64,000 bases of DNA from positions 1-64,000 of the forward strand of contig NZ_ML119086.1 in NCBI RefSeq assembly GCF_003789055.1, written 5' to 3'. A program made the translations under genes and the position numbers. The stretch is from Histidinibacterium lentulum. Its GTDB lineage: Bacteria; Pseudomonadota; Alphaproteobacteria; Rhodobacterales; Rhodobacteraceae. Within the stretch, counting starts at the first letter, position 1; every line of letters begins with the position of its first letter. This document shows, piece after piece, positions 1 to 64,000 of this stretch. The notes beneath the pieces were generated by a model that had not been told where the DNA came from, did not search any database, and saw nothing but the letters and a program-made list of their open reading frames with translations.

Positions 1-41
1 CGTTCGACACCCAAAACCTCGCCCAGCATGGCACCTTCCGA

Positions 42-81
42 TAAGACACGTCGCTAACGACGTCGTTATGCACGTGTCTTA
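42..81. repeat. 40 bp interrupted palindrome
   Basis: A 10 bp arm (TAAGACACGT, 42-51) is matched exactly by its inverse at 72-81. A perfect 14 bp palindrome, TAACGACGTCGTTA (55-68), lies inside, separated from the arms by 3 unpaired bases on each side; the centre is 61/62. There is no T-run after it, so it does not look like a standard terminator. It sits just before the point where the truncated VOC gene becomes recognisable, so it may be a protein-binding or recombination site rather than a transcription signal. Confidence 0.6.
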
Positions 82-116
82 GCTCGGAACCCCGCAATCA
101 GGCAGGCGGCTTCAAT

Positions 117-362
117 CGGGCGGTTACCCCCGACAGCCCGCTCACCGCGTTTCTTCGGAAGCATCCGAACGGCGGATTGCATCACTTGAGCCTTTCGGCC
201 GATGAGCTCGAACCGACCCTGGGTCAGCTTCAGGCCGACGGGTGCGCGGTGGTGTCCGGTCCGGCGCGGAATGTCCTCTGTCGGTCCTTCGCCTTCCTGC
301 ACCCCCGGGACATGTGCGGCGTGTTGACGGAGGTCGAATCCAGCACGGCAGCCGACCTCTAG
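117..362 (+). pseudogene. 3' remnant of a VOC / methylmalonyl-CoA epimerase-like gene
   Basis: From about base 117 the frame reads like the C-terminal half of a VOC-superfamily protein of the methylmalonyl-CoA epimerase type. It starts near TPDSPL, continues with PNGGLHHLSLSAD (the metal-binding His context), and ends with SFAFLHPRD and GVLTEVESS before the TAG at 360-362. A full epimerase is about 130-150 residues; the first half is missing. The same frame stays open back to base 45 but does not resemble the family there, and the palindrome lies at the join. Its stop overlaps the convergent lysR stop by a few bases. I read it as a truncated, probably non-functional remnant; the N-terminal half might lie before the window after a rearrangement. 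Confidence 0.6.
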
Positions 363-1258
363 GCTTCCGTCCGGACGGGAATTCCGGAAACCGCCTCCGC
401 GATGAGTTCGCCGAGCGCTTCCATTGTGATGGACTTTGGACGGCGCGTACTGCGCGCCAGATCGATCGATCGAGTTATATCGGGTTCGCGGATCGGAAGC
501 ACGCGAAGCTTGCCTGAGATCGCGTCGTCGTGGACCATCGAGTAAGGCACGATGGTGCAGTGCTCCCCTCGGCGGATCAGTTCTCGAAGGATCGGAATGC
601 TGTCGAGTTCCATCTCGAAGGTTGGCCTTACCCTGGTCGAAGCGAACCACGGCTCGAGCACGGTGAGGAAGCCATGGGTAATGACGATGGGATATCCACG
701 CAGGTCTTCGAGGCGGACATCCTGGATACTGGCCGGGAGCAACTCCGGTACGCCGCAAAGGACCAGTTCCTCGATGGCGAGTTCGCGGCGCTCGATCGCA
801 TCTCCTTCCGAGCCGACCGTGAGGATGGCGAGATCGATCTTGCCGAGTTCGACCCAGTCGACAAGGAACACGCTTAAGGCTTCGATGAGCCGGATCGATA
901 CCTTTGGATAAAGCGACTTGCACCGTCGGATCAGCTCGGGTGCAACAAGGTAGGCGAGCGACGGCGGCATGCCGATCACCATTTCGCCGGCCGGTTCGCT
1001 CCCCAGGTGCCGGACCTCGACCCGGAGATGGTCGGCAGCCTTGAGCACGTATTCGGCGTGCTCAAGAAGTTTCTGGCCGGCCTCCGTCGCTTCGACTCCG
1101 CGGGCAGATCGATGAAGGAGCTTCACCCCCAGGTCATGCTCCAATGCCTGTATCTGTCTGCTCAAGGCAGGCTGGGCGACGTGCAGGCGCGACGCGGCCT
1201 TGCCGAAGCTGCCGGCTGCAACCACGCCGAGGAAATATCTGAGCTGCCTGAGTTCCAT
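359..1258 (-). CDS. LysR-family transcriptional regulator
   Basis: A 299-residue protein with the classic LysR N-terminal winged HTH: MELRQLRYFLGV, then SFGKAASRLHVAQPALSRQI, then LEHDLGVKLLHR over residues 1-60. A periplasmic-binding-like effector domain follows (about 90-290). Length is normal for the family. The ATG at 1258 is preceded by GGAGGG about 10 bases upstream. The gene is transcribed away from the methionine aminopeptidase gene, and a long inverted repeat in the shared upstream region (1346-1373) is a candidate operator, so it probably regulates itself and/or that neighbour. The effector cannot be read from the sequence. Confidence 0.9.
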   Translation of the reverse strand: MELRQLRYFLGVVAAGSFGKAASRLHVAQPALSRQIQALEHDLGVKLLHRSARGVEATEAGQKLLEHAEYVLKAADHLRVEVRHLGSEPAGEMVIGMPPSLAYLVAPELIRRCKSLYPKVSIRLIEALSVFLVDWVELGKIDLAILTVGSEGDAIERRELAIEELVLCGVPELLPASIQDVRLEDLRGYPIVITHGFLTVLEPWFASTRVRPTFEMELDSIPILRELIRRGEHCTIVPYSMVHDDAISGKLRVLPIREPDITRSIDLARSTRRPKSITMEALGELIAEAVSGIPVRTEA

Positions 1259-1345
1259 CTCTGGCCGGCCCTCCGAAAAGGAAGTTCTGTTTCAGCGAGC
1301 CGTGGCGGTTGAAGCGTTAGTCAAAGTGAGAGACAGGCACGGCGC

Positions 1346-1373
1346 GCTTTGCTTATCCAACATGCAGCAAAGC
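1346..1373. promoter_or_regulatory. Dyad in the lysR / map intergenic region, candidate LysR operator
   Basis: The perfect 8 bp arms GCTTTGCT (1346-1353) and AGCAAAGC (1366-1373) are separated by 12 bases. LysR-type regulators typically bind long interrupted dyads in the shared promoter of their gene and a divergent target, which matches this position. The site also falls upstream of the GTG start chosen for the aminopeptidase and supports that choice. Binding by the adjacent LysR protein is inference. Confidence 0.45.
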
Positions 1374-1414
1374 TGTACCAGAACAGGAATTCCCAACAGC
1401 GAAGGGCGCACTGG

Positions 1415-2269
1415 GTGGCCACCTATATCAACCTTCCAGTCGCTCCGCCCGCCGAGAGCGCCCGGAGGACGGAACGCATCAAGATCTATGGCCCCGACGC
1501 CTTCGCGGGCATGCGCCGCGCAGGGGCACTGACCGCCCGATGTTTGGACGAGATCGCCGGGCTGGTCGGGGACGGAACGCCCCTGGCCGAGATCAACACA
1601 TTCGTGCTCGACTTCGCCGCGACCCACGGCGCCCGACCGGCCACACTCGGCTACAAAGGCTACGCATACGCCTGCTGCACGTCGGTCAATCACGTGGTGT
1701 GCCACGGTGCCCCGACCGCGCGAAAGCTGCACGAGGGCGATATCGTGAACGTCGATGTAACGCTTGTCCTTGACGGCTGGTATGGCGACTCAAGCCGCAT
1801 GTACGCCGTGGGCAAACCCAAGAGAGCGGCCGAGCGGCTGGTCCGCATCGCGCACGAGGCGATGATGCGCGGCATCGGGGCGGTTCGTCCCGGCGCGCGG
1901 CTGGGAGACATCGGGCATGCGATCCAGAGTTACGCGGCATCCGAGCGGTGTTCCGTCGTCCGCGACTTCTGCGGGCACGGCATCGGGCAGGTCTTTCACG
2001 ACGCGCCCAACATCCTGAATGTCGGAAGACCGAACACGGGACCGGAGCTGCGCGAGGGGATGATCTTTACCGTGGAACCGATGATCAACCTCGGTCGGCC
2101 CGAGGTGAAGATGCTCGCCGACGACTGGACCGCCGTGACGCGGGACAGGTCGCTGTCAGCGCAATTCGAGCATTCGATCGGCGTGACGGCAGAAGGTTTC
2201 GAGATCTTCACGCTCTCGGCCCAGGGTCTGCACGCGCCGGGCGTCGAACTGGCGGCTCCGCATGGCTAA
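1415..2269 (+). CDS. map: Type I methionine aminopeptidase (probable accessory copy)
   Basis: Metalloprotease that removes the initiator Met from nascent proteins. With the GTG start at 1415 (purine-rich GAAGGGCG 6 bases upstream) the protein has 284 residues. The five metal ligands of the family are all recognisable: D114 in VNVDVT, D125 in GWYGDSS, H188 in CGHGIG, E221 in VEPM and E252 in QFEHS. H97 in VVCHG matches the conserved substrate-side His. An in-frame TTG at 1349 would add 22 residues but lies inside the dyad. Its place beside a LysR regulator, away from ribosomal genes, suggests an extra copy; whether another map exists cannot be seen here. Confidence 0.88.
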   Translation: MATYINLPVAPPAESARRTERIKIYGPDAFAGMRRAGALTARCLDEIAGLVGDGTPLAEINTFVLDFAATHGARPATLGYKGYAYACCTSVNHVVCHGAPTARKLHEGDIVNVDVTLVLDGWYGDSSRMYAVGKPKRAAERLVRIAHEAMMRGIGAVRPGARLGDIGHAIQSYAASERCSVVRDFCGHGIGQVFHDAPNILNVGRPNTGPELREGMIFTVEPMINLGRPEVKMLADDWTAVTRDRSLSAQFEHSIGVTAEGFEIFTLSAQGLHAPGVELAAPHG

Positions 2270-2341
2270 GCGATCCGGACCCGTCGTCAGACCGCGGTGC
2301 GCCGCAATCCTGTCCCAACGGCTCCATGGAACGTCATCCTC

Positions 2342-3388
2342 ATGCAACCTCTCCGCGTCATCTTCGCCCACCTGACTGCGATGTCCCTTGCCTTCTCGAT
2401 GACGTCGCTCGCCAGCGCCCAAACAGGCGGCAAGCTGGGAATAGGAGACAGAATGCCGATTGAAGAAGAGATGGCCGCATCCGGTCCGATCGGCCCACTC
2501 GCGGGAACACTGACACTGCCGAACGCAACTGGGCCGCTTGAGCCGGAGGTGCCGGTGTTCCTGATCGTGCCCGGTTCCGGGCCCACGGACCGCGACGGCA
2601 ATTCGCCCCTCGGCATCACGGCCGCGCCCTACAGGCTGCTGACCGAGGCGCTGGCCGAGCAGGGCTACCCCTCGGTCCGCATCGATAAGCGCGGCATGTT
2701 CGGCTCCGAAGGCGCGATTTCGGACCCGAACGATGTGACAATCGCGGGCTATGGCGACGACCTTCTTGCATGGACGGCCGCAATCCGGGCAAGGCTGCCG
2801 GCGAGGGACGGCACGCGCTGCGTCATCCCCATCGGGCACAGCGAGGGCGGACTGGTCGCCCTGGCCGCCATCGGGCGCATCGCGGACGCTTGCGGATTGA
2901 TCCTGATCGCCAGCATCGGCCGTCCCCTGGACGAGGTGATCGCCGAGCAACTGCGCGCCAACCCCGCGAACGCGCCTTTCCTGCAGGAGGCCGAGGCGGC
3001 ACTTGCCACGCTGAGGCGCGGCGAGCGGGTCGATGCGAGCACCATCAGTCCCGCCCTGCGGCCCCTCTTCGGCGCGGAGGTTCAGGGCTTCCTGATCGAC
3101 GCAATGTCCCGCGATCCGACGGAACTGGCGTCCCGGGTCGAGCGTCCCATGCTCGTTCTCCAAGGCACGCGCGACCTGCAAGTCGGCGTGGCGGACGCAC
3201 GGATGCTGGCGGATGCGGCGCCCGACGCCACCCTCGCCTTGCTCGCGGACGTCAATCACGTCCTGAAGATCGTGGGATCGCAAGACCCTGGCGCGAACCT
3301 CGCGACCTACGCCGACCCGGACATCCCGATCGCGGCCTCGGTCGTGGATTCGATTGCGGATTTCGTGGACGGGATAAGCCGGGACTAG
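2342..3388 (+). CDS. Secreted alpha/beta-hydrolase
   Basis: A 348-residue protein starting with a signal-peptide-like segment (about residues 1-27, ending SLASAQ), so it is probably periplasmic. It has an alpha/beta-hydrolase fold of the type with an early PGSGPTDRDGN oxyanion loop (77-87). The nucleophile is S167 in GHSEGG, the acid D278 in GTRDLQV, and the base H306 in NHVLK. The ATG at 2342 is preferred over the GTG at 2297 because it places the signal peptide at the N-terminus. It lies just downstream of map on the same strand. The substrate is unknown; an ester or peptide-type bond is likely from the family. Confidence 0.8.
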   Translation: MQPLRVIFAHLTAMSLAFSMTSLASAQTGGKLGIGDRMPIEEEMAASGPIGPLAGTLTLPNATGPLEPEVPVFLIVPGSGPTDRDGNSPLGITAAPYRLLTEALAEQGYPSVRIDKRGMFGSEGAISDPNDVTIAGYGDDLLAWTAAIRARLPARDGTRCVIPIGHSEGGLVALAAIGRIADACGLILIASIGRPLDEVIAEQLRANPANAPFLQEAEAALATLRRGERVDASTISPALRPLFGAEVQGFLIDAMSRDPTELASRVERPMLVLQGTRDLQVGVADARMLADAAPDATLALLADVNHVLKIVGSQDPGANLATYADPDIPIAASVVDSIADFVDGISRD

Positions 3389-3446
3389 ACCCAAGAGCCG
3401 GGTCTCACGAAAAGCGATCACGCTTGGTAAGACAGAACTTCAAACC

Positions 3447-3866
3447 TCAGAGGCGCTTGGCAAAAAACAGCCTGGCCTCGTTCTCCGGGTAATCGTCGAT
3501 CCGACCGAATTCGCTGTAGCCCTGGCGCCTGTAGAACTCCGGCGCCTGGAACGAGAACGTGTCGAGCCATATCCCGTCCATCCCCCGCACGCGTGCTTCT
3601 TCCTCGAGGCGCGCCATCAGCTGGCGACCGATCCCCTTGCCGCGCCCCTCCTCGGCCACCGCCAAAAGCTCGACGAACACCCATTTCAGATCCAGCGAGA
3701 ACCGGGCGGCGAGGCCACCGAGGTAAAGATCGCCTTCACGCGCCTCGAGGAACACCATCTCGGACCTGAATGATTTCCCGGCCACCTTGGAATGGTGATC
3801 GAGAAGCGCCAAGATGCGTGCTCGTGCTTCAACCTCGGAACCATGTGCTGGATGGATCTGGGTCAT
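3447..3866 (-). CDS. GNAT-family N-acetyltransferase
   Basis: A 139-residue protein with the GNAT acetyl-CoA binding motif RGKGIGRQLM (about 75-84) preceded by a beta-4 strand WVFVELLAV, and the typical C-terminal FYRRQGY segment. The ATG at 3866 has GAGAGGA six bases upstream. Acetyl-CoA-dependent acetylation of an amine is the family activity; the acceptor is not predictable. It ends convergent with the upstream hydrolase gene and is followed to the right by a gene on the same strand, 112 bases away. Confidence 0.85.
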   Translation of the reverse strand: MTQIHPAHGSEVEARARILALLDHHSKVAGKSFRSEMVFLEAREGDLYLGGLAARFSLDLKWVFVELLAVAEEGRGKGIGRQLMARLEEEARVRGMDGIWLDTFSFQAPEFYRRQGYSEFGRIDDYPENEARLFFAKRL

Positions 3867-3978
3867 TGTGCTGTCCTCTCATCGGTCATTGTCCAAGATC
3901 GGGATCTTGCCGCGCCGGGAGCCGGGGCTCTGCGTGATCTCACGACCCTCCTCCTGACGTATCGGTTCGAAAGCCGCA

Positions 3979-5004
3979 TCACCGGGCTGACCTGTCCGGC
4001 ATGCCGCGCACATTGGCGCGAAGGAAACGGGCAACCTCCTCGGCGATTTCCCCGTCCTCTTCCGTCCCGCCGAACCCGCCATGTGGCATGGCCTCGAAGA
4101 CATGCAATTCCGTGACCACCGCCGCCTTGCGCAGTTTCCGGTGCAGCCGAACGGCGCTCGACAGGAACAGGTCCCGGGTGCCGCTCTGGATGAAGGTCGG
4201 CGGAAAGGCCGTCGTGAAGGTCCCGAACAGAGGCGACAGGTACGGATGCGCAAGATCCGCGCCATTCGCATAAAGCCGGTTCGCGGACATCAGCGGGTTC
4301 GGCAGGTTCACATCCAGCGTCCTGTTTGCAGAAAAACTGTCGCCCGATTCCGTGAGGTCGACTTCGGGCGAGAGCAGGATCAGGCAGGCGGGCAGCGCCA
4401 GGCCTTCGTCATGCGCGCGCAACACGGTTGCGAGGGCCAGGTTGCCACCAGCAGACCGGCCGCCGATGATGACGTGGTCGGCACCGTATTTCTGAACGGC
4501 GTACCGATAGACACTCAGGCAATCGTCGAGCGCTGCCGGAAAGGGGTGATCGGGGGGCATACGATAGTCGATGCCGTAGCACCGCACCCCGTGCAGGTCG
4601 GCGACACCGCGCGCGCTGTCGCGGCATGCGTCCCCACCCCCGAAGACGAACGCCCCACCATGCAGATCGATATAGACGATTTCGCTGTTTCGCAGGTCGG
4701 CGGGGCTTGCCACATGAACCGTCGCAGTCCCGATCTGCTCTGTCGTCGTCTGTGCGGTGACTTCGGACCGGGTTGCCTTCAGCCTGGATGCATAATGCGC
4801 GTCGGTCGCGGCCCTGAGGCGGCGCCAGGCATGGTGGTCTTCCGGACCGGGCATCGCGTAGGAGGCGCTGTGCGGGACGCTATCTCCACCCACGGCTCCA
4901 TGCAGCTTCAACTGCGCAGAATGGCTGATGGATGTCGGCACCGGAACAACTCGCTCGTCGAGCCTGACCCCATTCAGCTGCATCGTCTCTTTCGCTTTTT
5001 CCAT
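3979..5004 (-). CDS. Alpha/beta-hydrolase of the HSL (hormone-sensitive lipase-like) family
   Basis: A 341-residue esterase/lipase. It shows the HSL oxyanion-hole motif HGGAF (115-119), the nucleophile elbow GRSAGG with S184, the acid D278 in GTRDLF and H308 in MPHGGF. The ATG at 5004 is chosen because AGGGGTGAG sits 7-8 bases upstream; a longer reading to 5103 would add a low-complexity extension. There is no signal peptide, so it is probably cytoplasmic. It lies 117 bases downstream of the prolyl oligopeptidase on the same strand. Carboxylester hydrolysis is expected; the substrate is unknown. Confidence 0.85.
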   Translation of the reverse strand: MEKAKETMQLNGVRLDERVVPVPTSISHSAQLKLHGAVGGDSVPHSASYAMPGPEDHHAWRRLRAATDAHYASRLKATRSEVTAQTTTEQIGTATVHVASPADLRNSEIVYIDLHGGAFVFGGGDACRDSARGVADLHGVRCYGIDYRMPPDHPFPAALDDCLSVYRYAVQKYGADHVIIGGRSAGGNLALATVLRAHDEGLALPACLILLSPEVDLTESGDSFSANRTLDVNLPNPLMSANRLYANGADLAHPYLSPLFGTFTTAFPPTFIQSGTRDLFLSSAVRLHRKLRKAAVVTELHVFEAMPHGGFGGTEEDGEIAEEVARFLRANVRGMPDRSAR

Positions 5005-5121
5005 ATCCGGCTCACCCCTGTCTTCGTAATCATACTGATCGTCTTTCCGGGCAGTTCGATTGATCGACCGATCGAAAGGGTGCCCGGCCCGCGCCAGTGA
5101 CACCCTTCCGCTCTGACGGTC

Positions 5122-7260
<2,139 letters not shown>

Positions 7261-7411
7261 CGTGGGCCCTTCCTCCCCTGCAGACGTCTTTCGACGCCCT
7301 GCCCGTGTGGGCCCGTATCCGGAGGTTCCGGCTGATCTGGCCGTCATGATTGCGTGTCCGTTTTCTTCTGGGAGGCGCGCCAATCGGCGTTGGCCAGCTT
7401 TGGGATTATTG

Positions 7412-8029
7412 TCAGGTGACGGCATCGCAGATCGGCAGCGTCGCGGCGCCTCGGATCGCGGAGATGATGCGGGCGGTCGCTTCTTCCGAACTCACCTGCA
7501 CCCCGTCGTTGATCACGGCCGCGCTGATCTCCTCGTCCACCAGACGCATCGCGGCCGTGATGGATGCTGCGCAGAGCCTGACCTCGAAATCCTCCGCACT
7601 CTGCGCCGCACGGTCGGCAATGACACCGCGAAGCTCCATCTCGGCTGCATGACACGCCATGAGCCAGGCCGAGCGCAGCGCCGGCTCGCGATGCAGGATC
7701 GCAAGGATCCGGACGGCGGCGATGCTGTCGCGGATGAAGGCTTCGTCCGAGACGAAAGCCGTCACGGACCGGGCCAGATATTGCTCGATGCTTTCGGTCT
7801 TCGGCCATTCCCCGAGCAGCACAGCGAAACGCAGTTCACTGACCTTCAGCACAGGCTCGACGCAGGCTTCCTTGGACCGGAAATATCGCCAGACCGTTCG
7901 CGTCGAGATGCCGGCCGCGGCGGCGATGTCGTTTCCGCTCGTCGCATCGAAGCCCTTCTCCCAGAACAGTCTCGCTGCGTGCCGGGAGACTTCTAGCCGA
8001 GCGATTTCCAATCTCGCGTCGTCGGTCAC
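7412..8029 (-). CDS. TetR-family transcriptional regulator
   Basis: A 205-residue regulator with an N-terminal HTH (FDATSGNDIAAAAGIS.. TVWRYFRSK, about residues 27-55) and a variable ligand-binding C-terminal domain. The GTG at 8029 is chosen because a strong GGAGG (8037-8041) sits exactly 7 bases upstream; ATG codons at 8086 and 8062 have poor ribosome sites. Two identical palindromes lie 80-120 bases upstream (8111-8149), consistent with autorepression. The downstream gene on the same strand is the secreted prolyl oligopeptidase, a possible co-regulated target. Confidence 0.9.
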   Translation of the reverse strand: MTDDARLEIARLEVSRHAARLFWEKGFDATSGNDIAAAAGISTRTVWRYFRSKEACVEPVLKVSELRFAVLLGEWPKTESIEQYLARSVTAFVSDEAFIRDSIAAVRILAILHREPALRSAWLMACHAAEMELRGVIADRAAQSAEDFEVRLCAASITAAMRLVDEEISAAVINDGVQVSSEEATARIISAIRGAATLPICDAVT

Positions 8030-8110
8030 TTGGAGGCCTCCGTTCCCTCGAGGTGATGCCATTGGGTTCTGTTTCTTCAGTTCCATGGCGGGTTCGGCTC
8101 CCGTCCAACA

Positions 8111-8149
8111 GTCACTAAGTGACACGCAGACTATCTGTCACTTAGTGAC
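8111..8149. promoter_or_regulatory. Double palindromic operator of the TetR regulator
   Basis: Two 13 bp palindromes, GTCACTAAGTGAC (8111-8123) and GTCACTTAGTGAC (8137-8149), sit with centres 26 bp apart, on the same helix face if about 10.5 bp per turn is assumed (2.5 turns puts them on roughly opposite faces instead). Each is a perfect dyad around one central A/T, and they are exact inverses of each other. This is the form and position expected of a TetR-family operator upstream of its own gene. Confidence 0.75.
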
Positions 8150-8279
8150 AACGGATTCAAGGGCCGCGCGGGCTATTCTTCCGTGATGTCCCGGCATCAC
8201 GCACGGAAAGGGCGAGGACGGGGCCGTGCAGTGCATGATCGTCGGGACCGGGCTCCGCGCCAACTGACAGATACAGCCG

Positions 8280-8456
8280 CTATTCAGCGCCGCTGGCAAT
8301 CACAACTGTTGATGCGGTTTGTAACCATGTGCGAAAATCCACTGGCTGGTCGCTCAGCACGCGCCAGTCATCGACCTGCGGCTTGCCGTGGCTCTTGAAG
8401 TAGAACGGCTTCAGCCGCTCCATCTGAGCGACGGTCAGCCAGAAAGGATTGCTCAT
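8280..8456 (-). pseudogene. Transposase N-terminal remnant (IS5-superfamily type)
   Basis: The first 35 residues of this reading (8352-8456: MSNPFWLT, QMERLKPF, KSHGKP, VDDWRVLS) resemble the N-terminus of IS5-superfamily transposases, whose normal form is MSxxFWLTdeQMerLrPffPkSHGkPRVDDrRVLSG. After VLS the resemblance stops and the frame runs 23 unrelated residues to a TGA. No DDE residues or second IS end are visible. It is the decayed end of an insertion sequence, and it separates the TetR operator region from the two-component genes. Confidence 0.65.
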
Positions 8457-8513
8457 CATCACCCCCGTCAGTTCGGGAGCTTGAATCAAGCAGACCGGGC
8501 GGCCTCATGCACA

Positions 8514-8906
8514 TCAATCGTCCTGACCCTGGTCACCCTCTGCCCTACGCCGAGCGATCTGGGTCAGAGCATCGGCAATGTCGGCTTCGCGATAGGGTTT
8601 GCGGACGACCGGTGCGTCGAAGCCACGCCCAAAAAGTTCGTGCTGCTCGTATCCAGAGGTGATGACGAAAGGCGTCCCGGCTTCGACGAGGGCTTCAGCG
8701 ACAGGAATGGCGGAGTCTCCTCCGAGGTTCGCATCGAGAAGAGCGGCATCGACCTCTCCGTCGCAGGCCTGCACAAGTCGCACCGCACTGTTCACCGAGC
8801 CGGCGACGCCTCGGACGTTGTGGCCCAGATCCTCGAGCAGGCATTCGAGCTCCATCGCAATCAGGGCCTCATCCTCGATGACAAGCACGGACAGGACGTT
8901 CGTCAT
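8514..8906 (-). CDS. Single-domain response regulator receiver protein
   Basis: A 130-residue CheY-like receiver with no output domain. The acidic pocket is E11-D12, the phospho-acceptor D58 (ALLDAN), the Ser S84 (ITSG) and the Lys K103 (VRKPY). Single-domain receivers of this FATxGY-like subgroup are common partners of HWE/HisKA_2 kinases. Its ATG overlaps the stop of the upstream HWE kinase gene (ATGA at 8903-8906), so the two are almost certainly co-translated and cognate. Confidence 0.92.
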   Translation of the reverse strand: MTNVLSVLVIEDEALIAMELECLLEDLGHNVRGVAGSVNSAVRLVQACDGEVDAALLDANLGGDSAIPVAEALVEAGTPFVITSGYEQHELFGRGFDAPVVRKPYREADIADALTQIARRRAEGDQGQDD

Positions 8907-10882
8907 GACTGCACTCCCGGCGCGAATTCGATGCGACAGGCAAGGCCCTCGGGGCGGTAGTCGAGGGTGACTTCGCCATCAAGCTCGCGCGCAACGCCTT
9001 TCGTGAGGAGCCTGCTGCCGAAGCCCTTGCGCCTCGGTTGCCGAACCGTCGGCCCGCCGCTCTCGGTCCAGTCAAGGCCGATGCGGCCAGTCTCGTCGAG
9101 ACTCCAGCAAACCCGCACGCGTCCTTTTGCGACCGATAGGGCGCCGTACTTCGCGGCGTTCGTGCCGAGCTCATGAAGCGCGAGCGAGAGCGTGAGGACC
9201 GTGTTCGGCTTCAGTCGGACCCCGGGTCCATCCGCCGTGACCCGCTCGAGGGTGGGTCCAGCAAAGGGTGAAAGTGCGTCATTTACGACCTCGCTCAGAT
9301 CGGCATCCTTCCAGTGACGCGTGGACAGGAGTGCATGCGCGCGTGCGAGGGACTGCACGCGGTTCGTGAACGCGCTTGCGAATGCGCCCATGTCGGGCGC
9401 GGTCCGCATGGTTTGGGACGAGATGGACATTACCACGGCCAGCATGTTCTTGACCCTGTGGTTCAGCTCGCCGAGTAGAAGCTCCCGCTCCGCCTCATGC
9501 TCCTTTCGCGCGGTGATGTCGCGAAACAGGATCGACACGCGGTCTGATCCAGCCTTCGTGACGCCGACGTTGAACCATTGTCCGAGCGGTTCGGCGTATA
9601 GCTCGGCGCGCTGCGGCTCGCCGGTGTCCAGCGCCATTGCTGGCATCTCCCACCAGTGCGGCTCGAAGCCGTCCCCGACGTCGCTCAGGCGGCGGCCGGT
9701 GAAATTGGCCTTCACCATCGCGCGGGCCGCGGGGTTCGCTTCGGTGTACAACATGTCCACGACATTCCCGCGGTCGTCGCGGATGACCTCCGCGAGCAGG
9801 TGACCTTCGTCCATGGTCTCGAATAGGCGGCGGTACTTCTCTTCGCTGGCGCGGGTCGCAGTCTCGGCTCGTGCCCTTTCGGTCGTGGCCCAGATCAGCT
9901 CGCTCACCTGCTGGAGCGCCAATGTCTCCTGTTCAGTCCATGCCCTCGGCTCGGGATGCGTGACGTTGAGCGATCCGACCACGACGCCCCTCTTGATGAG
10001 CGGGGTGCCGACGCAGGCGATGATCTGGAGCGCTTCGCAGGTGTGAAGATCACCCGGCGGTACCAGCGGCGACGTCCTGACGTCCATGATTGCGGTGGGA
10101 TCGCCGGTTCGCAGGAGTTCGAGCGACCATGTGAAGTCAGCAAGCTGGTGACACCCGACGATGGATTGTGAGTCTCCGCGAGCAAAATCCCGATTCACGC
10201 GGGCGAGGCCTGCCTTCTCATCGATCTCCACGTAGTAGGCCCGGTCCACGTCCAGCCACTCGGCCAGCCGCCGGCACGCCTCGAACTCGATCTCGACCGG
10301 ATCATGGAGGGGCCGTAGGGCCTCCGTCAGGTCGAAGAGAAACGAAAGCCGTCCTTCCCGCTCCCGAAGGGCCGCTTCCGCGCAGGCGCGGGCTCGCTCG
10401 GCCTCCACGCGACCTGTCGTCTCCTGGGCTTCTCCGAAGATGCCCACCACCTCCCCGGTTTCGTCTCGGAGCGGCACCCAGTGACCTATGAACCACCGTC
10501 CCGCATCTTCGGGACCAATGTGGAACTCCTGTTCCTCGAAGATCTGTGGCTCGCCTTCCCGGATCGCTAGAAGTCGTGGCTCGAGGCGATCCATGAGTTC
10601 GGGCCAGACGTTTCGGAGAGGCTGGCCGAGCGCGGCAGGATGCCTGTCACCCAAGAAGAACCGATAACCTTCGTTGTAGAGGACGGCGTCCTGCGTCCCG
10701 AAGAGCACGAATGCCGGGTTCGGCGTCGCCAGCATCAGTTGCGTCGCCATGACGAGTACTGGCGGCCAGGCCTCGCGGGGACCGAGCGGCGTAGCGAGCC
10801 AGTCCGTCTCGTGCATGAGATCGGCCATTTCGCCCGACGCACGCGAAGATTGGGGCATCCAGTCTCGCATGGTCGTGAGCAT
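8903..10882 (-). CDS. HWE-family sensor histidine kinase (PAS-GAF-PAS-HWE)
   Basis: A soluble sensor kinase of about 659 residues. In order it has a PAS domain (about 27-160), a GAF domain (about 180-345), a second PAS (about 350-462), an HWE dimerisation/phospho-acceptor region with H475 in LNHRVKN, and the ATPase domain with HELGTNAAKYGAL and a GFGSRLL box. No membrane segment is seen. The start is uncertain: the ATG at 10882 has CAGGAG about 12 bases upstream, and a GTG at 10906 is the alternative. The single-domain receiver gene overlaps its 3' end. The sensed signal is unknown; light, redox or small ligands are typical of PAS/GAF. Confidence 0.9.
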   Translation of the reverse strand: MLTTMRDWMPQSSRASGEMADLMHETDWLATPLGPREAWPPVLVMATQLMLATPNPAFVLFGTQDAVLYNEGYRFFLGDRHPAALGQPLRNVWPELMDRLEPRLLAIREGEPQIFEEQEFHIGPEDAGRWFIGHWVPLRDETGEVVGIFGEAQETTGRVEAERARACAEAALREREGRLSFLFDLTEALRPLHDPVEIEFEACRRLAEWLDVDRAYYVEIDEKAGLARVNRDFARGDSQSIVGCHQLADFTWSLELLRTGDPTAIMDVRTSPLVPPGDLHTCEALQIIACVGTPLIKRGVVVGSLNVTHPEPRAWTEQETLALQQVSELIWATTERARAETATRASEEKYRRLFETMDEGHLLAEVIRDDRGNVVDMLYTEANPAARAMVKANFTGRRLSDVGDGFEPHWWEMPAMALDTGEPQRAELYAEPLGQWFNVGVTKAGSDRVSILFRDITARKEHEAERELLLGELNHRVKNMLAVVMSISSQTMRTAPDMGAFASAFTNRVQSLARAHALLSTRHWKDADLSEVVNDALSPFAGPTLERVTADGPGVRLKPNTVLTLSLALHELGTNAAKYGALSVAKGRVRVCWSLDETGRIGLDWTESGGPTVRQPRRKGFGSRLLTKGVARELDGEVTLDYRPEGLACRIEFAPGVQS

Positions 10883-10984
10883 AGTGGAAATGCACTCCTG
10901 CGTCACCCGAGGCGCAAAACATCGTTCCGCGGAAGCAGGTGATGGAAGCCATCATGCCCGGGAAGTTGCCCGCTAAAGAACAAC

Positions 10985-11010
10985 AACATCAGGCACCCAA
11001 GAAAAGTTCC
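10985..11010 (-). promoter_or_regulatory. Candidate EcfG-type (general stress) promoter upstream of the HWE kinase
   Basis: Reading leftwards, GGAAC (11010-11006) is followed after 18 bases by GTT (10987-10985). This resembles the alphaproteobacterial sigma-EcfG consensus GGAAC-N16/17-CGTT, though the base before GTT is T rather than C/G. It lies about 100 bases upstream of the kinase start. HWE kinases often act in the general stress response, which makes the match plausible but not proven. Confidence 0.35.
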
Positions 11011-11107
11011 ATATGAGGGTCGACGCGTACAGAATGTCATGAGTGGTAAAGGAAGGCGGAAAGCGGGCACCGATCACCGGCGCAAATCACAGCAAAGCAC
11101 GGTCGCC

Positions 11108-11425
11108 TCAGGCGCTTGAAAGCGCCGACAGCAGCCTCTTCGGATCGAACGGCTTCTCCACCCGTGGCGCGTCGCTGAGGTCGGCGGGCGCTTCCAGCGA
11201 CGCGGCATAGCCGGTCGCGAAGATGAAGGGGATGCCGCGGGCCTTCAGGACGCGGGCGGCGGGCCAGGCGAACTCGTCGCCGAGATTGATGTCGACCACG
11301 GCGGCGTCGAAATCCTCCGCCGCGGCGACCCGGAGCGCCTCGGGGAGGCTGCCGATGGGACCCTCCACGAAGCACCCGGCGTCGTTGAGCGCCAGCGCCG
11401 TTTCCTCACCGACGAGGTGCTCATC
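11108..11425 (-). pseudogene. C-terminal receiver domain of the hybrid HWE kinase, out of frame
   Basis: This stretch continues the kinase gene in another frame and encodes a receiver domain. Conserved features are VVDINL (phospho-acceptor Asp), FATGY and VEKPFD (conserved Lys). Upstream, the kinase frame reads GKRVLLIE and then goes wrong; inserting one G near 11425 would restore IEDEHLVGEE, the acidic pocket. It has no independent start with a ribosome site, so it is the detached end of the fusion, lost by a one-base deletion or by a sequencing error. Confidence 0.75.
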
Positions 11426-14406
11426 TCGATCAGGAGGACGCGCTTGCCCTTCAGGTCCTCAGTGTAGCCGGAGGTGGTCGTCCTCTCCTTCCGGACGCCG
11501 GATGCCCGCTTGCCGTCCTGAACCCTCAGCTTTTCGATCGGCAGGTCGATGGTGGCGCGGAGCCCCTCGCGCGCGTAGTCGAGCGAGACTTCCCCATGGA
11601 GTTCGAACTTGAGCACCTGCTCGATGAGCTTCGAGCCGAACCCCTTCCGAGCCGGCGGCTCCTCGATGGGCGGGCCGCCGTGTTCCGCCCAGGTCACGAC
11701 GAGCCTGCGCTCGCTCCGGTCGCCCGCAAGGCGCCAGCGGATCGTCACGTGGCCGCCGTCGCGCGACAGGGCGCCGTACTTCGCCGCGTTCGTCACGAGT
11801 TCGTGGACCGCGAGGTTAAGGGTCTGGGCGGCCTTCGGCGTGACCTTCAGGTCCGGCCCTTCCGCAACGATGCGCTCGCCGCTGTCGCCGCGATAGGCAG
11901 CGACGGCGCTCTCCACGATGTCGGCGAGACGCGCGCCCTCCCACCGGCTCTCCGCGAGAAGGGCATGGGACTGCGCCAGCGCGTTCAGACGGCCGATGAG
12001 CATCTCCGTCGCCTCCGGACCAACGCCCTTGCCGCGGCCGAGGCTCTGACGAGCGATCGACTGGACCACGGCAAGGATGTTCTTCACGCGATGGTCGAGC
12101 TCGGCCATCAGCATGGTCTGCCGTTCCTCGGCCCGTACACGTTCGGTCATGTCGAGAGCGAGGCTCACATGCATGCCGTCGCCCGTCGTCGTCAAAGCCG
12201 AGGCGCCGACGAAACGGGTCCGTTCGCCGTCGGGCTTGAGGAAGCTCCGCTCGAAGCCGGCCACGACGCCGTCTCGCTCGAGGATCGCGAGCGTCTCCGC
12301 GACCTGTTGTCTGTCCTCCGGCGCGATGCACTCCGCCCAGTTGATCTCGCCCGCCTCGAACTCCGCCCGCGTCCGGCCCATCATGCGGAGCATCTCGTCG
12401 TTGATGTAGGTGACCTCTCCGCTCGCGCCGCCGAAGCCGATGCCGATCAGGTTGGCGTCCGCGATCAGGCGGAAATGCGCCTCGCTCTCGCGAAGCCTCT
12501 GCTCCGCCAGCACCTGCTCGGTGATGTCGAAACTGACCCCGTTGATGATCCAGGGGCGCTCGCGCTCGGCCCGGCCGCGCAACGCGACCCAGCGGCCTGC
12601 GGTCGGGCCGCTGGCCACCTGCACCTGATCCTCGAAATTTTCGCCGGGCTCGATGTTCTGCGCCATCACGCGGTCGAGCCAGGCCGCGCCTTCGGGACGC
12701 ATCAGATCGGCGTAGACCGAGACCCGATGGGGCTGCTCTTGCGCCGAGACGCCCCACAGGCTCTGGACGACCTCGTCCGCCCGGACCGATCGGTCCCGGG
12801 TGTCCCATCTCCAGGCCCCCATCCCGCCGCTTTCGAGCGCGATGCTGCGAAGCTCCTCGCTCTCGCGCAGCGCCGCGTCGCTCCGGGCGCGTTCCATCGC
12901 GGACCATGTTCGTTCGGTGGCCTCCTCGATGAGCGCGATTTCTCCGCGCGTCCAGCGCCGAGGATCGGCCGATGCCGCCACGATCGCCCATAGCGGTCGA
13001 TTCATGCCCTTGCGCAAGGTCGAGGCCACCAGCGACCGCAGGCCGAGCGTTTCGAAGCTGCGCCTGTCGGTTTCCGAGAGGTCCGCCATGACCGCGACGT
13101 CCTCGATGACGAGCGTCCGTTCGAAGGCCACCCGCATGGCTTCGGGGAAATTCGACAGGCGGACTTCCGCGGGCATGGGCGAAATACGGTCGTTGCCGAC
13201 CTGATGCGGGAAGACGCCCTTGTCCTCCGCCAGACGGTATATGCCGACGTAACAGCGGTCGAGGCGCATGTGCTCGGCGAGCATGCCGATCGCCCGATGC
13301 GCGATGGCATCCGCGTCCGGCTCGGCGCGCAGCGCGTCCGAGAACCGCAGGAGGAAGCGCTGGTGCTCCTCGCGTTCGCGCAAGGCCTCGTCGATCCGGG
13401 CGCGTTCCATGGCGGACCAGGTGCGCTCGGCTGCCTCTGTCAGAAGGGTGGTTTCGCCCCGACTCCATTGCCGCGGCCTGGCCGATCCAGCCACGAGGGC
13501 CCGGCTCATGCCGTCTTCGCCCCGGTGCAGCGGCGCGACGATGAAGGAGGCCAGCGCGATCCCGTCGAGCGCACGGCGATCGAGGTCCGACAGGCCGGCA
13601 TGGTTCCGGATATCGTCGACGACGAGGAGACCCTCGGCCGCGTTCCGAAGACCCTCCGGGAAGTCCGTGGGCCGAAGCCTGTCCGGCAGGGGGTCCAGCC
13701 CATCGCGACTACATTCGGCCTCGATGGAGACGGGATCATCAGGACCGTTGAAGCTGGCGATGAAGCATCGGTCCGGATCGAGCTGCCTCGAGAGGAGCTC
13801 AACCGCAACCGTGGCGGCGGCCCGCTGATCGCCCGCGGACCGCAGACGGTCGGCGAGCTCGAGGGCGAAGGCCTGCCGCGCCTCGACGTCTTGCAGCACC
13901 GCCTCGAGACGCTTCTGGGCCTCGATGTCGACGTTCAGACCGGACCACTTCGTGATGTTGCCCCGATCATCGAGTACGGGCACGGCCCGCACGTTGGTCC
14001 AGCGCCAGTCGCCGTTGGGGGAGCGAAGCCGGAACTCGGCGTCCACGAGCTTGCGCCCGGCGACCGCCTGTCGCCATTGCCGCTCCGCGAAGGCGCGGTC
14101 TTCGGGATGGACCGCTTCCAGCCATCCATAACCGAGCCACTTATCGAGGGTCTGGCCGGTATAGGCGCGCCAGCTGGGACTGTCGGCCACGACCACGCCG
14201 GCCGCGTCGGTCTCCCAGACGGCCTGCGCGCCGCTCAGGAGAAGAAGCCGGTGTCTTTCATCGCCATCGTTCAGCCGCTCGATCGCGGCGCGGCGCAGGT
14301 CCCTCGCTTCACGAAAGGCGTCCTCGACCTCCGCCCTGTCGGACAGGGCCGCCCCCGCGAGAGCGAGGCGGCGCTGAAGATCGGAAATGACGCTGCGTTC
14401 GTCCAC
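11245..14406 (-). CDS. Hybrid HWE sensor histidine kinase with frameshifted C-terminus
   Basis: A large soluble kinase with about 990 family-like residues. It has a first PAS (about 55-165), two GAF domains of the same type (roughly 180-345 and 350-520), and two further PAS domains. The HWE core has H772 in ELDHRVKN, HELVTNAAKYGAL and KGFGSKLIEQ. The GTG at 14406 starts the first region with coiled-coil-like family resemblance; longer readings do not. After GKRVLLIE near 11425 the frame is lost and about 60 aberrant residues run to a stop at 11245. The intended product is a kinase-receiver fusion. The kinase itself appears intact, so partial function is possible. It has no adjacent partner other than the 8.5-10.9 kb system. 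Confidence 0.82.
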   Translation of the reverse strand: MDERSVISDLQRRLALAGAALSDRAEVEDAFREARDLRRAAIERLNDGDERHRLLLLSGAQAVWETDAAGVVVADSPSWRAYTGQTLDKWLGYGWLEAVHPEDRAFAERQWRQAVAGRKLVDAEFRLRSPNGDWRWTNVRAVPVLDDRGNITKWSGLNVDIEAQKRLEAVLQDVEARQAFALELADRLRSAGDQRAAATVAVELLSRQLDPDRCFIASFNGPDDPVSIEAECSRDGLDPLPDRLRPTDFPEGLRNAAEGLLVVDDIRNHAGLSDLDRRALDGIALASFIVAPLHRGEDGMSRALVAGSARPRQWSRGETTLLTEAAERTWSAMERARIDEALREREEHQRFLLRFSDALRAEPDADAIAHRAIGMLAEHMRLDRCYVGIYRLAEDKGVFPHQVGNDRISPMPAEVRLSNFPEAMRVAFERTLVIEDVAVMADLSETDRRSFETLGLRSLVASTLRKGMNRPLWAIVAASADPRRWTRGEIALIEEATERTWSAMERARSDAALRESEELRSIALESGGMGAWRWDTRDRSVRADEVVQSLWGVSAQEQPHRVSVYADLMRPEGAAWLDRVMAQNIEPGENFEDQVQVASGPTAGRWVALRGRAERERPWIINGVSFDITEQVLAEQRLRESEAHFRLIADANLIGIGFGGASGEVTYINDEMLRMMGRTRAEFEAGEINWAECIAPEDRQQVAETLAILERDGVVAGFERSFLKPDGERTRFVGASALTTTGDGMHVSLALDMTERVRAEERQTMLMAELDHRVKNILAVVQSIARQSLGRGKGVGPEATEMLIGRLNALAQSHALLAESRWEGARLADIVESAVAAYRGDSGERIVAEGPDLKVTPKAAQTLNLAVHELVTNAAKYGALSRDGGHVTIRWRLAGDRSERRLVVTWAEHGGPPIEEPPARKGFGSKLIEQVLKFELHGEVSLDYAREGLRATIDLPIEKLRVQDGKRASGVRKERTTTSGYTEDLKGKRVLLIEMSTSSVRKRRWRSTTPGASWRVPSAASPRRSGSPRRRISTPPWSTSISATSSPGPPPAS

Positions 14407-15040
14407 ACTTAGATCTCGGAAGCCTGCAAAAGAGTGTAGGTTATGGCCCCCCGGCCCGCAATGACCGGGCCTTAATTTCCGCCCGTGCCGACGCCGAACA
14501 GGGCGATGGAAGGACTGAGGACCTCGAACGAACCCAAGAGCTTGTGCCGACGCATTGGCAAAGAGCAGGCGCTTTCTTGAGCGATCACAGCTTCGGGCCG
14601 AAAGCGGAAGCGTTTCCGTTCCCGACTTCGCCCGCGTAGCGGCCATCACCGCCCTTTGCCCTCCACCCACTTCGCCACGATCAGCCCTGGATACTCGCAG
14701 TCCAAGGTTCAACGGGCGCATAGGAGCGGCCTCGTTTGATCGGGGCAGCCCGGAGCCTGCACGCGGGAGCGCGGCTTCCGCTCGGACCGGCGCGCTGCCG
14801 GGCCCGGTGGGCGGTCCCGTGACACGCAGGCATGGGGTCCTTCATCCCGGGCAGGAGACCGGCTGGCCATCGCCCGCCGGAGACCGGCCACCCGACGCGG
14901 ATGCGCTCGGTGGCAGGACGGAGACCCAGTCTCTCAGCCCCGGATACGGCTGGTCTCAGAGCACCAGTGAGAACGTCTGAGATCAGGAGGATACGCCTCC
15001 GGCGGGGTATCCCCGGCCAGATGAATGAGAAGGCAGTCCC
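14407..15040. other. 634-base gap without a recognisable gene
   Basis: No reading frame here resembles a known family or has a convincing ribosome site. A 141-codon frame on the plus strand (14555-14980) has the composition of random high-GC sequence and no start signal. The left part must contain the promoter of the hybrid kinase gene; no clear sigma motif was found. The right end carries a short hairpin and a copy of an interspersed motif (14988-15024) downstream of the glycosyltransferase stop. Confidence 0.6.
14988..15024. repeat. Hairpin plus interspersed motif (copy 1)
   Basis: The hairpin GGATAC..CGCC-TCC-GGCG..GTATCC is followed by the block GTATCCCCGGCCAGATGA (15007-15024). Near-identical blocks occur at 20796-20815 and, inverted, at 60954-60972. 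It lies just past the stop of the glycosyltransferase gene and so could act as its terminator, although there is no T-run. Confidence 0.5.
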
Positions 15041-16084
15041 TCAGACCGCCTGACGGGCAGGACCCTCGCCGTCGTCCGCCCGATCGCCGCCCACGGGGTT
15101 GCGGCTGCGGTAGCGGCGCAGGTGGTTTGACAGGGCCACTCCCGCCTCCGTCGCCTTGACCGCCGCGATCGTCTCATGTGCTCGGGCCACAGCCGCATGG
15201 TGGAGCGGACCGAGCTCCGCGTCGGCGATCAGCTCGTCCCGGAAGGCGCGCACGTCGTCCTGCCACCGCGCGATGTTCTCGTCGTGATGGTGGTTGTGAT
15301 CGTAGCGCCGCCAGTACCCCATCGCGTAGTCCTTGTCGGGATGGTTGGCATTGCCGCGCGCGACCTTCAGGAAAAAGGCGTCCACCGACTTCAGGACATA
15401 GTGATTGAGCTGAACGAGACCGAAGCCGTAGTCGGGGGCAAGCAGGCTCTTCACGTCCTCGGTCAGGTCGAGACCTGTCAGGTCTTCCCCGCTTCCGTTC
15501 ACCGGGCGCACGCGGTCCGTCTTCCCGGCCTCGAAGACCGGGGAATGATTGCGCCACTGCAGCGCTTCCGCGGAGGCATGGGTCAGCGTCTTCGTCCCGC
15601 GCCGGTTCAGCTTGCGGTGATAGGCGGCGTCGAGGCTCCAGGACCAGCGGAACTGCTCCGTGAGCAGCTTGTCCTCGTAGGTCTCGATCCCGCCGCAGCC
15701 GAAATTGTGCTGCGACATGACGATCATGTTGGCGGCCGGAACCGCGTCGAACAGATCGGTGATCCGGCCCCGCCCCGCGTTGACGCAGATGTATTCATCG
15801 ACGTCCATGTTCACGACCCAGTCCGACCGGCGCAGGCGCGGCCATGTGTTCACATAGCGCAGCATCTGCTGATGATGGTTCTGCGCGTCCATGATCATCG
15901 ACGGGTTCGAGTAGTGCCGCAGCAACCCGAGATCGTCGAGCCGCTCCAGCATCAGGTCGGTGCCGTCGCTGCAATCGTTCGAGAAGACATGGATGTCGTT
16001 CAGACCGATCAACCGGTGATAGGCGACCCATTCCAGAAGGAACGGCGCCTCGTCCTTCATGGGAGTGATGGAGGTTATCCGCAT
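15041..16084 (-). CDS. Glycosyltransferase family 2 protein
   Basis: A 347-residue cytosolic glycosyltransferase of the GT-A fold (Glyco_tranf_2_4 type). It begins MRITSITPMKDEAPFLLEWVAYH, with nucleotide-sugar binding at FSNDCSDGT (35-42) and the metal-binding DVDEY (94-98). A His/Asp-rich region lies near 255-280. No membrane segment is present. It follows the TupA-like ATP-grasp gene on the same strand with a 49-base gap, suggesting joint action on a cell-surface or secreted glycan. The acceptor and the sugar donor cannot be deduced. Confidence 0.85.
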   Translation of the reverse strand: MRITSITPMKDEAPFLLEWVAYHRLIGLNDIHVFSNDCSDGTDLMLERLDDLGLLRHYSNPSMIMDAQNHHQQMLRYVNTWPRLRRSDWVVNMDVDEYICVNAGRGRITDLFDAVPAANMIVMSQHNFGCGGIETYEDKLLTEQFRWSWSLDAAYHRKLNRRGTKTLTHASAEALQWRNHSPVFEAGKTDRVRPVNGSGEDLTGLDLTEDVKSLLAPDYGFGLVQLNHYVLKSVDAFFLKVARGNANHPDKDYAMGYWRRYDHNHHHDENIARWQDDVRAFRDELIADAELGPLHHAAVARAHETIAAVKATEAGVALSNHLRRYRSRNPVGGDRADDGEGPARQAV

Positions 16085-16133
16085 GGCGCCACCTTGACCG
16101 GCTGAGATTTAGGTTCCGTGACCGCCGCGGCGA

Positions 16134-17186
16134 TCAGGCGGCCTGACGGGCCGCCACCTCCTCCAGTCGCACGAAGCGCGGCATCGGCGACCAGTCCGCG
16201 CAGAGCATCTCGTCGAGCTCGGGAGACCGCACATGCCGCCGACCGGCGTTGGGCAGGAATGTCAGCTCGCCGAGGAACACCTCGTCCCCCCGCAGATAGA
16301 GATCCACGCGGCAATACTGGAACTGGCGGCCGATCTCCACCGCGATGTCGCGCGCCAGCTCGGTATTCTGCGGCAGCGGCTCCTCGCGCAGGTTCTTGCG
16401 CAGGAAATCGTGCGGCATGTAGTTGAGATTGCTGTCGTAGACCGGATTATGCCGGTCCTCGGTGCCCAGCCCCACGTCCATCTGCAGGACCGACATCCGG
16501 CCGTTGATGATGTGGAACCGGAAATCTGTCAGCGGCTCTTCGGTGCCCGAATTCAGGTCCTCCTCGAGAAAGGCGCGGCGCTCGATGAAGCCGTACCACC
16601 ATTGCGAGGAATGCCGCCCGTAATCCGTGGCCAGCCAGCCGTCCACCGCCGCCTGCGCCGCCTCCAGCGTGGCCGTATCGCAGGGCAGCTGGATCTTCAT
16701 CACCTGCGCCGAGGCGTGGTTCGACTTCAGGTAATACTTGCCCCCGGGCAGCCCGGCGAAGCTGAGCCGCTCGCCCGGCCCCCACTGCCGGAACACCTCG
16801 GCGGGGCGGCAGCGGTTGCGGTATTTCGCGGGGATGTAGCTGCCCGCCTTGAGCTTGTCCGCCGGGATCCGGCCAGTCTCGAGAGGCATCAGGATCGAGT
16901 GCAGGATGTTCATGGCGCCGAAACTGCGCGGGCGAAAGAAATCGGGCCATTCGCCGTTCTTGCGCAGGTAGCCGCCCACGCCCGCCCGCACGATCCGCCG
17001 GAACTCGCGCCGGTCGAGGGCGCTGCAGGCGGTCATGTAATCTCCCCCGGGCATGACCGTGGCCGCCTCCCGCAGGCAGGCGTCGTGCCACGAGGTGAAG
17101 TCGTTGACGAAGTCCGCCAGGTAATCCTCTCCGCCCTTTGCCTTCGGGCGGTTGTTGTAGAACTGCTGCTCGTAGAACGGACGCAT
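16134..17186 (-). CDS. TupA-like ATP-grasp protein
   Basis: A 350-residue protein of the TupA-like ATP-grasp family, whose founding member TupA is linked to teichuronopeptide biosynthesis. Visible family features are a GKYYLKSNHASAQVMK segment (ATP-binding strand), WWYGFIERRAFLEEDL, DFRFHIINGRMSVLQMDVG and the C-terminal metal-binding YCRVDLYL..VFLGELTFLPNAG. The ATG at 17186 has GGAGGGAAC upstream. Such enzymes join an amino acid or peptide to a carboxyl group using ATP. Pairing with a GT2 gene suggests modification of a surface polysaccharide; that is inference. Confidence 0.82.
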   Translation of the reverse strand: MRPFYEQQFYNNRPKAKGGEDYLADFVNDFTSWHDACLREAATVMPGGDYMTACSALDRREFRRIVRAGVGGYLRKNGEWPDFFRPRSFGAMNILHSILMPLETGRIPADKLKAGSYIPAKYRNRCRPAEVFRQWGPGERLSFAGLPGGKYYLKSNHASAQVMKIQLPCDTATLEAAQAAVDGWLATDYGRHSSQWWYGFIERRAFLEEDLNSGTEEPLTDFRFHIINGRMSVLQMDVGLGTEDRHNPVYDSNLNYMPHDFLRKNLREEPLPQNTELARDIAVEIGRQFQYCRVDLYLRGDEVFLGELTFLPNAGRRHVRSPELDEMLCADWSPMPRFVRLEEVAARQAA

Positions 17187-17229
17187 GCCGTTCCCTCCAT
17201 ACCTTGCCCCCCAGGTATGGCCGTCGAGA

Positions 17230-17757
17230 TCAGAGTGGGGCGTGGAACCCGGGCGGTCCAGCCTCCGCGGCGGTGCGCAAAAGGGTTTCCACGTAGTCTG
17301 TTACCGAACGGAAACAGATCGCCTCGATCCGTGACTCTTCTGCCATCCAGATCGCCCCCGCGACCTGCGCGAGCCGCGTCCGGCGCAGGCATCCGACCGG
17401 GAACGCCGCCTCCGACAGGTCCGCCGGGGTCAGCTTCTGCACGATGTCGCGCACGCCCCGGCCCTCGAGCGCGAAGCGGCTGCGCGCGTCGCTGACATCG
17501 ACCGCCAGGTGATGCACCCCGTCGAGATCGGCGCCGAGCCTCTCGAGCGCTTCGGCAACCTCGTCCGCCGGCAGCAGGATCAGCAGCTCGTCCGGCGCCA
17601 TCCAGCCAAGGCCCCGCACCCCGTCCCCGGTGATCGTCAGCGGCCCCGGAACCTCTGCCCTCGTCACCCCCGCCGCCGCGGCGCCCACCTCGGCAGGATC
17701 GCCCCTGAGGGTGATCATCCCGCCCGGCGCCATCCGGGTCACGGTGACCTCAGACAT
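17230..17757 (-). CDS. soxG: Sarcosine oxidase gamma subunit
   Basis: A 175-residue protein related to the GcvT/YgfZ fold, the expected size and position for SoxG. It contains the family stretch DVSDARSRFALEG and C-terminal ICFRSVTDYVETLL. It is the last gene of the soxB-D-A-G operon, and its start overlaps the soxA stop by 8 bases. It stabilises the heterotetramer; it is not thought to carry catalytic residues. Confidence 0.9.
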   Translation of the reverse strand: MSEVTVTRMAPGGMITLRGDPAEVGAAAAGVTRAEVPGPLTITGDGVRGLGWMAPDELLILLPADEVAEALERLGADLDGVHHLAVDVSDARSRFALEGRGVRDIVQKLTPADLSEAAFPVGCLRRTRLAQVAGAIWMAEESRIEAICFRSVTDYVETLLRTAAEAGPPGFHAPL

Positions 17758-20700
17758 TCTGCTTCTCCCCCTCTGCGTCGTAGAACACGGGCGAGACGAT
17801 CCGCGCCCGCACGCTGCCGCCCTCCACCGTGTTGAACTCGAGCTCCTCGCCCATCCGCTCCGGCCCGCGCAGCACGAGCCCCATGGCGATGCCCCGTCCC
17901 AGCGTCGGCGAATGGTAGGTCGAGGTCACCCGCCCCTCTGTCGCGCGCTGGCCGTTCGGCGTCCTGCCCTCCGCCAGCGCATAGGCGCCCTCGGGCAGAA
18001 CCGACCCGTCCAGCGTCTCGAGCCCCACCAGCTTCCAGCGGGCGGGATCGGTCATGTGGCTGCGCGCCTGGGCGCGCTTGCCGATGTAATCGGCCTTCTT
18101 CTTCGAGATCGCCCAGTCGAGCCCCAGATCCTGCGGGATCACCGTCCCGTCCGTCTCGTCGCCGATCATGATGAAGCCCTTCTCGGCCCGCATCACATGC
18201 AAGGCCTCGGTGCCGTAAGGAGTTACGCCGAACTCCTCACCCGCTTCCAGAAGCTTCTCCCACAGCGCCAGGCCCTGCCCCGCGGGCGTCGCGATCTCGT
18301 AACTCAGCTCGCCCGAGAAGCTGATCCGGAAGGCCCGCACCGGATGGCCGCCAAGCCTGCCCTCGCGCCAGTCCATGAACCTGAACTCCGCCCCGGAAAC
18401 ATCGAGCCCGCCGAGCTTTTCCAGAACCCGCCGTGCCTGCGGGCCGACCACGGCGACCTGCGCATACTGCTCCGTGAGGTTGACCGTGTGGACCTTCCAG
18501 TCCCACCACTCGGTCTGCAGCCATTCCTCCATATGGGCATGGACCCGGTCCGCGCCGCCCGAGGTGGTATGGCACAGCCAGCTGTCCTCGGACAGCCGCG
18601 CCACCACCCCGTCGTCCATCAGAAAGCCGTTTTCCGAACACATCAGCCCGTAGCGGCAGCGGCCCACGGCGAGGTTGGACATCATGTTGGTGTAGAGCAT
18701 GTCGAGAAACCGCCCCGCGTCGGGCCCTTTCACCACGATCTTGCCCAGCGTCGAGGCGTCGAGCAGCCCGAGGCCCGAGCGCACCGCGGTGATCTCCCGC
18801 GCGACCGCCTCCGCATGGCTCTCGCCCGCCCGCGGATAGCAGTAGGGCCGTCGCCAGTGGCCCACGGGCTCCAGATAGGCGCCCCGGGCCTCGTGCCAGT
18901 CCTGCATCGGCGTGCGCCGCACGGGCTGGAACAGCGCATCCTTCGCCTCTCCGGCAATGGAGCCCATGGAAATCGGCGTGTAGGGCGGGCGGAAGGTGGT
19001 TGTGCCCACCTGCGGAATATCCTCACCCAATGCGCGAGCAAGAACCGCCAGTCCGTTGATGTTGCTCAGCTTCCCCTGATCCGTCGCCATGCCGAGCGTG
19101 GTGTAGCGCTTGGTGTGCTCGACGCTCTCGAATCCCTCCCGCGCGGCGAGCTGCACGTCGGTCACCTTCACGTCGTTCTGATAATCGAGCCACATCTTGG
19201 CGCGCAGCTCCGCCTTCGCGCCCTGCGGCATCAGCCAGACCGGCAGGATCGGCCCCTCGGCCGGCTCGTCCACCTTGTGCGAGACCGGCTTGCCCCCGAC
19301 CAGCGCCGCGACCTGCCGCGCCGCATCCCCGAGCGCGGCCTCCGTCCCCAGATGCCCGTTCGCCGTGCCCACGACCGCCACGTTCGGGCGCCCGTCCGCG
19401 CCCGTGGGCGCCCGGTCCGGGTCGGGGCGGAAGAACGCCCGCTCCGCGTCCCAGGTCAGCTTGCCCCCCGTGTGGGACCACAGGTGCACGACGGGCGACC
19501 AGCCGCCCGACATGGCCACGCAATCGCAGGCGATCTCCTCCAGTACCGATCCCTCGCCCGCCTGGGCACAGACCGCGACACCCTCGACGCGGCCCCGGCC
19601 CTTGACCTTCGCGATGCCCTTGCCCGGCAGGATGCGCAGGCCGAGGTCCCGCGCCGCCTGCACCAGCGGCCCCGATGGCGCGGGCCGCGCATCGAGGATC
19701 GCGGCCACCTCGAGCCCGGCGTGATGGATCGCCAGCGCGGTGCGATAGGCGTCGTCGTTGTTGGCGGCGATCACCGTGCGGTCGCCGGGCGAGACGCCCC
19801 AGCCCGAGATGTAGTCGCGCACCGCCGAGGCCAGCATCACCCCCGGCCGGTCGTTCCCCGCAAAGGCGAGCGGCCGCTCGATCGCGCCCGTCGCCAGCAC
19901 GATGCGGCCCGCGCGGATACGCCAGAGCCTGTGACGCGGCCCCGCCGCGCCGGGCAGATGATCGGTCAGCCGCTCATGGGCGATGACCGCGCCGTGGTCA
20001 TAGACGCCGGCCCCCATGCAGCGTGTCCGCAGCGTGACATTCGGCATCTCTTCAAGGGCTTCGACGGCAGTCTTCACCCAGGTTTCGCCGGCTTCGCCGT
20101 CGATCCGGGCGCCGCCTTCGGCGGCGCCGTCCAGCAATGCGCGCCCGCCCCAATGGGCTGTCTGTTCCACCAGCATCACCCGCCGGCCCGCCCGCCCCGC
20201 GGTCAGCGCCGCCTCGAGCCCCGCGACCCCGCCGCCCACGACGAGGACATCCACATTGGCATGCATGTGCTCGTAGGTATCCGGATCGCGCGCGTCCGGC
20301 GCCTTCCCGAGCCCCGCCGACTGGCGGATGAACGGCTCGTAGACATGCTTCCACAAGGGGCGCGGATGAATGAACATCTTGTAGTAGAAGCCCGCGGGCA
20401 GGAACCGCGCAAAAAGCTGGTTCACCGCGCCCACATCGACCTCGAGGCTCGGCCAGTGGTTCTGGCTGCGGGCCTCGAGCCCCTCGAAGAGTTCGGTCGT
20501 GGTCGCGCGCTGGTTCGGCTCCAGCCGGTCGCCGGACCCGAGGTTCACCAGCGCGTTGGGCTCCTCCGCCCCCGCGGCCACCAGGCCGCGCGGCCGGTGG
20601 TACTTGAAGGACCGGCCCACAAGCATCTGATCCTGCGCCAGAAGCGCGGAGGCCAGCGTGTCGCCCGCATAGCCGGTCAGCCGCTTGCCGTTGAAGCTGA

Positions 20701-20758
20701 ATCCGAGGGGCTGCCTGCGGTCGATGAAGCGGCCGCCCGTGGCCAGACGCGTGCTCAT
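17750..20758 (-). CDS. soxA: Sarcosine oxidase alpha subunit
   Basis: A 1002-residue subunit of heterotetrameric sarcosine oxidase, which converts sarcosine, tetrahydrofolate and O2 to glycine, 5,10-methylene-THF and H2O2. Domain order matches the family: an N-terminal ferredoxin-like domain (RRQPLGFSFNGK, 15-90), a dinucleotide-binding fold (VLVVGGGVAGLEAA near 170-185, and a second ATGAIERPLAFAGNDRPG), then a GcvT-like folate-binding domain (about 610-1000, with LYTNMMSNL, FSGELSYEI and GTEALHVMRAEKGF). It is full length, cytosolic, and translationally coupled to soxG. Confidence 0.96.
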   Translation of the reverse strand: MSTRLATGGRFIDRRQPLGFSFNGKRLTGYAGDTLASALLAQDQMLVGRSFKYHRPRGLVAAGAEEPNALVNLGSGDRLEPNQRATTTELFEGLEARSQNHWPSLEVDVGAVNQLFARFLPAGFYYKMFIHPRPLWKHVYEPFIRQSAGLGKAPDARDPDTYEHMHANVDVLVVGGGVAGLEAALTAGRAGRRVMLVEQTAHWGGRALLDGAAEGGARIDGEAGETWVKTAVEALEEMPNVTLRTRCMGAGVYDHGAVIAHERLTDHLPGAAGPRHRLWRIRAGRIVLATGAIERPLAFAGNDRPGVMLASAVRDYISGWGVSPGDRTVIAANNDDAYRTALAIHHAGLEVAAILDARPAPSGPLVQAARDLGLRILPGKGIAKVKGRGRVEGVAVCAQAGEGSVLEEIACDCVAMSGGWSPVVHLWSHTGGKLTWDAERAFFRPDPDRAPTGADGRPNVAVVGTANGHLGTEAALGDAARQVAALVGGKPVSHKVDEPAEGPILPVWLMPQGAKAELRAKMWLDYQNDVKVTDVQLAAREGFESVEHTKRYTTLGMATDQGKLSNINGLAVLARALGEDIPQVGTTTFRPPYTPISMGSIAGEAKDALFQPVRRTPMQDWHEARGAYLEPVGHWRRPYCYPRAGESHAEAVAREITAVRSGLGLLDASTLGKIVVKGPDAGRFLDMLYTNMMSNLAVGRCRYGLMCSENGFLMDDGVVARLSEDSWLCHTTSGGADRVHAHMEEWLQTEWWDWKVHTVNLTEQYAQVAVVGPQARRVLEKLGGLDVSGAEFRFMDWREGRLGGHPVRAFRISFSGELSYEIATPAGQGLALWEKLLEAGEEFGVTPYGTEALHVMRAEKGFIMIGDETDGTVIPQDLGLDWAISKKKADYIGKRAQARSHMTDPARWKLVGLETLDGSVLPEGAYALAEGRTPNGQRATEGRVTSTYHSPTLGRGIAMGLVLRGPERMGEELEFNTVEGGSVRARIVSPVFYDAEGEKQNV

Positions 20759-20795
20759 GCCACGCCCTCCCTGCCCATGTCGATGGAGGTTTTTC

Positions 20796-20815
20796 GAGTA
20801 TTTCCGGCCAGATGA
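20796..20815. repeat. Interspersed motif (copy 2) between soxD and soxA
   Basis: The 20-base block ending TTTCCGGCCAGATGA lies in the 66-base gap between soxD and soxA. It matches 15007-15024 except for a few bases, and its inverse occurs at 60954-60972. A conserved intergenic block inside an operon could be an attenuator, processing site or mobile repeat. Confidence 0.5.
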
Positions 20816-20824
20816 GACATGGGA

Positions 20825-21142
20825 TCAGCCCTGCCAGCCGGGCCGGCGCGCCTCGATCGCCGCGAGGATCTCCTCGGGCGGCCCGGAGGTCTGCGCGGGA
20901 TAGGTGCCGAACACCTCGAGCGTCACGGTGCAGCGCGCGGCGTGGAACCACTTGCCGCAGCCCATGGCGTGGCGCCAGCGCTCGAAGTGCACGCCGCGCG
21001 GGTTCTTGCGCAGAAAGAGATAGGCCTCGAAGGCCTCGTCGGTGCTGCCCGGCCCTTCCCGGGTCAGATGCGCCTCGCCGCCGGGGGCAAGCTCGGTTTC
21101 ATCCGCCATGACCCCGCAGGCGGGGCAGCGCAAGGTCAGCAT
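20825..21142 (-). CDS. soxD: Sarcosine oxidase delta subunit
   Basis: A 105-residue zinc-binding delta subunit. The Cys/His ligands are visible: C7-x2-C10 near the start (LRCPACG), a later H and C in WRHAMGCGKWFHAARC, and the typical Tyr-rich FLRKNPRGVHFERW. Length and operon place are standard. The ATG at 21142 has GGAGG 9 bases upstream. It is a structural subunit of the tetramer. Confidence 0.95.
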   Translation of the reverse strand: MLTLRCPACGVMADETELAPGGEAHLTREGPGSTDEAFEAYLFLRKNPRGVHFERWRHAMGCGKWFHAARCTVTLEVFGTYPAQTSGPPEEILAAIEARRPGWQG

Positions 21143-21181
21143 GGTAAGGCCTCCGGGAAGCTCGCCCGGAGCCGGGCGCGG

Positions 21182-21370
21182 TCACCAGTCGGGATAGACC
21201 ACGTTGGGCGAGGGCTGGAAGGTGCGGCCGTGGGGCTCGCCGGTGATCGCCACGACGAGAAACAGCGTGAGAACGATCGTTCCGAGGCTCCCGGCGAGGA
21301 AGCCGCCGAGCTTGCCCTTGTGCCGCTCGAACCACTGGCTGTCCGGCAGCCTGTCCCGCATTCGGCCCAT
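21182..21370 (-). CDS. Small membrane protein inside the sox operon
   Basis: A 62-residue protein with a basic N-terminus and a single hydrophobic helix (about 22-43, GGFLAGSLGTIVLTLFLVVAI), followed by a polar tail ending NVVYPDW. A textbook GGAGGGAC lies 6 bases before the ATG, so it is probably translated. No family recognised. It sits between soxB and soxD, where most sox operons have no gene; a role in tethering or stabilising the oxidase at the membrane is only a guess. Confidence 0.65.
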   Translation of the reverse strand: MGRMRDRLPDSQWFERHKGKLGGFLAGSLGTIVLTLFLVVAITGEPHGRTFQPSPNVVYPDW

Positions 21371-21451
21371 CTTCGTCCCTCCGTATCCCCTCGGAGGGCG
21401 AGAAATAACCGCTGGACCCCGCGATGCAAGAGCCGGAACGCGCCTCGGGCG

Positions 21452-21802
21452 CTAGCGCTCCTCGGGGTCGGCGATATCGTCGACGGCGACGGGATCGCTG
21501 GCAGGGTCGAGAGCGTCCTCCACCGCCTCGTCGGCCCCGTCGAACGCCTCCTCGACGGTCTCGCCGGTCTCGGGGCCGCCCTCTTGGATTTCCTCGAGGA
21601 CCGCCTCGTCGTCGAGGGGCGGCAGCTCTTCGGCGGTCTCGTCGAGGCTGGCGTCGGGGTTCGCGTCCGCGGGCACCTGCAGATCGGAGTCGCGCTCGAC
21701 CCCGCCGTCCTGGAACAGGACGACCCAGCCCAGCACGGCGATGAGCAGGACGAGCGCCACGAAGATCGCGGTGCGGGTGCGGGAGTTCGGGGCGTCGGCC
21801 AT
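21452..21802 (-). CDS. Membrane-anchored acidic protein inside the sox operon
   Basis: A 116-residue protein. One N-terminal membrane helix (about 11-31, AIFVALVLLIAVLGWVVLF) is followed by a strongly acidic, low-complexity tail of Asp, Glu, Pro and Ala with no aromatic residues, probably disordered and periplasmic. No family recognised. GAGGAC lies upstream of the ATG at 21802. Like its small neighbour it interrupts soxB and soxD, on the same strand and with short gaps (73 and 81 bases). Confidence 0.6.
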   Translation of the reverse strand: MADAPNSRTRTAIFVALVLLIAVLGWVVLFQDGGVERDSDLQVPADANPDASLDETAEELPPLDDEAVLEEIQEGGPETGETVEEAFDGADEAVEDALDPASDPVAVDDIADPEER

Positions 21803-21875
21803 GGGGTCCTCGCGGTCAGGAAGGGCGTCTTCCCGGCAACGTGCCCCCCCCGGGGGCGGTTCCAGCCGGCCCCGG

Positions 21876-23120
21876 TCAATGGGCCACCCCGGCGGCCACC
21901 GACTCGTCGATGAACCGTCCCTCCCGGAACCGCGTGAGCGAGAACGGATCGGCGAGCGGCGACGTCCCCTTCGCCATCAGCTCCGCCATCGCCCAGCCCG
22001 AGCCGGGGATCGCCTTGAACCCGCCCGTGCCCCAGCCGCAGTTGATGTAGACGCCTTCCACGGGCGTTCTCGAGATGATCGGCGAGCGGTCGCCGGTCAT
22101 GTCCACGATCCCGCCCCACCAGCGCAGCATCTTGAGGCGCGAGATCATCGGGAAGGTCTCGCAGAGCGCGCGCACGGTCTCCTCCACATGGTGGAAGCTG
22201 CCGCGCTGGGTGTAGTTGTTGTACCCGTCCGCCCCGCCGCCGATCACCATCTCGCCCTTGTCGGACTGGCTCATGTAGCCGTGCACGGTATTGGCCATCA
22301 CCACCACGTCCATGCAGGGCTTGATCGGCTCGCTGACCAGCGCCTGCAGCGCCACGCTCTCGATCGGCAGCCGGAAGCCCGCCATGTCGGCGAGCGCGCC
22401 CGAATGCCCCGCCACCACGATGCCGAGCCTGTCGCATCCGATCGCGCCCCGCATCGTGTCGACGCCCACGACGCGCCCCCCCTCGCGGCGGATGCCCGTG
22501 ACCTCGCATTTCTGGATGATGTCCATGCCCATGTCCGAGCAGGCCCGCGCATAGCCCCAGGCCACCGCATCATGGCGCGCCGTCCCGCCCCGCGGCTGCC
22601 AGAGCGCACCCAGCACCGGGTAGCGCGGTCCCGACAGGTTGATGATCGGGCAGAGCTCCTTCACCCGCTCGGGGCCGACGAATTCCGTCTCCACGCCCTG
22701 CAGCGCGTTCGCCTGGGCCGTGCGCCGGTAGCCCCGCACCTCGTGGTGGGTCTGGGCGAGCATCAGCACGCCGCGGGGGCTGAACATCACGTTGTAGTTC
22801 AGGTCCTGGCTCATCGTCTCGTAGAGCGACCGCGCCTTCTCGTAGATCGCCGCCGACGGGTCCTGCAGGTAGTTCGAGCGGATGATCGTCGTGTTCCGGC
22901 CCGTGTTGCCGCCACCGAGCCATCCCTTCTCCAGCACGGCGACATTGCGGATGCCGTGGTTCTTTCCGAGCCAGTAGGCCGTGGCGAGGCCGTGTCCGCC
23001 CGCGCCCACGATGATCGCGTCGTACCTCTTCTGCGGCTCCGGAGAGCGCCAGGCCCTCTCCCAGCCCAGATGATGGCGCAGGGCCTCCCGCGCGACGGCG
23101 AAAGCGGAATAGCGTTTCAT
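21876..23120 (-). CDS. soxB: Sarcosine oxidase beta subunit
   Basis: A 414-residue FAD-dependent subunit carrying the sarcosine-oxidising site. The FAD Rossmann motif is YDAIIVGAGGHGLATAYWLG (33-52), and NTGRNTTIIRSNYL is typical. H183 in ARHDAVAW fits the His that carries the covalent FMN in this family. The C-terminal CGWGTGGFKAIPGSG closes the FAD fold. The ATG at 23120 (GGAG and GAGGGGAC upstream) is chosen; a longer frame to 23429 gives unrelated N-terminal sequence. It is the first gene of the operon, divergent from ccmI. Confidence 0.95.
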   Translation of the reverse strand: MKRYSAFAVAREALRHHLGWERAWRSPEPQKRYDAIIVGAGGHGLATAYWLGKNHGIRNVAVLEKGWLGGGNTGRNTTIIRSNYLQDPSAAIYEKARSLYETMSQDLNYNVMFSPRGVLMLAQTHHEVRGYRRTAQANALQGVETEFVGPERVKELCPIINLSGPRYPVLGALWQPRGGTARHDAVAWGYARACSDMGMDIIQKCEVTGIRREGGRVVGVDTMRGAIGCDRLGIVVAGHSGALADMAGFRLPIESVALQALVSEPIKPCMDVVVMANTVHGYMSQSDKGEMVIGGGADGYNNYTQRGSFHHVEETVRALCETFPMISRLKMLRWWGGIVDMTGDRSPIISRTPVEGVYINCGWGTGGFKAIPGSGWAMAELMAKGTSPLADPFSLTRFREGRFIDESVAAGVAH

Positions 23121-23343
23121 CGTCTCCGTCGTCCCCTCGAATCCCTGCCCGGGCCCCGGACCCCGCCCGCGTGAGATGAACCCTTCGCCCCCGCGCCGGT
23201 GGGCTGTCAACGGCACAAGACGCCGGAAAACCGACATGCCCGGAGGGGCCAGTTGTCGCGGGGGGCGTGCGCGGCCGTCCCGGGGGTTCCCGCGGGCGCC
23301 CGGGCGGCTTATCTGACGGCAAACCAAGGGAACGAACGGCTCG

Positions 23344-24567
23344 ATGATCTTCTTTCTCGTCTGCGGCGTGGCGGCGCTCCTCGTCACCGGATTGATCCTG
23401 CTCCCGCTCCTGCGCGACAGCGCGGGCACCGAGGAGCCGCCCGAGGTCGCCCTCTACCGCTCCCAGCTCGAGGAGCTGGACCGCGATGTCGACCGCGGCG
23501 TGATCGACGCGGACGAGGCCGCCCGCGCCCGCACCGAGATCGCGCGCCGCCTCCTTGCAGCCGACCGGGCCGAACGGCGGGCCTCGGGCAGCGCTCCGGC
23601 CTGGCTCACACGGGCCGCGGCCGTCGTCACAGGGCTCGCCGTCGTGGCGGTGGCAGGCGGGCTCTACTGGCGTCTCGGCGCGGTGGACGGGACCGGCCCC
23701 TATGCCGACATCCCCCGCGCCGCCCGGATCGCCGCCTCCGAGGAGATGCGCGCCGCCCGTCCCGGCCAGCTCGCCCTCGAGGAAGCCTCCGCCGGCGCCT
23801 CCCTCGCCGCCGAGGATGCGCCGGACGACTACATGGAGATGGTCGAGCGCCTGCGCGAGATCGTTCCCGGTCGGCCGGACGACCTCGAGGGCTGGCAGCT
23901 CCTGGCCCGCCACGAGGCCGCCCTTGGCAACTATCCCGCCGCCCGCGCGGCGCAGGAACGGGTCATCGCCATCCGCGGCGACGAGGCCCGCCTCCCCGAC
24001 CGGGAGCGACTGCTCGACCTCATGGTGGCCGCCACCGCCGGGGTGGTGTCGCCCGAGGCCGAGGAACTGGCCTCCCGCATTCTCGTCCTCGACGAGGACA
24101 ATCTCGCCGCGCGCTACTACATCGGCCTCCTCTATGCCCAGACCGACCGGCCCGACGTGGCCTTCCGCCTCTGGCGCGCGATGATCGCCGAAGGCCCGCC
24201 CGAGAACGCCCATGTCCGCCTCGCCCGGGGCCAGATCGAGGAGGCCGCCTTCCGCGCCGGAGAGGACTACACGCTCCCGCCCCTCGACAGCCGCGGCCCG
24301 ACGGAAGAGCAGATCGCCGCCGCCGAAGACATGGACCCCGAGGCGCGCGCCGCGATGATCGAGAACATGGTGGCGGGCCTCGAAACACGCCTCGCCAACG
24401 AGGGCGGCAGCGCCGAGGACTGGGCGCGGCTCATCTCCGCCAAGGTCGTTCTGGGCGAGACCGACCAGGCTCGCGCCATCCTCGGCGAGGCGCGGCAGCG
24501 CTTTGCCACCCGGCCCGAGGATCTCGGCACGGTCGAGGCCGCCGCCGAACGGTCGGGTCTCGAATGA
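23344..24567 (+). CDS. ccmI: Cytochrome c biogenesis protein CcmI
   Basis: A 407-residue inner-membrane protein. The first helix is at 1-22 (MIFFLVCGVAALLVTG), then a cytoplasmic leucine-zipper-like region (EVALYRSQLEELDRDVDRG), a second helix at about 88-108, and a periplasmic TPR-rich domain (about 150-400). This two-helix plus TPR layout is that of CcmI/CycH, which holds apocytochrome c for haem ligation by CcmF/H. Its stop overlaps the next start (ATGA), so translation is coupled to ruvX. No other ccm genes are in the window. Confidence 0.9.
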   Translation: MIFFLVCGVAALLVTGLILLPLLRDSAGTEEPPEVALYRSQLEELDRDVDRGVIDADEAARARTEIARRLLAADRAERRASGSAPAWLTRAAAVVTGLAVVAVAGGLYWRLGAVDGTGPYADIPRAARIAASEEMRAARPGQLALEEASAGASLAAEDAPDDYMEMVERLREIVPGRPDDLEGWQLLARHEAALGNYPAARAAQERVIAIRGDEARLPDRERLLDLMVAATAGVVSPEAEELASRILVLDEDNLAARYYIGLLYAQTDRPDVAFRLWRAMIAEGPPENAHVRLARGQIEEAAFRAGEDYTLPPLDSRGPTEEQIAAAEDMDPEARAAMIENMVAGLETRLANEGGSAEDWARLISAKVVLGETDQARAILGEARQRFATRPEDLGTVEAAAERSGLE

Positions 24568-25046
24568 TCTGCGACGCGGCAGAGGAGTTCGCGGCCGCCC
24601 TGCCCCGCGCCGGCGCGCTCATGGGGCTCGATCTCGGGACGCACACGATCGGCGTGGCGGTCTCGGACGGGCTGCGTTCGGTGGCCACTCCGCTCGAGAC
24701 GGTCAAGCGCCGGAAATTCACCCTCGACGCCGCGCGCCTCATGGAGATCGCCGAGGGCCGGCAGATCGCCGGCATCGTGCTCGGCCTGCCGCGCAACATG
24801 GACGGCAGCGAAGGACCGCGCGCGCAATCGTCCCGCGCCTTCGCCCGCAATCTTGCGCGGCTGACCGACCGGCCCATGGCGTTCTGGGACGAACGCCTCT
24901 CGACCGTGGCCGCCGAGCGTGCCCTTCTCGAGGCCGACACGTCGCGCCGGCGCCGGGCGGAGGTCATCGACCATGTCGCCGCCGCCGTGATCCTTCAGGG
25001 TCTGCTGGACCGGCTGCGCCACATCAGACTGGAGACCGAGGCATGA
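24564..25046 (+). CDS. ruvX: RuvX/YqgF-family Holliday junction resolvase-like nuclease
   Basis: A 160-residue RNase H-fold protein. Motifs are GLDLGTHTIGVAVSDG with D23, IVLGLPRNMDGSEG, FWDERLST (109-113) and the final acidic RAEVIDHVAA with D136. YqgF is implicated in 16S rRNA 5' maturation and, by fold, Holliday junction cleavage. It overlaps ccmI and the DUF1289 gene by 4 bases each (ATGA on both sides). Confidence 0.93.
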   Translation: MICDAAEEFAAALPRAGALMGLDLGTHTIGVAVSDGLRSVATPLETVKRRKFTLDAARLMEIAEGRQIAGIVLGLPRNMDGSEGPRAQSSRAFARNLARLTDRPMAFWDERLSTVAAERALLEADTSRRRRAEVIDHVAAAVILQGLLDRLRHIRLETEA

Positions 25047-25321
25047 CCGACGACAGCGAGGCCGTCTGGAGCCGCCGCGAGATCGAAAGCCCCTGCGTGA
25101 AGATCTGCGTGATCCACCCCGAGGCGCGCATCTGCACCGGCTGTTTCCGCCGGATCGAGGAGATCGGCCTCTGGTCCCGCCTCTCGCCCGAGGACCGGCG
25201 GCGCATCATGGCCGAACTGCCCGCCCGCGAAAGCCAGCTCGGCGGCCGCAAGGGCGGCCGGGCCGCCCGGCGCGCCGCACGCCGCGCCGAGGCCGCGGCC
25301 CGCACAGCCAACGATCCCTAA
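25043..25321 (+). CDS. DUF1289 protein
   Basis: A 92-residue protein with the family's cysteine signature SPCVKICVIHPEARICTGCFRRIEEI (about 16-41, split here as C18, C22, C32, C35), which looks like a small metal-binding or Fe-S site, and W44. The tail is Arg/Ala-rich. Its function in the family is unknown. It is translationally coupled to ruvX. Confidence 0.88.
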   Translation: MTDDSEAVWSRREIESPCVKICVIHPEARICTGCFRRIEEIGLWSRLSPEDRRRIMAELPARESQLGGRKGGRAARRAARRAEAAARTANDP

Positions 25322-25422
25322 GGCGCGCGGTCTTGCGCACCTGTCGCGGGCGCCCCCCGGCCCGGGGCACCATCCCGGGCAACCGCCTGCGTCCAGAGAC
25401 CCGGTGCGCATGAACACATGCC

Positions 25423-26061
25423 CTACTCCTTTCGCGCCACGATGAACGGGCGGAACTCCCGCCCTTTGGCCCCGTGCCGTTCGATGGCCGCGATCTCGAA
25501 CCCCGCCTGTCCGATCCGCTCGGCCAGTTCCTCCGCTCCGAAGACCGCCACATGCGGCGCCAGGCGCACCGCCCGCAGCACCGGCAGCAGCGCGCGGCCG
25601 ACCAACGGGTTCATCTCCCGGACGCAAGGCGTCTTCGTCACGAATAGTCCGCCTGGCTTCAGCATGTCGCGGATGCGGGCCAGCGTGCCCTCCGTGTCCC
25701 GCACCATGTGCAGATAATTGAATCCCAGCACCGCGTCGAAGACAGGGTCCTCCGTCGCCACCTCTTCCGCCGTCGCCACCCGGAACGTCAGCCCGCGAAT
25801 CGGGTCCGCCGCCAGTTTCTCCTCCGCGATGGCGATCATCCCGTCCGAGATGTCGGTCGCAAGATAACGCGCGACCCCGCCCGCAAGCCGCAGCGCCGTG
25901 GACCCGGTCCCGCAGCCCAGCTCCAGCACGCTGCTTTCAGGCGTCAGAAGCTTCCGCACCCTCTCGAGCGTCCGCTCGTAGCCCTCCGGGTCCGACAGCT
26001 TCGCCCGCGCATAGCGCCGCGCCATGCGGTTCCAGAACCGCGCATCTGCCGCTGCCGTCAT
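25423..26061 (-). CDS. Class I SAM-dependent methyltransferase
   Basis: A 212-residue methyltransferase. SAM motif I is VLELGCGTGS (about 45-54), an acidic motif II is ATDIS, and post-motif FDAVLGFNYLHMV is followed by LKPGGLFVTKTP. The ATG at 26061 has GGAAGGGAC upstream. The frame extends to a GTG at 26181, but those 40 residues are low-complexity Arg/Gly/Pro. The substrate is unknown; similarity is to the UbiE/arsenite type of small-molecule methyltransferase. It ends convergent with the DUF1289 gene. Confidence 0.85.
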   Translation of the reverse strand: MTAAADARFWNRMARRYARAKLSDPEGYERTLERVRKLLTPESSVLELGCGTGSTALRLAGGVARYLATDISDGMIAIAEEKLAADPIRGLTFRVATAEEVATEDPVFDAVLGFNYLHMVRDTEGTLARIRDMLKPGGLFVTKTPCVREMNPLVGRALLPVLRAVRLAPHVAVFGAEELAERIGQAGFEIAAIERHGAKGREFRPFIVARKE

Positions 26062-26193
26062 GATCCGGTGTCCCTTCCGAAAGCCCATCCGGAACCAGTC
26101 ATGCCCCGGATCTGGCGACGGGGGATAGCCCCCACCCCGGCGCTGCCGTCGGCCGGGACTTCGGCCCGGCACCCCCGACACATCCTCCTTTCG

Positions 26194-26222
26194 ATAATCC
26201 TTTAAAAACCAGTATGTTACAA
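26194..26222 (-). promoter_or_regulatory. Candidate sigma-70-type promoter of the methyltransferase gene
   Basis: Reading leftwards, TTGTAA (26222-26217), 17 bases, then GATTAT (26199-26194), in an AT-rich patch unusual for this region. It is the only clear signal in the 302-base gap 26062-26363; the rest, including an A-rich run near 26306-26325, holds no gene that I can recognise. AAAGGAGG (26191-26184) follows directly and abuts an ATG at 26183 and a GTG at 26181, see findings. Confidence 0.5.
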
Positions 26223-26363
26223 TGCGCCCCCATCTCGGGACCGCTCCCGCGCGCCGAAGTCTCCCAGTGATCCGGCCCGCGCGCAGCCGATCACGACTTT
26301 CTCCGAAAAAACTATCTATAACCGTAACTTGCAGACCGTTTCATCGTGTAACGCCCGCCCGGA

Positions 26364-27185
26364 CTATCCAAGAGCTTCCCAGATCATGTTCCCCGCGACC
26401 GCAAGCAGGAACAGCCCGAACACCCTCTTCAGGGGCCGCGCATCCAGCCGGTGCGCCAGCGCCGCCCCCCAGGGCGCCGTGATCAGAGTCATGGCGATGA
26501 TCAGCACGAAGGCCACCCCGTTGACCGCCCCCAGCGTGAACGGAGGCCGCGAGTCCGCGGGCAGCTCCAGCATCAGGAAGCCCAGCACCGACGGCACCGC
26601 GATGGCGAGCCCGAACCCCGCCGCCGTCGCGACGGCCCGATGAATCGGTACGCCGTGGAGGCTCATCAGCGGCACCCCGAACGATCCGCCGCCGATCCCC
26701 ATCAGCACCGACAGCCCCCCCACCAGCGGCGCCAGGACCGCCCTCAGCCAGCCCCGCGGCATCGCCTGCCCCAGCCGCCATTCCGACCGGCCGAGCAGCA
26801 TGTAGACGGCCACGATCAGCGCGAGCCCACCGAAGAGCGCCTGCAGCTCGTCCGACCGCAGCCGCGCCGCGACGACCACGCCGATCACGGCACCGACCGC
26901 GATCCCCGGCGCCCAGCTTTTCAGGATGTCCCACTCCACCGCCCCCTTGCGATGATGCGCCAGCACCGACCGGACCGAGGTCACGATGATCGTCGCCAGC
27001 GACGTCCCGAGGCACAGCTGCATCAGCATCGGCCCCTCGTAGCCCAGCACGGTGAAGGCGTAGAAGAAGGCCGGCACCAGCACGATCCCTCCACCCACGC
27101 CCAGCAGGCCCGCAAGGACACCCGCCACCGCCCCGATCACAAGCAGCATCGCCGCCATGGCGAGAATGAGTTCCGTCTCCGGCAT
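26364..27185 (-). CDS. TauE/SafE-family sulfite/organosulfur exporter-like permease
   Basis: A 273-residue polytopic membrane protein of about 8 helices. It carries the family's first-repeat motif GVLAGLLGVGGGIVLVPAFF near residues 15-34 and a second-half repeat GGLSVLMGIGGGSFGVPLM. The ATG at 27185 has GTGGAGCG upstream. Family members export sulfite, sulfoacetate or similar anions. There is no sulfur-metabolism gene beside it, so the substrate is open. A second family member lies at 41.5 kb. Confidence 0.88.
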   Translation of the reverse strand: MPETELILAMAAMLLVIGAVAGVLAGLLGVGGGIVLVPAFFYAFTVLGYEGPMLMQLCLGTSLATIIVTSVRSVLAHHRKGAVEWDILKSWAPGIAVGAVIGVVVAARLRSDELQALFGGLALIVAVYMLLGRSEWRLGQAMPRGWLRAVLAPLVGGLSVLMGIGGGSFGVPLMSLHGVPIHRAVATAAGFGLAIAVPSVLGFLMLELPADSRPPFTLGAVNGVAFVLIIAMTLITAPWGAALAHRLDARPLKRVFGLFLLAVAGNMIWEALG

Positions 27186-27254
27186 GTCCGTTCGCTCCAC
27201 CCGTCTGGAAGACCCGTTCTGGCCCCCCCGACAGGCGGTGGCAATGCCTTCCGA

Positions 27255-28250
27255 TCAGGCCGCGAGCGCCGCCTCCGGAAGTGCCGCGAGGGCGCGCTCG
27301 AGAACTTCGGGACCCGCGCCCTCCCGCACCGCCTCTTCGCCGAGCCGCCGCCTCCACGCCCGCGCCCCGGGCTGGCCGTGAAACAGCCCGAGCATGTGCC
27401 GCGTGATCTGGTGCAGCCGCGCGCCTTTCACGAGCTCTGCCTCGATATAGGGCAGCATCGCCCGCGCCGCGGCCTCACGGGTCATGGCCGTCCCGGGCTC
27501 GCCGAAGATGTCGGCATCCGCACCGAGCAGGACCCCGGCCGGATCGTGATAGGCCGCCCGTCCGATCATCACGCCGTCGAGCCCGCGCCCGAGCCAGCCC
27601 CGCGCCCCGTCCCGTGAGACGATCCCGCCGTTGAGCGAGACGTGGAGGTCCGGAAACGCCCGCTTCATCTCCAGCACCAGCCCGTGATCGAGCGGCGGCA
27701 CCTCGCGGTTCTCCTTCGGCGACAGCCCTTGCAACCACGCCTTGCGGGCATGGATTGTCACCCGCCGCACGCCGACCGTACGGATCGCCTCGAGGAAGCG
27801 CGGCAGCACGTCCCGCGGCTCCTGATCATCGACCCCGATCCGGCATTTGACCGTCACCTCCCGGGGCTGCGCCGCGATCATCGCCGCACAGCACTCGGCG
27901 ACGAGGTCCCGCGACTTCATCAGCACGGCGCCGAAGGTCCCCGACTGCACCCGGTCGGACGGGCAGCCGCAGTTGAGGTTGATCTCGTCGAACCCCGCCG
28001 CGGCCCCCAGACGCGCAGCCTCGGCCAGTTCAGCCGGATCGGCTCCGCCCAACTGGAGCGCCACCGGATGCTCCACCGCCGAATGATCGAGCAGATGCAC
28101 CGCCCCCCCCCGGACCAGCGCGGGAGCGGTAACCATCTCCGTAAAGAGCAGCGCCCGCCCCGACAGCTGACGGTGAAAGACGCGACAATGCCGGTCCGTC
28201 CAGTCCATCATGGGCGCGACGGACAATCTTGCGCTCTGGTTCAGCTTCAT
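27255..28250 (-). CDS. dusA: tRNA-dihydrouridine synthase A
   Basis: A 331-residue FMN enzyme reducing uridines in the tRNA D-loop. It begins RLSVAPMMDWTDRHCR, the family N-terminus, with catalytic C96 in NLNCGCPS, RIGVDD, HARKAWLQGLSPKENR (DusA-specific) and the FMN phosphate site LNGGI..GVMIGRAAY. The ATG at 28250 is used because the frame further upstream has no family resemblance. It is a monocistronic-looking housekeeping gene. Confidence 0.95.
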   Translation of the reverse strand: MKLNQSARLSVAPMMDWTDRHCRVFHRQLSGRALLFTEMVTAPALVRGGAVHLLDHSAVEHPVALQLGGADPAELAEAARLGAAAGFDEINLNCGCPSDRVQSGTFGAVLMKSRDLVAECCAAMIAAQPREVTVKCRIGVDDQEPRDVLPRFLEAIRTVGVRRVTIHARKAWLQGLSPKENREVPPLDHGLVLEMKRAFPDLHVSLNGGIVSRDGARGWLGRGLDGVMIGRAAYHDPAGVLLGADADIFGEPGTAMTREAAARAMLPYIEAELVKGARLHQITRHMLGLFHGQPGARAWRRRLGEEAVREGAGPEVLERALAALPEAALAA

Positions 28251-28472
28251 CTTCTCGACTTCAAGACGTTCGCATCGATCTCTGCCATGTCGATACCCGT
28301 TTCGAGAACGCAACCCTGGCTTCGGCGATTTCATCGGACTGAACATAGCCAATACGCGGGGCGCGGGGAAACCGCCACCGGCGGCTGATAGAGTCAGCCG
28401 GCCGGAACTGGCCTTCGAGGCCACAATCTCCGGAGGGTGCGTCAAAGCTGCGAAGCCGGCGCAAGCCACGGC

Positions 28473-29990
28473 TCAGGCGGATGTCCGGATCGCGCCCGCG
28501 CTCCACATGACCGCGCCGATCTGCCATGGCAGGATCTCGTGGTCGCCGAGACCCAGCGCCTCGCTGCGGGACGTCTTCCCGGAAGCGACGGCAAGAACCT
28601 CGGCAAAGATCTCCTCCCCTTTCTCGGCGACGGACACGCCACCTCCGAGGATATCGCCGCAGTTGATGTCCATGTCGTCGGACATCGCCGCGAAGAGCCG
28701 CTCGTTGGTTGCCAGCTTGATCGTGGGTGCCGGCTTCGAGCCGAACGCCGAGCCGCGTCCCGTGGTGAACACGACGATCTGCGCTCCGCCCGCCACCTGC
28801 CCCGTCACCGAGACCGGGTCGTAGCCCGGTGTGTCCATGAAGATCAGGCCGTGCGCGCTGGGAGCCTCGGCGTAGCGCACCACCTCCGACAGCGGCCCGG
28901 ATCCACCCTTCGCCGCCGCGCCAAGGGATTTCTCCAGGATCGTGGTCAGCCCGCCGGCCTTGTTGCCGGGCGATGGGTTGTTGTCCATCGAACCACCGTG
29001 CATCGCGGTGTAGTCCTCCCACCACCGCATCCGCTCCAGCAGCTTGTCCGCCACCTCCGGGCTTGCGGCGCGGCGGATCAGGAGCTGTTCGGCGCCGTAG
29101 ATCTCCGGCGTCTCCGCGAGAATCACCGTACCGCCCTGCGCCGCGATCAGGTCGGAGGCTACGCCCAGCGCGGGGTTCGCGGTGATGCCGGAATAACCAT
29201 CCGATCCGCCGCACTGCAGCGCCACGCAGAGATCCGATGCGGAGCAAGGGCTGCGCGAGATGTCGTTCACCTCCGGCAACAGCGCCTCGACCCGCTCCCG
29301 GATCGCGGCGATGGTGGCGCGGGTGCCGCCGGTCTCCTGGATGGTCAGCCCGTGGAACCGCTGCTGTCCGACACCGGGGCCGTCGAATGCGGCCTTCATC
29401 CGTGCGAGCTGCATCACCTCGCAGCCGAGGCCGACGAAGACTGCCGCTCCGACATTGGGATGAGTGGCGTAGCCCCAGAGCACGCGCTGCAGGTTGTCCC
29501 AACCCGGCCCTTCGGAGGCCATGCCGCAACCGGTGCCATGCGCGAGGACAAAGACGCCGTCGATGTTGGGATAGCTGCCCAGGACACCGCTTGTTCGGAG
29601 CTCTTCCGCCGCCCGCCGGATCACCGTGGCCGAGCAATTTACCGTCGCGCAGAGCGCGACGTAGTTGCGCGTTCCGACCCTGCCGTCGGGGCGGCGATAG
29701 CCCAGGAACTCCGCTGCGGGGCGCGGCGAAACCGCGGCTCGCGCCGACGCAAGATCCGCCCCCGCCTCGTATCTGCGGTCATGGGCCCCGATGTTGCAGT
29801 TGTGGCTGTGCACATGCTCGCCCGCCGCGATCGGCGCAGAGGCATAGCCGATGATCTGACCGAACTTGCGGATCGGCGCACCCTCGGCCACGCCATGCCG
29901 CGCGATCTTGTGGCCCGCGGCGATGCCTTCCCGCTTCTCGGTCAGGATCACGACATCGTCGGAGGGATGCAGCAGGATGGGTTCGGACAT
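28473..29990 (-). CDS. uxaA: Altronate dehydratase (UxaA family)
   Basis: A 505-residue enzyme that dehydrates D-altronate to 2-keto-3-deoxygluconate. It has an N-terminal SAF domain (about 1-95, HKIARHGVAEGAPIRKFGQIIGYA, HVHSHN) and the large altronate dehydratase domain with GYRRPDGRVGTRNY, CGGSDGYSGITANPALG and DINCGDILGGG. It is full length. The ATG at 29990 has GGAG upstream and lies 13 bases past the reductase stop, so it belongs to the uxaC-reductase-uxaA operon. Confidence 0.92.
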   Translation of the reverse strand: MSEPILLHPSDDVVILTEKREGIAAGHKIARHGVAEGAPIRKFGQIIGYASAPIAAGEHVHSHNCNIGAHDRRYEAGADLASARAAVSPRPAAEFLGYRRPDGRVGTRNYVALCATVNCSATVIRRAAEELRTSGVLGSYPNIDGVFVLAHGTGCGMASEGPGWDNLQRVLWGYATHPNVGAAVFVGLGCEVMQLARMKAAFDGPGVGQQRFHGLTIQETGGTRATIAAIRERVEALLPEVNDISRSPCSASDLCVALQCGGSDGYSGITANPALGVASDLIAAQGGTVILAETPEIYGAEQLLIRRAASPEVADKLLERMRWWEDYTAMHGGSMDNNPSPGNKAGGLTTILEKSLGAAAKGGSGPLSEVVRYAEAPSAHGLIFMDTPGYDPVSVTGQVAGGAQIVVFTTGRGSAFGSKPAPTIKLATNERLFAAMSDDMDINCGDILGGGVSVAEKGEEIFAEVLAVASGKTSRSEALGLGDHEILPWQIGAVMWSAGAIRTSA

Positions 29991-30003
29991 CGCGATCGCT
30001 CCG

Positions 30004-31473
30004 TCAGTTTGGCTCGGCACCGGTCAGCGCCACGACCATGGCGCGCGCTCCGATGCGGCACAGGCCTTCATAGGCCCCGCTTACCGCTTCACGAAAGACC
30101 CGATCGCTGGCGAGACTTGAAGGAAACACGTCCCCGACCGCCAGTAGCGCAGCCACCTTGCCCGACGGTTCGTCGGCGCCCTCAGACGCCGCCTTGAGCC
30201 GGTCGGCCAGCGGATCGCGGACGTCGATCGCGCCGCCCGCCTCGTCGACGCCGCCGACATAGCGCATCCAGGCCGCAACGGCGAGAGCGAGGCCCGGCAC
30301 GGGACGTCCTTCGGCGAGGTTGTCCTGAACGGTGCCGAGCAGCCGCTGCGGCAGTTTCTGGCTGCCGTCCATGGCGATCTGCCACGTGCGGTGACAGATC
30401 GCGGGGTTTCTGTACCGGTCAAGCAGCGCGTCGCAGTATGCGACGAGATCCTCGCCTTCGGGTTGCGGCACGGTCGGCAGGATTTCCCTCTCCCACAGGT
30501 GCCGGCAGAGCGCCGCAAAGGGCGGGTCCGCCACGGCGTCGGCGATGGTTCCGTGCCCGGCGAGATAGCCGAGATAGGCAAGTGCAGAATGGGTGCCGTT
30601 CAGGCATCTGAGCTTCATCGTTTCGAAGGGTGCGACGTCGCGAACGAACTGCGCCCCGGCGGCATCCCAGGCGGGGCGCGCGCCGTCCGTGAAGTCGTCC
30701 TCGATCACCCACTGGCGAAAGGGTTCATGCACGACGCAGGCGGGATCGTGGTACCCTTCGCTTCGGGCCAGCCCGGCGATGTCGTGCACGGTCGTGGCCG
30801 GAGTGATGCGGTCCACCATGGTCGCGGGGAAGCGGACGGTCTGCTCGATCCAGGCGGCGAGAGCCGGATCCAGAACCCGGGCAAGGTCGAGGACGACGCC
30901 GCGCACCAGGCGGCCGTTGTCAGGCAGGTTGTCGCAGCTGAGGACGGTGAAGGGCGGATGTCCCTCTGCCCGGCGCCTTGCGAGTGCCTCGACCACAAGA
31001 CCCGGTGCCGACTTTCGCCGCGACGGCGCCTCGATATCGGCGCGGATGTCCGGATGCTCCAGTCGCAGGAGTCCGGTGGACGGCTCATGGCAGTAGCCCT
31101 TCTCGGTGATGGTCAGCGAGACGATCCGCACGTCGGGGGCCGTCATTGCGTCCAGCACGGCCTGCGGATCCTCGGGCGCCACCAGAATGCGGGAAACGGA
31201 CCCTATCACGCGGGGATGCCGCCCTTCCGGAGCCAGCGTGACGGACGTGTACACCCCCTCCTGCGGTCCGAGCTGGTCACGGGCAGACGGGCTCCTGAGT
31301 GAGACCGCGCAGATGCCCCAGTCGCCGCCATGGGCGGCCATGGCGTCCTCGGTGAAGATGGCCCCGAACGATCTGAAGAAGGCCCCCGGGCCGAGATGGA
31401 CGATCCCCACCTTCGCGGCCGGAACGCTGCGGGACAGGCGTGGGACATCTGGCAAGACAGCCTCCATCGGCAT
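30004..31473 (-). CDS. uxuB: Mannitol dehydrogenase-family hexuronate reductase (fructuronate reductase-like)
   Basis: A 489-residue NAD-dependent long-chain polyol dehydrogenase. The nucleotide-binding motif is VGIVHLGPGAFFRSF (about 22-36), the catalytic-Lys region is VSLTITEKGYCH, and MKLRCLNGTHSALAYLG is characteristic. The ATG at 31473 has GGAG 9 bases upstream; a second ATG lies 2 codons on. By resemblance it is nearer UxuB (fructuronate to mannonate) than UxaB (tagaturonate to altronate), yet the downstream dehydratase is UxaA. Its physiological substrate is therefore uncertain. Confidence 0.85.
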   Translation of the reverse strand: MPMEAVLPDVPRLSRSVPAAKVGIVHLGPGAFFRSFGAIFTEDAMAAHGGDWGICAVSLRSPSARDQLGPQEGVYTSVTLAPEGRHPRVIGSVSRILVAPEDPQAVLDAMTAPDVRIVSLTITEKGYCHEPSTGLLRLEHPDIRADIEAPSRRKSAPGLVVEALARRRAEGHPPFTVLSCDNLPDNGRLVRGVVLDLARVLDPALAAWIEQTVRFPATMVDRITPATTVHDIAGLARSEGYHDPACVVHEPFRQWVIEDDFTDGARPAWDAAGAQFVRDVAPFETMKLRCLNGTHSALAYLGYLAGHGTIADAVADPPFAALCRHLWEREILPTVPQPEGEDLVAYCDALLDRYRNPAICHRTWQIAMDGSQKLPQRLLGTVQDNLAEGRPVPGLALAVAAWMRYVGGVDEAGGAIDVRDPLADRLKAASEGADEPSGKVAALLAVGDVFPSSLASDRVFREAVSGAYEGLCRIGARAMVVALTGAEPN

Positions 31474-31718
31474 AGAGCGCGTCTCCGTGACATAGCGCGG
31501 CGACGACGGCCAGAGAAAGGCCGCAGCGCCCCCGTTAGCGGACGTCTTCCCGGGCGGTCGAGGGGACGATGTGCGACGCGGCACGACAACCTCGCGGCTG
31601 CTGGACGGCACCCTGGAATGCCGCCTCCCCGAGTTTCCGACCGTTCCTTTGCGGCAGGAGGCTTCGTCGGCACCGCCGGTCGGTGATGCCCGCGAAAACG
31701 CAAGACGCCCTCAGATGA

Positions 31719-33125
31719 TCACAGGCGATAGGCCTTCCTTGCCAGCCGGTGGGTGAGGTCCTGTGCGACCTCGAAGGCCTCGGCCTCCCTCAGGCGCCCG
31801 GTCCGCACGAGCGTGGCGAGGTAGGCGCAATCCGCTCGTCGCGCCACGTCATGGCGCGCAGGGATCGAGCAGAAGGCACGGGTGTCGTCGTTGAAGCCGA
31901 CGGTATTGTAGAAACCGCAGGTTTCCGTCGTGATCTCGCGGTAACGGCGGATGCCCTCGTAGCTGTCGAAGAACCACCAGGGCGGGCCCAGACGAAGCGC
32001 CGGATAGGCTCCCGCAAGGGGGGCCAGCTCGCGGCCATAGGTCGTCTCGTCAAGCGTGAAGAGGATCACCGTCAGGTCGGCATTCATGCCCACCGCATCG
32101 AGAAGCGGCTTCAGGTTGCCCACGAAATCGGTAGGCCGCGGGATGTCGAAGCCCTTGTCGCGGCCATGGGTCTCGAACACCGTGCGCGAATGGTTGCGCC
32201 AGGAGCCGGCGTGAAGCTGCATAACCATCCCGTCCTCGAGGCTCATCCGCGCCATCTCGGTCAGCATCTGGCCGCGAAATGCCTCGGCCTCCTCGGGCGT
32301 GCAGGCACCGCGCAGCACCTTGTCGAAAAGCGCGGCTGCATCGGCGGTGCCCATGTCCTCGGTGCGGGCGGTGGGGTGGCCGTGGTCTGTCGCTGTGGCA
32401 CCATGCTGGCGGAAGAAGGCTCGCCGCGCGCGATGGGCGTCAAGGTAGCCCTTCCAGCTCGCCGTGTCTTCGCCGGTCAGCGCGCCCAGCTGTGCCACAT
32501 TGTCGGCAAACCCCTCGAACTCGGGATCGATGACGGCATCCGGGCGGTAAGTGGTGATCACCCGGCCCCGCCAGCCGCTCTCGGCGATCATCCGGTGCCA
32601 GCGCAGATCGTCCAGCGCGCCCTCGGTCGTGGCCAGCGCTTCGATCCCGAACCTTTCGAACAGGGCGCGGGGACGGAACTCGGGCCTCCCGAGGCAGTCC
32701 TCGATGTGGTCGAACTGCGCATCGGCAGTCGCGGGAGAGAGCGGCTCCGTCAGACCGAAGACGTGTTCGAACGAATGGTCGAGCCACATCGCCGAGGGCG
32801 TCCCTCGCAGGAGGTGCGCACCTGCGGCGAAGCGCCGCCAGATCGTCCGCGGATCCGTTTCCACCGGCCCGCCATCGACCCGGGGAACGCCAAGGTCCGC
32901 CATCGGAACGCCCTGACTGACCAGCATCCGGAAGACGTAGTGATCGGGGACGACGAACAGCTCCGCCGGGTTCGGAAAGCGGGCGTTCTCGCCGAACCAT
33001 CGGGGGTCGCAATGTCCGTGGGGGCTGAGGATCGGCGCGTCGGCCACGCTGTCGTACAGGTCACGCGCAAGGCTACGCTGGCTCTCTTCGACAGGCAGCA
33101 GACGATCGGGGTCGGTCAGGGGCAT
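31719..33125 (-). CDS. uxaC: Glucuronate/galacturonate isomerase
   Basis: A 468-residue uronate isomerase (usual length about 470) of the amidohydrolase superfamily, converting D-glucuronate to D-fructuronate or D-galacturonate to D-tagaturonate. Visible family segments are ILSPHGHCDPRWF near the N-terminus, THTRKG-like GSWRNHSRTVFETHGRDKGFDIP, and FFDSYEGIRRYRE near the C-terminus. It is first in a three-gene operon; the 245-base gap to the reductase holds no other gene. The ATG at 33125 starts the conserved region. Confidence 0.94.
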   Translation of the reverse strand: MPLTDPDRLLPVEESQRSLARDLYDSVADAPILSPHGHCDPRWFGENARFPNPAELFVVPDHYVFRMLVSQGVPMADLGVPRVDGGPVETDPRTIWRRFAAGAHLLRGTPSAMWLDHSFEHVFGLTEPLSPATADAQFDHIEDCLGRPEFRPRALFERFGIEALATTEGALDDLRWHRMIAESGWRGRVITTYRPDAVIDPEFEGFADNVAQLGALTGEDTASWKGYLDAHRARRAFFRQHGATATDHGHPTARTEDMGTADAAALFDKVLRGACTPEEAEAFRGQMLTEMARMSLEDGMVMQLHAGSWRNHSRTVFETHGRDKGFDIPRPTDFVGNLKPLLDAVGMNADLTVILFTLDETTYGRELAPLAGAYPALRLGPPWWFFDSYEGIRRYREITTETCGFYNTVGFNDDTRAFCSIPARHDVARRADCAYLATLVRTGRLREAEAFEVAQDLTHRLARKAYRL

Positions 33126-33331
33126 GGATCTGTCCGGGATGCAGGAGTGGTACCTTCTAGTCGGAGTACGGCTGAGATGAAAAGGTGTGCTCCGGAGGGG
33201 TGCCCGGTCAGCGCCGCACGGGCGCGCTCCTGCCACGGTGCGAGGTCCCCCCGCACCGGTCCGCGGCGCCGCCGGGGAGGACCGCCAGAGCCTTCTTCAG
33301 GCGGGTATCGCTCGGACTCAAGCCGGTGGCT

Positions 33332-33381
33332 GACTGCAAGGCCGCAACCGAGAAACCCGCGTCTTTTGATTGCAAAGCCGC
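33332..33381. promoter_or_regulatory. Direct repeats upstream of uxaC
   Basis: Two 14-base direct repeats, GACTGCAAGGCCGC (33332-33345) and GATTGCAAAGCCGC (33368-33381), have starts 36 bases apart and lie in the 299-base region between uxaC and the divergent exoD. Their spacing and promoter position suggest a regulator-binding site for the uronate operon. No uronate regulator gene is in the window. Confidence 0.4.
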
Positions 33382-33424
33382 AGCCCCGGCCTGATATGCG
33401 TGAGAGAAGCTTGAAAGGAACCAC

Positions 33425-34045
33425 ATGCACCGCGAGGACGGATCACGACGGCGGCCGTCACTGTCGCTCCCGATCCTGCGGACTTCCCGTAACCAGCACA
33501 GGAACGGCAAGCTGACGCTAGGCAATCTCCTGACCGAATTAGGAGAAACCTCGTTCGGCTGGGCCATCGTCGTGTTTTCGCTGCTGACCCTGCTGCCGCT
33601 TCCGCCGGGATCGTCGCTCATCACCGCCCTGCCCCTTCTTGTGACGACAGGCCAGATCATCCTCGGCTTCCCTCATGTGAGGTTGCCGGGACCTCTGGCG
33701 CGCCTGAAGCTCGATCCGGTGAAGCTGCGGCGCACGGTCCTGCGCCTCAGACCCGTCACGCGACGGCTGGAGCGCGTGCTGACCCCGCGCTACACACTGC
33801 TGTTCGCGCGCCGGAACGAGCGGTTTCTCGGTGTGCTGCTCTTCGTGATCGCATTCGCCCTGTTCCTCCCGGTGCCGTTCAGCGGCTGGTTCCCCGCGGT
33901 CTCGCTGTTCATCTTCGGCGTGGGCCTGGTCGAGCGGGACGGGCTGGTTTCGATGATCGGCCTCGCTTTCGGTGGGGCGTCCGTCCTTCTGACCCTCACG
34001 ATCATGATGTCGCTCGCCCGAGGCGCCGAGGCGATGATGCACTGA
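33425..34045 (+). CDS. ExoD-family membrane protein
   Basis: A 206-residue polytopic membrane protein of the exopolysaccharide synthesis ExoD family. Family stretches are LLTELGETSFGWAIVVFSLLTLLPLPPGSSLI and RPVTRRLERVL(T)PRY, with 4-5 hydrophobic helices. AAGGA precedes the ATG at 33425. In rhizobia exoD mutants affect exopolysaccharide and alkali tolerance; the biochemical role is unknown. It is divergent from uxaC and convergent with modC. Confidence 0.85.
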   Translation: MHREDGSRRRPSLSLPILRTSRNQHRNGKLTLGNLLTELGETSFGWAIVVFSLLTLLPLPPGSSLITALPLLVTTGQIILGFPHVRLPGPLARLKLDPVKLRRTVLRLRPVTRRLERVLTPRYTLLFARRNERFLGVLLFVIAFALFLPVPFSGWFPAVSLFIFGVGLVERDGLVSMIGLAFGGASVLLTLTIMMSLARGAEAMMH

Positions 34046-34053
34046 GGAGGCGC

Positions 34054-35139
34054 TCAGGTCCCGCCGCCGATGTCGGAAGGTGCCACGGAGACGGTCTTGA
34101 CGATGGCATGGACCGCGACCCCGGGCTCCAGATGCAGGGCCTGCGCCGACCGGCGAGTGATCCGGGCAAGCACCCGCCCCGATGCGGTGTCGATCGCCAC
34201 GATGGCGCCGGGTCCTTCCCCGGGACGGATCTCCCGAACCGTCCCGGGAAGGATGTTCAGCGCCGAGATGCCATATGGACGATCGCGCGAGAGCATGACG
34301 TCATGGGCGGCGATCCGGATGCGCAGCGCGGCGCCCGGCGGCGAAGCGACCTGCGGCAGGAACAGCGGAATACCCGACGCATCGAGTTCTGTAAGCCCGT
34401 CGTCGTGGTGCCGGGCCACATGAGCGGTGAGAATCGCCCCGGCCTCCCGCGCCCCGGCCGGCAGGACCGCCGGGTCGCCCAGCACCTCTGCGGCCGGCCC
34501 TTGTGCCACGACGCGGCCCTTCTCCATTGCCACCACCGTGGTGGCGAGGCGCGCGACTTCCGAAGCAGAATGGCTGACGTACAGGATGGGAATGCTGACT
34601 TCGTCCCGCAGCCGTTCGAAGTAGGGCAGGATCTCCGCCTTCCTTGCCTCATCCAGCGCAGCGAGTGGCTCGTCGGCGAGGATGAGCCGCGGCGCGGACA
34701 GGAGCGCGCGGCCGATCGCTACGCGCTGCTTCTCACCGCCCGACAACGCGCCGGGCCGACGCTCGAGAAGGGCTCCGATGCCGAGCAGATCGACCACGCG
34801 CCCCATGTCCTCCCGTGGGGCCACCCGGGGGGCGAACCAACCGCCGTATGCGAGGTTCTGACGGACCGAGAGATGGGGGAAGAGCCGCCCCTCCTGGAAG
34901 ATATAGCCGATCCTGCGGCGATGCGGTTTCATCCTGACACCGGCCGACGTGTCGAGCAGCGTCCAGTCGCCGGAAGCAATGCGCCCCTCCTCGGGCATCA
35001 GGAGCCCCGCCACGGCGTTGGCGACCGTTGTCTTGCCGGAACCGGAGCGACCGAACAGTACCGTGAGACCGGGCGGAGCGCGAAATCCTGCCTCGAGCGA
35101 GAAACCGTCGAAGCGGTGTCGCAGCGACACCTCGAGCAT
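34054..35139 (-). CDS. modC: Molybdate ABC transporter ATP-binding protein
   Basis: A 361-residue ATPase. Walker A is GRSGSGKTT (29-37), the signature is LSGGEKQRVAIGRALL, Walker B is LILADEPLAALD, and the switch His is YVSHS. The C-terminus (about 290-355) is a TOBE/Mop domain that binds molybdate, which separates ModC from generic ABC ATPases. Its ATG shares one base with the modB stop (TGATG). Confidence 0.95.
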   Translation of the reverse strand: MLEVSLRHRFDGFSLEAGFRAPPGLTVLFGRSGSGKTTVANAVAGLLMPEEGRIASGDWTLLDTSAGVRMKPHRRRIGYIFQEGRLFPHLSVRQNLAYGGWFAPRVAPREDMGRVVDLLGIGALLERRPGALSGGEKQRVAIGRALLSAPRLILADEPLAALDEARKAEILPYFERLRDEVSIPILYVSHSASEVARLATTVVAMEKGRVVAQGPAAEVLGDPAVLPAGAREAGAILTAHVARHHDDGLTELDASGIPLFLPQVASPPGAALRIRIAAHDVMLSRDRPYGISALNILPGTVREIRPGEGPGAIVAIDTASGRVLARITRRSAQALHLEPGVAVHAIVKTVSVAPSDIGGGT

Positions 35140-35834
35140 CACGCGCCCCCGACCCGGGCCGCCACGCGACGGGCGATCACCTCGGACAGGAGAAGCGCGC
35201 CCATGGCGATCACGACCGAGACGACGACCAGTTTCATGGCCGAGCCCTCTCCGCCCGGCACCTGCAGAAAGGCATAGATCGCGGACGGAATCGTGCGGGT
35301 CTGACCGGGGATGTTCGAGACGAAGGTAATCGTGGCGCCGAACTCCCCCATGGCCTTGGCGAAGGCGAGGATCGTCCCCGCGACGATGCCGGGCAAGGCC
35401 ATCGGCAGGGTCACCGTCAGGAACACCCAGACCGGCGGCGCGCCGAGAGTGGCGGAGGCCTGTTCGAGCTTGACGTCGACCGCCTCGATCGACAGCCGGA
35501 TCGCGCGGACCATCAGAGGAAAGGCCATGACCCCCGCGGCCAGGGCGGCGCCGGTCCAGCGGAAGGCGAAAACGATCCCAAGATCCGCCAGGAGACCACC
35601 CACCGGGCCCCGGGTTCCGAACGTCAAAAGGAGCAGATAGCCCGTCACCACCGGCGGCAAGATCAGAGGCAGGTGAACGAGTCCGTTGAGAAGCTGCTTT
35701 CCGGGAAAGGAACAGCGTGCCAGGGCCAGGGCCACGAAGATCCCGATCGGCAGGCTGAACAGCGTCGCCCAGAACGCGACCCTCAGGGACAACGCCACCG
35801 CCTGCCATTCCTCGGGGCCGAGCCACCCGGTCAT
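35139..35834 (-). CDS. modB: Molybdate ABC transporter permease
   Basis: A 231-residue inner-membrane permease with about five helices. The EAA loop is EQASATLGAPPVWVFLTVTLPMALPGI, ending in the G-x(3)-LP pattern that contacts ModC, and AKAMGEFGAT is characteristic of ModB/CysT permeases. It lies between modA (3-base gap) and modC (1-base overlap). Confidence 0.95.
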   Translation of the reverse strand: MTGWLGPEEWQAVALSLRVAFWATLFSLPIGIFVALALARCSFPGKQLLNGLVHLPLILPPVVTGYLLLLTFGTRGPVGGLLADLGIVFAFRWTGAALAAGVMAFPLMVRAIRLSIEAVDVKLEQASATLGAPPVWVFLTVTLPMALPGIVAGTILAFAKAMGEFGATITFVSNIPGQTRTIPSAIYAFLQVPGGEGSAMKLVVVSVVIAMGALLLSEVIARRVAARVGGA

Positions 35835-35837
35835 CGA

Positions 35838-36608
35838 TCAGTCCGGCAGCACGACGAACCCCTGCCGCTCGAAGACCTCCCGCGCCTCCGACCCGCGCAG
35901 GTAGTCCATGAACGCCGCTGCTGATTCGCTGTCCCGGTTCGCCACTTCCGCCACGGGGTAGACGATCGGAGGATGGGTGTCCTTCGGAAATCTGCCCACC
36001 ACCGACACCGTCTCCTCGGCCAGCGCATCCGTGGCATAGACGATGCCGAACGGCGCCTCTCCGGCTGAAACGAAGGCAAGCGCGGCGCGGACATTGTCAG
36101 CCTGTGCGACGCGGCCGCTGACGTCTGCCCACAGGCCGAGGCTTTCAAGTGCCGCCTTGCCATAGATGCCGGCAGGCACGGCGTCGACCAGAGCCATCGC
36201 GAGCGGCCCGTCCCCGATCATCGCCCCGAGGTCGAAGCCCGGCCCGATGTCGACAGGTTCCATCCCACCCTCCGATGTTATCAGCACGATGGAATTCTCA
36301 AGCAGATCGAACCGCGTGCCGGGCTCCAGAAGACCGTCCGCCTGCAGCGCATCCATCCAGTCCGGACTGGCCGAGATGAAGATATCCGCCGGCGCACCCT
36401 GTTGGATCTGCCGCGCCAGGGCAGAGGAGCCAGCCAGCGAAACGACGAGGTCATGACCGGTGGCCGCCTCGAACCTCTCCTCGATTTCCGCCATGGCATC
36501 GGTAAGGCTGGAGGCGGCGAAGACGGTGATCTCCTCCGCAAGGGCCGTGGCGGGACCCGACACAGTCCATGCAAGCGCGACCGCAACGACCTGGGCAGAC
36601 CTGAGCAT
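35838..36608 (-). CDS. modA: Molybdate ABC transporter periplasmic binding protein
   Basis: A 256-residue binding protein with a cleavable signal peptide (about 1-24, ending ALAEE). Oxyanion-contact motifs are FAASSLTDAM (start of mature protein), AGSSALARQIQQGAPADIFISA, and IVYATDA. The ATG at 36608 places the signal peptide correctly. It is the first gene of modABC, preceded by a palindromic Mo-box-like site 20 bases upstream. Confidence 0.94.
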   Translation of the reverse strand: MLRSAQVVAVALAWTVSGPATALAEEITVFAASSLTDAMAEIEERFEAATGHDLVVSLAGSSALARQIQQGAPADIFISASPDWMDALQADGLLEPGTRFDLLENSIVLITSEGGMEPVDIGPGFDLGAMIGDGPLAMALVDAVPAGIYGKAALESLGLWADVSGRVAQADNVRAALAFVSAGEAPFGIVYATDALAEETVSVVGRFPKDTHPPIVYPVAEVANRDSESAAAFMDYLRGSEAREVFERQGFVVLPD

Positions 36609-36627
36609 CGCGGGGGCTCCAATCTCT

Positions 36628-36649
36628 GATATGTTTCGGCAAACATATC
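36628..36649. promoter_or_regulatory. Mo-box-like palindrome upstream of modA
   Basis: The arms GATATGTTT (36628-36636) and AAACATATC (36641-36649) match perfectly around a 4-base centre, CGGC. It sits immediately upstream of modA, between it and the modE-like gene. ModE regulators bind AT-rich palindromes at mod promoters, so this is the likely operator for molybdate repression. It does not match the E. coli ModE consensus letter by letter. Confidence 0.7.
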
Positions 36650-36676
36650 GACCCCTCGAAGGCCTGGGGTCAAGCG

Positions 36677-37057
36677 TTATGGTTGATCGGGAATATCCCT
36701 CAGAAGTGCACGCAGGGCGGCGATGCTTCCGGCGCATCCTGTTGTGGCCTCGGCCTCGACTGTCCGATACCGCGCCAGGACTTCGCGTCCGAGATCGGTC
36801 AGGACGGCGCCGCCACCGCCCGGACCACCTCGAGTGCTCACAACGAGCGGCGCTCGGAACATCGCGTTGAGCGTCCCGATAAGGTCCCAGGCGCGCTTGT
36901 AGCTCATTCCCATCTCCCGGCCCGCCGCGGCGATCGACCCGAACCGCGCGATCCCGTCGAGAAGGTCCGCCTTGCCCGGCCCGATCATTTCGTCCTCACC
37001 GAAGACGATGCGGATGCGCAGACAGGGTTCCTCTGGGCGATATGGTCCGGACGGCAT
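36677..37057 (-). CDS. modE: ModE-type molybdenum-dependent regulator (DNA-binding domain only)
   Basis: A 126-residue protein made of a LysR-like winged HTH of the ModE N-terminal type: KADLLDGIARFGSIAAAGREMGMSYKRAWDLI, LNAMFRAPLVV and GGPGGGGAVLTDLGREVLARYR. There is no C-terminal Mop/TOBE molybdate-binding domain, as in many short alphaproteobacterial ModE-like proteins. The start at 37057 is uncertain; a TTG at 37099 with GAAGGG upstream is the alternative. It precedes modABC on the same strand with the palindrome between. Confidence 0.82.
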   Translation of the reverse strand: MPSGPYRPEEPCLRIRIVFGEDEMIGPGKADLLDGIARFGSIAAAGREMGMSYKRAWDLIGTLNAMFRAPLVVSTRGGPGGGGAVLTDLGREVLARYRTVEAEATTGCAGSIAALRALLRDIPDQP

Positions 37058-37105
37058 ATCGCAGGATGTGACGGAAACTCTGCCACCGATCAAGCGCAAC
37101 GCCCT

Positions 37106-38428
37106 TCAGCGCGCGATCCGGAGCTCTGCCTTCAGCCCGCCCAGGTCTTCGCTCGTGCCCAACCGCAGAACGCCGCCATGGGCACGAGCCACGTCGGACA
37201 CGATCGCGAGGCCGAGACCGACGCCGCTGCCCCGGTCCTGATTCCGGGCGGGGTCGAGCCGGACGAAGGGACGCACCGCCTGATCGCGCGCTTCGGGCGG
37301 AATTCCGGGGCCATCGTCCTCCACGATGATCGTGACCGCGCGGGGCGTCGTCCGGACGGTCACTACCGCGCGGGTGCCATAGCGGACGGCGTTTCCAAGG
37401 AGATTGTCGAGCGCACGGCGGAGCGCCATCGGTCGCAGCCCCATCACCTGCGCTTCCTCCGGCGTCCCGGACCCGAGCGACACGTTGCGGCCGGCGCGGC
37501 GGGCGTCCTCGACTGCCGCACGGACGAGAGTCACGGGATCGGCCTCCGCCTGTGCGTCCTCGGCATTGTCGCGGGCGAAGTCGAGGAAGGTATCGAGTAG
37601 GTGCTGCATCTCGTCCACGTCCTTCAGAAGGGGCGCAGCCTCTTCTTCGTCGAGCATCGACAGGCCCAACCTGAGACGGGTCAGTGGCGTTCTCAGGTCG
37701 TGGCTGACACCCGAGAGCATCATCGTCCGGCTCTGGGTCTGTCTTTCGATCCGGCCCCGCATCTCCACGAAAGCGCGTCCCGCCGCGCGCAATTCGGTGG
37801 CGCCGGACGGTGTATAGGGCTCGATCCGCCCCTTGCCGAATTCCTCCGCGGCATGGGCCATCCGGGTGATCGGACGCAGCTGGTTGCGCAGATAGATATA
37901 GGCGATGACCGAAAGCAGAATTCCGAAGAACAGCATCAGCACGATCAGCTGGTGCGGGTTCGACGCCGAGATCCGGTCGCGGTCGAACTCGATCAGGAGC
38001 GGACCGTGGGGTGTGTCCAGCCAGACCTCTACGTCCCTGTGATCGGGCAGCACCGTCGCCCGCAGCCCCGTCACCTCCTCCTGCAGCCGCGCGATCACGA
38101 TCCCGCCCGAGAGATCGAGGAACCGGACAAGATCGGCCGAAGGGGTCGGACCCGCCTCGAGACTGGCCACAAGTCCCAGTGACGGCGCGAGATCCGCGAT
38201 CGCGGCGCGGGCCGTCTCTGGATCGGGCGCTTCGCGAACCGTTTCCGCCAGCAGCCGCAGATCATATCCGATCGACTCGGCCATCTGGGTGGTCACATCG
38301 GCAAAGTGGCGCTGGATGAACGCCACCGTGACGATCACCTGCAGCCCGAAAATGGGCAGCAGAAGGATCAGGGCGGCCCTCCCGTAGAGGCCCCTGGGCA
38401 TGTATCTCTTGAGCCAGCCGAACGACAT
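37106..38428 (-). CDS. Membrane sensor histidine kinase (EnvZ-like, HAMP-HisKA-HATPase)
   Basis: A 440-residue kinase. The first helix is about 18-38, a periplasmic sensor region follows, the second helix is about 160-180, then a HAMP linker (LRNQLRPITRMAHAAEEFGKGR). The HisKA box is SGVSHDLRTPLTRLRL, and the ATPase has the N box LDNLLGNAVRYG and the G boxes DDGPGIP and GVGLGLAI. It resembles EnvZ-type kinases. There is no response-regulator gene next to it; the modE-like gene lies downstream 48 bases away. Confidence 0.93.
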   Translation of the reverse strand: MSFGWLKRYMPRGLYGRAALILLLPIFGLQVIVTVAFIQRHFADVTTQMAESIGYDLRLLAETVREAPDPETARAAIADLAPSLGLVASLEAGPTPSADLVRFLDLSGGIVIARLQEEVTGLRATVLPDHRDVEVWLDTPHGPLLIEFDRDRISASNPHQLIVLMLFFGILLSVIAYIYLRNQLRPITRMAHAAEEFGKGRIEPYTPSGATELRAAGRAFVEMRGRIERQTQSRTMMLSGVSHDLRTPLTRLRLGLSMLDEEEAAPLLKDVDEMQHLLDTFLDFARDNAEDAQAEADPVTLVRAAVEDARRAGRNVSLGSGTPEEAQVMGLRPMALRRALDNLLGNAVRYGTRAVVTVRTTPRAVTIIVEDDGPGIPPEARDQAVRPFVRLDPARNQDRGSGVGLGLAIVSDVARAHGGVLRLGTSEDLGGLKAELRIAR

Positions 38429-38466
38429 GCGATGACGCTAGTCTCCGCGCAGAAGGAGGGAAAGGC

Positions 38467-39372
38467 ATGACCCCCGGAAGACCAGAGACCATCGCGGACG
38501 GCATCGTCAGGGTCCTCGCACCCAATCCTTCGCCGATGACGGGGCCTGGAACCAACAGCTACCTCCTCGGCGATCGAGACCTCGCCGTGATAGATCCGGG
38601 CCCGGCGATGGCAACTCATCTCGAGGCACTGCTTGCCGCGATCGGGGGACGACCGGTGAGGGCCGTTCTGGTGACCCATGCGCATCGCGACCATACAGAT
38701 CTTGCATCACCACTGGCGCGACGCACCGGTGCGCCGATCCTCGCCTTCGGCGACGTCCGGGCCGGACGCAGTACAGCGATGGAGGCGTTGGCCGGAACAG
38801 GCGGACTCGGCGGCGGCGAGGGCGTGGCCGAGGGCTTCCGGCCGGACATCACACTGGCCGATGGCGAAAGTCTCGACGGTGCCGACTGGTCCCTGCGCGC
38901 GTTCCACACACCCGGCCATTTCGGCAATCACTTGTGCTTCGTCTCGGGCGATGCGGGCTTCTCTGGCGATCTCGTGTTGGGATGGACAACGACGCTGATA
39001 TCTCCGCCCGACGGGGACATCGGCGACTTCCGCACCTCCTGCATCCGGCTGCGGAACATGGGTCTCGCCCGTCTCCTGCCAGGCCACGGGCCCGCGGTCG
39101 ACGTCCCCGCGGACAGGATCGACACCCTCCTCGCCCACCGCCTTGCCCGGGAAAAGGCGATCCTCGCGGCTCTGTCGGAAAGCGACCTCTCGGATATTGC
39201 GTCGCTGACCATGCAGGTCTACGCCGACACTCCGCCCGAGATGCATCCTGCCGCCGCGCGCAACCTCTTGGCGCATCTCGTCGATCTCTGCGACCGCGGG
39301 CTTGCCGAAGCCGTCCCACGCCTCGCCCTCGACGCCCGCTACCGCCTGGCCCGCTGCTCCAAGGAAACGTGA
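38467..39372 (+). CDS. MBL-fold metallo-hydrolase (LACTB2-like)
   Basis: A 301-residue metallo-beta-lactamase-fold protein with the metal motif THAHRDHTDL (about 69-78), a later His in FHTPGHFGNHL, D in FSGDLVLG, and H in LLPGHGP. The C-terminal winged-helix-like region (AREKAILAAL..) is as in LACTB2-type nucleases/thioesterases. A strong GGAGGGAAAGG precedes the ATG. It is divergent from the histidine kinase, with only 38 bases between the starts. Confidence 0.88.
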   Translation: MTPGRPETIADGIVRVLAPNPSPMTGPGTNSYLLGDRDLAVIDPGPAMATHLEALLAAIGGRPVRAVLVTHAHRDHTDLASPLARRTGAPILAFGDVRAGRSTAMEALAGTGGLGGGEGVAEGFRPDITLADGESLDGADWSLRAFHTPGHFGNHLCFVSGDAGFSGDLVLGWTTTLISPPDGDIGDFRTSCIRLRNMGLARLLPGHGPAVDVPADRIDTLLAHRLAREKAILAALSESDLSDIASLTMQVYADTPPEMHPAAARNLLAHLVDLCDRGLAEAVPRLALDARYRLARCSKET

Positions 39373-39381
39373 CACGACCTC

Positions 39382-39410
39382 TGGACGCCCCTGCGGAGCG
39401 TTGCTATAGG
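39382..39410 (+). promoter_or_regulatory. Candidate promoter of tRNA-Asn
   Basis: TGGACG (39382-39387), a 17-base spacer, and TATAGG (39405-39410) end 11 bases before the tRNA, giving transcription a start point right at or just before its 5' end. Fit to the sigma-70 consensus is moderate. Confidence 0.5.
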
Positions 39411-39421
39411 CACCTCCGTGT

Positions 39422-39496
39422 TCCGGCGTAGCTCAGCGGTAGAGCAGTTGACTGTTAATCAATTGGTCGTAGGTTCGATCCCTACCGCCGGAGCCA
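39422..39496 (+). tRNA. tRNA-Asn (anticodon GTT), with encoded CCA
   Basis: A complete cloverleaf. The acceptor stem TCCGGCG (39422-39428) pairs with CGCCGGA (39486-39492), G73 is at 39493, and an encoded CCA at 39494-39496. The anticodon loop is CTGTTAA (39452-39458) with GTT at 39454-39456, and the T-arm is GTAGG-TTCGATC-CCTAC. It decodes AAC/AAU. No integrated element is attached to its 3' end here. Confidence 0.97.
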
Positions 39497-39805
39497 AAAC
39501 CACCTGAAGTACTGATCTCTAAGGCTTTCCGAGGCCCTGGATGGGAGTTCGGTGGTCATGGGTCGATAGGACCGGTGCCGCGCGATCGCCCGGCGCTTTC
39601 CGAGCTCTTGCCCTGACGCATGAACCCTACCGCGAGTGCATCGGGCCGAAGGCGAGATGCGTGAGGGAAAATGAGTCCCGGTCGTACACCTCGCGCTCCC
39701 GGTGGCCTCCACGCATGAGCGCGGAATCGACGAGCGTCGAATACTGATGCCCGGCATCGACGGCGCGAGACTTCGATGCTCGCCGATACAGCTCACCGGG
39801 GCGGC
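39497..39805. other. 309-base gap between tRNA-Asn and the amidohydrolase stop
   Basis: No gene-like reading frame, no integrase fragment and no repeat of the tRNA 3' end were seen here. It lies between the tRNA and the 3' end of a minus-strand gene, so it should contain both terminators, but no clear stem with a T-run was found. Confidence 0.5.
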
Positions 39806-41179
39806 TCAGGCATACTCGGCGGTGGCCGCGCGCGCCTTGAATTCTCCGAAGATCCGCCGGCCGGACCGGACCAGGCGCTCCTGCAGATCCGGAATGTCGC
39901 TGCGCAGCATGTGCCCGCCGCGCTTGTGGATCCGTCCCTGGACCATGACCGTGTCCACATTGCCCGGGTTGGCGTAGCCGGCCACCGCACGATACGGATC
40001 GAAGGCCCCGGCAATGTTCAGATCGTTGGCGCGCAACAGGATCAGGTCCGCCGCCTTGCCCGGCTCGAGCGTGGAGGTCCGTCGCTCGAGTCGCGCCAGC
40101 CGGGCCCCCTCGATCGTCGCCCATCCCAGCGCCTGCCGCGCGGTGATCGGCTGCGGATGCGGCCGCTCGCCGGTTTCGTCGAGCATCCGTTTGCTGGTCT
40201 GGTAGCGCTCCGCCTGCAAGGTGAACCGAATGCAGGCGAACATGTCCGCTCCATAGGCGCATTCGATATCGGTACCGATGGAGAACGGAACGCCGCGCTC
40301 AAGAAGACGACCGGAGAGCAGATCGCCGTAGCACATCTGCATCTCGACCTCGGCCGTCACGTTGAAGGTGGCGCCGTGATCGACCAGCACGCCGAGGTCC
40401 CGGTCCGTCAGTTCGTTACCGTGAACGATGTTCACCCGGCGGTCGACGAGCCCCGCCTCGGCGGCCCGGACATAGCCCTCGGGCGCAGGCATCTTCGCCC
40501 CCGAGTGGTGGATCGACACCACGAGATCGAGGTCCTTCGCCATGCCGAGATCCTGCAGCACTACCTCCTCCACCGACATCTGCGGCCCGAGGATCGCGAG
40601 GCCCATGGTCACCAGTGCGTCGTCGCGGGAGAGGCGTCCTTGTCTCAGACGCTCCACTTCCGCCCGGTTCATCGGGGTCTCGGAGAAGTGCTTCTGGCCG
40701 GGCTTCGGGTCGGGTTTGGCGGAGCCATGGAGAAACATCGCCCGGATCCCGGCATCCTCGAGCCCGTCGATCGCGGCGTCGGAATGGTCAGGCGTAGGAT
40801 TGTTGTGATGCCAGTCCACGATGGTGGTCACCCCACAGTTCAGCTGGTTCAGGGCGCCCACGAGGTTGGCGATATGAATGTCTTCCGGGGTGAAGAAACC
40901 GGCAAGGCCAGCATGCATCGCCCGGAAATAGTTCGTCGCCGTCCAGTCCAGCGCGAGACCCCGCAGGCCGGTCTGCCAGGTGTGGATATGGGCGTTCACC
41001 AGCCCGGGCATCACGATCATGCCACCGGCGTCGATGACCTCGTCGGCGGCCCCTGCGTCGATGTCAGGCGCTATCCGCTCGATCCTTCCATCTTTCACGA
41101 CGATATCGTGCCCGGGGAGCGGCGCGCTGTTCTCGGCAAGCGTGAGTACGAGCCCGTTTCGGATCAGTATCGTGGTCAT
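39806..41179 (-). CDS. Amidohydrolase-family protein (chlorohydrolase/deaminase-like)
   Basis: A 457-residue metal-dependent hydrolase of the SsnA/AtzA-like branch. Metal ligands are H64 and H66 in VNAHIHT, H224 in VSIHH, and D304 in IGTDIECAYG; H253 lies in IVHGNEL. The usual HxxE acid after the third His is not obvious here (SIHHSGAK). AGGAGGAGA precedes the ATG at 41179. Deamination or dechlorination of a heterocycle is the family activity; the substrate is unknown. It is divergent from a TauE/SafE permease. Confidence 0.82.
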   Translation of the reverse strand: MTTILIRNGLVLTLAENSAPLPGHDIVVKDGRIERIAPDIDAGAADEVIDAGGMIVMPGLVNAHIHTWQTGLRGLALDWTATNYFRAMHAGLAGFFTPEDIHIANLVGALNQLNCGVTTIVDWHHNNPTPDHSDAAIDGLEDAGIRAMFLHGSAKPDPKPGQKHFSETPMNRAEVERLRQGRLSRDDALVTMGLAILGPQMSVEEVVLQDLGMAKDLDLVVSIHHSGAKMPAPEGYVRAAEAGLVDRRVNIVHGNELTDRDLGVLVDHGATFNVTAEVEMQMCYGDLLSGRLLERGVPFSIGTDIECAYGADMFACIRFTLQAERYQTSKRMLDETGERPHPQPITARQALGWATIEGARLARLERRTSTLEPGKAADLILLRANDLNIAGAFDPYRAVAGYANPGNVDTVMVQGRIHKRGGHMLRSDIPDLQERLVRSGRRIFGEFKARAATAEYA

Positions 41180-41514
41180 CGGCGTCTCCTCCTGCTTGCC
41201 CGAGTCTCCCGCGCCGGAGCGTCGGTCGGGCGCACGAGGATGTCCAGACACAGTGAAGTCTCGCCCGACGCGCGGCACCATGCGGGGCCCGAGGCGGCTG
41301 CCGGCGACGCGCCTTCCGGCCGCGGGGAGTGGACCCCCGGCTTCCCGCCTGGACCGGCCCATGCCCGGGCCAGCGCGAGGCTTGCATCTGCCTGCATTCC
41401 GCTGCGCGGCGGCAGACAATGCCTTGAGCCTCGGCGCGCCAAGATGCATTGGTGCCCGGCGACCATCGGTTCTGGCCGGACCGCGACGGGGTGACGACGG
41501 GCACATCAATCACA
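41180..41514. other. 335-base divergent promoter region
   Basis: This region separates the amidohydrolase from the TauE/SafE permease. Frames extending upstream of both genes have no family resemblance. No perfect dyad or clear sigma-70 promoter was recognised; the high GC content makes weak boxes hard to judge. It should hold promoters for both genes. Confidence 0.45.
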
Positions 41515-42267
41515 ATGCCAGAGACACTCCTCTTCTGGATCACCGCGACCGTCGCAGCCTTCTTTGTCGGCGCGACCAAGGGCGGGTTGCCTGCGGTCGC
41601 GATGCTCAGCGTACCGCTCCTGTCGCTGGTGATGTCCCCGCTCGAGGGCGCCGCTCTGCTTCTTCCGGTCTACATCGTGAGCGATATCTACGGCCTCTGG
41701 ATCTACCGGCGGTCCTTCTCGCGGCGAAATCTCTACATTCTCTTCCCGGCCGGGCTGATCGGCATCGTTGCGGCCTGGCTGCTCGCCGGGTGGACGGACG
41801 ACGATGCCGTGCGGCTTGCCGTGGGCATCGTTGGCCTCGGATTTGTCGCGATGCGGATGTGGACCCGGATCCGCGGCGCAAGCGAACCGCACCCGGCACG
41901 GGTTCCACAGGGATTGTTCTGGGGGGCCATATCGGGGTTCACCAGCTTCGTCGCTCACGCCGGCGGTCCCGCCTTTCAGATCTACGTCATCCCGCAGCAA
42001 TTGCCGAAGATGGTGTTCGCGGGCACGTCGACCATACTCTTCGCCCTGTTGAACCTGGCCAAGGTTCCGCCCTACATCGCGCTGGATCTCTTTGATGTGC
42101 ACCAGCTTCGACAGGCCGCGATCCTTACGCCGATCGCCGTATTCGGAGCGTGGATCGGATACCGGATCACGCAGATCCTTCCAGAGCGGCTGTTCTTCTT
42201 CGCGGTCGAAGCCGCGCTTCTGGTCCTGTCCCTCCTCCTGATCCGCGCGGGCTGGCCGATGGGTTGA
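41515..42267 (+). CDS. TauE/SafE-family permease
   Basis: A 250-residue membrane protein of about 7-8 helices with the two-fold repeat of the family: FFVGATKGGLPAVAMLSVPLL near the N-terminus and ISGFTSFVAHAGGPAFQIY in the second half. The ATG at 41515 is placed just before the first helix; a GTG at 41491 is the alternative, and neither has a strong ribosome site. It probably exports an organic or sulfur anion. The divergent amidohydrolase may make or degrade a related compound; that link is inference. Confidence 0.84.
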   Translation: MPETLLFWITATVAAFFVGATKGGLPAVAMLSVPLLSLVMSPLEGAALLLPVYIVSDIYGLWIYRRSFSRRNLYILFPAGLIGIVAAWLLAGWTDDDAVRLAVGIVGLGFVAMRMWTRIRGASEPHPARVPQGLFWGAISGFTSFVAHAGGPAFQIYVIPQQLPKMVFAGTSTILFALLNLAKVPPYIALDLFDVHQLRQAAILTPIAVFGAWIGYRITQILPERLFFFAVEAALLVLSLLLIRAGWPMG

Positions 42268-42509
42268 GGCCGTGAGAAACGGCCGGAAACACCTCTCCGC
42301 CGCCGGGCCGCTCGGGCAAACTCCGGACGCCGCCTCCCGCCGCGGCGTTGACACCCGCGCCCGGACCGTCACGTCTCCGGGTGGGCCGGCATCCGCTCTT
42401 ACGCACCAGATCCTCGGTGGATGATCGGAAATTATGGGCGAACGTCAGCGATATACTGTCCTTCGACGCGGCAGAAGGAAGGGTGGATCGTTGCGCAGGA
42501 ACGCGCACC

Positions 42510-43418
42510 CTACGGTTCTACCACCCCCAAGAACTCCCGCCATTCCCCCTTGCTCATCCCGCTTGTTTCCTGAGTGACCTTTTCGCCCTTCAGCATCCGC
42601 CGCACGCACTCCACTCCCTTCGCCGACAATACCGCCCCCCCGAGCCGGTAATCCTCGAAGGCGCCGTAGGCGGCGGGGACCCAGTCCCTGACCATGGCAC
42701 AGATGGCCTCGGCGTAGACGCGGATCTCGTATTGGGCGTGGGCATCCGCCCTCAGGCGCAGGAAATGGAAGAGGTTGTGCAGGTCCACCTTCCAGTACCA
42801 TTGCGTGTAGATGTTCGCGGGCAGGTTCATCCGGGCGAGTTCCCGGGCGAGGCCTTGCTGTCCTTCCTGGGAGATCATCGCCTCGTAGTGGTCATAGGCC
42901 CGGGCGGCGTCGGATTTCAGCCAGTCGAGAACCCGGGCGGCTTCCTCCCCCGACAGGGCCTCGCCGCGGCCCTGGTTGTTGACCACGGATTGCGCGGCGA
43001 GCATCTCCTGTTCGGGGATGTAGAATTCGCGGTCGAGGATCGAATAGCGGGCGGAATACTCGTTCACATTGGCGGTGCGGTGGCGAATCCATTGCCGGGC
43101 GACGAAGACCGGCAGCTTCACATGGAGTTTCAGCTCGCACATCTCGAAGGGCGTGGAGTGCCAGTGCCGCATCAGGTAGCGGATCAGGCCCTCGTCGTTC
43201 GACACGGCCTTGGTGCCCCGTCCATAGGAGACGCGGGCGGCCTGGCAGATGGCGGCATCGTCGCCCATGTAGTCGATCACCCGAACGAAGCCGTGGTCGA
43301 GCACGGGCCGCGCGAGGAAGAGATGGGCCTCCATGCCGGGCGACACGGCGCGCAGGGTCGGGCGCGGTTCGGCGCGGAGGGCGGCGATCTCGGCCTCCTG
43401 CTCGGGGGTGAGCGACAT
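42510..43418 (-). CDS. thyX: Flavin-dependent thymidylate synthase
   Basis: A 302-residue FAD enzyme making dTMP from dUMP with methylene-THF and NAD(P)H. The ThyX signature is [17 protein letters not shown] (about 110-126); [20 protein letters not shown] carries other FAD/dUMP contacts. AGGAGA lies 6 bases before the ATG. Length is slightly long because of an N-terminal extension of about 25 residues. It is divergent from the lipoprotein gene. Confidence 0.96.
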
Positions 43419-43628
43419 GGGGGTCTCCTATGCGTGGCAGCGGTCCAGGCTACTATATCTGGCGTCCGTCCCGGGAAAAGAGCCGAAAATCCGTGGCAAA
43501 TCGGGAACATGGGCGGGGAGGTTCACTGCGCCCGGGACCGCGGGCGTTGACAGAAGGTCAGCCGGAGAGAAGAAATCGGGGTAACGCCGGGCGAAGACCC
43601 GGGACCTTGAGCTAGAGCAGGTGACCCA

Positions 43629-44729
43629 ATGTTCCGACTGATGATCGCCGTTTCGGCGCTCGCTCTCGTGTCCGCTTGCGGCGATGGCGACGGACAGCCC
43701 TTCGACTTCGGCGACGAGACCGAAGAGCCCGCGGCGGACGATCCGACCGGCACCGGCGGCACCGGCACAGGAGGCGACGACACCGCGGACCAGCCCGACG
43801 GCGTCGCGGGGGCCGAGCTTCCGCCCGGCACGACCGAGCCCCAGGCCGACGGCTCGATCCGGCGGTTCGAGCCCCGCAACGAGCAGGGCGGCGGGCGGAT
43901 CATCTCCCCGGTGGTCTACGACCGCGAGAACGACACGTTCACCGTCGACAACCTCGCCTTCGACGGGTTCAACACCTACCAGCGGGGGCGGGCGATCGGC
44001 TCCATGGGCGGCTATGCGGTCTACGAGGCGGACGTGCAGGTCACCGACTTCCTAGACGGCGACCAGGTGGGACAGATCGTGCCCTACCGCGCGATCCTCG
44101 GGGTGAGCCAGAACACTGTCCGCAACGACGCGGGCGAGACGGTCCCGCGCAGCTCCTTCGCCATCGTTCGCACGGGCGGCTACGTCAACTTCGGCTTCGG
44201 TGGTTTCGTCTACGAGCGTGAGGGCGGCGTGGTGCTGCCGACCGAGGGCCAGGCGAACTTCTCTGGTGACTATGCGGGGATCCGTGTCTTCGACGCGCGC
44301 GGCGGGCTGGAGTTCGTGCGCGGCGACATGACGGTCGACATCGACTTCAACGATTTCAACGCCAACGCGGGCGTGAAGGGCCGGATCGCGAACCGGGAGT
44401 TCTTCAACGCGGACGGCACGCCGATCGCCACGGGCAATCAGGAGGGCCAGCTGCCGAACCCCGACGTGGTCTTCGTGATCACCGACGGCGAGGGCAGCAG
44501 CGTGGATCGCAACGGCGAGATCACCGGCCAGGTGCTCAGCACCTATGTGCCCGACGGCGCCAACGCCCCGGAGGAATACGAGACCGGTACCTATTTCGCC
44601 GTCATCTCGGGCGATCTGACGGACCGCGCCGATGGCGGCGAGATTACCGGCGTGATGGTGATCACCTCGACCGATCCGCGCGACGACGTCCCGGCTCAGG
44701 AAACGGGCGGCTTCATCCTCTACCGCTAG
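43629..44729 (+). CDS. Lipoprotein, candidate Slam-dependent surface lipoprotein
   Basis: A 366-residue lipoprotein. The signal peptide ends in the lipobox V14-S15-A16-C17, with G at +2, so outer-membrane sorting is expected. A long Gly/Asp/Thr-rich flexible linker (about 18-75) follows, as used to hold a domain off the surface. The C-terminal half is rich in short alternating beta strands (GGYVNFGFGGF, GDMTVDIDFNDFNANAGVKGRI, GEITGVMVI, FILYR end), like the eight-strand barrel of TbpB-type Slam substrates. The next gene, 11 bases downstream, is a Slam-like barrel protein. Ligand unknown. Confidence 0.7.
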   Translation: MFRLMIAVSALALVSACGDGDGQPFDFGDETEEPAADDPTGTGGTGTGGDDTADQPDGVAGAELPPGTTEPQADGSIRRFEPRNEQGGGRIISPVVYDRENDTFTVDNLAFDGFNTYQRGRAIGSMGGYAVYEADVQVTDFLDGDQVGQIVPYRAILGVSQNTVRNDAGETVPRSSFAIVRTGGYVNFGFGGFVYEREGGVVLPTEGQANFSGDYAGIRVFDARGGLEFVRGDMTVDIDFNDFNANAGVKGRIANREFFNADGTPIATGNQEGQLPNPDVVFVITDGEGSSVDRNGEITGQVLSTYVPDGANAPEEYETGTYFAVISGDLTDRADGGEITGVMVITSTDPRDDVPAQETGGFILYR

Positions 44730-44740
44730 GGAGCGACGAC

Positions 44741-46129
44741 TTGGCAAGGGCAGATCAGCGGGGGCGCCGCCGCGGGTCCGGATCCCGCGTGACCGTTGCG
44801 GCCCTGGTCGCCGCCGCGCTGGGCTTCGGTGCAGGCGGCGCGGCGCGGGCGCAGGACGGCGTGTCGCCCGAGGCGCTGATGACCGCGGCCGCGGGGGCCC
44901 TGGCTGCGGGCGACGCTGGGGCGGCGGCGGTGATGGCCGACGCGCTGCTCGAACGGGATGCCGCGGATGTGCCGGCGCTGATCCTGAGGGCCGAGAGCGC
45001 CATCGCGATGGGCGATTACGAGAGCGGCCTCAACGCCGCGCGGCGCGCCTGGGCGGCGGCGGAGGTGGAGCCCGCGCGCTATGCCTCGGCCCGGCTCGCG
45101 GCGCTCGCGCTGAGCCAGCAGGAGGCCCATACCCGCTCGCAGTTCTGGCTTCGCCGGGCGCGGCAGCATGCGCCGAACCCGGCGGAGGCGCAGTCCGTGG
45201 CCGAGGACTATGCCTATGTACGGCGGCTGAACCCCCTGTCCTTTCAGCTCGAGTTCAACGTGGCCCCCTCGGACAACATCAACAACGGGACCACGAACGA
45301 GACCCTGACCATCGAGGGCCTGCCCTTCACCTTCCTGTTGACGGGCGACAGCCAGCCCCTGTCGGGCACCGAGTTCACCCTGGGCGGCAACCTGCGCTAC
45401 AAGCTGCGCGAGGGCGCGCGCAGCCTGACCTATGCCGAGGTCACCGGCTTTGGCCGGACCTACCGTCTGTCGTCGGAGGCGAAGGACCTGGTGCCGGACG
45501 CTCAGGGGTCGGATTACGCGGAGGCGCAGCTGACCTTCGGTCTCGGGCATTTCTGGCTGCCTGCGGGTGGCCGCGATCCCTGGCAGTTCGACCTGTCGCG
45601 CGGGCGCTTCTGGTACGGCGGCGAGCCCTATCTCGACTTCCTGCGCGCCGGTGTGACCAGACCCGTTACCCTGTCGGAGTCGGACCGGCTGCGCTTCGGA
45701 GCGACCTGGGAGACGCTGGAGGAGACGGACGGCGACACGAGCGAAGCGCTGGCCCTCCGAGCGAGCTGGGAGCATGTCTTCGACGGCGGCGGCGTGCTGT
45801 CCCTGGGCCTCAGGGGGCGCGTGGTGGAGGCCGAGGGCCTCGACAAGGCCTACGAGGCGCGTGCCGTCACACTCGGCTGGCAATTCTCGGGCTCCGGAAT
45901 TTCGGTGGCCTACGATCTCGAGGAGCGCAATTACGACGAAAGCCTCTTCGTGATCGACACCCGCACCGACACGCGCCATGCCCTGCGCCTTGCCGTGCCG
46001 GTCCCGCAGGTGGAGGTCTACGGTTTCAGGCCGGTGATCAATGCCGAGCGGACCCGCACAGAGAGCAACGTGAGCCGTTTCGATACCGAAAGCACGGGCG
46101 TCGGCCTGACCTTCCGGTCCGCCTTCTGA
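44741..46129 (+). CDS. Slam-like outer-membrane protein (TPR plus DUF560 barrel)
   Basis: A 462-residue protein. The signal peptide is about 17-38 (ending ARAQ), an Ala-rich alpha-helical repeat region of TPR type is 41-160, then a beta-barrel (about 165-462) with alternating strands and a terminal aromatic, TFRSAF. The join LNPLSFQLEFNVAPSDNINN and the ending NVSRFDTESTGVGL resemble Slam/DUF560 proteins, which move lipoproteins to the cell surface. The TTG start has AGGGAG 7 bases upstream. It forms an operon with the lipoprotein gene. TbpB-type Slam systems are best known in Neisseria and Moraxella. Confidence 0.72.
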   Translation: MARADQRGRRRGSGSRVTVAALVAAALGFGAGGAARAQDGVSPEALMTAAAGALAAGDAGAAAVMADALLERDAADVPALILRAESAIAMGDYESGLNAARRAWAAAEVEPARYASARLAALALSQQEAHTRSQFWLRRARQHAPNPAEAQSVAEDYAYVRRLNPLSFQLEFNVAPSDNINNGTTNETLTIEGLPFTFLLTGDSQPLSGTEFTLGGNLRYKLREGARSLTYAEVTGFGRTYRLSSEAKDLVPDAQGSDYAEAQLTFGLGHFWLPAGGRDPWQFDLSRGRFWYGGEPYLDFLRAGVTRPVTLSESDRLRFGATWETLEETDGDTSEALALRASWEHVFDGGGVLSLGLRGRVVEAEGLDKAYEARAVTLGWQFSGSGISVAYDLEERNYDESLFVIDTRTDTRHALRLAVPVPQVEVYGFRPVINAERTRTESNVSRFDTESTGVGLTFRSAF

Positions 46130-46408
46130 TCCGACCTCCGGATCCGGCGGAGGGCGCCTGCACTGCCAAGGACGGCGGCGCGCCGTCCCGGAGTGTGGAG
46201 CGGGCGGCGCACGCGGCGGAGAGCGCGCTCTGCAGGTACGTCTTTCACGCCATATGCGGGGGAGGTGTGAGCGGGGCGTCGCCGGCGCACCACGACCCCG
46301 AAGGACGCGAAGCGCCGGTGACGGCGCGGGCAAGCCCCGGGCGGGCTTTTCGCCGAGGCCGGACGTGCTAGGCTCGCGCCCGTAACCGAGACATTCCGGG
46401 AGTACGGC

Positions 46409-46837
46409 ATGAGCCTGCGCTATCTGCACACCATGGTCCGAGTGAAGGACCTCGACGCCTCGATCGCCTTCTACAAGCTGCTCGGGCTGGAGGAGACCCG
46501 GCGGACCGACAACGATGGAGGCCGGTTCACCCTCGTGTTCCTCGCGCCCCCGGGCCAGCACGAGACGCCCGTCGAGCTGACCTACAACTGGGACGGGGAC
46601 GAGGGGCTGCCTTCGGACAGCCGGCATTTCGGCCACCTGGCCTATGAGGTGGACAACATTTACGAGATGTGCGCGCACCTGCAGGAGAACGGCGTGACGA
46701 TCAACCGCCCGCCCCGGGACGGACGTATGGCCTTCGTGCGCTCACCCGACAACGTCTCCATCGAGCTTCTGCAGAGGGGCGAGGCACTGCCGCCGGCGGA
46801 GCCCTGGTCCAGCATGGAGAATACCGGGCACTGGTAG
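46409..46837 (+). CDS. gloA: Lactoylglutathione lyase (glyoxalase I)
   Basis: A 142-residue VOC-fold metalloenzyme converting the methylglyoxal-glutathione hemithioacetal to S-lactoylglutathione. It begins YLHTMVRVKDLDASIAFYKLLGLEETRR with the first ligand H7, then VELTYNWD with the Glu ligand, GHLAYEVDNIY with the second His, and VSIELLQRGE with the final Glu. GGGAG lies upstream of the ATG. The 279-base gap before it holds no other gene. Confidence 0.93.
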   Translation: MSLRYLHTMVRVKDLDASIAFYKLLGLEETRRTDNDGGRFTLVFLAPPGQHETPVELTYNWDGDEGLPSDSRHFGHLAYEVDNIYEMCAHLQENGVTINRPPRDGRMAFVRSPDNVSIELLQRGEALPPAEPWSSMENTGHW

Positions 46838-46842
46838 CGCCG

Positions 46843-47604
46843 ATGGCCGGACCGGGGCGGCGGCGCCCTGCCCCGGCCCCGCGGCGCGGCGGCGGGGTTC
46901 GGGCGCTCGCCGCGGCTCTCGGGCTCGCCGCCGCCGGGCCCGCGCCGGCGCAGGAGATCGTCTGCCGGGTGGCGCTTGTCCTGGCGCTCGACGTCTCCTC
47001 CTCGGTCGATGCGGAGGAGGACCGGCTCCAGCGGCAGGGTCTCGCTGCGGCGCTGGCCGCGCCGGAGGTGGCGGCGGCCTTTCTCGCCAGCGACTTGCCG
47101 GTGGCGCTCGCGGCCTTCGAATGGTCGGGGCGCTGGAACCAGACGGTCATCCTCGACTGGAGGCTGATCGGATCCGAGGCCGATCTCGCCCGTGCAGCGG
47201 CCGAGGTCGCGGAATCGCGCCGGAGCACGAACCAGTATCCCACCGCCATGGGCCATGCCCTCGGCCATGCCTCGACGATGCTGCGGGAGGCGCCGCGCTG
47301 CCTGCGGCAGACGGTGGATGTCTCGGGGGACGGCATCAACAACGACGGCTTCGGGCCTCGCCTGACCTACGAGGCCTTTCCCTTCGAGGGGATCACGGTG
47401 AACGGCCTCGTGATCGAGGAGGGCGGCGCCGAGGCCGGAGATATCGCGCTGCGGGACTGGTACGCGCGCGAGGTCCTGCTGGGGCCCCTGGCCTTTCTCG
47501 AGGTGGCGGACGGTTTCGCCGATTTCGAGCGGGCGATGCGCCGCAAGCTCGAGCGGGAGGTTGGCGCCCAGGCGATCGGCGCGCTGGGGGACCGGAAGCG
47601 GTGA
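46843..47604 (+). CDS. DUF1194 vWA-like secreted protein (first copy)
   Basis: A 253-residue protein with an Arg-rich signal peptide (about 1-37, ending PAPAQ). A von Willebrand A-like fold has the metal-site motif DVSSS (D50-S52-S54), a later T/S in QYPTAMG, and D in VSGDGINN. DUF1194 is common in alphaproteobacteria and of unknown function. The ATG is 5 bases past the gloA stop, and its own stop overlaps the next gene (GTGA). The two DUF1194 genes are clearly paralogues. Confidence 0.82.
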   Translation: MAGPGRRRPAPAPRRGGGVRALAAALGLAAAGPAPAQEIVCRVALVLALDVSSSVDAEEDRLQRQGLAAALAAPEVAAAFLASDLPVALAAFEWSGRWNQTVILDWRLIGSEADLARAAAEVAESRRSTNQYPTAMGHALGHASTMLREAPRCLRQTVDVSGDGINNDGFGPRLTYEAFPFEGITVNGLVIEEGGAEAGDIALRDWYAREVLLGPLAFLEVADGFADFERAMRRKLEREVGAQAIGALGDRKR

Positions 47605-48320
47605 GGCGGCTCGGGGCGATCCTGGCGCTGCTTCTGCCGGTGGCGGTCCTGGCGGAGGGTGCGGGGCCGTGCCGGCAGGCGCTGGTTCTGGGACTCGACG
47701 TTTCGGGCTCGGTCGACGGCGCGGAATACCGGTTGCAGAGAGACGGCGTGGCGGCGGCGCTCACCGCGCCGGAGGTGGCGGAGGCGCTGTTCGCGGGTCC
47801 TGGGCATGTGCGGCTCGCGGTCTTCGAATGGAGCGGGCCCGCGGCGCAGAGGGTGTTGCTGCCCTGGACCGAGATCGGCGATGCCGAGGCGCTGGCCGGA
47901 GCGGTGGCCGTGCTGCACGGGGGCGTGAGGCAGCAGTCGGAGCCGACGACCGCCCTCGGGGCGGCGATCCTGACCGGTGCGCGGATGCTGCGCGAGCAGA
48001 ACGGCGTGTGCTGGCAGCTGACGCTCGATCTGTCGGGGGACGGCAAGTCCAACACCGGACCGAGGCCCGGAGAGATCGATCCCGGCGCCCTTCCGGGGAG
48101 AATGGTGGTCAACGGGCTTGTGATCGGCGCCGAGGCGGATGTTGCCGGTCCGCGGCGGCTTGTGGAGATCGGCGAGCTCGTCGCCTATTTCCGGGCGGAG
48201 GTCCTGCGCGGGCCCGGGGCCTTCGTGGAGGTGGCGCTGGGTTTCGAGGAGTTCGAGGCGGCGATGCGGCGCAAGCTCGTGCGGGAGCTGCGGCCCGTTG
48301 CGGTGGGCCGGGCCGAGTGA
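47601..48320 (+). CDS. DUF1194 vWA-like secreted protein (second copy)
   Basis: A 239-residue paralogue of the preceding protein with a shorter signal peptide (1-19, ending VLAEG). The MIDAS-like motif is DVSGS (D33-S35-S37), with LDLSGDGKSN further on and a C-terminal GFEEFEAAMRRKL matching GFADFERAMRRKL of copy one. The GTG start overlaps the previous stop by 4 bases, so the pair is co-translated and may form a heterodimer. Function unknown. Confidence 0.82.
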   Translation: MRRLGAILALLLPVAVLAEGAGPCRQALVLGLDVSGSVDGAEYRLQRDGVAAALTAPEVAEALFAGPGHVRLAVFEWSGPAAQRVLLPWTEIGDAEALAGAVAVLHGGVRQQSEPTTALGAAILTGARMLREQNGVCWQLTLDLSGDGKSNTGPRPGEIDPGALPGRMVVNGLVIGAEADVAGPRRLVEIGELVAYFRAEVLRGPGAFVEVALGFEEFEAAMRRKLVRELRPVAVGRAE

Positions 48321-48459
48321 GCCGGCAGGTGGGGCCGGACGGGGCCGTGCAAGCGAGTCACACTTCCGCGGGTCGGGCGGGAGCGCGGGGTTTGGCGTAG
48401 CCCGGAGCGGGCGGCCATGTTAGGGTTCTCTTAAAGGCACTTTTGGGAAAGCTGAAAAC

Positions 48460-49650
48460 ATGACCCTTCCGCCCAATGTCTACGACGCCGAGCCGATCCC
48501 CGAGGCCGCCCGCGCCGAGGTCGAACGCTTGCTGAGCTCGGGCGATCTGTTCCGCTACACGGCGCCCGAGAACGCGCCGGTGGCGCTGCTGGAGCGGGAA
48601 TTCGCGGACCTTCTTGGTGCGAAATACGCGCTGGCCGTCTCGTCCTGTTCGGCGGCGCTGTTCCTGTCACTGAAGGCGCTGGGGCTTCCGCGGGGGGCGA
48701 AGGTTCTGATCCCGGCCTTCACCTTTGCCGCTGTGCCCTCCTCGGTCATCCATGCCGATTGCGAGCCGGTGCTGGTGGACTGCGGCGACGATTACCGCAT
48801 CGACATGGACGATTTCGCGGCGAAACTGCCGGGCGCGAACGCGGTGCTGATCAGCCACATGCGCGGGCATACCTCGGACATGGACGCGATCATGGCGCTC
48901 TCGGCGCAGGCGGAGGTGCCGGTCGTGGAGGATGCGGCGCATTCGCTGGGCACCACTTGGCACGGGCGCAACATCGGCACGCTGGGGCGGGTCGGCTGCT
49001 TTTCGTTCCAGTCCTACAAGCTGGTGAATTCCGGCGAGGGCGGGATCATGATCACCGACGACGCGGAGCTGATCGCGCGGGCAGTGATCATGTCGGGTGC
49101 CTACGAGCACAACTGGAAGAAGCATCCCGTCTTGCAGGCGGCCTTTGCCGAGGTGCAGAATACCCTGCCCCTCTACAACCTGCGCCTGTCGAACCTCGCT
49201 GCGGCAATCATCCGGCCGCAGCTGGGAGAGGTGGCGCGCCGTGTGCGGGACGGGCGGCGGAACCATGACCGGGTGGCGGCGGCTCTGGAGGCCTCTCCAT
49301 GGCTCGAGGTGCCGAAGAAGCTTGCCCCCGAGGAGCGGGCGCCGGATTCGATCCAGTTCAACGTCGTGGGCATGGATGAGGCCGAGACCCGCGCCTTCGC
49401 CGCCGCCGCGGGTGCGAAGGGCATCAAGGTGCAGGTCTTCGGGCTGAGCGAGGACAATGCGCGGGCATTCTGGAACTGGAAGTTCCTCGGCCGCGACTGG
49501 GTACTGCCGAAGACGCGGGCGATGCTGATGAAGGCGTGCGACGTGCGGCTGCCCGCGCGGCTGACGGTCGAGGAATGCGATCTTGTCTCGGGCCTGCTGG
49601 TCGATGCAGCGGCCGAAGTGATGGAGGAGACGCGCGCCTACGGCACCTGA
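48460..49650 (+). CDS. DegT/DnrJ/EryC1-family PLP aminotransferase
   Basis: A 396-residue PLP enzyme of the sugar-nucleotide aminotransferase family. It has SSCSAALFLSLKALG (phosphate site), IPAFTFAAVPSSV, D158 and H161 in VVEDAAHS, and the PLP Lys K187 in SFQSYKLVNSGEGG. Family members aminate keto-sugars in surface glycan or antibiotic pathways, but no sugar genes are adjacent. It is monocistronic in appearance, with a 139-base upstream region. Confidence 0.88.
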   Translation: MTLPPNVYDAEPIPEAARAEVERLLSSGDLFRYTAPENAPVALLEREFADLLGAKYALAVSSCSAALFLSLKALGLPRGAKVLIPAFTFAAVPSSVIHADCEPVLVDCGDDYRIDMDDFAAKLPGANAVLISHMRGHTSDMDAIMALSAQAEVPVVEDAAHSLGTTWHGRNIGTLGRVGCFSFQSYKLVNSGEGGIMITDDAELIARAVIMSGAYEHNWKKHPVLQAAFAEVQNTLPLYNLRLSNLAAAIIRPQLGEVARRVRDGRRNHDRVAAALEASPWLEVPKKLAPEERAPDSIQFNVVGMDEAETRAFAAAAGAKGIKVQVFGLSEDNARAFWNWKFLGRDWVLPKTRAMLMKACDVRLPARLTVEECDLVSGLLVDAAAEVMEETRAYGT

Positions 49651-49815
49651 CGGACGTCTCGGCCCCGCGCCATCCGGGCGCGGGCGTACCGAAGAGCGCG
49701 CGGCGGGATCCACGGGCGCTCCCTTCGTGTCCGGAGAGGCCGGCGCGCCCTGGCTGCGTCGCTTGAAGCCTCCCGGCGACCAGCGGAGGTCGGAGGATCG
49801 CGGTTATCCGCCGGC

Positions 49816-50010
49816 TCAGGCGCCAAGAGTCCGGTCGAGCCAGAGTAGCGCCACGCCGAGCGCCATGGCAGCGAGACCGACGAGGCGGCGCTGGTCGAGC
49901 GAGAGCGACCGAAGAGCCGCGAGCAGGTTCTCAACGAGCGAAGGGGCCAGCACATAGGCCAGCCCCTCCACGATCAACACGAGACCCAGCGCCAGAAGGG
50001 CGGTGGTCAT
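49816..50010 (-). CDS. DUF2065 small membrane protein
   Basis: A 64-residue protein of two hydrophobic helices (about 3-22 and 42-60) around a polar linker SLSLDQRRLVGLAAM, the DUF2065/YjeT family. It follows hflC by 10 bases on the same strand, the same order as hflK-hflC-yjeT in E. coli. Its ribosome site overlaps the hflC stop. Function unknown; context suggests a role with the HflKC complex. Confidence 0.86.
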   Translation of the reverse strand: MTTALLALGLVLIVEGLAYVLAPSLVENLLAALRSLSLDQRRLVGLAAMALGVALLWLDRTLGA

Positions 50011-50020
50011 GTGGTGTGCC

Positions 50021-51070
50021 TCATCCTTCGGGGTCGTTGTCCGGCGCCAGTTCTGGCACGCTCTCTTCGATCTCCTCCCTCAGCGTGTCGGCGTTGGGCA
50101 TCTCATCGACCGACGGCACGCCTTCGAGGTCGTCCGTGTTCGGCAGTTCGAGCGCCTCGATCACTTCGGCCGCTGCCTCTGCCGCTGCCTCCAGATCGAC
50201 GGCCCGCGGGTTGGCCCCCTGTAGGAAGGTGAAGAACTCGCTGTCCGGCGACAGGACCATCCGGGTCGTTTCACCCCGCAGCGCCCGCTCGTAAGCCGTC
50301 ATCGAGCGATAGAACTCGAAGAACTCGGGATCGGCCCCATAGGCCGCGGCGAAGATGTTGTTCCGGCGCGCGTCGGCCTCACCTCGAATGATCTCAGACT
50401 GACGGGTCGAGTCGGAGACGAGTTCCACCACGGTCCTGTCCGCGGCGGCCCGGGTCCGCTGGGCGGCCTCGTTGCCTCGGGCGATCTCGTCCGCGGCCTC
50501 GCGCTCCCTCTCCGAGATCATCCGCTGGAAGGTCGCTTCGAGGTTGGCCTGCGGCAGATCGGTCCGCTTCAGGCGCACGTCGATCACTTCGATCCCGAGC
50601 GGCTGTGCCTCCTGGATGGCGCCGTTCCGGATGCGAAGCATCAGTTCGGCCCGGTCCGTGGACAGGATGTCATTCGAGGTGACCTGACCAAGCACTTCGC
50701 GAACCTGGGCTCTCAGGATCGAGTCGAGCCGAAGCGCCGCGGCCTGCTGGCCTCCGGCACCGGTGGCCTGACGAAACCGCTCGACATCGGCGATCCGGTA
50801 GCGCGCGAAGGCATCGACCACGAGACGGCGGTCGTCGAGCGGGGTGATCTCGATCGGATCGAGATCGCGGCTCAGGATCCGGTCATCGTAGCGCACGACC
50901 TCGTCGATGAAGGGCACCTTGAAATACAGACCGGGGGTTTCCTTGACCTGCACCACGCGTCCGAAGCGCAGCACCAGCCCCTTCTCGCGTTCGTCCACGA
51001 CGAAAAGCGAGGAGAAGACCAACGCGATCGCGACCACCAGGATCGGAATGAGGAATGCTGTCTTTCGCAT
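50021..51070 (-). CDS. hflC: HflC, FtsH protease modulator subunit
   Basis: A 349-residue SPFH/stomatin-type protein with one N-terminal helix (about 5-25, AFLIPILVVAIALVFSSLFVV) and a periplasmic SPFH domain (FKVPFIDEVVRYDDR). A long Ala/Glu/Arg coiled-coil (REREAADEIARGNEAAQRTRAAAD) and a disordered acidic tail follow. With HflK it forms the large vault around FtsH. Its ATG overlaps the hflK stop (TGATG). Confidence 0.93.
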   Translation of the reverse strand: MRKTAFLIPILVVAIALVFSSLFVVDEREKGLVLRFGRVVQVKETPGLYFKVPFIDEVVRYDDRILSRDLDPIEITPLDDRRLVVDAFARYRIADVERFRQATGAGGQQAAALRLDSILRAQVREVLGQVTSNDILSTDRAELMLRIRNGAIQEAQPLGIEVIDVRLKRTDLPQANLEATFQRMISEREREAADEIARGNEAAQRTRAAADRTVVELVSDSTRQSEIIRGEADARRNNIFAAAYGADPEFFEFYRSMTAYERALRGETTRMVLSPDSEFFTFLQGANPRAVDLEAAAEAAAEVIEALELPNTDDLEGVPSVDEMPNADTLREEIEESVPELAPDNDPEG

Positions 51071-52236
51071 CAGTTCATCTCTCCGTTGGTCGTCGCGCTG
51101 CTGCCGCGGCGCAGCTGGTCAAGCGGCAGGTAGGGCACCACGCCGGACCCGCCTTCGCCCTGGTCGTCTAGCAGGATCAGGTCTGTGTTCGAGAATACCT
51201 GTTCCATCGTCTCGAGGAAGATCCGCTTGCGCGTCACGTCCGGAGCCTGGCTGTATTCGGTAAGGATCGCGGCGAAGCGGCTCGCCTCGCCCTCGGCCTC
51301 GTTGACGACACGGGCACGATAGCCTTCGGCCTCTTCGAGGATCTGCGCGGCCTCACCCCGAGCCTCGGCGAGAACCCGGTTCGCATAGGCGTCGGCGAGG
51401 TTCTGCAGCCGGTCACGTTCCTGGGATGCGGCCTGCACCGCGCGGAACGAGGCGATGACGGGCTCGGGCGGATCCGCCCGGTCGAAGTTGACGCGGATGA
51501 TCTGGACGCCGCTGTCGTAACTGTCGAGCGTGTCCTGGATCAGGCCCTGAAGCCTGTCCGCAATCGGACCACGGTCACGGTTGAGGATCGGCGCCAGCTG
51601 GGACTGCGCGATGATCTCGCGCATCGCGGATTCCGAAACCGCGGCGATGGCCTGCGGCGGATCGGAGAGATTGAACAGATAACGCGCCGCATCGTTGATG
51701 TTCCAGACCACCTGGAAGTCGATGTCGACGATGTTTTCGTCCCCGGTCAGCATCAGACCGTTCTCGGTCGCCCCGCTCCGGGAGTCGCCGATGTCGATGA
51801 TCTGTTCGCGAGTCACAGGCAGTTTCTCGTAGGTGACCACGGGCCAGGGCGCGAAGTTCAGGCCTGGCATCCCGGTGCTGAGGTATTCGCCGAACAGGAA
51901 TTCGACCGACTGTTCCTCCGGTCGCACGGTATAGACCGAAGCTGCGAGCCATCCCGTTACCGCCACCAACGCCGCGATGCCGACCATGCCGCGGGTGATC
52001 CTGAAACCGCCGCCGCCACCGCCACCGCCGCCCGAGCCGTTCTGGCCGCCGCCGCCGCCCATCAGGACGCGCAACTGCTCGCGGCCACGGTTCATGAGGT
52101 CGTCGATTTCGGGTATCTGGGGTGTCTCACCGGGTCTGCGGCCGGGCGCCGGCCGCCGGTCGTCGTCGTTACCGCCGCCTCCCGCGCCGCGGTTGCCGCC
52201 ACCGCCCCCCCAGGGGCCTCCGTTGTTGCCTGCCAT
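51070..52236 (-). CDS. hflK: HflK, FtsH protease modulator subunit
   Basis: A 388-residue SPFH protein with a long Gly/Pro-rich cytoplasmic N-terminus (about 1-75, many GGGG runs), a transmembrane helix (MVGIAALVAVTGWLAAS), then the SPFH domain and coiled-coil (EARGEAAQILEEAEGYRARVVNEAEGEA). The ATG at 52236 has AGGAGGACGAGG upstream. It is translationally coupled to hflC. Confidence 0.94.
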   Translation of the reverse strand: MAGNNGGPWGGGGGNRGAGGGGNDDDRRPAPGRRPGETPQIPEIDDLMNRGREQLRVLMGGGGGQNGSGGGGGGGGGFRITRGMVGIAALVAVTGWLAASVYTVRPEEQSVEFLFGEYLSTGMPGLNFAPWPVVTYEKLPVTREQIIDIGDSRSGATENGLMLTGDENIVDIDFQVVWNINDAARYLFNLSDPPQAIAAVSESAMREIIAQSQLAPILNRDRGPIADRLQGLIQDTLDSYDSGVQIIRVNFDRADPPEPVIASFRAVQAASQERDRLQNLADAYANRVLAEARGEAAQILEEAEGYRARVVNEAEGEASRFAAILTEYSQAPDVTRKRIFLETMEQVFSNTDLILLDDQGEGGSGVVPYLPLDQLRRGSSATTNGEMN

Positions 52237-52327
52237 CTGGCCTCGTCCTCCTGTAGGTGTCCCCGTCCGTGCCGGAGTATATCTTGATATGCAATCTGTG
52301 GGCCGTCCCCCGGAATTCAACCGGTCC

Positions 52328-53776
52328 TCACCCCCGCCTCACGGGCTCGCGCATTGTCACGAGTTCCTCCGACATGGTCGGATGAACCGCAACGGTCCTG
52401 TCGAAGTCCTCTTTCGTGGCACCCATCTTCACCGCGATGCCCGCGAGCTGGATCATCTCGCCCGCGTTCGGTGCGACGATGTGACAGCCGAGAACGCGCC
52501 GCGTCTCGTGGCTGACCACCAGTTTCATCAGCACCCGGTCGGGCCGACCGATGAAGGCGGTCTGCATGGGGCGGAAGGAGGTGCAGTAGACCTCGATCGG
52601 CTCGCGGTCCCGGGCCTCCTCCTCGGTCAGGCCGATGGTACCGAACTCGGGCTGGGTGAAGACCGCCGAGGGCACGAGGTCGTGGTCGGCCGGGGTGGGA
52701 TCGTCGTGAAAGACGGTGCGGACGAAGGCCATGGCCTCGCGGATCGCCACGGGGGTCAGGGCGATGCGGTTCGTGACGTCGCCGATGGCGTAGATGTTCT
52801 CCGCCGTGGTGCGGGAGTAGGCGTCGACCCTGATCTCGCCGCGGCGGCCGATTTCCACGCCCGCATCCTCAAGGCCGAGGCCACGGCTGTTGGGATCGCG
52901 CCCGGTGGCGAAGAGGACGGCGTCGTAGACGCGCTCGTCGCCGTTGGTGGCCTTGACGCGGATCGGGCCGCCCTGCCCCGCGGCCTCGGGCGCCAGTTCT
53001 GCGGCGTGGCGCACGTCGCTGCCCATGGTGGCACCTGCGGGCTCTGCCGGGCGGTCCGCATCGGCGGGGGCCATCTCCACGATGTTGGTGCCGGTGTGGA
53101 TCGCGATGCCGCGAGCGTCCATGGCGTCGGCGATAAGGCCCCGCGCCTCCTCGTCGAAGCCGCGCAGGATCTGGGCGCCGCGGTAGTACTGCGTCACCTC
53201 GACGCCCAGCCCGTGCAAGATGCAGGCGAACTCGCAGGCGATGTAGCCGCCGCCGACGATCAGGATGGATTTCGGCAAGGTCTCGAGCCCGAAGATCTCG
53301 TTGGAGCTGATGCCGAGATGGGCATTGCGGATATCGGGCCGGACGGGATGGCCGCCGGTGGCCACGAGGATCGTCGTCGCGGTCACCGTCTCACCCGTCG
53401 AAAGCGCCACGGTGTTGCGGTCCTTCAGCGTCGCGCGGGCGTCGTGGATGGTGACGCCAGAGCCGTCGAGGAGCTTGCGGTAGACGCCTTCTAGCCGGTC
53501 GAGTTCGGCGTTGAGATGGGTGCGGAAGCCGGGCCAGTCGAAGCTGCCTTCGCCGATCGACCAGCCGTAGCCGCGGGCGTCCTCGCAGATCTCGCGGTAG
53601 GCGGAGGCGAAGACCATCAGCTTCTTCGGCACGCAGCCCCGGATCACGCAGGTGCCGCCCATCCGGTATTCCTCGGCGAGCCCCACCCGGGCGCCGGTCG
53701 CGGCCGCCTGCCGGGCCGCGCGCACGCCGCCCGAGCCGCCGCCGATCACGAAGAGGTCGTAGTCGTGCCCGCTCAT
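52328..53776 (-). CDS. gor: Glutathione-disulfide reductase
   Basis: A 482-residue NADPH-FAD disulfide reductase. FAD motif IGGGSGGVRAAR (11-22), redox pair C43/C48 in GGTCVIRGCVP, NADPH fold ILIVGGGYIACEFA (171-184), ATGRDPN, and the C-terminal catalytic HPTMSEE. Unlike typical alphaproteobacterial enzymes (about 450 residues) it has a roughly 30-residue Ala/Pro-rich insertion (about 237-270) before the strand PIRVKATNGDERV. It is the first gene after the hflKC operon, on the same strand. Confidence 0.93.
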   Translation of the reverse strand: MSGHDYDLFVIGGGSGGVRAARQAAATGARVGLAEEYRMGGTCVIRGCVPKKLMVFASAYREICEDARGYGWSIGEGSFDWPGFRTHLNAELDRLEGVYRKLLDGSGVTIHDARATLKDRNTVALSTGETVTATTILVATGGHPVRPDIRNAHLGISSNEIFGLETLPKSILIVGGGYIACEFACILHGLGVEVTQYYRGAQILRGFDEEARGLIADAMDARGIAIHTGTNIVEMAPADADRPAEPAGATMGSDVRHAAELAPEAAGQGGPIRVKATNGDERVYDAVLFATGRDPNSRGLGLEDAGVEIGRRGEIRVDAYSRTTAENIYAIGDVTNRIALTPVAIREAMAFVRTVFHDDPTPADHDLVPSAVFTQPEFGTIGLTEEEARDREPIEVYCTSFRPMQTAFIGRPDRVLMKLVVSHETRRVLGCHIVAPNAGEMIQLAGIAVKMGATKEDFDRTVAVHPTMSEELVTMREPVRRG

Positions 53777-53880
53777 CCTGTCCTCGTCTTGCTTGTCGCC
53801 AAGGGTATCCCATAGCCTTGCGGCGATGGCCAGTCCGGGGGCACGCAGGGCGCCCCGGCCGCCCCGGAACGGGAGGTTCC

Positions 53881-54735
53881 ATGTCGTCCGCCCCGGCGAT
53901 CCTCGTGACCGGTGCGACCGGAAAGACCGGGCGGGAGGTCTGTGCGGCCCTCGCCCGGCGCGGCGTCGTGCCGCTGCGCGGCGTGCGGCGCCCCGGGCAG
54001 CCCGAGGACCGGGCGCTCGATTTCACCGATCCGGGCGGTTGGGACGCCGCCCTCGCGGGGGTGGAGGCCCTGTTCCTGATGCGCCCGCCGGCAATCGCCG
54101 ACATCGCGGCCACCCTTGGTCCCTTCGTGACCCGGGCGCGTGCAGTGGGGGTGCGGCATCTGGTCTTTCTGTCTGTCGCCGGGGCGGACCGGCTGCCCGT
54201 CCTGCCCCATGCGAAGGTCGAGGCGCGGCTCGCGGCCGGCGGACAGCGGGACTGGACAGTCTTGCGTCCCGATTTCTTTGCCCAGAACCTCGAGGACGCC
54301 TATCTGCGCGACATCCGCGAAGCGGACCGGATCTACGTTCCGGCGGGGCGCGGGCGGATAGCCTTCGTCGATCTCGCAGACGTCGGAGAGGCTGCGGCCG
54401 CGTGCCTCCTCGATCCCGGCGGCCATGCAGGCGCGGCCTGGCACCTGACAGGCCCCGAGGCAGTGGCCATGGGCGAGGTCGCGGGGCTGCTGACCGAAGC
54501 CTTGGGTCGCCGTATCCGGTATGTCCCCGCTTCGGTCCCGGGCTACCTGCGCCACCTGCGGCGGGCCGGGCAGCCCTGGGGCCAGGCGGCGGTGCAGACC
54601 GCGCTGCACCTGGGACTGCGTTTCGGGCGCAGCGCCGAGGTCAGCCGCGACCTCGCGAAGGTCCTCGGCCGGCCCGGCGGCACGATGGCCGCCTATGTGG
54701 CCAGGCGGGCGGAGGTCTGGCGGCGCGCGGGGTAG
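53881..54735 (+). CDS. NmrA-like NAD(P)-binding atypical SDR
   Basis: A 284-residue protein with the Rossmann motif LVTGATGKTGREV (8-20) and NmrA/HSCARG-type sequence: DFTDPGGWDAALAGVEALFLMRPP, VRHLVFLSVAGADR, WTVLRPDFFAQNL. It lacks the standard YxxxK pair of classical SDRs. The ATG at 53881 has GGGAGG 5 bases upstream. It may be a redox sensor or a quinone oxidoreductase. It is opposite in orientation to gor and rpiA around it, which suggests insertion into a conserved gor-rpiA neighbourhood. Confidence 0.85.
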   Translation: MSSAPAILVTGATGKTGREVCAALARRGVVPLRGVRRPGQPEDRALDFTDPGGWDAALAGVEALFLMRPPAIADIAATLGPFVTRARAVGVRHLVFLSVAGADRLPVLPHAKVEARLAAGGQRDWTVLRPDFFAQNLEDAYLRDIREADRIYVPAGRGRIAFVDLADVGEAAAACLLDPGGHAGAAWHLTGPEAVAMGEVAGLLTEALGRRIRYVPASVPGYLRHLRRAGQPWGQAAVQTALHLGLRFGRSAEVSRDLAKVLGRPGGTMAAYVARRAEVWRRAG

Positions 54736-54766
54736 CTGGAGGCGCGCGCGGAACAGTCGGAATTGC

Positions 54767-54848
54767 CGGTAGGGTGGGTTTGCGACCCACCGATCCCGGA
54801 GCGATGGCCTCTCCGGCGGGAGGTGGGTTGGAAACCCACCCTACGGAG
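54767..54848. repeat. Foldback element with nested hairpins, between convergent genes
   Basis: The outer arms GTAGGGTGGGTT (54769-54780) and AACCCACCCTAC (54833-54844) are exact inverses. Each arm also folds on itself (GGTGGGT..GACCCACC and GGTGGGTT..AACCCACC), so the element can form one long or two short hairpins. It lies between the converging NmrA-like gene and rpiA and could terminate both. It looks like a REP/BIME- or MITE-type element. Confidence 0.7.
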
Positions 54849-54869
54849 GCCCTCACCGTGGCGCGAAGA

Positions 54870-55655
54870 TCAATCGAGGATGTCGGAGAAGAGGTTCGTC
54901 GTCTCGGCGAAGTCGAGCCTGCTCTCCTCGAGCGTGCCCTCGTTGATGTCGCGCACGGCCACGCGGCCGTCGGCCTGTCCGATCACGAGGATGTCGCAGA
55001 TGTCGATGAAGAGCCCGTTCTCCACGACGCCGGGGATCTGGTTGAGCACCAGACTGAGCTGCCGCGCGTTACCGATGCGGTGGAGATGCAGGTCGAGGAT
55101 GTAGTTGCCTTCGTCTGTCACATAGGGCGCGTCACCCGCCATCCGCACGCCGCACTCGCGGCCCAGCACGTCGAGACCGATCAGCGTCTCCTCAACCAGC
55201 ACCTTGGTGGTCTGCCAGCCGAAGGGGATCACCTCCACCGGCAGGGGAAAGGCGCCGAGCGTTTCGACCTGTTTGGAGATATCGGCGATGACGATCATCT
55301 GGTCCGAAGCGGTGGCAACAATCTTTTCCTGCAACAGCGCCCCGCCGCCGCCCTTGATGAGGTTGAGCCGGCCGTCGAACTCGTCGGCGCCGTCGATGGT
55401 CATGTCGAGCCAGCGCGCCTCGTCGAGGGAGACAACGGTGATGCCGGCGTCGCGGGCGAGCTGGGCGGTCCGGCTCGAGGTGGGCACTCCGGTGATCCGC
55501 AAGCCGTCCTCGCGCACCAGTTCACCGAGGCAACGCACCAGCCAGGCCGCAGTGGAGCCCGTCCCCAGCCCCACCCGCATGCCGTCCTCGACGAACTCGG
55601 CGGCGCGTTTCGCGGCGGCGAACTTCGCCTTGTCGATGGGGGAAAGCTCGGGCAT
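54870..55655 (-). CDS. rpiA: Ribose-5-phosphate isomerase A
   Basis: A 261-residue pentose-phosphate enzyme. Conserved sites are GLGTGSTAAWLV (phosphate loop, 29-40), GVPTSSRTAQLA, TIDGADEFD (catalytic Asp), and LIKGGGGALLQEKIVA (Glu/Lys). A C-terminal extension of about 35 residues follows the family core (VRDINEGTLEESRLDFAE). It is cytosolic and terminates at the foldback element. Confidence 0.95.
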   Translation of the reverse strand: MPELSPIDKAKFAAAKRAAEFVEDGMRVGLGTGSTAAWLVRCLGELVREDGLRITGVPTSSRTAQLARDAGITVVSLDEARWLDMTIDGADEFDGRLNLIKGGGGALLQEKIVATASDQMIVIADISKQVETLGAFPLPVEVIPFGWQTTKVLVEETLIGLDVLGRECGVRMAGDAPYVTDEGNYILDLHLHRIGNARQLSLVLNQIPGVVENGLFIDICDILVIGQADGRVAVRDINEGTLEESRLDFAETTNLFSDILD

Positions 55656-55942
55656 GGGCGCGGTCCTTCAGAAGATGCGCCAGGGTCTACACCGGAACGG
55701 GGGTCTCCTGCGAGGGCGAATTTCCCGGTGGCCAGGCAGCGGTTTCGCCGCGCTGCGCGCTCGGGCGGGGGCGCTGCACCCATCGGTCTGCGGCCGACTC
55801 CCCACGCATTCTGCGGGCCAGAAAAACGCAGGCAGGGCCCCGGTGGCCTGCAGCGCTTCCCGGATAGGCCAGGGTCGCATTCGCACGGGGGAAGGTCTTT
55901 GCCGGACTGGCAGGTGGCGCCGCGGAACCATAGCTCGGAAGC

Positions 55943-57316
55943 ATGTTCCTCTCCGTCTTCGACCTCTTCAAGATCGGCATCGGCCCCTCGTCCTCTCATA
56001 CCATGGGACCGATGGTGGCGGCGGGCCGGTTTCTCGACCTTCTGCGCGCCCAGCCCTTTCGTGTGGCGGGGCTGCGCGCCTCGCTCCACGGCTCGCTGGC
56101 CTTCACCGGCGTGGGCCATGCCACCGACCGGGCGGTGATCCTCGGGCTCGCGGGGGTCCTGCCGGGCACCTATGACGCGGACCGGGCGGAGGCGGAGCTG
56201 GCGCGGATCCGGGCCGAGGGCACCCTGGCGCCCGAGGGGCTGGGGGTGCTGGCCTTCGTGCCCGCGCGCGATCTTCTCTTCGACTACGAGCGGGCCCTGC
56301 CCGGCCATGCCAACGGGATGATCCTGCGCGCGACCGACGCCGAGGGCGACGAGGTGGTGCAGGAGACCTATTATTCCGTGGGCGGCGGCTTCGTTCTGAC
56401 CGAGGCGGAGCTTGCCGCGGGCAAGGATACCGATGACGGCCCTCCAATACCCTTCCCCTTCCGCTCCGCCGCGGAGATGCTGGAGATGGCCGCGGCAAGC
56501 GGACTCTCGGTGGCGGCGATGAAGCGGGCGAACGAGCGGGCGCGGGCGCCGGGGCGCGATCCCGACGCCGGGCTGATGCGGGTCTGGGAGGCGATGGCGG
56601 CCTGCATCGACCGCGGACTGGCGGCGGAGGGAATCCTCCCCGGCGGGCTATCGGTCAGGCGTCGCGCCCGGGCCATCCACGAGAGCCTGCTCGCCGAGCG
56701 GGGCCGCAACCTCGCCCCGCCGCACACGATCAACGACTGGATGTCGGCCTATGCCATGGCCGTGAACGAGGAGAACGCCGCCGGAGGCCAGGTGGTGACC
56801 GCGCCCACCAACGGCGCGGCGGGCGTGGTGCCCGCGGTGATCCGCTACTGGCTCGACCATGTGCCGGGCGCGAGCGCGGTGCGGATTCCGGAGTTCCTGC
56901 TGACGGCGGCCGCCATCGGCGGCCTGATCAAGTACAACGCCTCGATCTCGGGCGCGGAATGCGGCTGCCAGGCGGAGGTCGGCTCGGCCTCGGCGATGGC
57001 GGCGGCGGGGCTTGCGGCCGTGCTGGGCGGCACGCCCGCGCAGGTGGAGAACGCCGCCGAGATCGCGCTCGAGCATCACCTCGGGATGACCTGCGACCCG
57101 GTGCGCGGCCTCGTGCAGGTCCCCTGCATCGAGCGCAACGGCCTCGGCGCGATCAAGGCGGTCTCCGCCGCCTCGCTCTCGCTGCGCGGGGACGGCACGC
57201 ACCTCGTGCCCCTCGATTCAGCCATCGAGACCATGCGCCAGACCGGCGCGGACATGAGCGAGAAGTACAAGGAGACCTCGCTCGGAGGGCTTGCCGTGAA
57301 CGTGCCGAATTGCTGA
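55943..57316 (+). CDS. sdaA: L-serine ammonia-lyase (single-chain, Fe-S type)
   Basis: A 457-residue iron-sulfur enzyme converting L-serine to pyruvate and ammonia. The beta-domain start is [19 protein letters not shown]. The cluster cysteines lie in [19 protein letters not shown] and [29 protein letters not shown] is also typical. It is full length for the single-polypeptide form. It is divergent from rpiA, with 287 bases between. Confidence 0.95.
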
Positions 57317-57375
57317 TCGGCCCGCGCGGCCTGCCGGGTGTTGACCATTCCCACGGCAAGGCGGAGTGTCGCGAC

Positions 57376-57996
57376 ATGATCGATCTCTTCACATGGGTCA
57401 CGCCCAACGGCCGCAAGGTCTCGATCCTCCTCGAGGAACTGGGGCTCGATTACGAGGTCCACCCTGTCGATATCGGCAAGGGCGAGCAGTTCGCCCCCGA
57501 TTTCCTGAAGATCGCCCCCAACAACCGCATCCCGGCCATCGTGGACCGCGCCAGCGGCCGCAGCCTCTTCGAGTCGGGCGCCATCCTGTGGCACCTCGCC
57601 GAGACCCACGGGCGGTTTCTCGGTGACGACCGGCTCGAGACGCTGGAATGGCTGATGTGGCAGATGGGCGGGCTCGGGCCGATGCTGGGCCAGGTGCATC
57701 ACTTCGTGAAGTACAACCCCGGCACCTCGGCCTATGCCGAGGACCGGTACTCCAAGGAAGCCATGCGGCTTTACGGCGTGCTCGACCGCCGGCTCGAGGG
57801 GCGGGACTATGTGTCGGGCAGTTACTCGGTGGCGGACATGGCGATCTGGCCCTGGGTGTCGCGCTTCGAATGGCAGGAGATCGACCTCTGCGATTTCCCG
57901 AGGGTGCGCGACTGGTACCTGCGGATCGCGGACCGCGAGGCGGTCGAGCGCGGCTATCACGTGCCGCATTTCGTGAACGAGATCCCCCGGCCGTGA
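57376..57996 (+). CDS. Glutathione S-transferase
   Basis: A 206-residue GST of the YfcG/theta-like type: an N-terminal thioredoxin fold (IDLFTWVTPNGRKVSILLEELGLDYEVH), N-P loop NNRIPAIVD, ESGAI for the glutathione gamma-glutamyl contact, and an all-helical C-terminal domain with SVADMAIWPWV. The ATG at 57376 has GGAG upstream. The stop overlaps the following GTG (GTGA), coupling it to the FAH-family gene. Confidence 0.9.
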   Translation: MIDLFTWVTPNGRKVSILLEELGLDYEVHPVDIGKGEQFAPDFLKIAPNNRIPAIVDRASGRSLFESGAILWHLAETHGRFLGDDRLETLEWLMWQMGGLGPMLGQVHHFVKYNPGTSAYAEDRYSKEAMRLYGVLDRRLEGRDYVSGSYSVADMAIWPWVSRFEWQEIDLCDFPRVRDWYLRIADREAVERGYHVPHFVNEIPRP

Positions 57997-58637
57997 GCGG
58001 CTGGGTCTTTCCCCCTCCCGAGCCGCCCTCCCTGCCCGCCCCGGGCGGCCGCTATCCGGTGCGGCGCATCTTCTGCATCGGGCGCAACTACGCCGCCCAT
58101 GCCGCCGAGCTGGGCAATGCGGTGGCGCCTGTCCCATGGTTCTTCACCAAGACACCCATGAGCCTCGCGCAGTCGGGATCGGTCCTGCCCTATCCGCCGG
58201 GCACGGAGGACTATCACCACGAGGTGGAGCTGGTGGTGGCCCTCGGCGAGGGCGGCGCGCCCTGGGGCTGGGCCTCGGGCCTCGACATGACGCGCCGCGA
58301 CCTGCAGGCCCGCGCCAAGGCGGACCGGCTGCCCTGGGACGCGGCCAAGGACGTGGAGGGCGGCGCGGTGATCGGCACCCTGAGCGACGAAGCCCCCGGC
58401 CCCGAGGCGCGGATCGCGCTCGACGTGAACGGCGAGACCCGGCAGGACGCGCGGATCGGCGACATGGTCTGGCCGGTGGCGGCGCTGCTGACGCATCTCT
58501 CGGGGCTCTACACCCTCGGCCCGGGGGACCTCGTGATGACCGGCACGCCCGCGGGCGTCGGCCCGGTGCGGCCCGGCGACCGGCTCGAGGGCCGCATCGA
58601 CGGGCTGGCGCCGGTCCGTCTGGAGATCGCGCCATGA
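57993..58637 (+). CDS. Fumarylacetoacetate hydrolase-family protein
   Basis: A 214-residue FAH-family enzyme. IFCIGRNYAAHAAELGN, the metal site YHHEVELVVALG (Glu-x-Glu), GLDMTRRDLQ, KDVEGGAVIG and the final TGTPAGVGPVRPGD are all typical. Close relatives are acylpyruvase/oxaloacetate decarboxylase-like (FAHD1), so cleavage or decarboxylation of a keto-acid is likely. It overlaps the GST and monophosphatase genes by 4 bases each. Confidence 0.9.
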   Translation: MSGWVFPPPEPPSLPAPGGRYPVRRIFCIGRNYAAHAAELGNAVAPVPWFFTKTPMSLAQSGSVLPYPPGTEDYHHEVELVVALGEGGAPWGWASGLDMTRRDLQARAKADRLPWDAAKDVEGGAVIGTLSDEAPGPEARIALDVNGETRQDARIGDMVWPVAALLTHLSGLYTLGPGDLVMTGTPAGVGPVRPGDRLEGRIDGLAPVRLEIAP

Positions 58638-59473
58638 GCCTCAGCCGCGCCGAGGAGACGGGCCTGATCGACCTCGTCCGCGAGGTGGCGAAGGCCGAGA
58701 TCCTGCCGCGGTTCCGGGCGCTCGAGGCCACGGACATCCGCGCCAAGAGCCGCGCGGACGATCTCGTGACCGTCGCGGACGTGGCCGCCGAGGCAGCGCT
58801 GACCGACGGCGCGGCGCGCATCCTGCCCGGGGCGGCGGTGGTAGGCGAGGAGGCGGTGTCGGCCGACGCCTCGATCCTCGACCGGGTCGGAGGACCGGGC
58901 CGGACGCTGGTGATCGACCCGATCGACGGGACCTGGAACTTCGCCCATGGCCTCGCGGTCTTCGGGGTCATCCTCGCCGTGGTCGAGGACGGCGAGACCG
59001 TGTTCGGTCTTCTCTACGATCCCGTCTTCGACGACTGGATCGCCGCACGCCGGAGCGGCGGGGCCTGGTCGGGTGCGCCGGGCCGCGCCGATGTCCCCCT
59101 GCGCAGCACCCCCGCGCCGCCGCCCGAGGTCGCCCAGGGATATGTGCCGCTCTCGCTCTACCCGCCCCAAGCGCGAGAGGGCGTCGCCCGGGCCATGGCC
59201 ACGATGGGAAGGGCGGGCACGCTGCGCTGCGCCTGCCACGAATACCGCCAGCTTGTCTCGGGCGGCAGCGATTTCATGCTCGCGGCGAAGCTGAACGTCT
59301 GGGACCACGCGGCGGGCGTTCTCGCGGTGACCGAGGCGGGGGGCCATGCCGCGCTTGCCGGGGGCGCGGCCTATGCGCCGGACCTAAGGCGCGGTCACCT
59401 GATTTCCGCCGCCGACGCGGACCTCTGGCAGGCGCTCGACGCCCGGTTCGGCGCGGCGGCCGGGCTGCTCTGA
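58634..59473 (+). CDS. Inositol monophosphatase-family phosphatase
   Basis: A 279-residue Mg-dependent phosphatase. Metal ligands are GEEAVSAD, IDPIDGTWNFAHG and the late WDHAAGVLAVTEAGG, which together define the family. HisN (histidinol-phosphatase) and IMPase are both possible; no his genes are near. It is third in the GST-FAH-IMPase operon (ATGA overlap), so it may act on a product of that pathway. Confidence 0.88.
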   Translation: MSLSRAEETGLIDLVREVAKAEILPRFRALEATDIRAKSRADDLVTVADVAAEAALTDGAARILPGAAVVGEEAVSADASILDRVGGPGRTLVIDPIDGTWNFAHGLAVFGVILAVVEDGETVFGLLYDPVFDDWIAARRSGGAWSGAPGRADVPLRSTPAPPPEVAQGYVPLSLYPPQAREGVARAMATMGRAGTLRCACHEYRQLVSGGSDFMLAAKLNVWDHAAGVLAVTEAGGHAALAGGAAYAPDLRRGHLISAADADLWQALDARFGAAAGLL

Positions 59474-59544
59474 GACGCCTTGGCGCGGGGCCCGCGCCCG
59501 GTGTATCGTCGCGCGTCAGCATACACGGTTCAGGGAGACCGGCC

Positions 59545-60864
59545 ATGAACATGGTCAAGCCGAACGATCTCAACGCCTTCTGGATGCCGTTCACCGCGAA
59601 CCGCCAGTTCAAGTCCGCACCGCGCATGTTCGTCGCCGCCGACGGGATGTACTACACGACCGCCGAGGGCCGCGAGGTGCTCGACGGCACCGCAGGCCTC
59701 TGGTGCTGCAATGCGGGCCACAAGCGCCCGCGCATCGTCGAGGCGGTGCAGGCCCAGGTGGCCGAACTCGACTACGCGCCCGCCTTCCAGATGGGCCACC
59801 CCAAGGCCTTCGAGCTCGCCAACCGGCTGATCGGCATGGCGCCCGACCACATGGCGCATGTGTTCTACACCAACTCGGGCTCCGAAAGCGTGGAGACCGC
59901 GCTCAAGCTCGCGCTCGCCTACCACCGGGCGAAAGGCGACGGCGCGCGCACCCGTCTCATCGGGCGCGAGCGCGGCTATCACGGGGTGAATTTCGGCGGC
60001 ATCTCCGTGGGCGGCATCGTCAACAACCGCAAGGTCTTCGGCTCCCTGCTGACCGGCGTCGACCACCTGCCCCACACCCACCTGCCCGACCACAACGCCT
60101 TCACCCGCGGCCAGCCCGAACACGGCGCTCATCTCGCGGACGAGATCGAGCGGATCGCGGCGCTCCACGGTCCCGAGACCATCGCCGCCGTGATCGTGGA
60201 GCCCGTGGCGGGCTCCACGGGCGTCCTGATCCCGCCGAAGGGCTATCTCGAGCGGCTGCGGGAGCTCTGCACGAAACACGGCATCCTGCTCATTTTCGAT
60301 GAGGTCATCACCGGCTTCGGCCGGCTGGGCTCGGCCTTCGCCGCCGACCATTTCGACGTGAAGCCCGACATCATGGTCACCGCCAAGGGCTTGACGAACG
60401 GCGTCATTCCCATGGGCGCGGTGATGGTCACGCCCGAGATCCACGACGCCTTCATGCACGGGCCGGAGAACCTGATCGAACTCTTTCACGGCTATACCTA
60501 TTCGGGCAACCCGATCGCCGCAGCCGCGGGCCTCGCCACGCTCGAGACCTACCGCGAGGAGGGCCTCTTCGAACGCGCGGCGGAGCTTGCCCCCTACTGG
60601 GAGGACATGCTCCACGGGCTCAAGGACTGCCGCCATGTCATCGACATCCGCAACATCGGCCTCATCGGCGCCATCGAGCTTCAGCCCATCGCGGGCCAGC
60701 CCACGCGCCGCGCCTTCCAGGCCTTCCTCGACGCCTACGACCGGGGCGTGCTGATCCGCACCACGGGCGACATCATCGCCCTCTCGCCGCCGCTGATCAT
60801 CGAGAAGGCCCAGATCGACCGCATCGGCGAGACCCTGCGCGAGGTGCTGACCGCCCTCGACTGA
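59545..60864 (+). CDS. Omega-amino acid:pyruvate aminotransferase (class III)
   Basis: A 439-residue PLP enzyme of the beta-alanine:pyruvate transaminase type. It begins NDLNAFWMPFTANRQFKSAPR, then DGTAGLWCCNAGHKRPRI, TNSGSESVETALKLA, RERGYHGVNFGG and the PLP-Lys region VTAKGLTNGVIPMGAVM. These match the omega-APT subgroup rather than ornithine types. AGGGAGA precedes the ATG. The likely role is transfer of amino groups from beta-alanine or other omega-amines to pyruvate. It is separated by 71 bases from the monophosphatase. Confidence 0.9.
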   Translation: MNMVKPNDLNAFWMPFTANRQFKSAPRMFVAADGMYYTTAEGREVLDGTAGLWCCNAGHKRPRIVEAVQAQVAELDYAPAFQMGHPKAFELANRLIGMAPDHMAHVFYTNSGSESVETALKLALAYHRAKGDGARTRLIGRERGYHGVNFGGISVGGIVNNRKVFGSLLTGVDHLPHTHLPDHNAFTRGQPEHGAHLADEIERIAALHGPETIAAVIVEPVAGSTGVLIPPKGYLERLRELCTKHGILLIFDEVITGFGRLGSAFAADHFDVKPDIMVTAKGLTNGVIPMGAVMVTPEIHDAFMHGPENLIELFHGYTYSGNPIAAAAGLATLETYREEGLFERAAELAPYWEDMLHGLKDCRHVIDIRNIGLIGAIELQPIAGQPTRRAFQAFLDAYDRGVLIRTTGDIIALSPPLIIEKAQIDRIGETLREVLTALD

Positions 60865-60953
60865 CGCGCCCCGGCGCGCCCGCCCCGGCGGCGGGCGCCC
60901 CCCGGCCTGCCCTGCCGTGCGCCCTCCGCGCCTCGGTGCCGCCCCCCGTTTTT

Positions 60954-61009
60954 CTGGCCGGAAGTATCCTCGGGGGGGCGTCGAAAGCATCGCTTTCGAC
61001 GGGGGGGGG
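60954..61009. repeat. Interspersed motif (copy 3), then hairpin between G-runs
   Basis: The block TCTGGCCGGAAGTATCCTCG (60954-60973), the inverse of the motif at 20796-20815, is followed by G-runs (60972-60978 and 61001-61009). Between the runs is a strong hairpin CGTCGAAAGC-ATC-GCTTTCGACG (60979-61001). It is in the middle of the 300-base gap between two converging genes (60865-61164), which holds nothing else recognisable. It probably acts as a bidirectional terminator. Confidence 0.6.
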
Positions 61010-61164
61010 CAGACAGCCCCCCCTCCCCGGCCGAGTTCCGCACCGTGCTCGACTGGTCTGGGCAGCGGGGGTGCGGGGGCCGTCGGCAGTCTCGCTCGGA
61101 GCGATGCCACTCGCCTGCCTGCCCCTCGGCGGATCGCCGCGCGCCGCGCGGCGAAAGCCCTCGC

Positions 61165-62256
61165 CTAAAGCAGAACCGCCTGCCCGGTCTCGGCGCTTTC
61201 CTGCGCCGCAAGCCCGATCTCGACCGCCCGCGCCCCGTCCCGGGCGGTGACCTCCACCTCGCTCTGACCCCGCACTACTGCGGCGAAGCGCTGGTGCTGG
61301 AAGAAGGTCGCGCCATTGTGGTCGCCCGCCTCGAGGAGCGTCGGATCGACGGGGATCTGGCTCTCCATCGGCCCCTTGGGTGCGCGCGGCGACAGGATGA
61401 GCCGCGGGACCGGCGGCGGCCCGAGCTTGGCGGGCCAGAACCGTCCCGGGCCGGGGACGAGGCATTCGATCTTGCCGCGGGGCCCCACGGCGCTGATCTC
61501 CTCCTGCCATTGCGAGCCCTCGGCGAACATGCACAGCTCCAGCATCGCCCGCGCCCCGCCCTCGAAATCGAGGATCACATAGCCGTTGTCCCAGACGTCG
61601 GGCACACGCCCCGCATATTCCTCGTCCCGGTGGTTCAGCGTCTGGCCCGCGCTCGCCATCACCCGCACCGGCTCGTCCTTCAGAATGAGCCGCATGAGGT
61701 CGAAGAAATGGCAGCATTTCTCCACCAGCGTGCCGCCGGTGTTGGCGTTGAAGCGGTTCCAGTCACCGATCTTGGGCAGGAAGGGAAAGCGGTGCTCTCG
61801 GATCGTCAGCATGGCGATGCCGCCCGTCGCATGCGGCGCCTGCTCGATCAGCGCCGCGATGGGCGGCATGTAGCGGTATTCCATCGCCACCCAGAGCGCG
61901 GGGAGCACCTTTGCGACCGCCTCCACCTCGGCGCGGTCCTCGGGCCCCGTGTAGAGCGGCTTTTCGCAGAGCACCGGCAGCGGCCGCCGGGCGGCGATGG
62001 CGCGGAGCTGGCCGACATGGAGGAAATTGGGGCTGACGATCACCACCGCGTCGAGCGGCTCGTGGGTCAGCAGCGCATCGAGATCCTCGGCCACCACCGT
62101 CTCCTGCCGCGCGAGCGCCGCCGCGCTTTCGGCAAGTTCACGCACGGGGTCGCACACCACCGCCACCCGTGCGTCCGGCAGGAGCGCGATGTTCCGGATA
62201 TGCTCCCGCCCCATCATGCCGCAGCCGACGATGCCGTAGTTGATCACCCGTCCCAT
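61165..62256 (-). CDS. Gfo/Idh/MocA-family oxidoreductase
   Basis: A 363-residue NAD(P)-dependent dehydrogenase. The Rossmann motif is YGIVGCGMMGREHIRN (6-21), the catalytic Lys is in CEKPLY, and a His-rich KCCHFFDLMRLI helix lies in the C-terminal domain. The ATG at 62256 has GGGAAGGG 6 bases upstream; an ATG two codons earlier overlaps the GntR stop (ATGA). Family members oxidise sugars, inositols or similar polyols. Co-transcribed with the GntR regulator; the substrate is unknown. Confidence 0.88.
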   Translation of the reverse strand: MGRVINYGIVGCGMMGREHIRNIALLPDARVAVVCDPVRELAESAAALARQETVVAEDLDALLTHEPLDAVVIVSPNFLHVGQLRAIAARRPLPVLCEKPLYTGPEDRAEVEAVAKVLPALWVAMEYRYMPPIAALIEQAPHATGGIAMLTIREHRFPFLPKIGDWNRFNANTGGTLVEKCCHFFDLMRLILKDEPVRVMASAGQTLNHRDEEYAGRVPDVWDNGYVILDFEGGARAMLELCMFAEGSQWQEEISAVGPRGKIECLVPGPGRFWPAKLGPPPVPRLILSPRAPKGPMESQIPVDPTLLEAGDHNGATFFQHQRFAAVVRGQSEVEVTARDGARAVEIGLAAQESAETGQAVLL

Positions 62257-62258
62257 TC

Positions 62259-62987
62259 TCATCCCTTCCCGAGCCGCGCCACGTAGCGGCAGACATTGGT
62301 GTCGAACCATGTGCGGCTGACCTCGGCGCGGGCGCCGTCCCCGGCCCAGCCCACGCGCTCCGCCATCCCGACCAGCGCCCCCGGCGCGGGGCCGAACATC
62401 GCGGGCGCCCAGGACGGCACGGTCCCCGTGCCCACCCGGTCCTCGACCCGCGCGATCACAAGGCCAAGCGCCTGCCGGTAATGCAGGTAAAGCGATTCCG
62501 AGAGGTCCGCCGCCGTCAGGCAGTCTGCCCGCGCGCCGTCGAGCCAGATCTCCTCGAGCGCCGCCGCCTGCCCGTCGAGCCGCCGCAGCCTGCGGATGCG
62601 CCAGCCATGCGCGGACGGCCCGCCGTCGGGCAGACTGCCGGGCTTCGCCAGCCGCGCCACGTCCAACACCTCCGCGGTGGGCAGGCCGCCGCCCCCGATC
62701 CGCTCCAGCCGGAAGAAGCCGTAGACGCCCAGCGGCCCAGGCCGCGCGCGCACGTAGTTCCCGGACCCCTGCTTCCGCTCCAGCAGCCCGTCCTCGGCCA
62801 GCCGCTCCAGTGCCTTCCTGAGCGTGCCCACCGCCACGCCGAGCCCCGCCGCCATCTCGCGTTCGGGCGGCAGGCGCGCACCGTCCGCAAGGCGGCCAGC
62901 CGCGATGTCGCGGATCAGCAGTTCCGCGATCTGGACATAGCGCGGCAGCGCCGGACCTTCGGGCATGCGGGCGGCCATGGTGGCCAT
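62259..62987 (-). CDS. GntR-family regulator with UTRA domain
   Basis: A 242-residue regulator of the HutC/GntR subfamily. The N-terminal winged HTH has YVQIAELLIRDIAAGRLADGARLPPEREMAAGLGVAVGTLRKALERL (about 16-62), then a UTRA effector domain (about 90-235, with YLHYRQALGLVIARVEDRVG). The ATG at 62987 has AGGGAAGGGAG just upstream. Repeats of TTGATGCA 20-40 bases before the start are likely operator half-sites. UTRA domains usually sense a small ligand of the regulated pathway. Confidence 0.9.
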   Translation of the reverse strand: MATMAARMPEGPALPRYVQIAELLIRDIAAGRLADGARLPPEREMAAGLGVAVGTLRKALERLAEDGLLERKQGSGNYVRARPGPLGVYGFFRLERIGGGGLPTAEVLDVARLAKPGSLPDGGPSAHGWRIRRLRRLDGQAAALEEIWLDGARADCLTAADLSESLYLHYRQALGLVIARVEDRVGTGTVPSWAPAMFGPAPGALVGMAERVGWAGDGARAEVSRTWFDTNVCRYVARLGKG

Positions 62988-63006
62988 GGGGCTCCCTTCC
63001 CTGCAA

Positions 63007-63026
63007 ATTGATGCACGATTGATGCA
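63007..63026. promoter_or_regulatory. Direct repeats TTGATGCA, candidate GntR operator
   Basis: ATTGATGCA occurs at 63007-63015 and again at 63018-63026, within the 103-base region between the GntR gene and the divergent LLM-class gene. TGCA also recurs at 63002-63005, giving TGCA blocks about 10-11 bases apart. Placement between divergent genes suggests one regulator controls both. Confidence 0.5.
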
Positions 63027-63090
63027 GTCATTGCCCCGTGCTACGCAAGCCCTGCCAAGCGACCGAATGCACCCTATCGAAAGGCCCCGG

Positions 63091-64000
63091 ATGACCATCG
63101 TTCCCGTCACCTCGGCCGATCTCGACGCGGCCGAGATCTCATGGTTCGCGGCGCTCTGCTCGGACGATTACCGCTTTCTCGGCATGCCCGAGGGGGACCT
63201 CAGGTCCTCTTTCGCCCATTGCCGGGACATCGCCCTCGCGGCAGAGCGGCTGGGCTTCCGCAACATCCTCTGCCCCTCCTCCTATCAGGTGGGACAGGAC
63301 ACGCTCAGCTTCGTGGCGGGCATGGCACCGCTGACGGAGCGGATGAACTTCCTTGCCGCGATCCGCTGCGGAGAGATGCAGCCGATCATGCTGGCGCGCA
63401 CCGTGGCCACGCTCGACCACATGCTCGAGGGGCGGCTCACGCTGAACGTCATCTCCTCGGACTTCCCCGGGGAGACGGCGGACAGCGCCCACCGCTACCA
63501 GCGCAGCCGCGAGGTGGTGGAGATCCTGAAACAGGCCTGGACCCGGGACCGGATCGACTACGACGGAGAGATCTACCGCTTCGAGAACGTCTGGACCGAC
63601 CCCGCCAAGCCCTGGCAGACCGGCGGACCGCTCCTGTATTTCGGCGGCTATTCCCCGCCCGCGCTGGAGCTCTGCGGCCAGCACTGCGACGTCTACCTGA
63701 TGTGGCCGGAACCCAAGGAACAGCTCGCAGAGCGGATGCGCGCGGTGAACGCGGTGGCCGAGCGGTATGGGCGGACGCTGGACTACGGCCTGCGCGTCCA
63801 TGTCATCGTCCGTGACACCGAGGCCGAGGCGCGGGACTACGCCGAGCACCTCGTCTCGAAGCTCGACGACGAGCTGGGCAAGCTGATCCGCGATCGGGCG
63901 CATGACGCCAGCTCCCTCGGCGTGTCCCACCAGGCCCGCGCGCGTGAGCTTGCAGACCGGTTCGGTTACGTGGAGCGGCACCTCTGGACCGGGATCGGCC
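63091..64000 (+). CDS. LLM-class flavin-dependent monooxygenase, cut by window end
   Basis: At least 303 residues, with no stop before base 64000. It is a bacterial-luciferase-like (SsuD/alkanesulfonate monooxygenase) TIM barrel: CRDIALAAERLGFRNILCPSSYQVGQD, LARTVATLDHMLEGRLTLNVISSD, YQRSREVVEILKQAW, and DVYLMWPEPKEQLAERM. Such enzymes use reduced FMN and O2. The ATG at 63091 follows CGAAAGGCCCCGG. It is divergent from the GntR-Gfo operon and lies after the putative operator. The substrate is not known; a sulfonate or a sugar-sulfonate such as sulfoquinovose is one idea. Confidence 0.85.
   Translation, partial: MTIVPVTSADLDAAEISWFAALCSDDYRFLGMPEGDLRSSFAHCRDIALAAERLGFRNILCPSSYQVGQDTLSFVAGMAPLTERMNFLAAIRCGEMQPIMLARTVATLDHMLEGRLTLNVISSDFPGETADSAHRYQRSREVVEILKQAWTRDRIDYDGEIYRFENVWTDPAKPWQTGGPLLYFGGYSPPALELCGQHCDVYLMWPEPKEQLAERMRAVNAVAERYGRTLDYGLRVHVIVRDTEAEARDYAEHLVSKLDDELGKLIRDRAHDASSLGVSHQARARELADRFGYVERHLWTGIG

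Follow-up and report, generated by a model that had tools for sequence, protein, structure and literature searches.

The two genes at positions 43629-46129 of the Histidinibacterium lentulum sequence, which we read as a two-gene type 11 secretion (T11SS, or Slam) cassette placed in the intergenic slot between thyX and gloA, encode a putative cargo lipoprotein and its putative secretor, a reading to which we assign a probability of about 0.85. The window considered here is the whole stretch of DNA analysed, 64,000 nucleotides long. An earlier note, made from the sequence alone, had proposed a Slam-type lipoprotein export pair at this position, and both its reading frames and the gap of 11 bases between them are exact. 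The cargo and secretor roles that it gave to the two proteins are supported by the Pfam profile PF04575, by the structure models of both proteins and by their co-divergence; export itself would follow by analogy with the Slams already studied.

Organization of the locus

The first frame encodes a lipoprotein of 366 amino acids with the N-terminal start MFRLMIAVSALALVSAC, in which a signal peptide is followed by a lipobox, VSA-C17 (VSAC, residues 14-17, assigned by a motif check), and then by a linker rich in Asp, Gly and Thr. The spacer of 11 bases (44730-44740) contains a GGGAG stretch similar to a Shine-Dalgarno sequence, and the outer-membrane protein (OMP) encoded downstream has an N-terminal hydrophobic signal segment that ends near ARAQD. 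The features are, by position:

42510-43418, - strand: thyX (PF02511, Pfam E 9e-56), divergent neighbour and flank of the slot
43629-44729, + strand: putative T11SS/Slam cargo, a surface lipoprotein (lipobox, OMP adjacency in homologues, AlphaFold, Foldseek)
43677-43703, + strand: predicted lipidated Cys17 and tether-proximal motif CGDGDGQPF ([NQEDST]P[FL] at most 10 residues from the Cys)
43851-44228, + strand: N-terminal beta domain of the lipoprotein, residues about 75-200, presumed effector or handle (AlphaFold strands)
44250-44723, + strand: C-terminal 8-strand barrel of the lipoprotein, residues 208-365 (AlphaFold; relatives match TbpB_B_D and FHBP_C)
44741-46129, + strand: putative T11SS/Slam outer-membrane secretor, 462 amino acids, TTG start (PF04575; AlphaFold)
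44867-45229, + strand: TPR domain of the secretor, 7 helices, residues 43-163 (AlphaFold; TPR Pfam matches in relatives)
45236-46120, + strand: 14-strand barrel of the secretor, residues 166-460 (AlphaFold; BcsC, PelB and OmpG among the nearest folds)
46409-46837, + strand: gloA, glyoxalase-family gene (PF00903, Pfam E 1e-18), other flank of the slot
46843-47604, + strand: first DUF1194 gene (PF06707, Pfam E 3e-68), neighbour judged outside the unit (no co-divergence with the lipoprotein)
47601-48320, + strand: second DUF1194 gene (PF06707, Pfam E 4e-61), neighbour judged outside the unit

The products of the two DUF1194 genes (46843-48320) have MIDAS-like starts, DVSSSVD and DVSGSVD, and two more DUF1194-type matches are found elsewhere in the same genome.

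This type of locus is already known. Marine cluster 3 of the T11SS comprises thyX, cargo, OMP, gloA and DUF1194 (Grossman et al. 2025, PMC12282271, Fig. 8) and was reported from Ruegeria pomeroyi and other Rhodobacteraceae/Roseobacteraceae, 11 strains. The window locus has the same genes, namely ThyX, an SPII lipoprotein with an 8-strand barrel (282-375 amino acids in the published loci), a T11SS OMP, GloA and DUF1194, with PF02511, PF00903 and twice PF06707 flanking the pair, and nothing essential differs in the locus itself. The Slam-type reading of the earlier note stands, but the novelty that it implied is reduced, because the same Roseobacter locus was described in 2025 (PMC12282271). What is new here is the presence of cargo at most loci, the co-divergence of the pair, the persistence of its neighbours alone, the tether motif and the absence of a detectable TonB receptor.

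The lipoprotein and its tether

The AlphaFold2 model of the lipoprotein (pLDDT 85) shows a low-confidence tether (residues about 16-60), an N-terminal beta domain (75-200, pLDDT mostly 80-96) and 8 strands (208-365); here, as for the OMP, the input alignments consisted only of window proteins and proteins from genome contigs. When this model was compared with the PDB by Foldseek, the top meaningful matches were hemophilin of A. baumannii (7re4, E 3.8e-4), TbpB (4o4u), HphA (8glo) and fHbp (5t5f), all of them Slam/T11SS cargo; the TM-scores against known cargo are low, 0.27-0.35 by query length, and about 0.3-0.45 in the comparison with hemophilin and HphA. No Pfam family was matched by the window lipoprotein, and TbpB_B_D was matched by 2 of 21 and 6 of 43 aligned lipoproteins (best 6e-7), the window protein not being among them, while a PDB sequence search with the lipoprotein family profile returned nothing meaningful. 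Predicted Slam-dependent lipoproteins have an 8-strand barrel domain in common (PMC5449769). In one subgroup of the family (alignment rows L046, L049, L054, L055, L056 and L059) the proteins end in two conserved Cys, as RCG...C or in a similar form, which perhaps make a disulfide that closes the C terminus; this feature is absent from the window protein.

Close to the site of lipidation, the motif [NQEDST]P[FL] is present at most 10 residues after the lipid Cys in 39 of the 47 family lipoproteins with a clear lipobox, the form found in the window protein being C-GDGDG-QPF. Of 31 other predicted lipoproteins encoded at these loci, 0 have the motif; this background is slightly mixed, because two of its members (L216 and L217) are diverged family members without the motif and a few more are probably not genuine lipoproteins. 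Since the motif is conserved within an otherwise variable and disordered tether, it points to a site of recognition, whether for the secretor or for lipoprotein sorting.

TonB receptors

The fold matches to hemophilin and TbpB are in line with a nutrient capture linked to TonB, in the style of TbpB, HpuA and hemophilin, where the lipoprotein or a released form of it would hand iron, heme or another metal ligand to a receptor encoded elsewhere in the genome, and a TonB receptor gene is indeed present in 120 of 185 lipoprotein-containing Slam clusters (PMC5449769). However, the absence of such a receptor beside the pair, remarked upon in the earlier note, is confirmed at the locus and extends to the genome (24 contigs, 100% complete by tool estimate), where neither PF07715 nor PF00593 found a match, although these profiles did find matches in the controls E. 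coli, Caulobacter and Bacteroides; as the search is based on family profiles, very divergent receptors could escape it. PF00593 had no match in the four genus mates either, nor in 10 of the 14 pair-bearing genomes tested. According to a 2012 survey (PMC3400609), Ruegeria pomeroyi DSS-3, a species that serves as the reference of the published T11SS locus (PMC12282271), possesses no TonB-dependent transporters, the other Roseobacters analysed having one to five.

As the genome has no detectable TonB-dependent receptor and R. pomeroyi is reported to be without them, a hand-off to TonB is disfavoured and we consider it quite unlikely here. For the same lack of a detectable receptor, the N-terminal domain, once displayed, would probably work alone instead of serving TonB as a co-receptor. 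Its likelier roles are adhesion, the capture of a ligand, for instance one taken up by a porin or an ABC route, and surface protection.

The outer-membrane protein

In hmmscan the OMP scored 26 bits against PF04575 (SlipAM, former DUF560), over the curated cut-off of 22 (E 8e-6), a modest match that is strongest over the last part of the barrel; at E<=1 the profile is matched by 18 of the 20 aligned OMP members, the window protein included. A six-frame search of the whole H. lentulum genome with PF04575 gave no match at E<=0.001, which we judged to be a sensitivity limit of that search, and the NCBIfam scan found nothing above its cut-offs. TPR_14 and TPR_19 are matched in 11 of the 20 aligned members, the TPR Pfam profiles remaining below cut-offs against the window OMP alone. 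The AlphaFold2 model (pLDDT 92) consists of 7 helices (43-163) and 14 long strands (166-460). The two models thus reproduce what had been read from the letters, a lipoprotein with a flexible linker and a barrel-like C-terminal domain and an OMP with TPRs and a 14-strand-type barrel, and, together with the PF04575 score, the outcome of these checks, both proposed in the note, fits a Slam-type cargo and secretor.

The nearest solved folds of the OMP model are BcsC and PelB, polysaccharide exporters with which it shares a periplasmic TPR part and an outer-membrane barrel, and the 14-strand OmpG was also listed; the comparison is indirect, because no Slam structure is among the PDB matches listed. 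A PDB sequence search with the OMP family profile returned TPR proteins only. From the two top matches, and from the relatives that keep the OMP without the lipoprotein, one could picture an autonomous channel of porin or polysaccharide type, a TPR-barrel similar to BcsC or PelB, with the lipoprotein as its periplasmic partner. However, the window OMP has 14 strands as in Slam and, unlike those exporters, exceeds the PF04575 cut-off and possesses a lipoprotein partner of cargo fold, to which it is adjacent one-to-one and with which it strongly co-diverges (see below), and no polysaccharide synthase genes were noticed at the locus, so that we regard this alternative as very unlikely.

Conservation and co-divergence of the pair

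Homologues of the putative secretor were found in 23 of 61 genomes (that of H. lentulum and its relatives), including all five of the genus, and homologues of the lipoprotein in 13 of the 61 by single-sequence search, every one adjoining an OMP match; when the ORFs upstream of the OMP were read, further lipoproteins appeared, too diverged for this kind of search. A search of genome contigs with a six-sequence alignment gave 66 named loci, mostly from Rhodobacteraceae/Roseobacteraceae, with Histidinibacterium, Oceanicola granulosus, Roseisalinus, Loktanella, Tateyamaria, Roseovarius and Thalassovita among them. Using the profiles built here, the lipoprotein gene is present at 61 of 66 non-redundant OMP loci of this site type, and the lipobox in nearly all lipoprotein homologues; as for the five OMP loci without a lipoprotein match, two begin at a contig end or close to it (L066, L117), one carries a broken pair (L125) and two are apparently without the gene (L072, L088). 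The pair is not due to chance, since both homologues keep the same place and order in relatives, and the ATGA overlap of the two genes in at least two loci suggests translational coupling. The published ratio of cargo to OMP is low, 0.21; search sensitivity, one of the possibilities that its authors list (PMC12282271), seems to account for much of this.

Fragmented frames were observed in L125:4251-6067 and L068:3597-4817, for the lipoprotein in both and for the OMP also in L125, possibly decaying pairs or sequencing errors. Two further T11SS pairs (L057:5434-7784 and L121:3681-6335) are located outside the thyX-gloA slot, and their lipoproteins match TbpB_B_D directly.

Both members of the pair diverge fast, with a mean difference near 0.79, as against 0.19 for thyX and 0.23 for gloA. 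Across 41 non-redundant loci the lipoprotein and OMP distances correlate at 0.69, and at 0.67 once thyX and gloA are accounted for, a partial correlation reached by 0 of 999 label permutations (highest 0.20); partial Mantel tests are liberal, and these values therefore indicate a strong co-divergence, yet no proof of contact. With DUF1194 added (29 loci) the partial correlation of the pair is 0.69, that of lipoprotein and DUF1194 is -0.19 and that of lipoprotein and thyX is -0.04, while the OMP has weaker ones with DUF1194 (0.33) and thyX (0.24). The pair co-diverges independently of thyX, gloA and DUF1194.

The thyX-gloA slot

Among 12 pair-free loci examined, in genomes with no OMP match at this site, thyX and gloA are direct divergent neighbours in nine (G007, G008, G012, G014, G021, G026, G027, G028 and G034), with gaps of about 79-270 bp; the others have a gap of about 606 bp (G018), an unrelated membrane protein (G015) and, by eye, a PhoX-like protein (G019). 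DUF1194 follows gloA in 6 of the 12. On a thyX and gloA tree with 53 rows, six changes account for the distribution of the pair, below all 500 shuffles. The pair is a cassette, and the slot that it occupies has flanks that are also seen where the pair is missing; since thyX, gloA and often DUF1194 are found together there too, the published co-occurrence of the cluster 3 T11SS with ThyX, glyoxalase and DUF1194 looks like inherited synteny.

That the whole published locus is the functional unit, the T11SS working with ThyX, GloA and DUF1194 in folate or metal metabolism or with DUF1194 as cargo, is in our view highly improbable, despite the high co-occurrence in cluster 3 (DUF1194 102, glyoxalase 89 and ThyX 77 of 145 loci, PMC12282271) and the partial correlations of the OMP given above, because the empty slots and the DUF1194 genes behind gloA at pair-free loci, as well as the lack of co-divergence of the lipoprotein with any of the three genes once the OMP is accounted for, disfavour them as partners.

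As the space between thyX and gloA is taken by other genes in some relatives, for a 297-aa membrane protein (L201:5293-6186) and a 696-aa PhoX-like protein (L202:6225-8315), the site looks like a variable insertion slot.

A second OMP paralogue and CAP-domain lipoproteins

A further OMP is present in 16 relatives (Yoonia, Loktanella, Roseobacter CCS2 and uncultured strains), where it forms one fully supported clade. At 16 of 16 of these loci (L075, L076, L077, L079, L080, L082, L085, L091, L096, L098, L099, L101, L104, L105, L107 and L113, around 3500-7000 in each) it is adjoined by a CAP-domain gene (PF00188), upstream and divergent in most and downstream and convergent in few, most with a clear lipobox. 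No CAP-domain gene was found at the thyX-gloA loci, and the 8-strand barrel domain is absent from the CAP protein. The CAP lipoproteins are candidate cargo without the usual barrel, but their link with this OMP is tentative, because the distances of the two do not correlate (r 0.09, with 271 of 999 permutations as high).

In these Yoonia/Loktanella-type genomes, the OMP on the thyX side has no adjacent lipoprotein in 11 of the 13 loci examined (L218-L221 and L223-L229), where it is a possible orphan secretor, and for this reason the OMP may have other substrates.

Discussion

If the pair is a T11SS cassette, the lipoprotein would be synthesized with a Sec/SPII signal, acquire its lipid at Cys17 and be carried to the outer membrane, where it would cross the 14-strand barrel of the adjacent OMP in an unfolded state, a step modelled on the Slams already studied, in which the passage of the unfolded lipoprotein is assisted by Skp and proceeds without ATP or proton motive force (PMC9090332). 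Outside, it is assumed to refold via its C-terminal 8-strand barrel, and it would stay tethered by its acyl chains and by a linker of about 45 residues.

The window pair is similar to Neisseria Slam1 and Slam2 with TbpB, fHbp and HpuA in having TPRs, a DUF560 barrel and a lipoprotein cargo with an 8-strand barrel, and it shares gene adjacency with Slam2 and HpuA. However, it is distant in sequence, the cargo staying under Pfam thresholds and the OMP match being modest, it lacks a TonB receptor, and its N-terminal domain is different. Hemophilin/HsmA and HphA, which have T11SS secretors in Acinetobacter and Haemophilus, are the best PDB matches of the lipoprotein model, at a low TM-score, but the window pair has neither heme uptake genes nor a TonB receptor alongside.

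More tentatively, and with doubt prevailing over the whole, the observations can be joined in a Roseobacter T11SS branch without any TonB receptor, in which a new tag, C-x(2-6)-[NQ]-P-F after the lipid Cys, would mark cargo for the secretor, and in which a duplicated secretor of Yoonia/Loktanella would have switched to CAP-domain lipoproteins devoid of the 8-strand barrel.

To our knowledge, the T11SS cargo verified experimentally come from animal-associated bacteria. Several verified cargo work with TonB receptors. For the published locus, the association with one-carbon, glyoxalase and DUF1194 genes is corrected here, since it looks like inherited synteny of the slot, and the tether-proximal motif provides a small and directly testable handle on T11SS cargo recognition. 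A marine branch retained without a detectable TonB receptor would show that the export of surface lipoproteins by the T11SS is not tied to TonB uptake.
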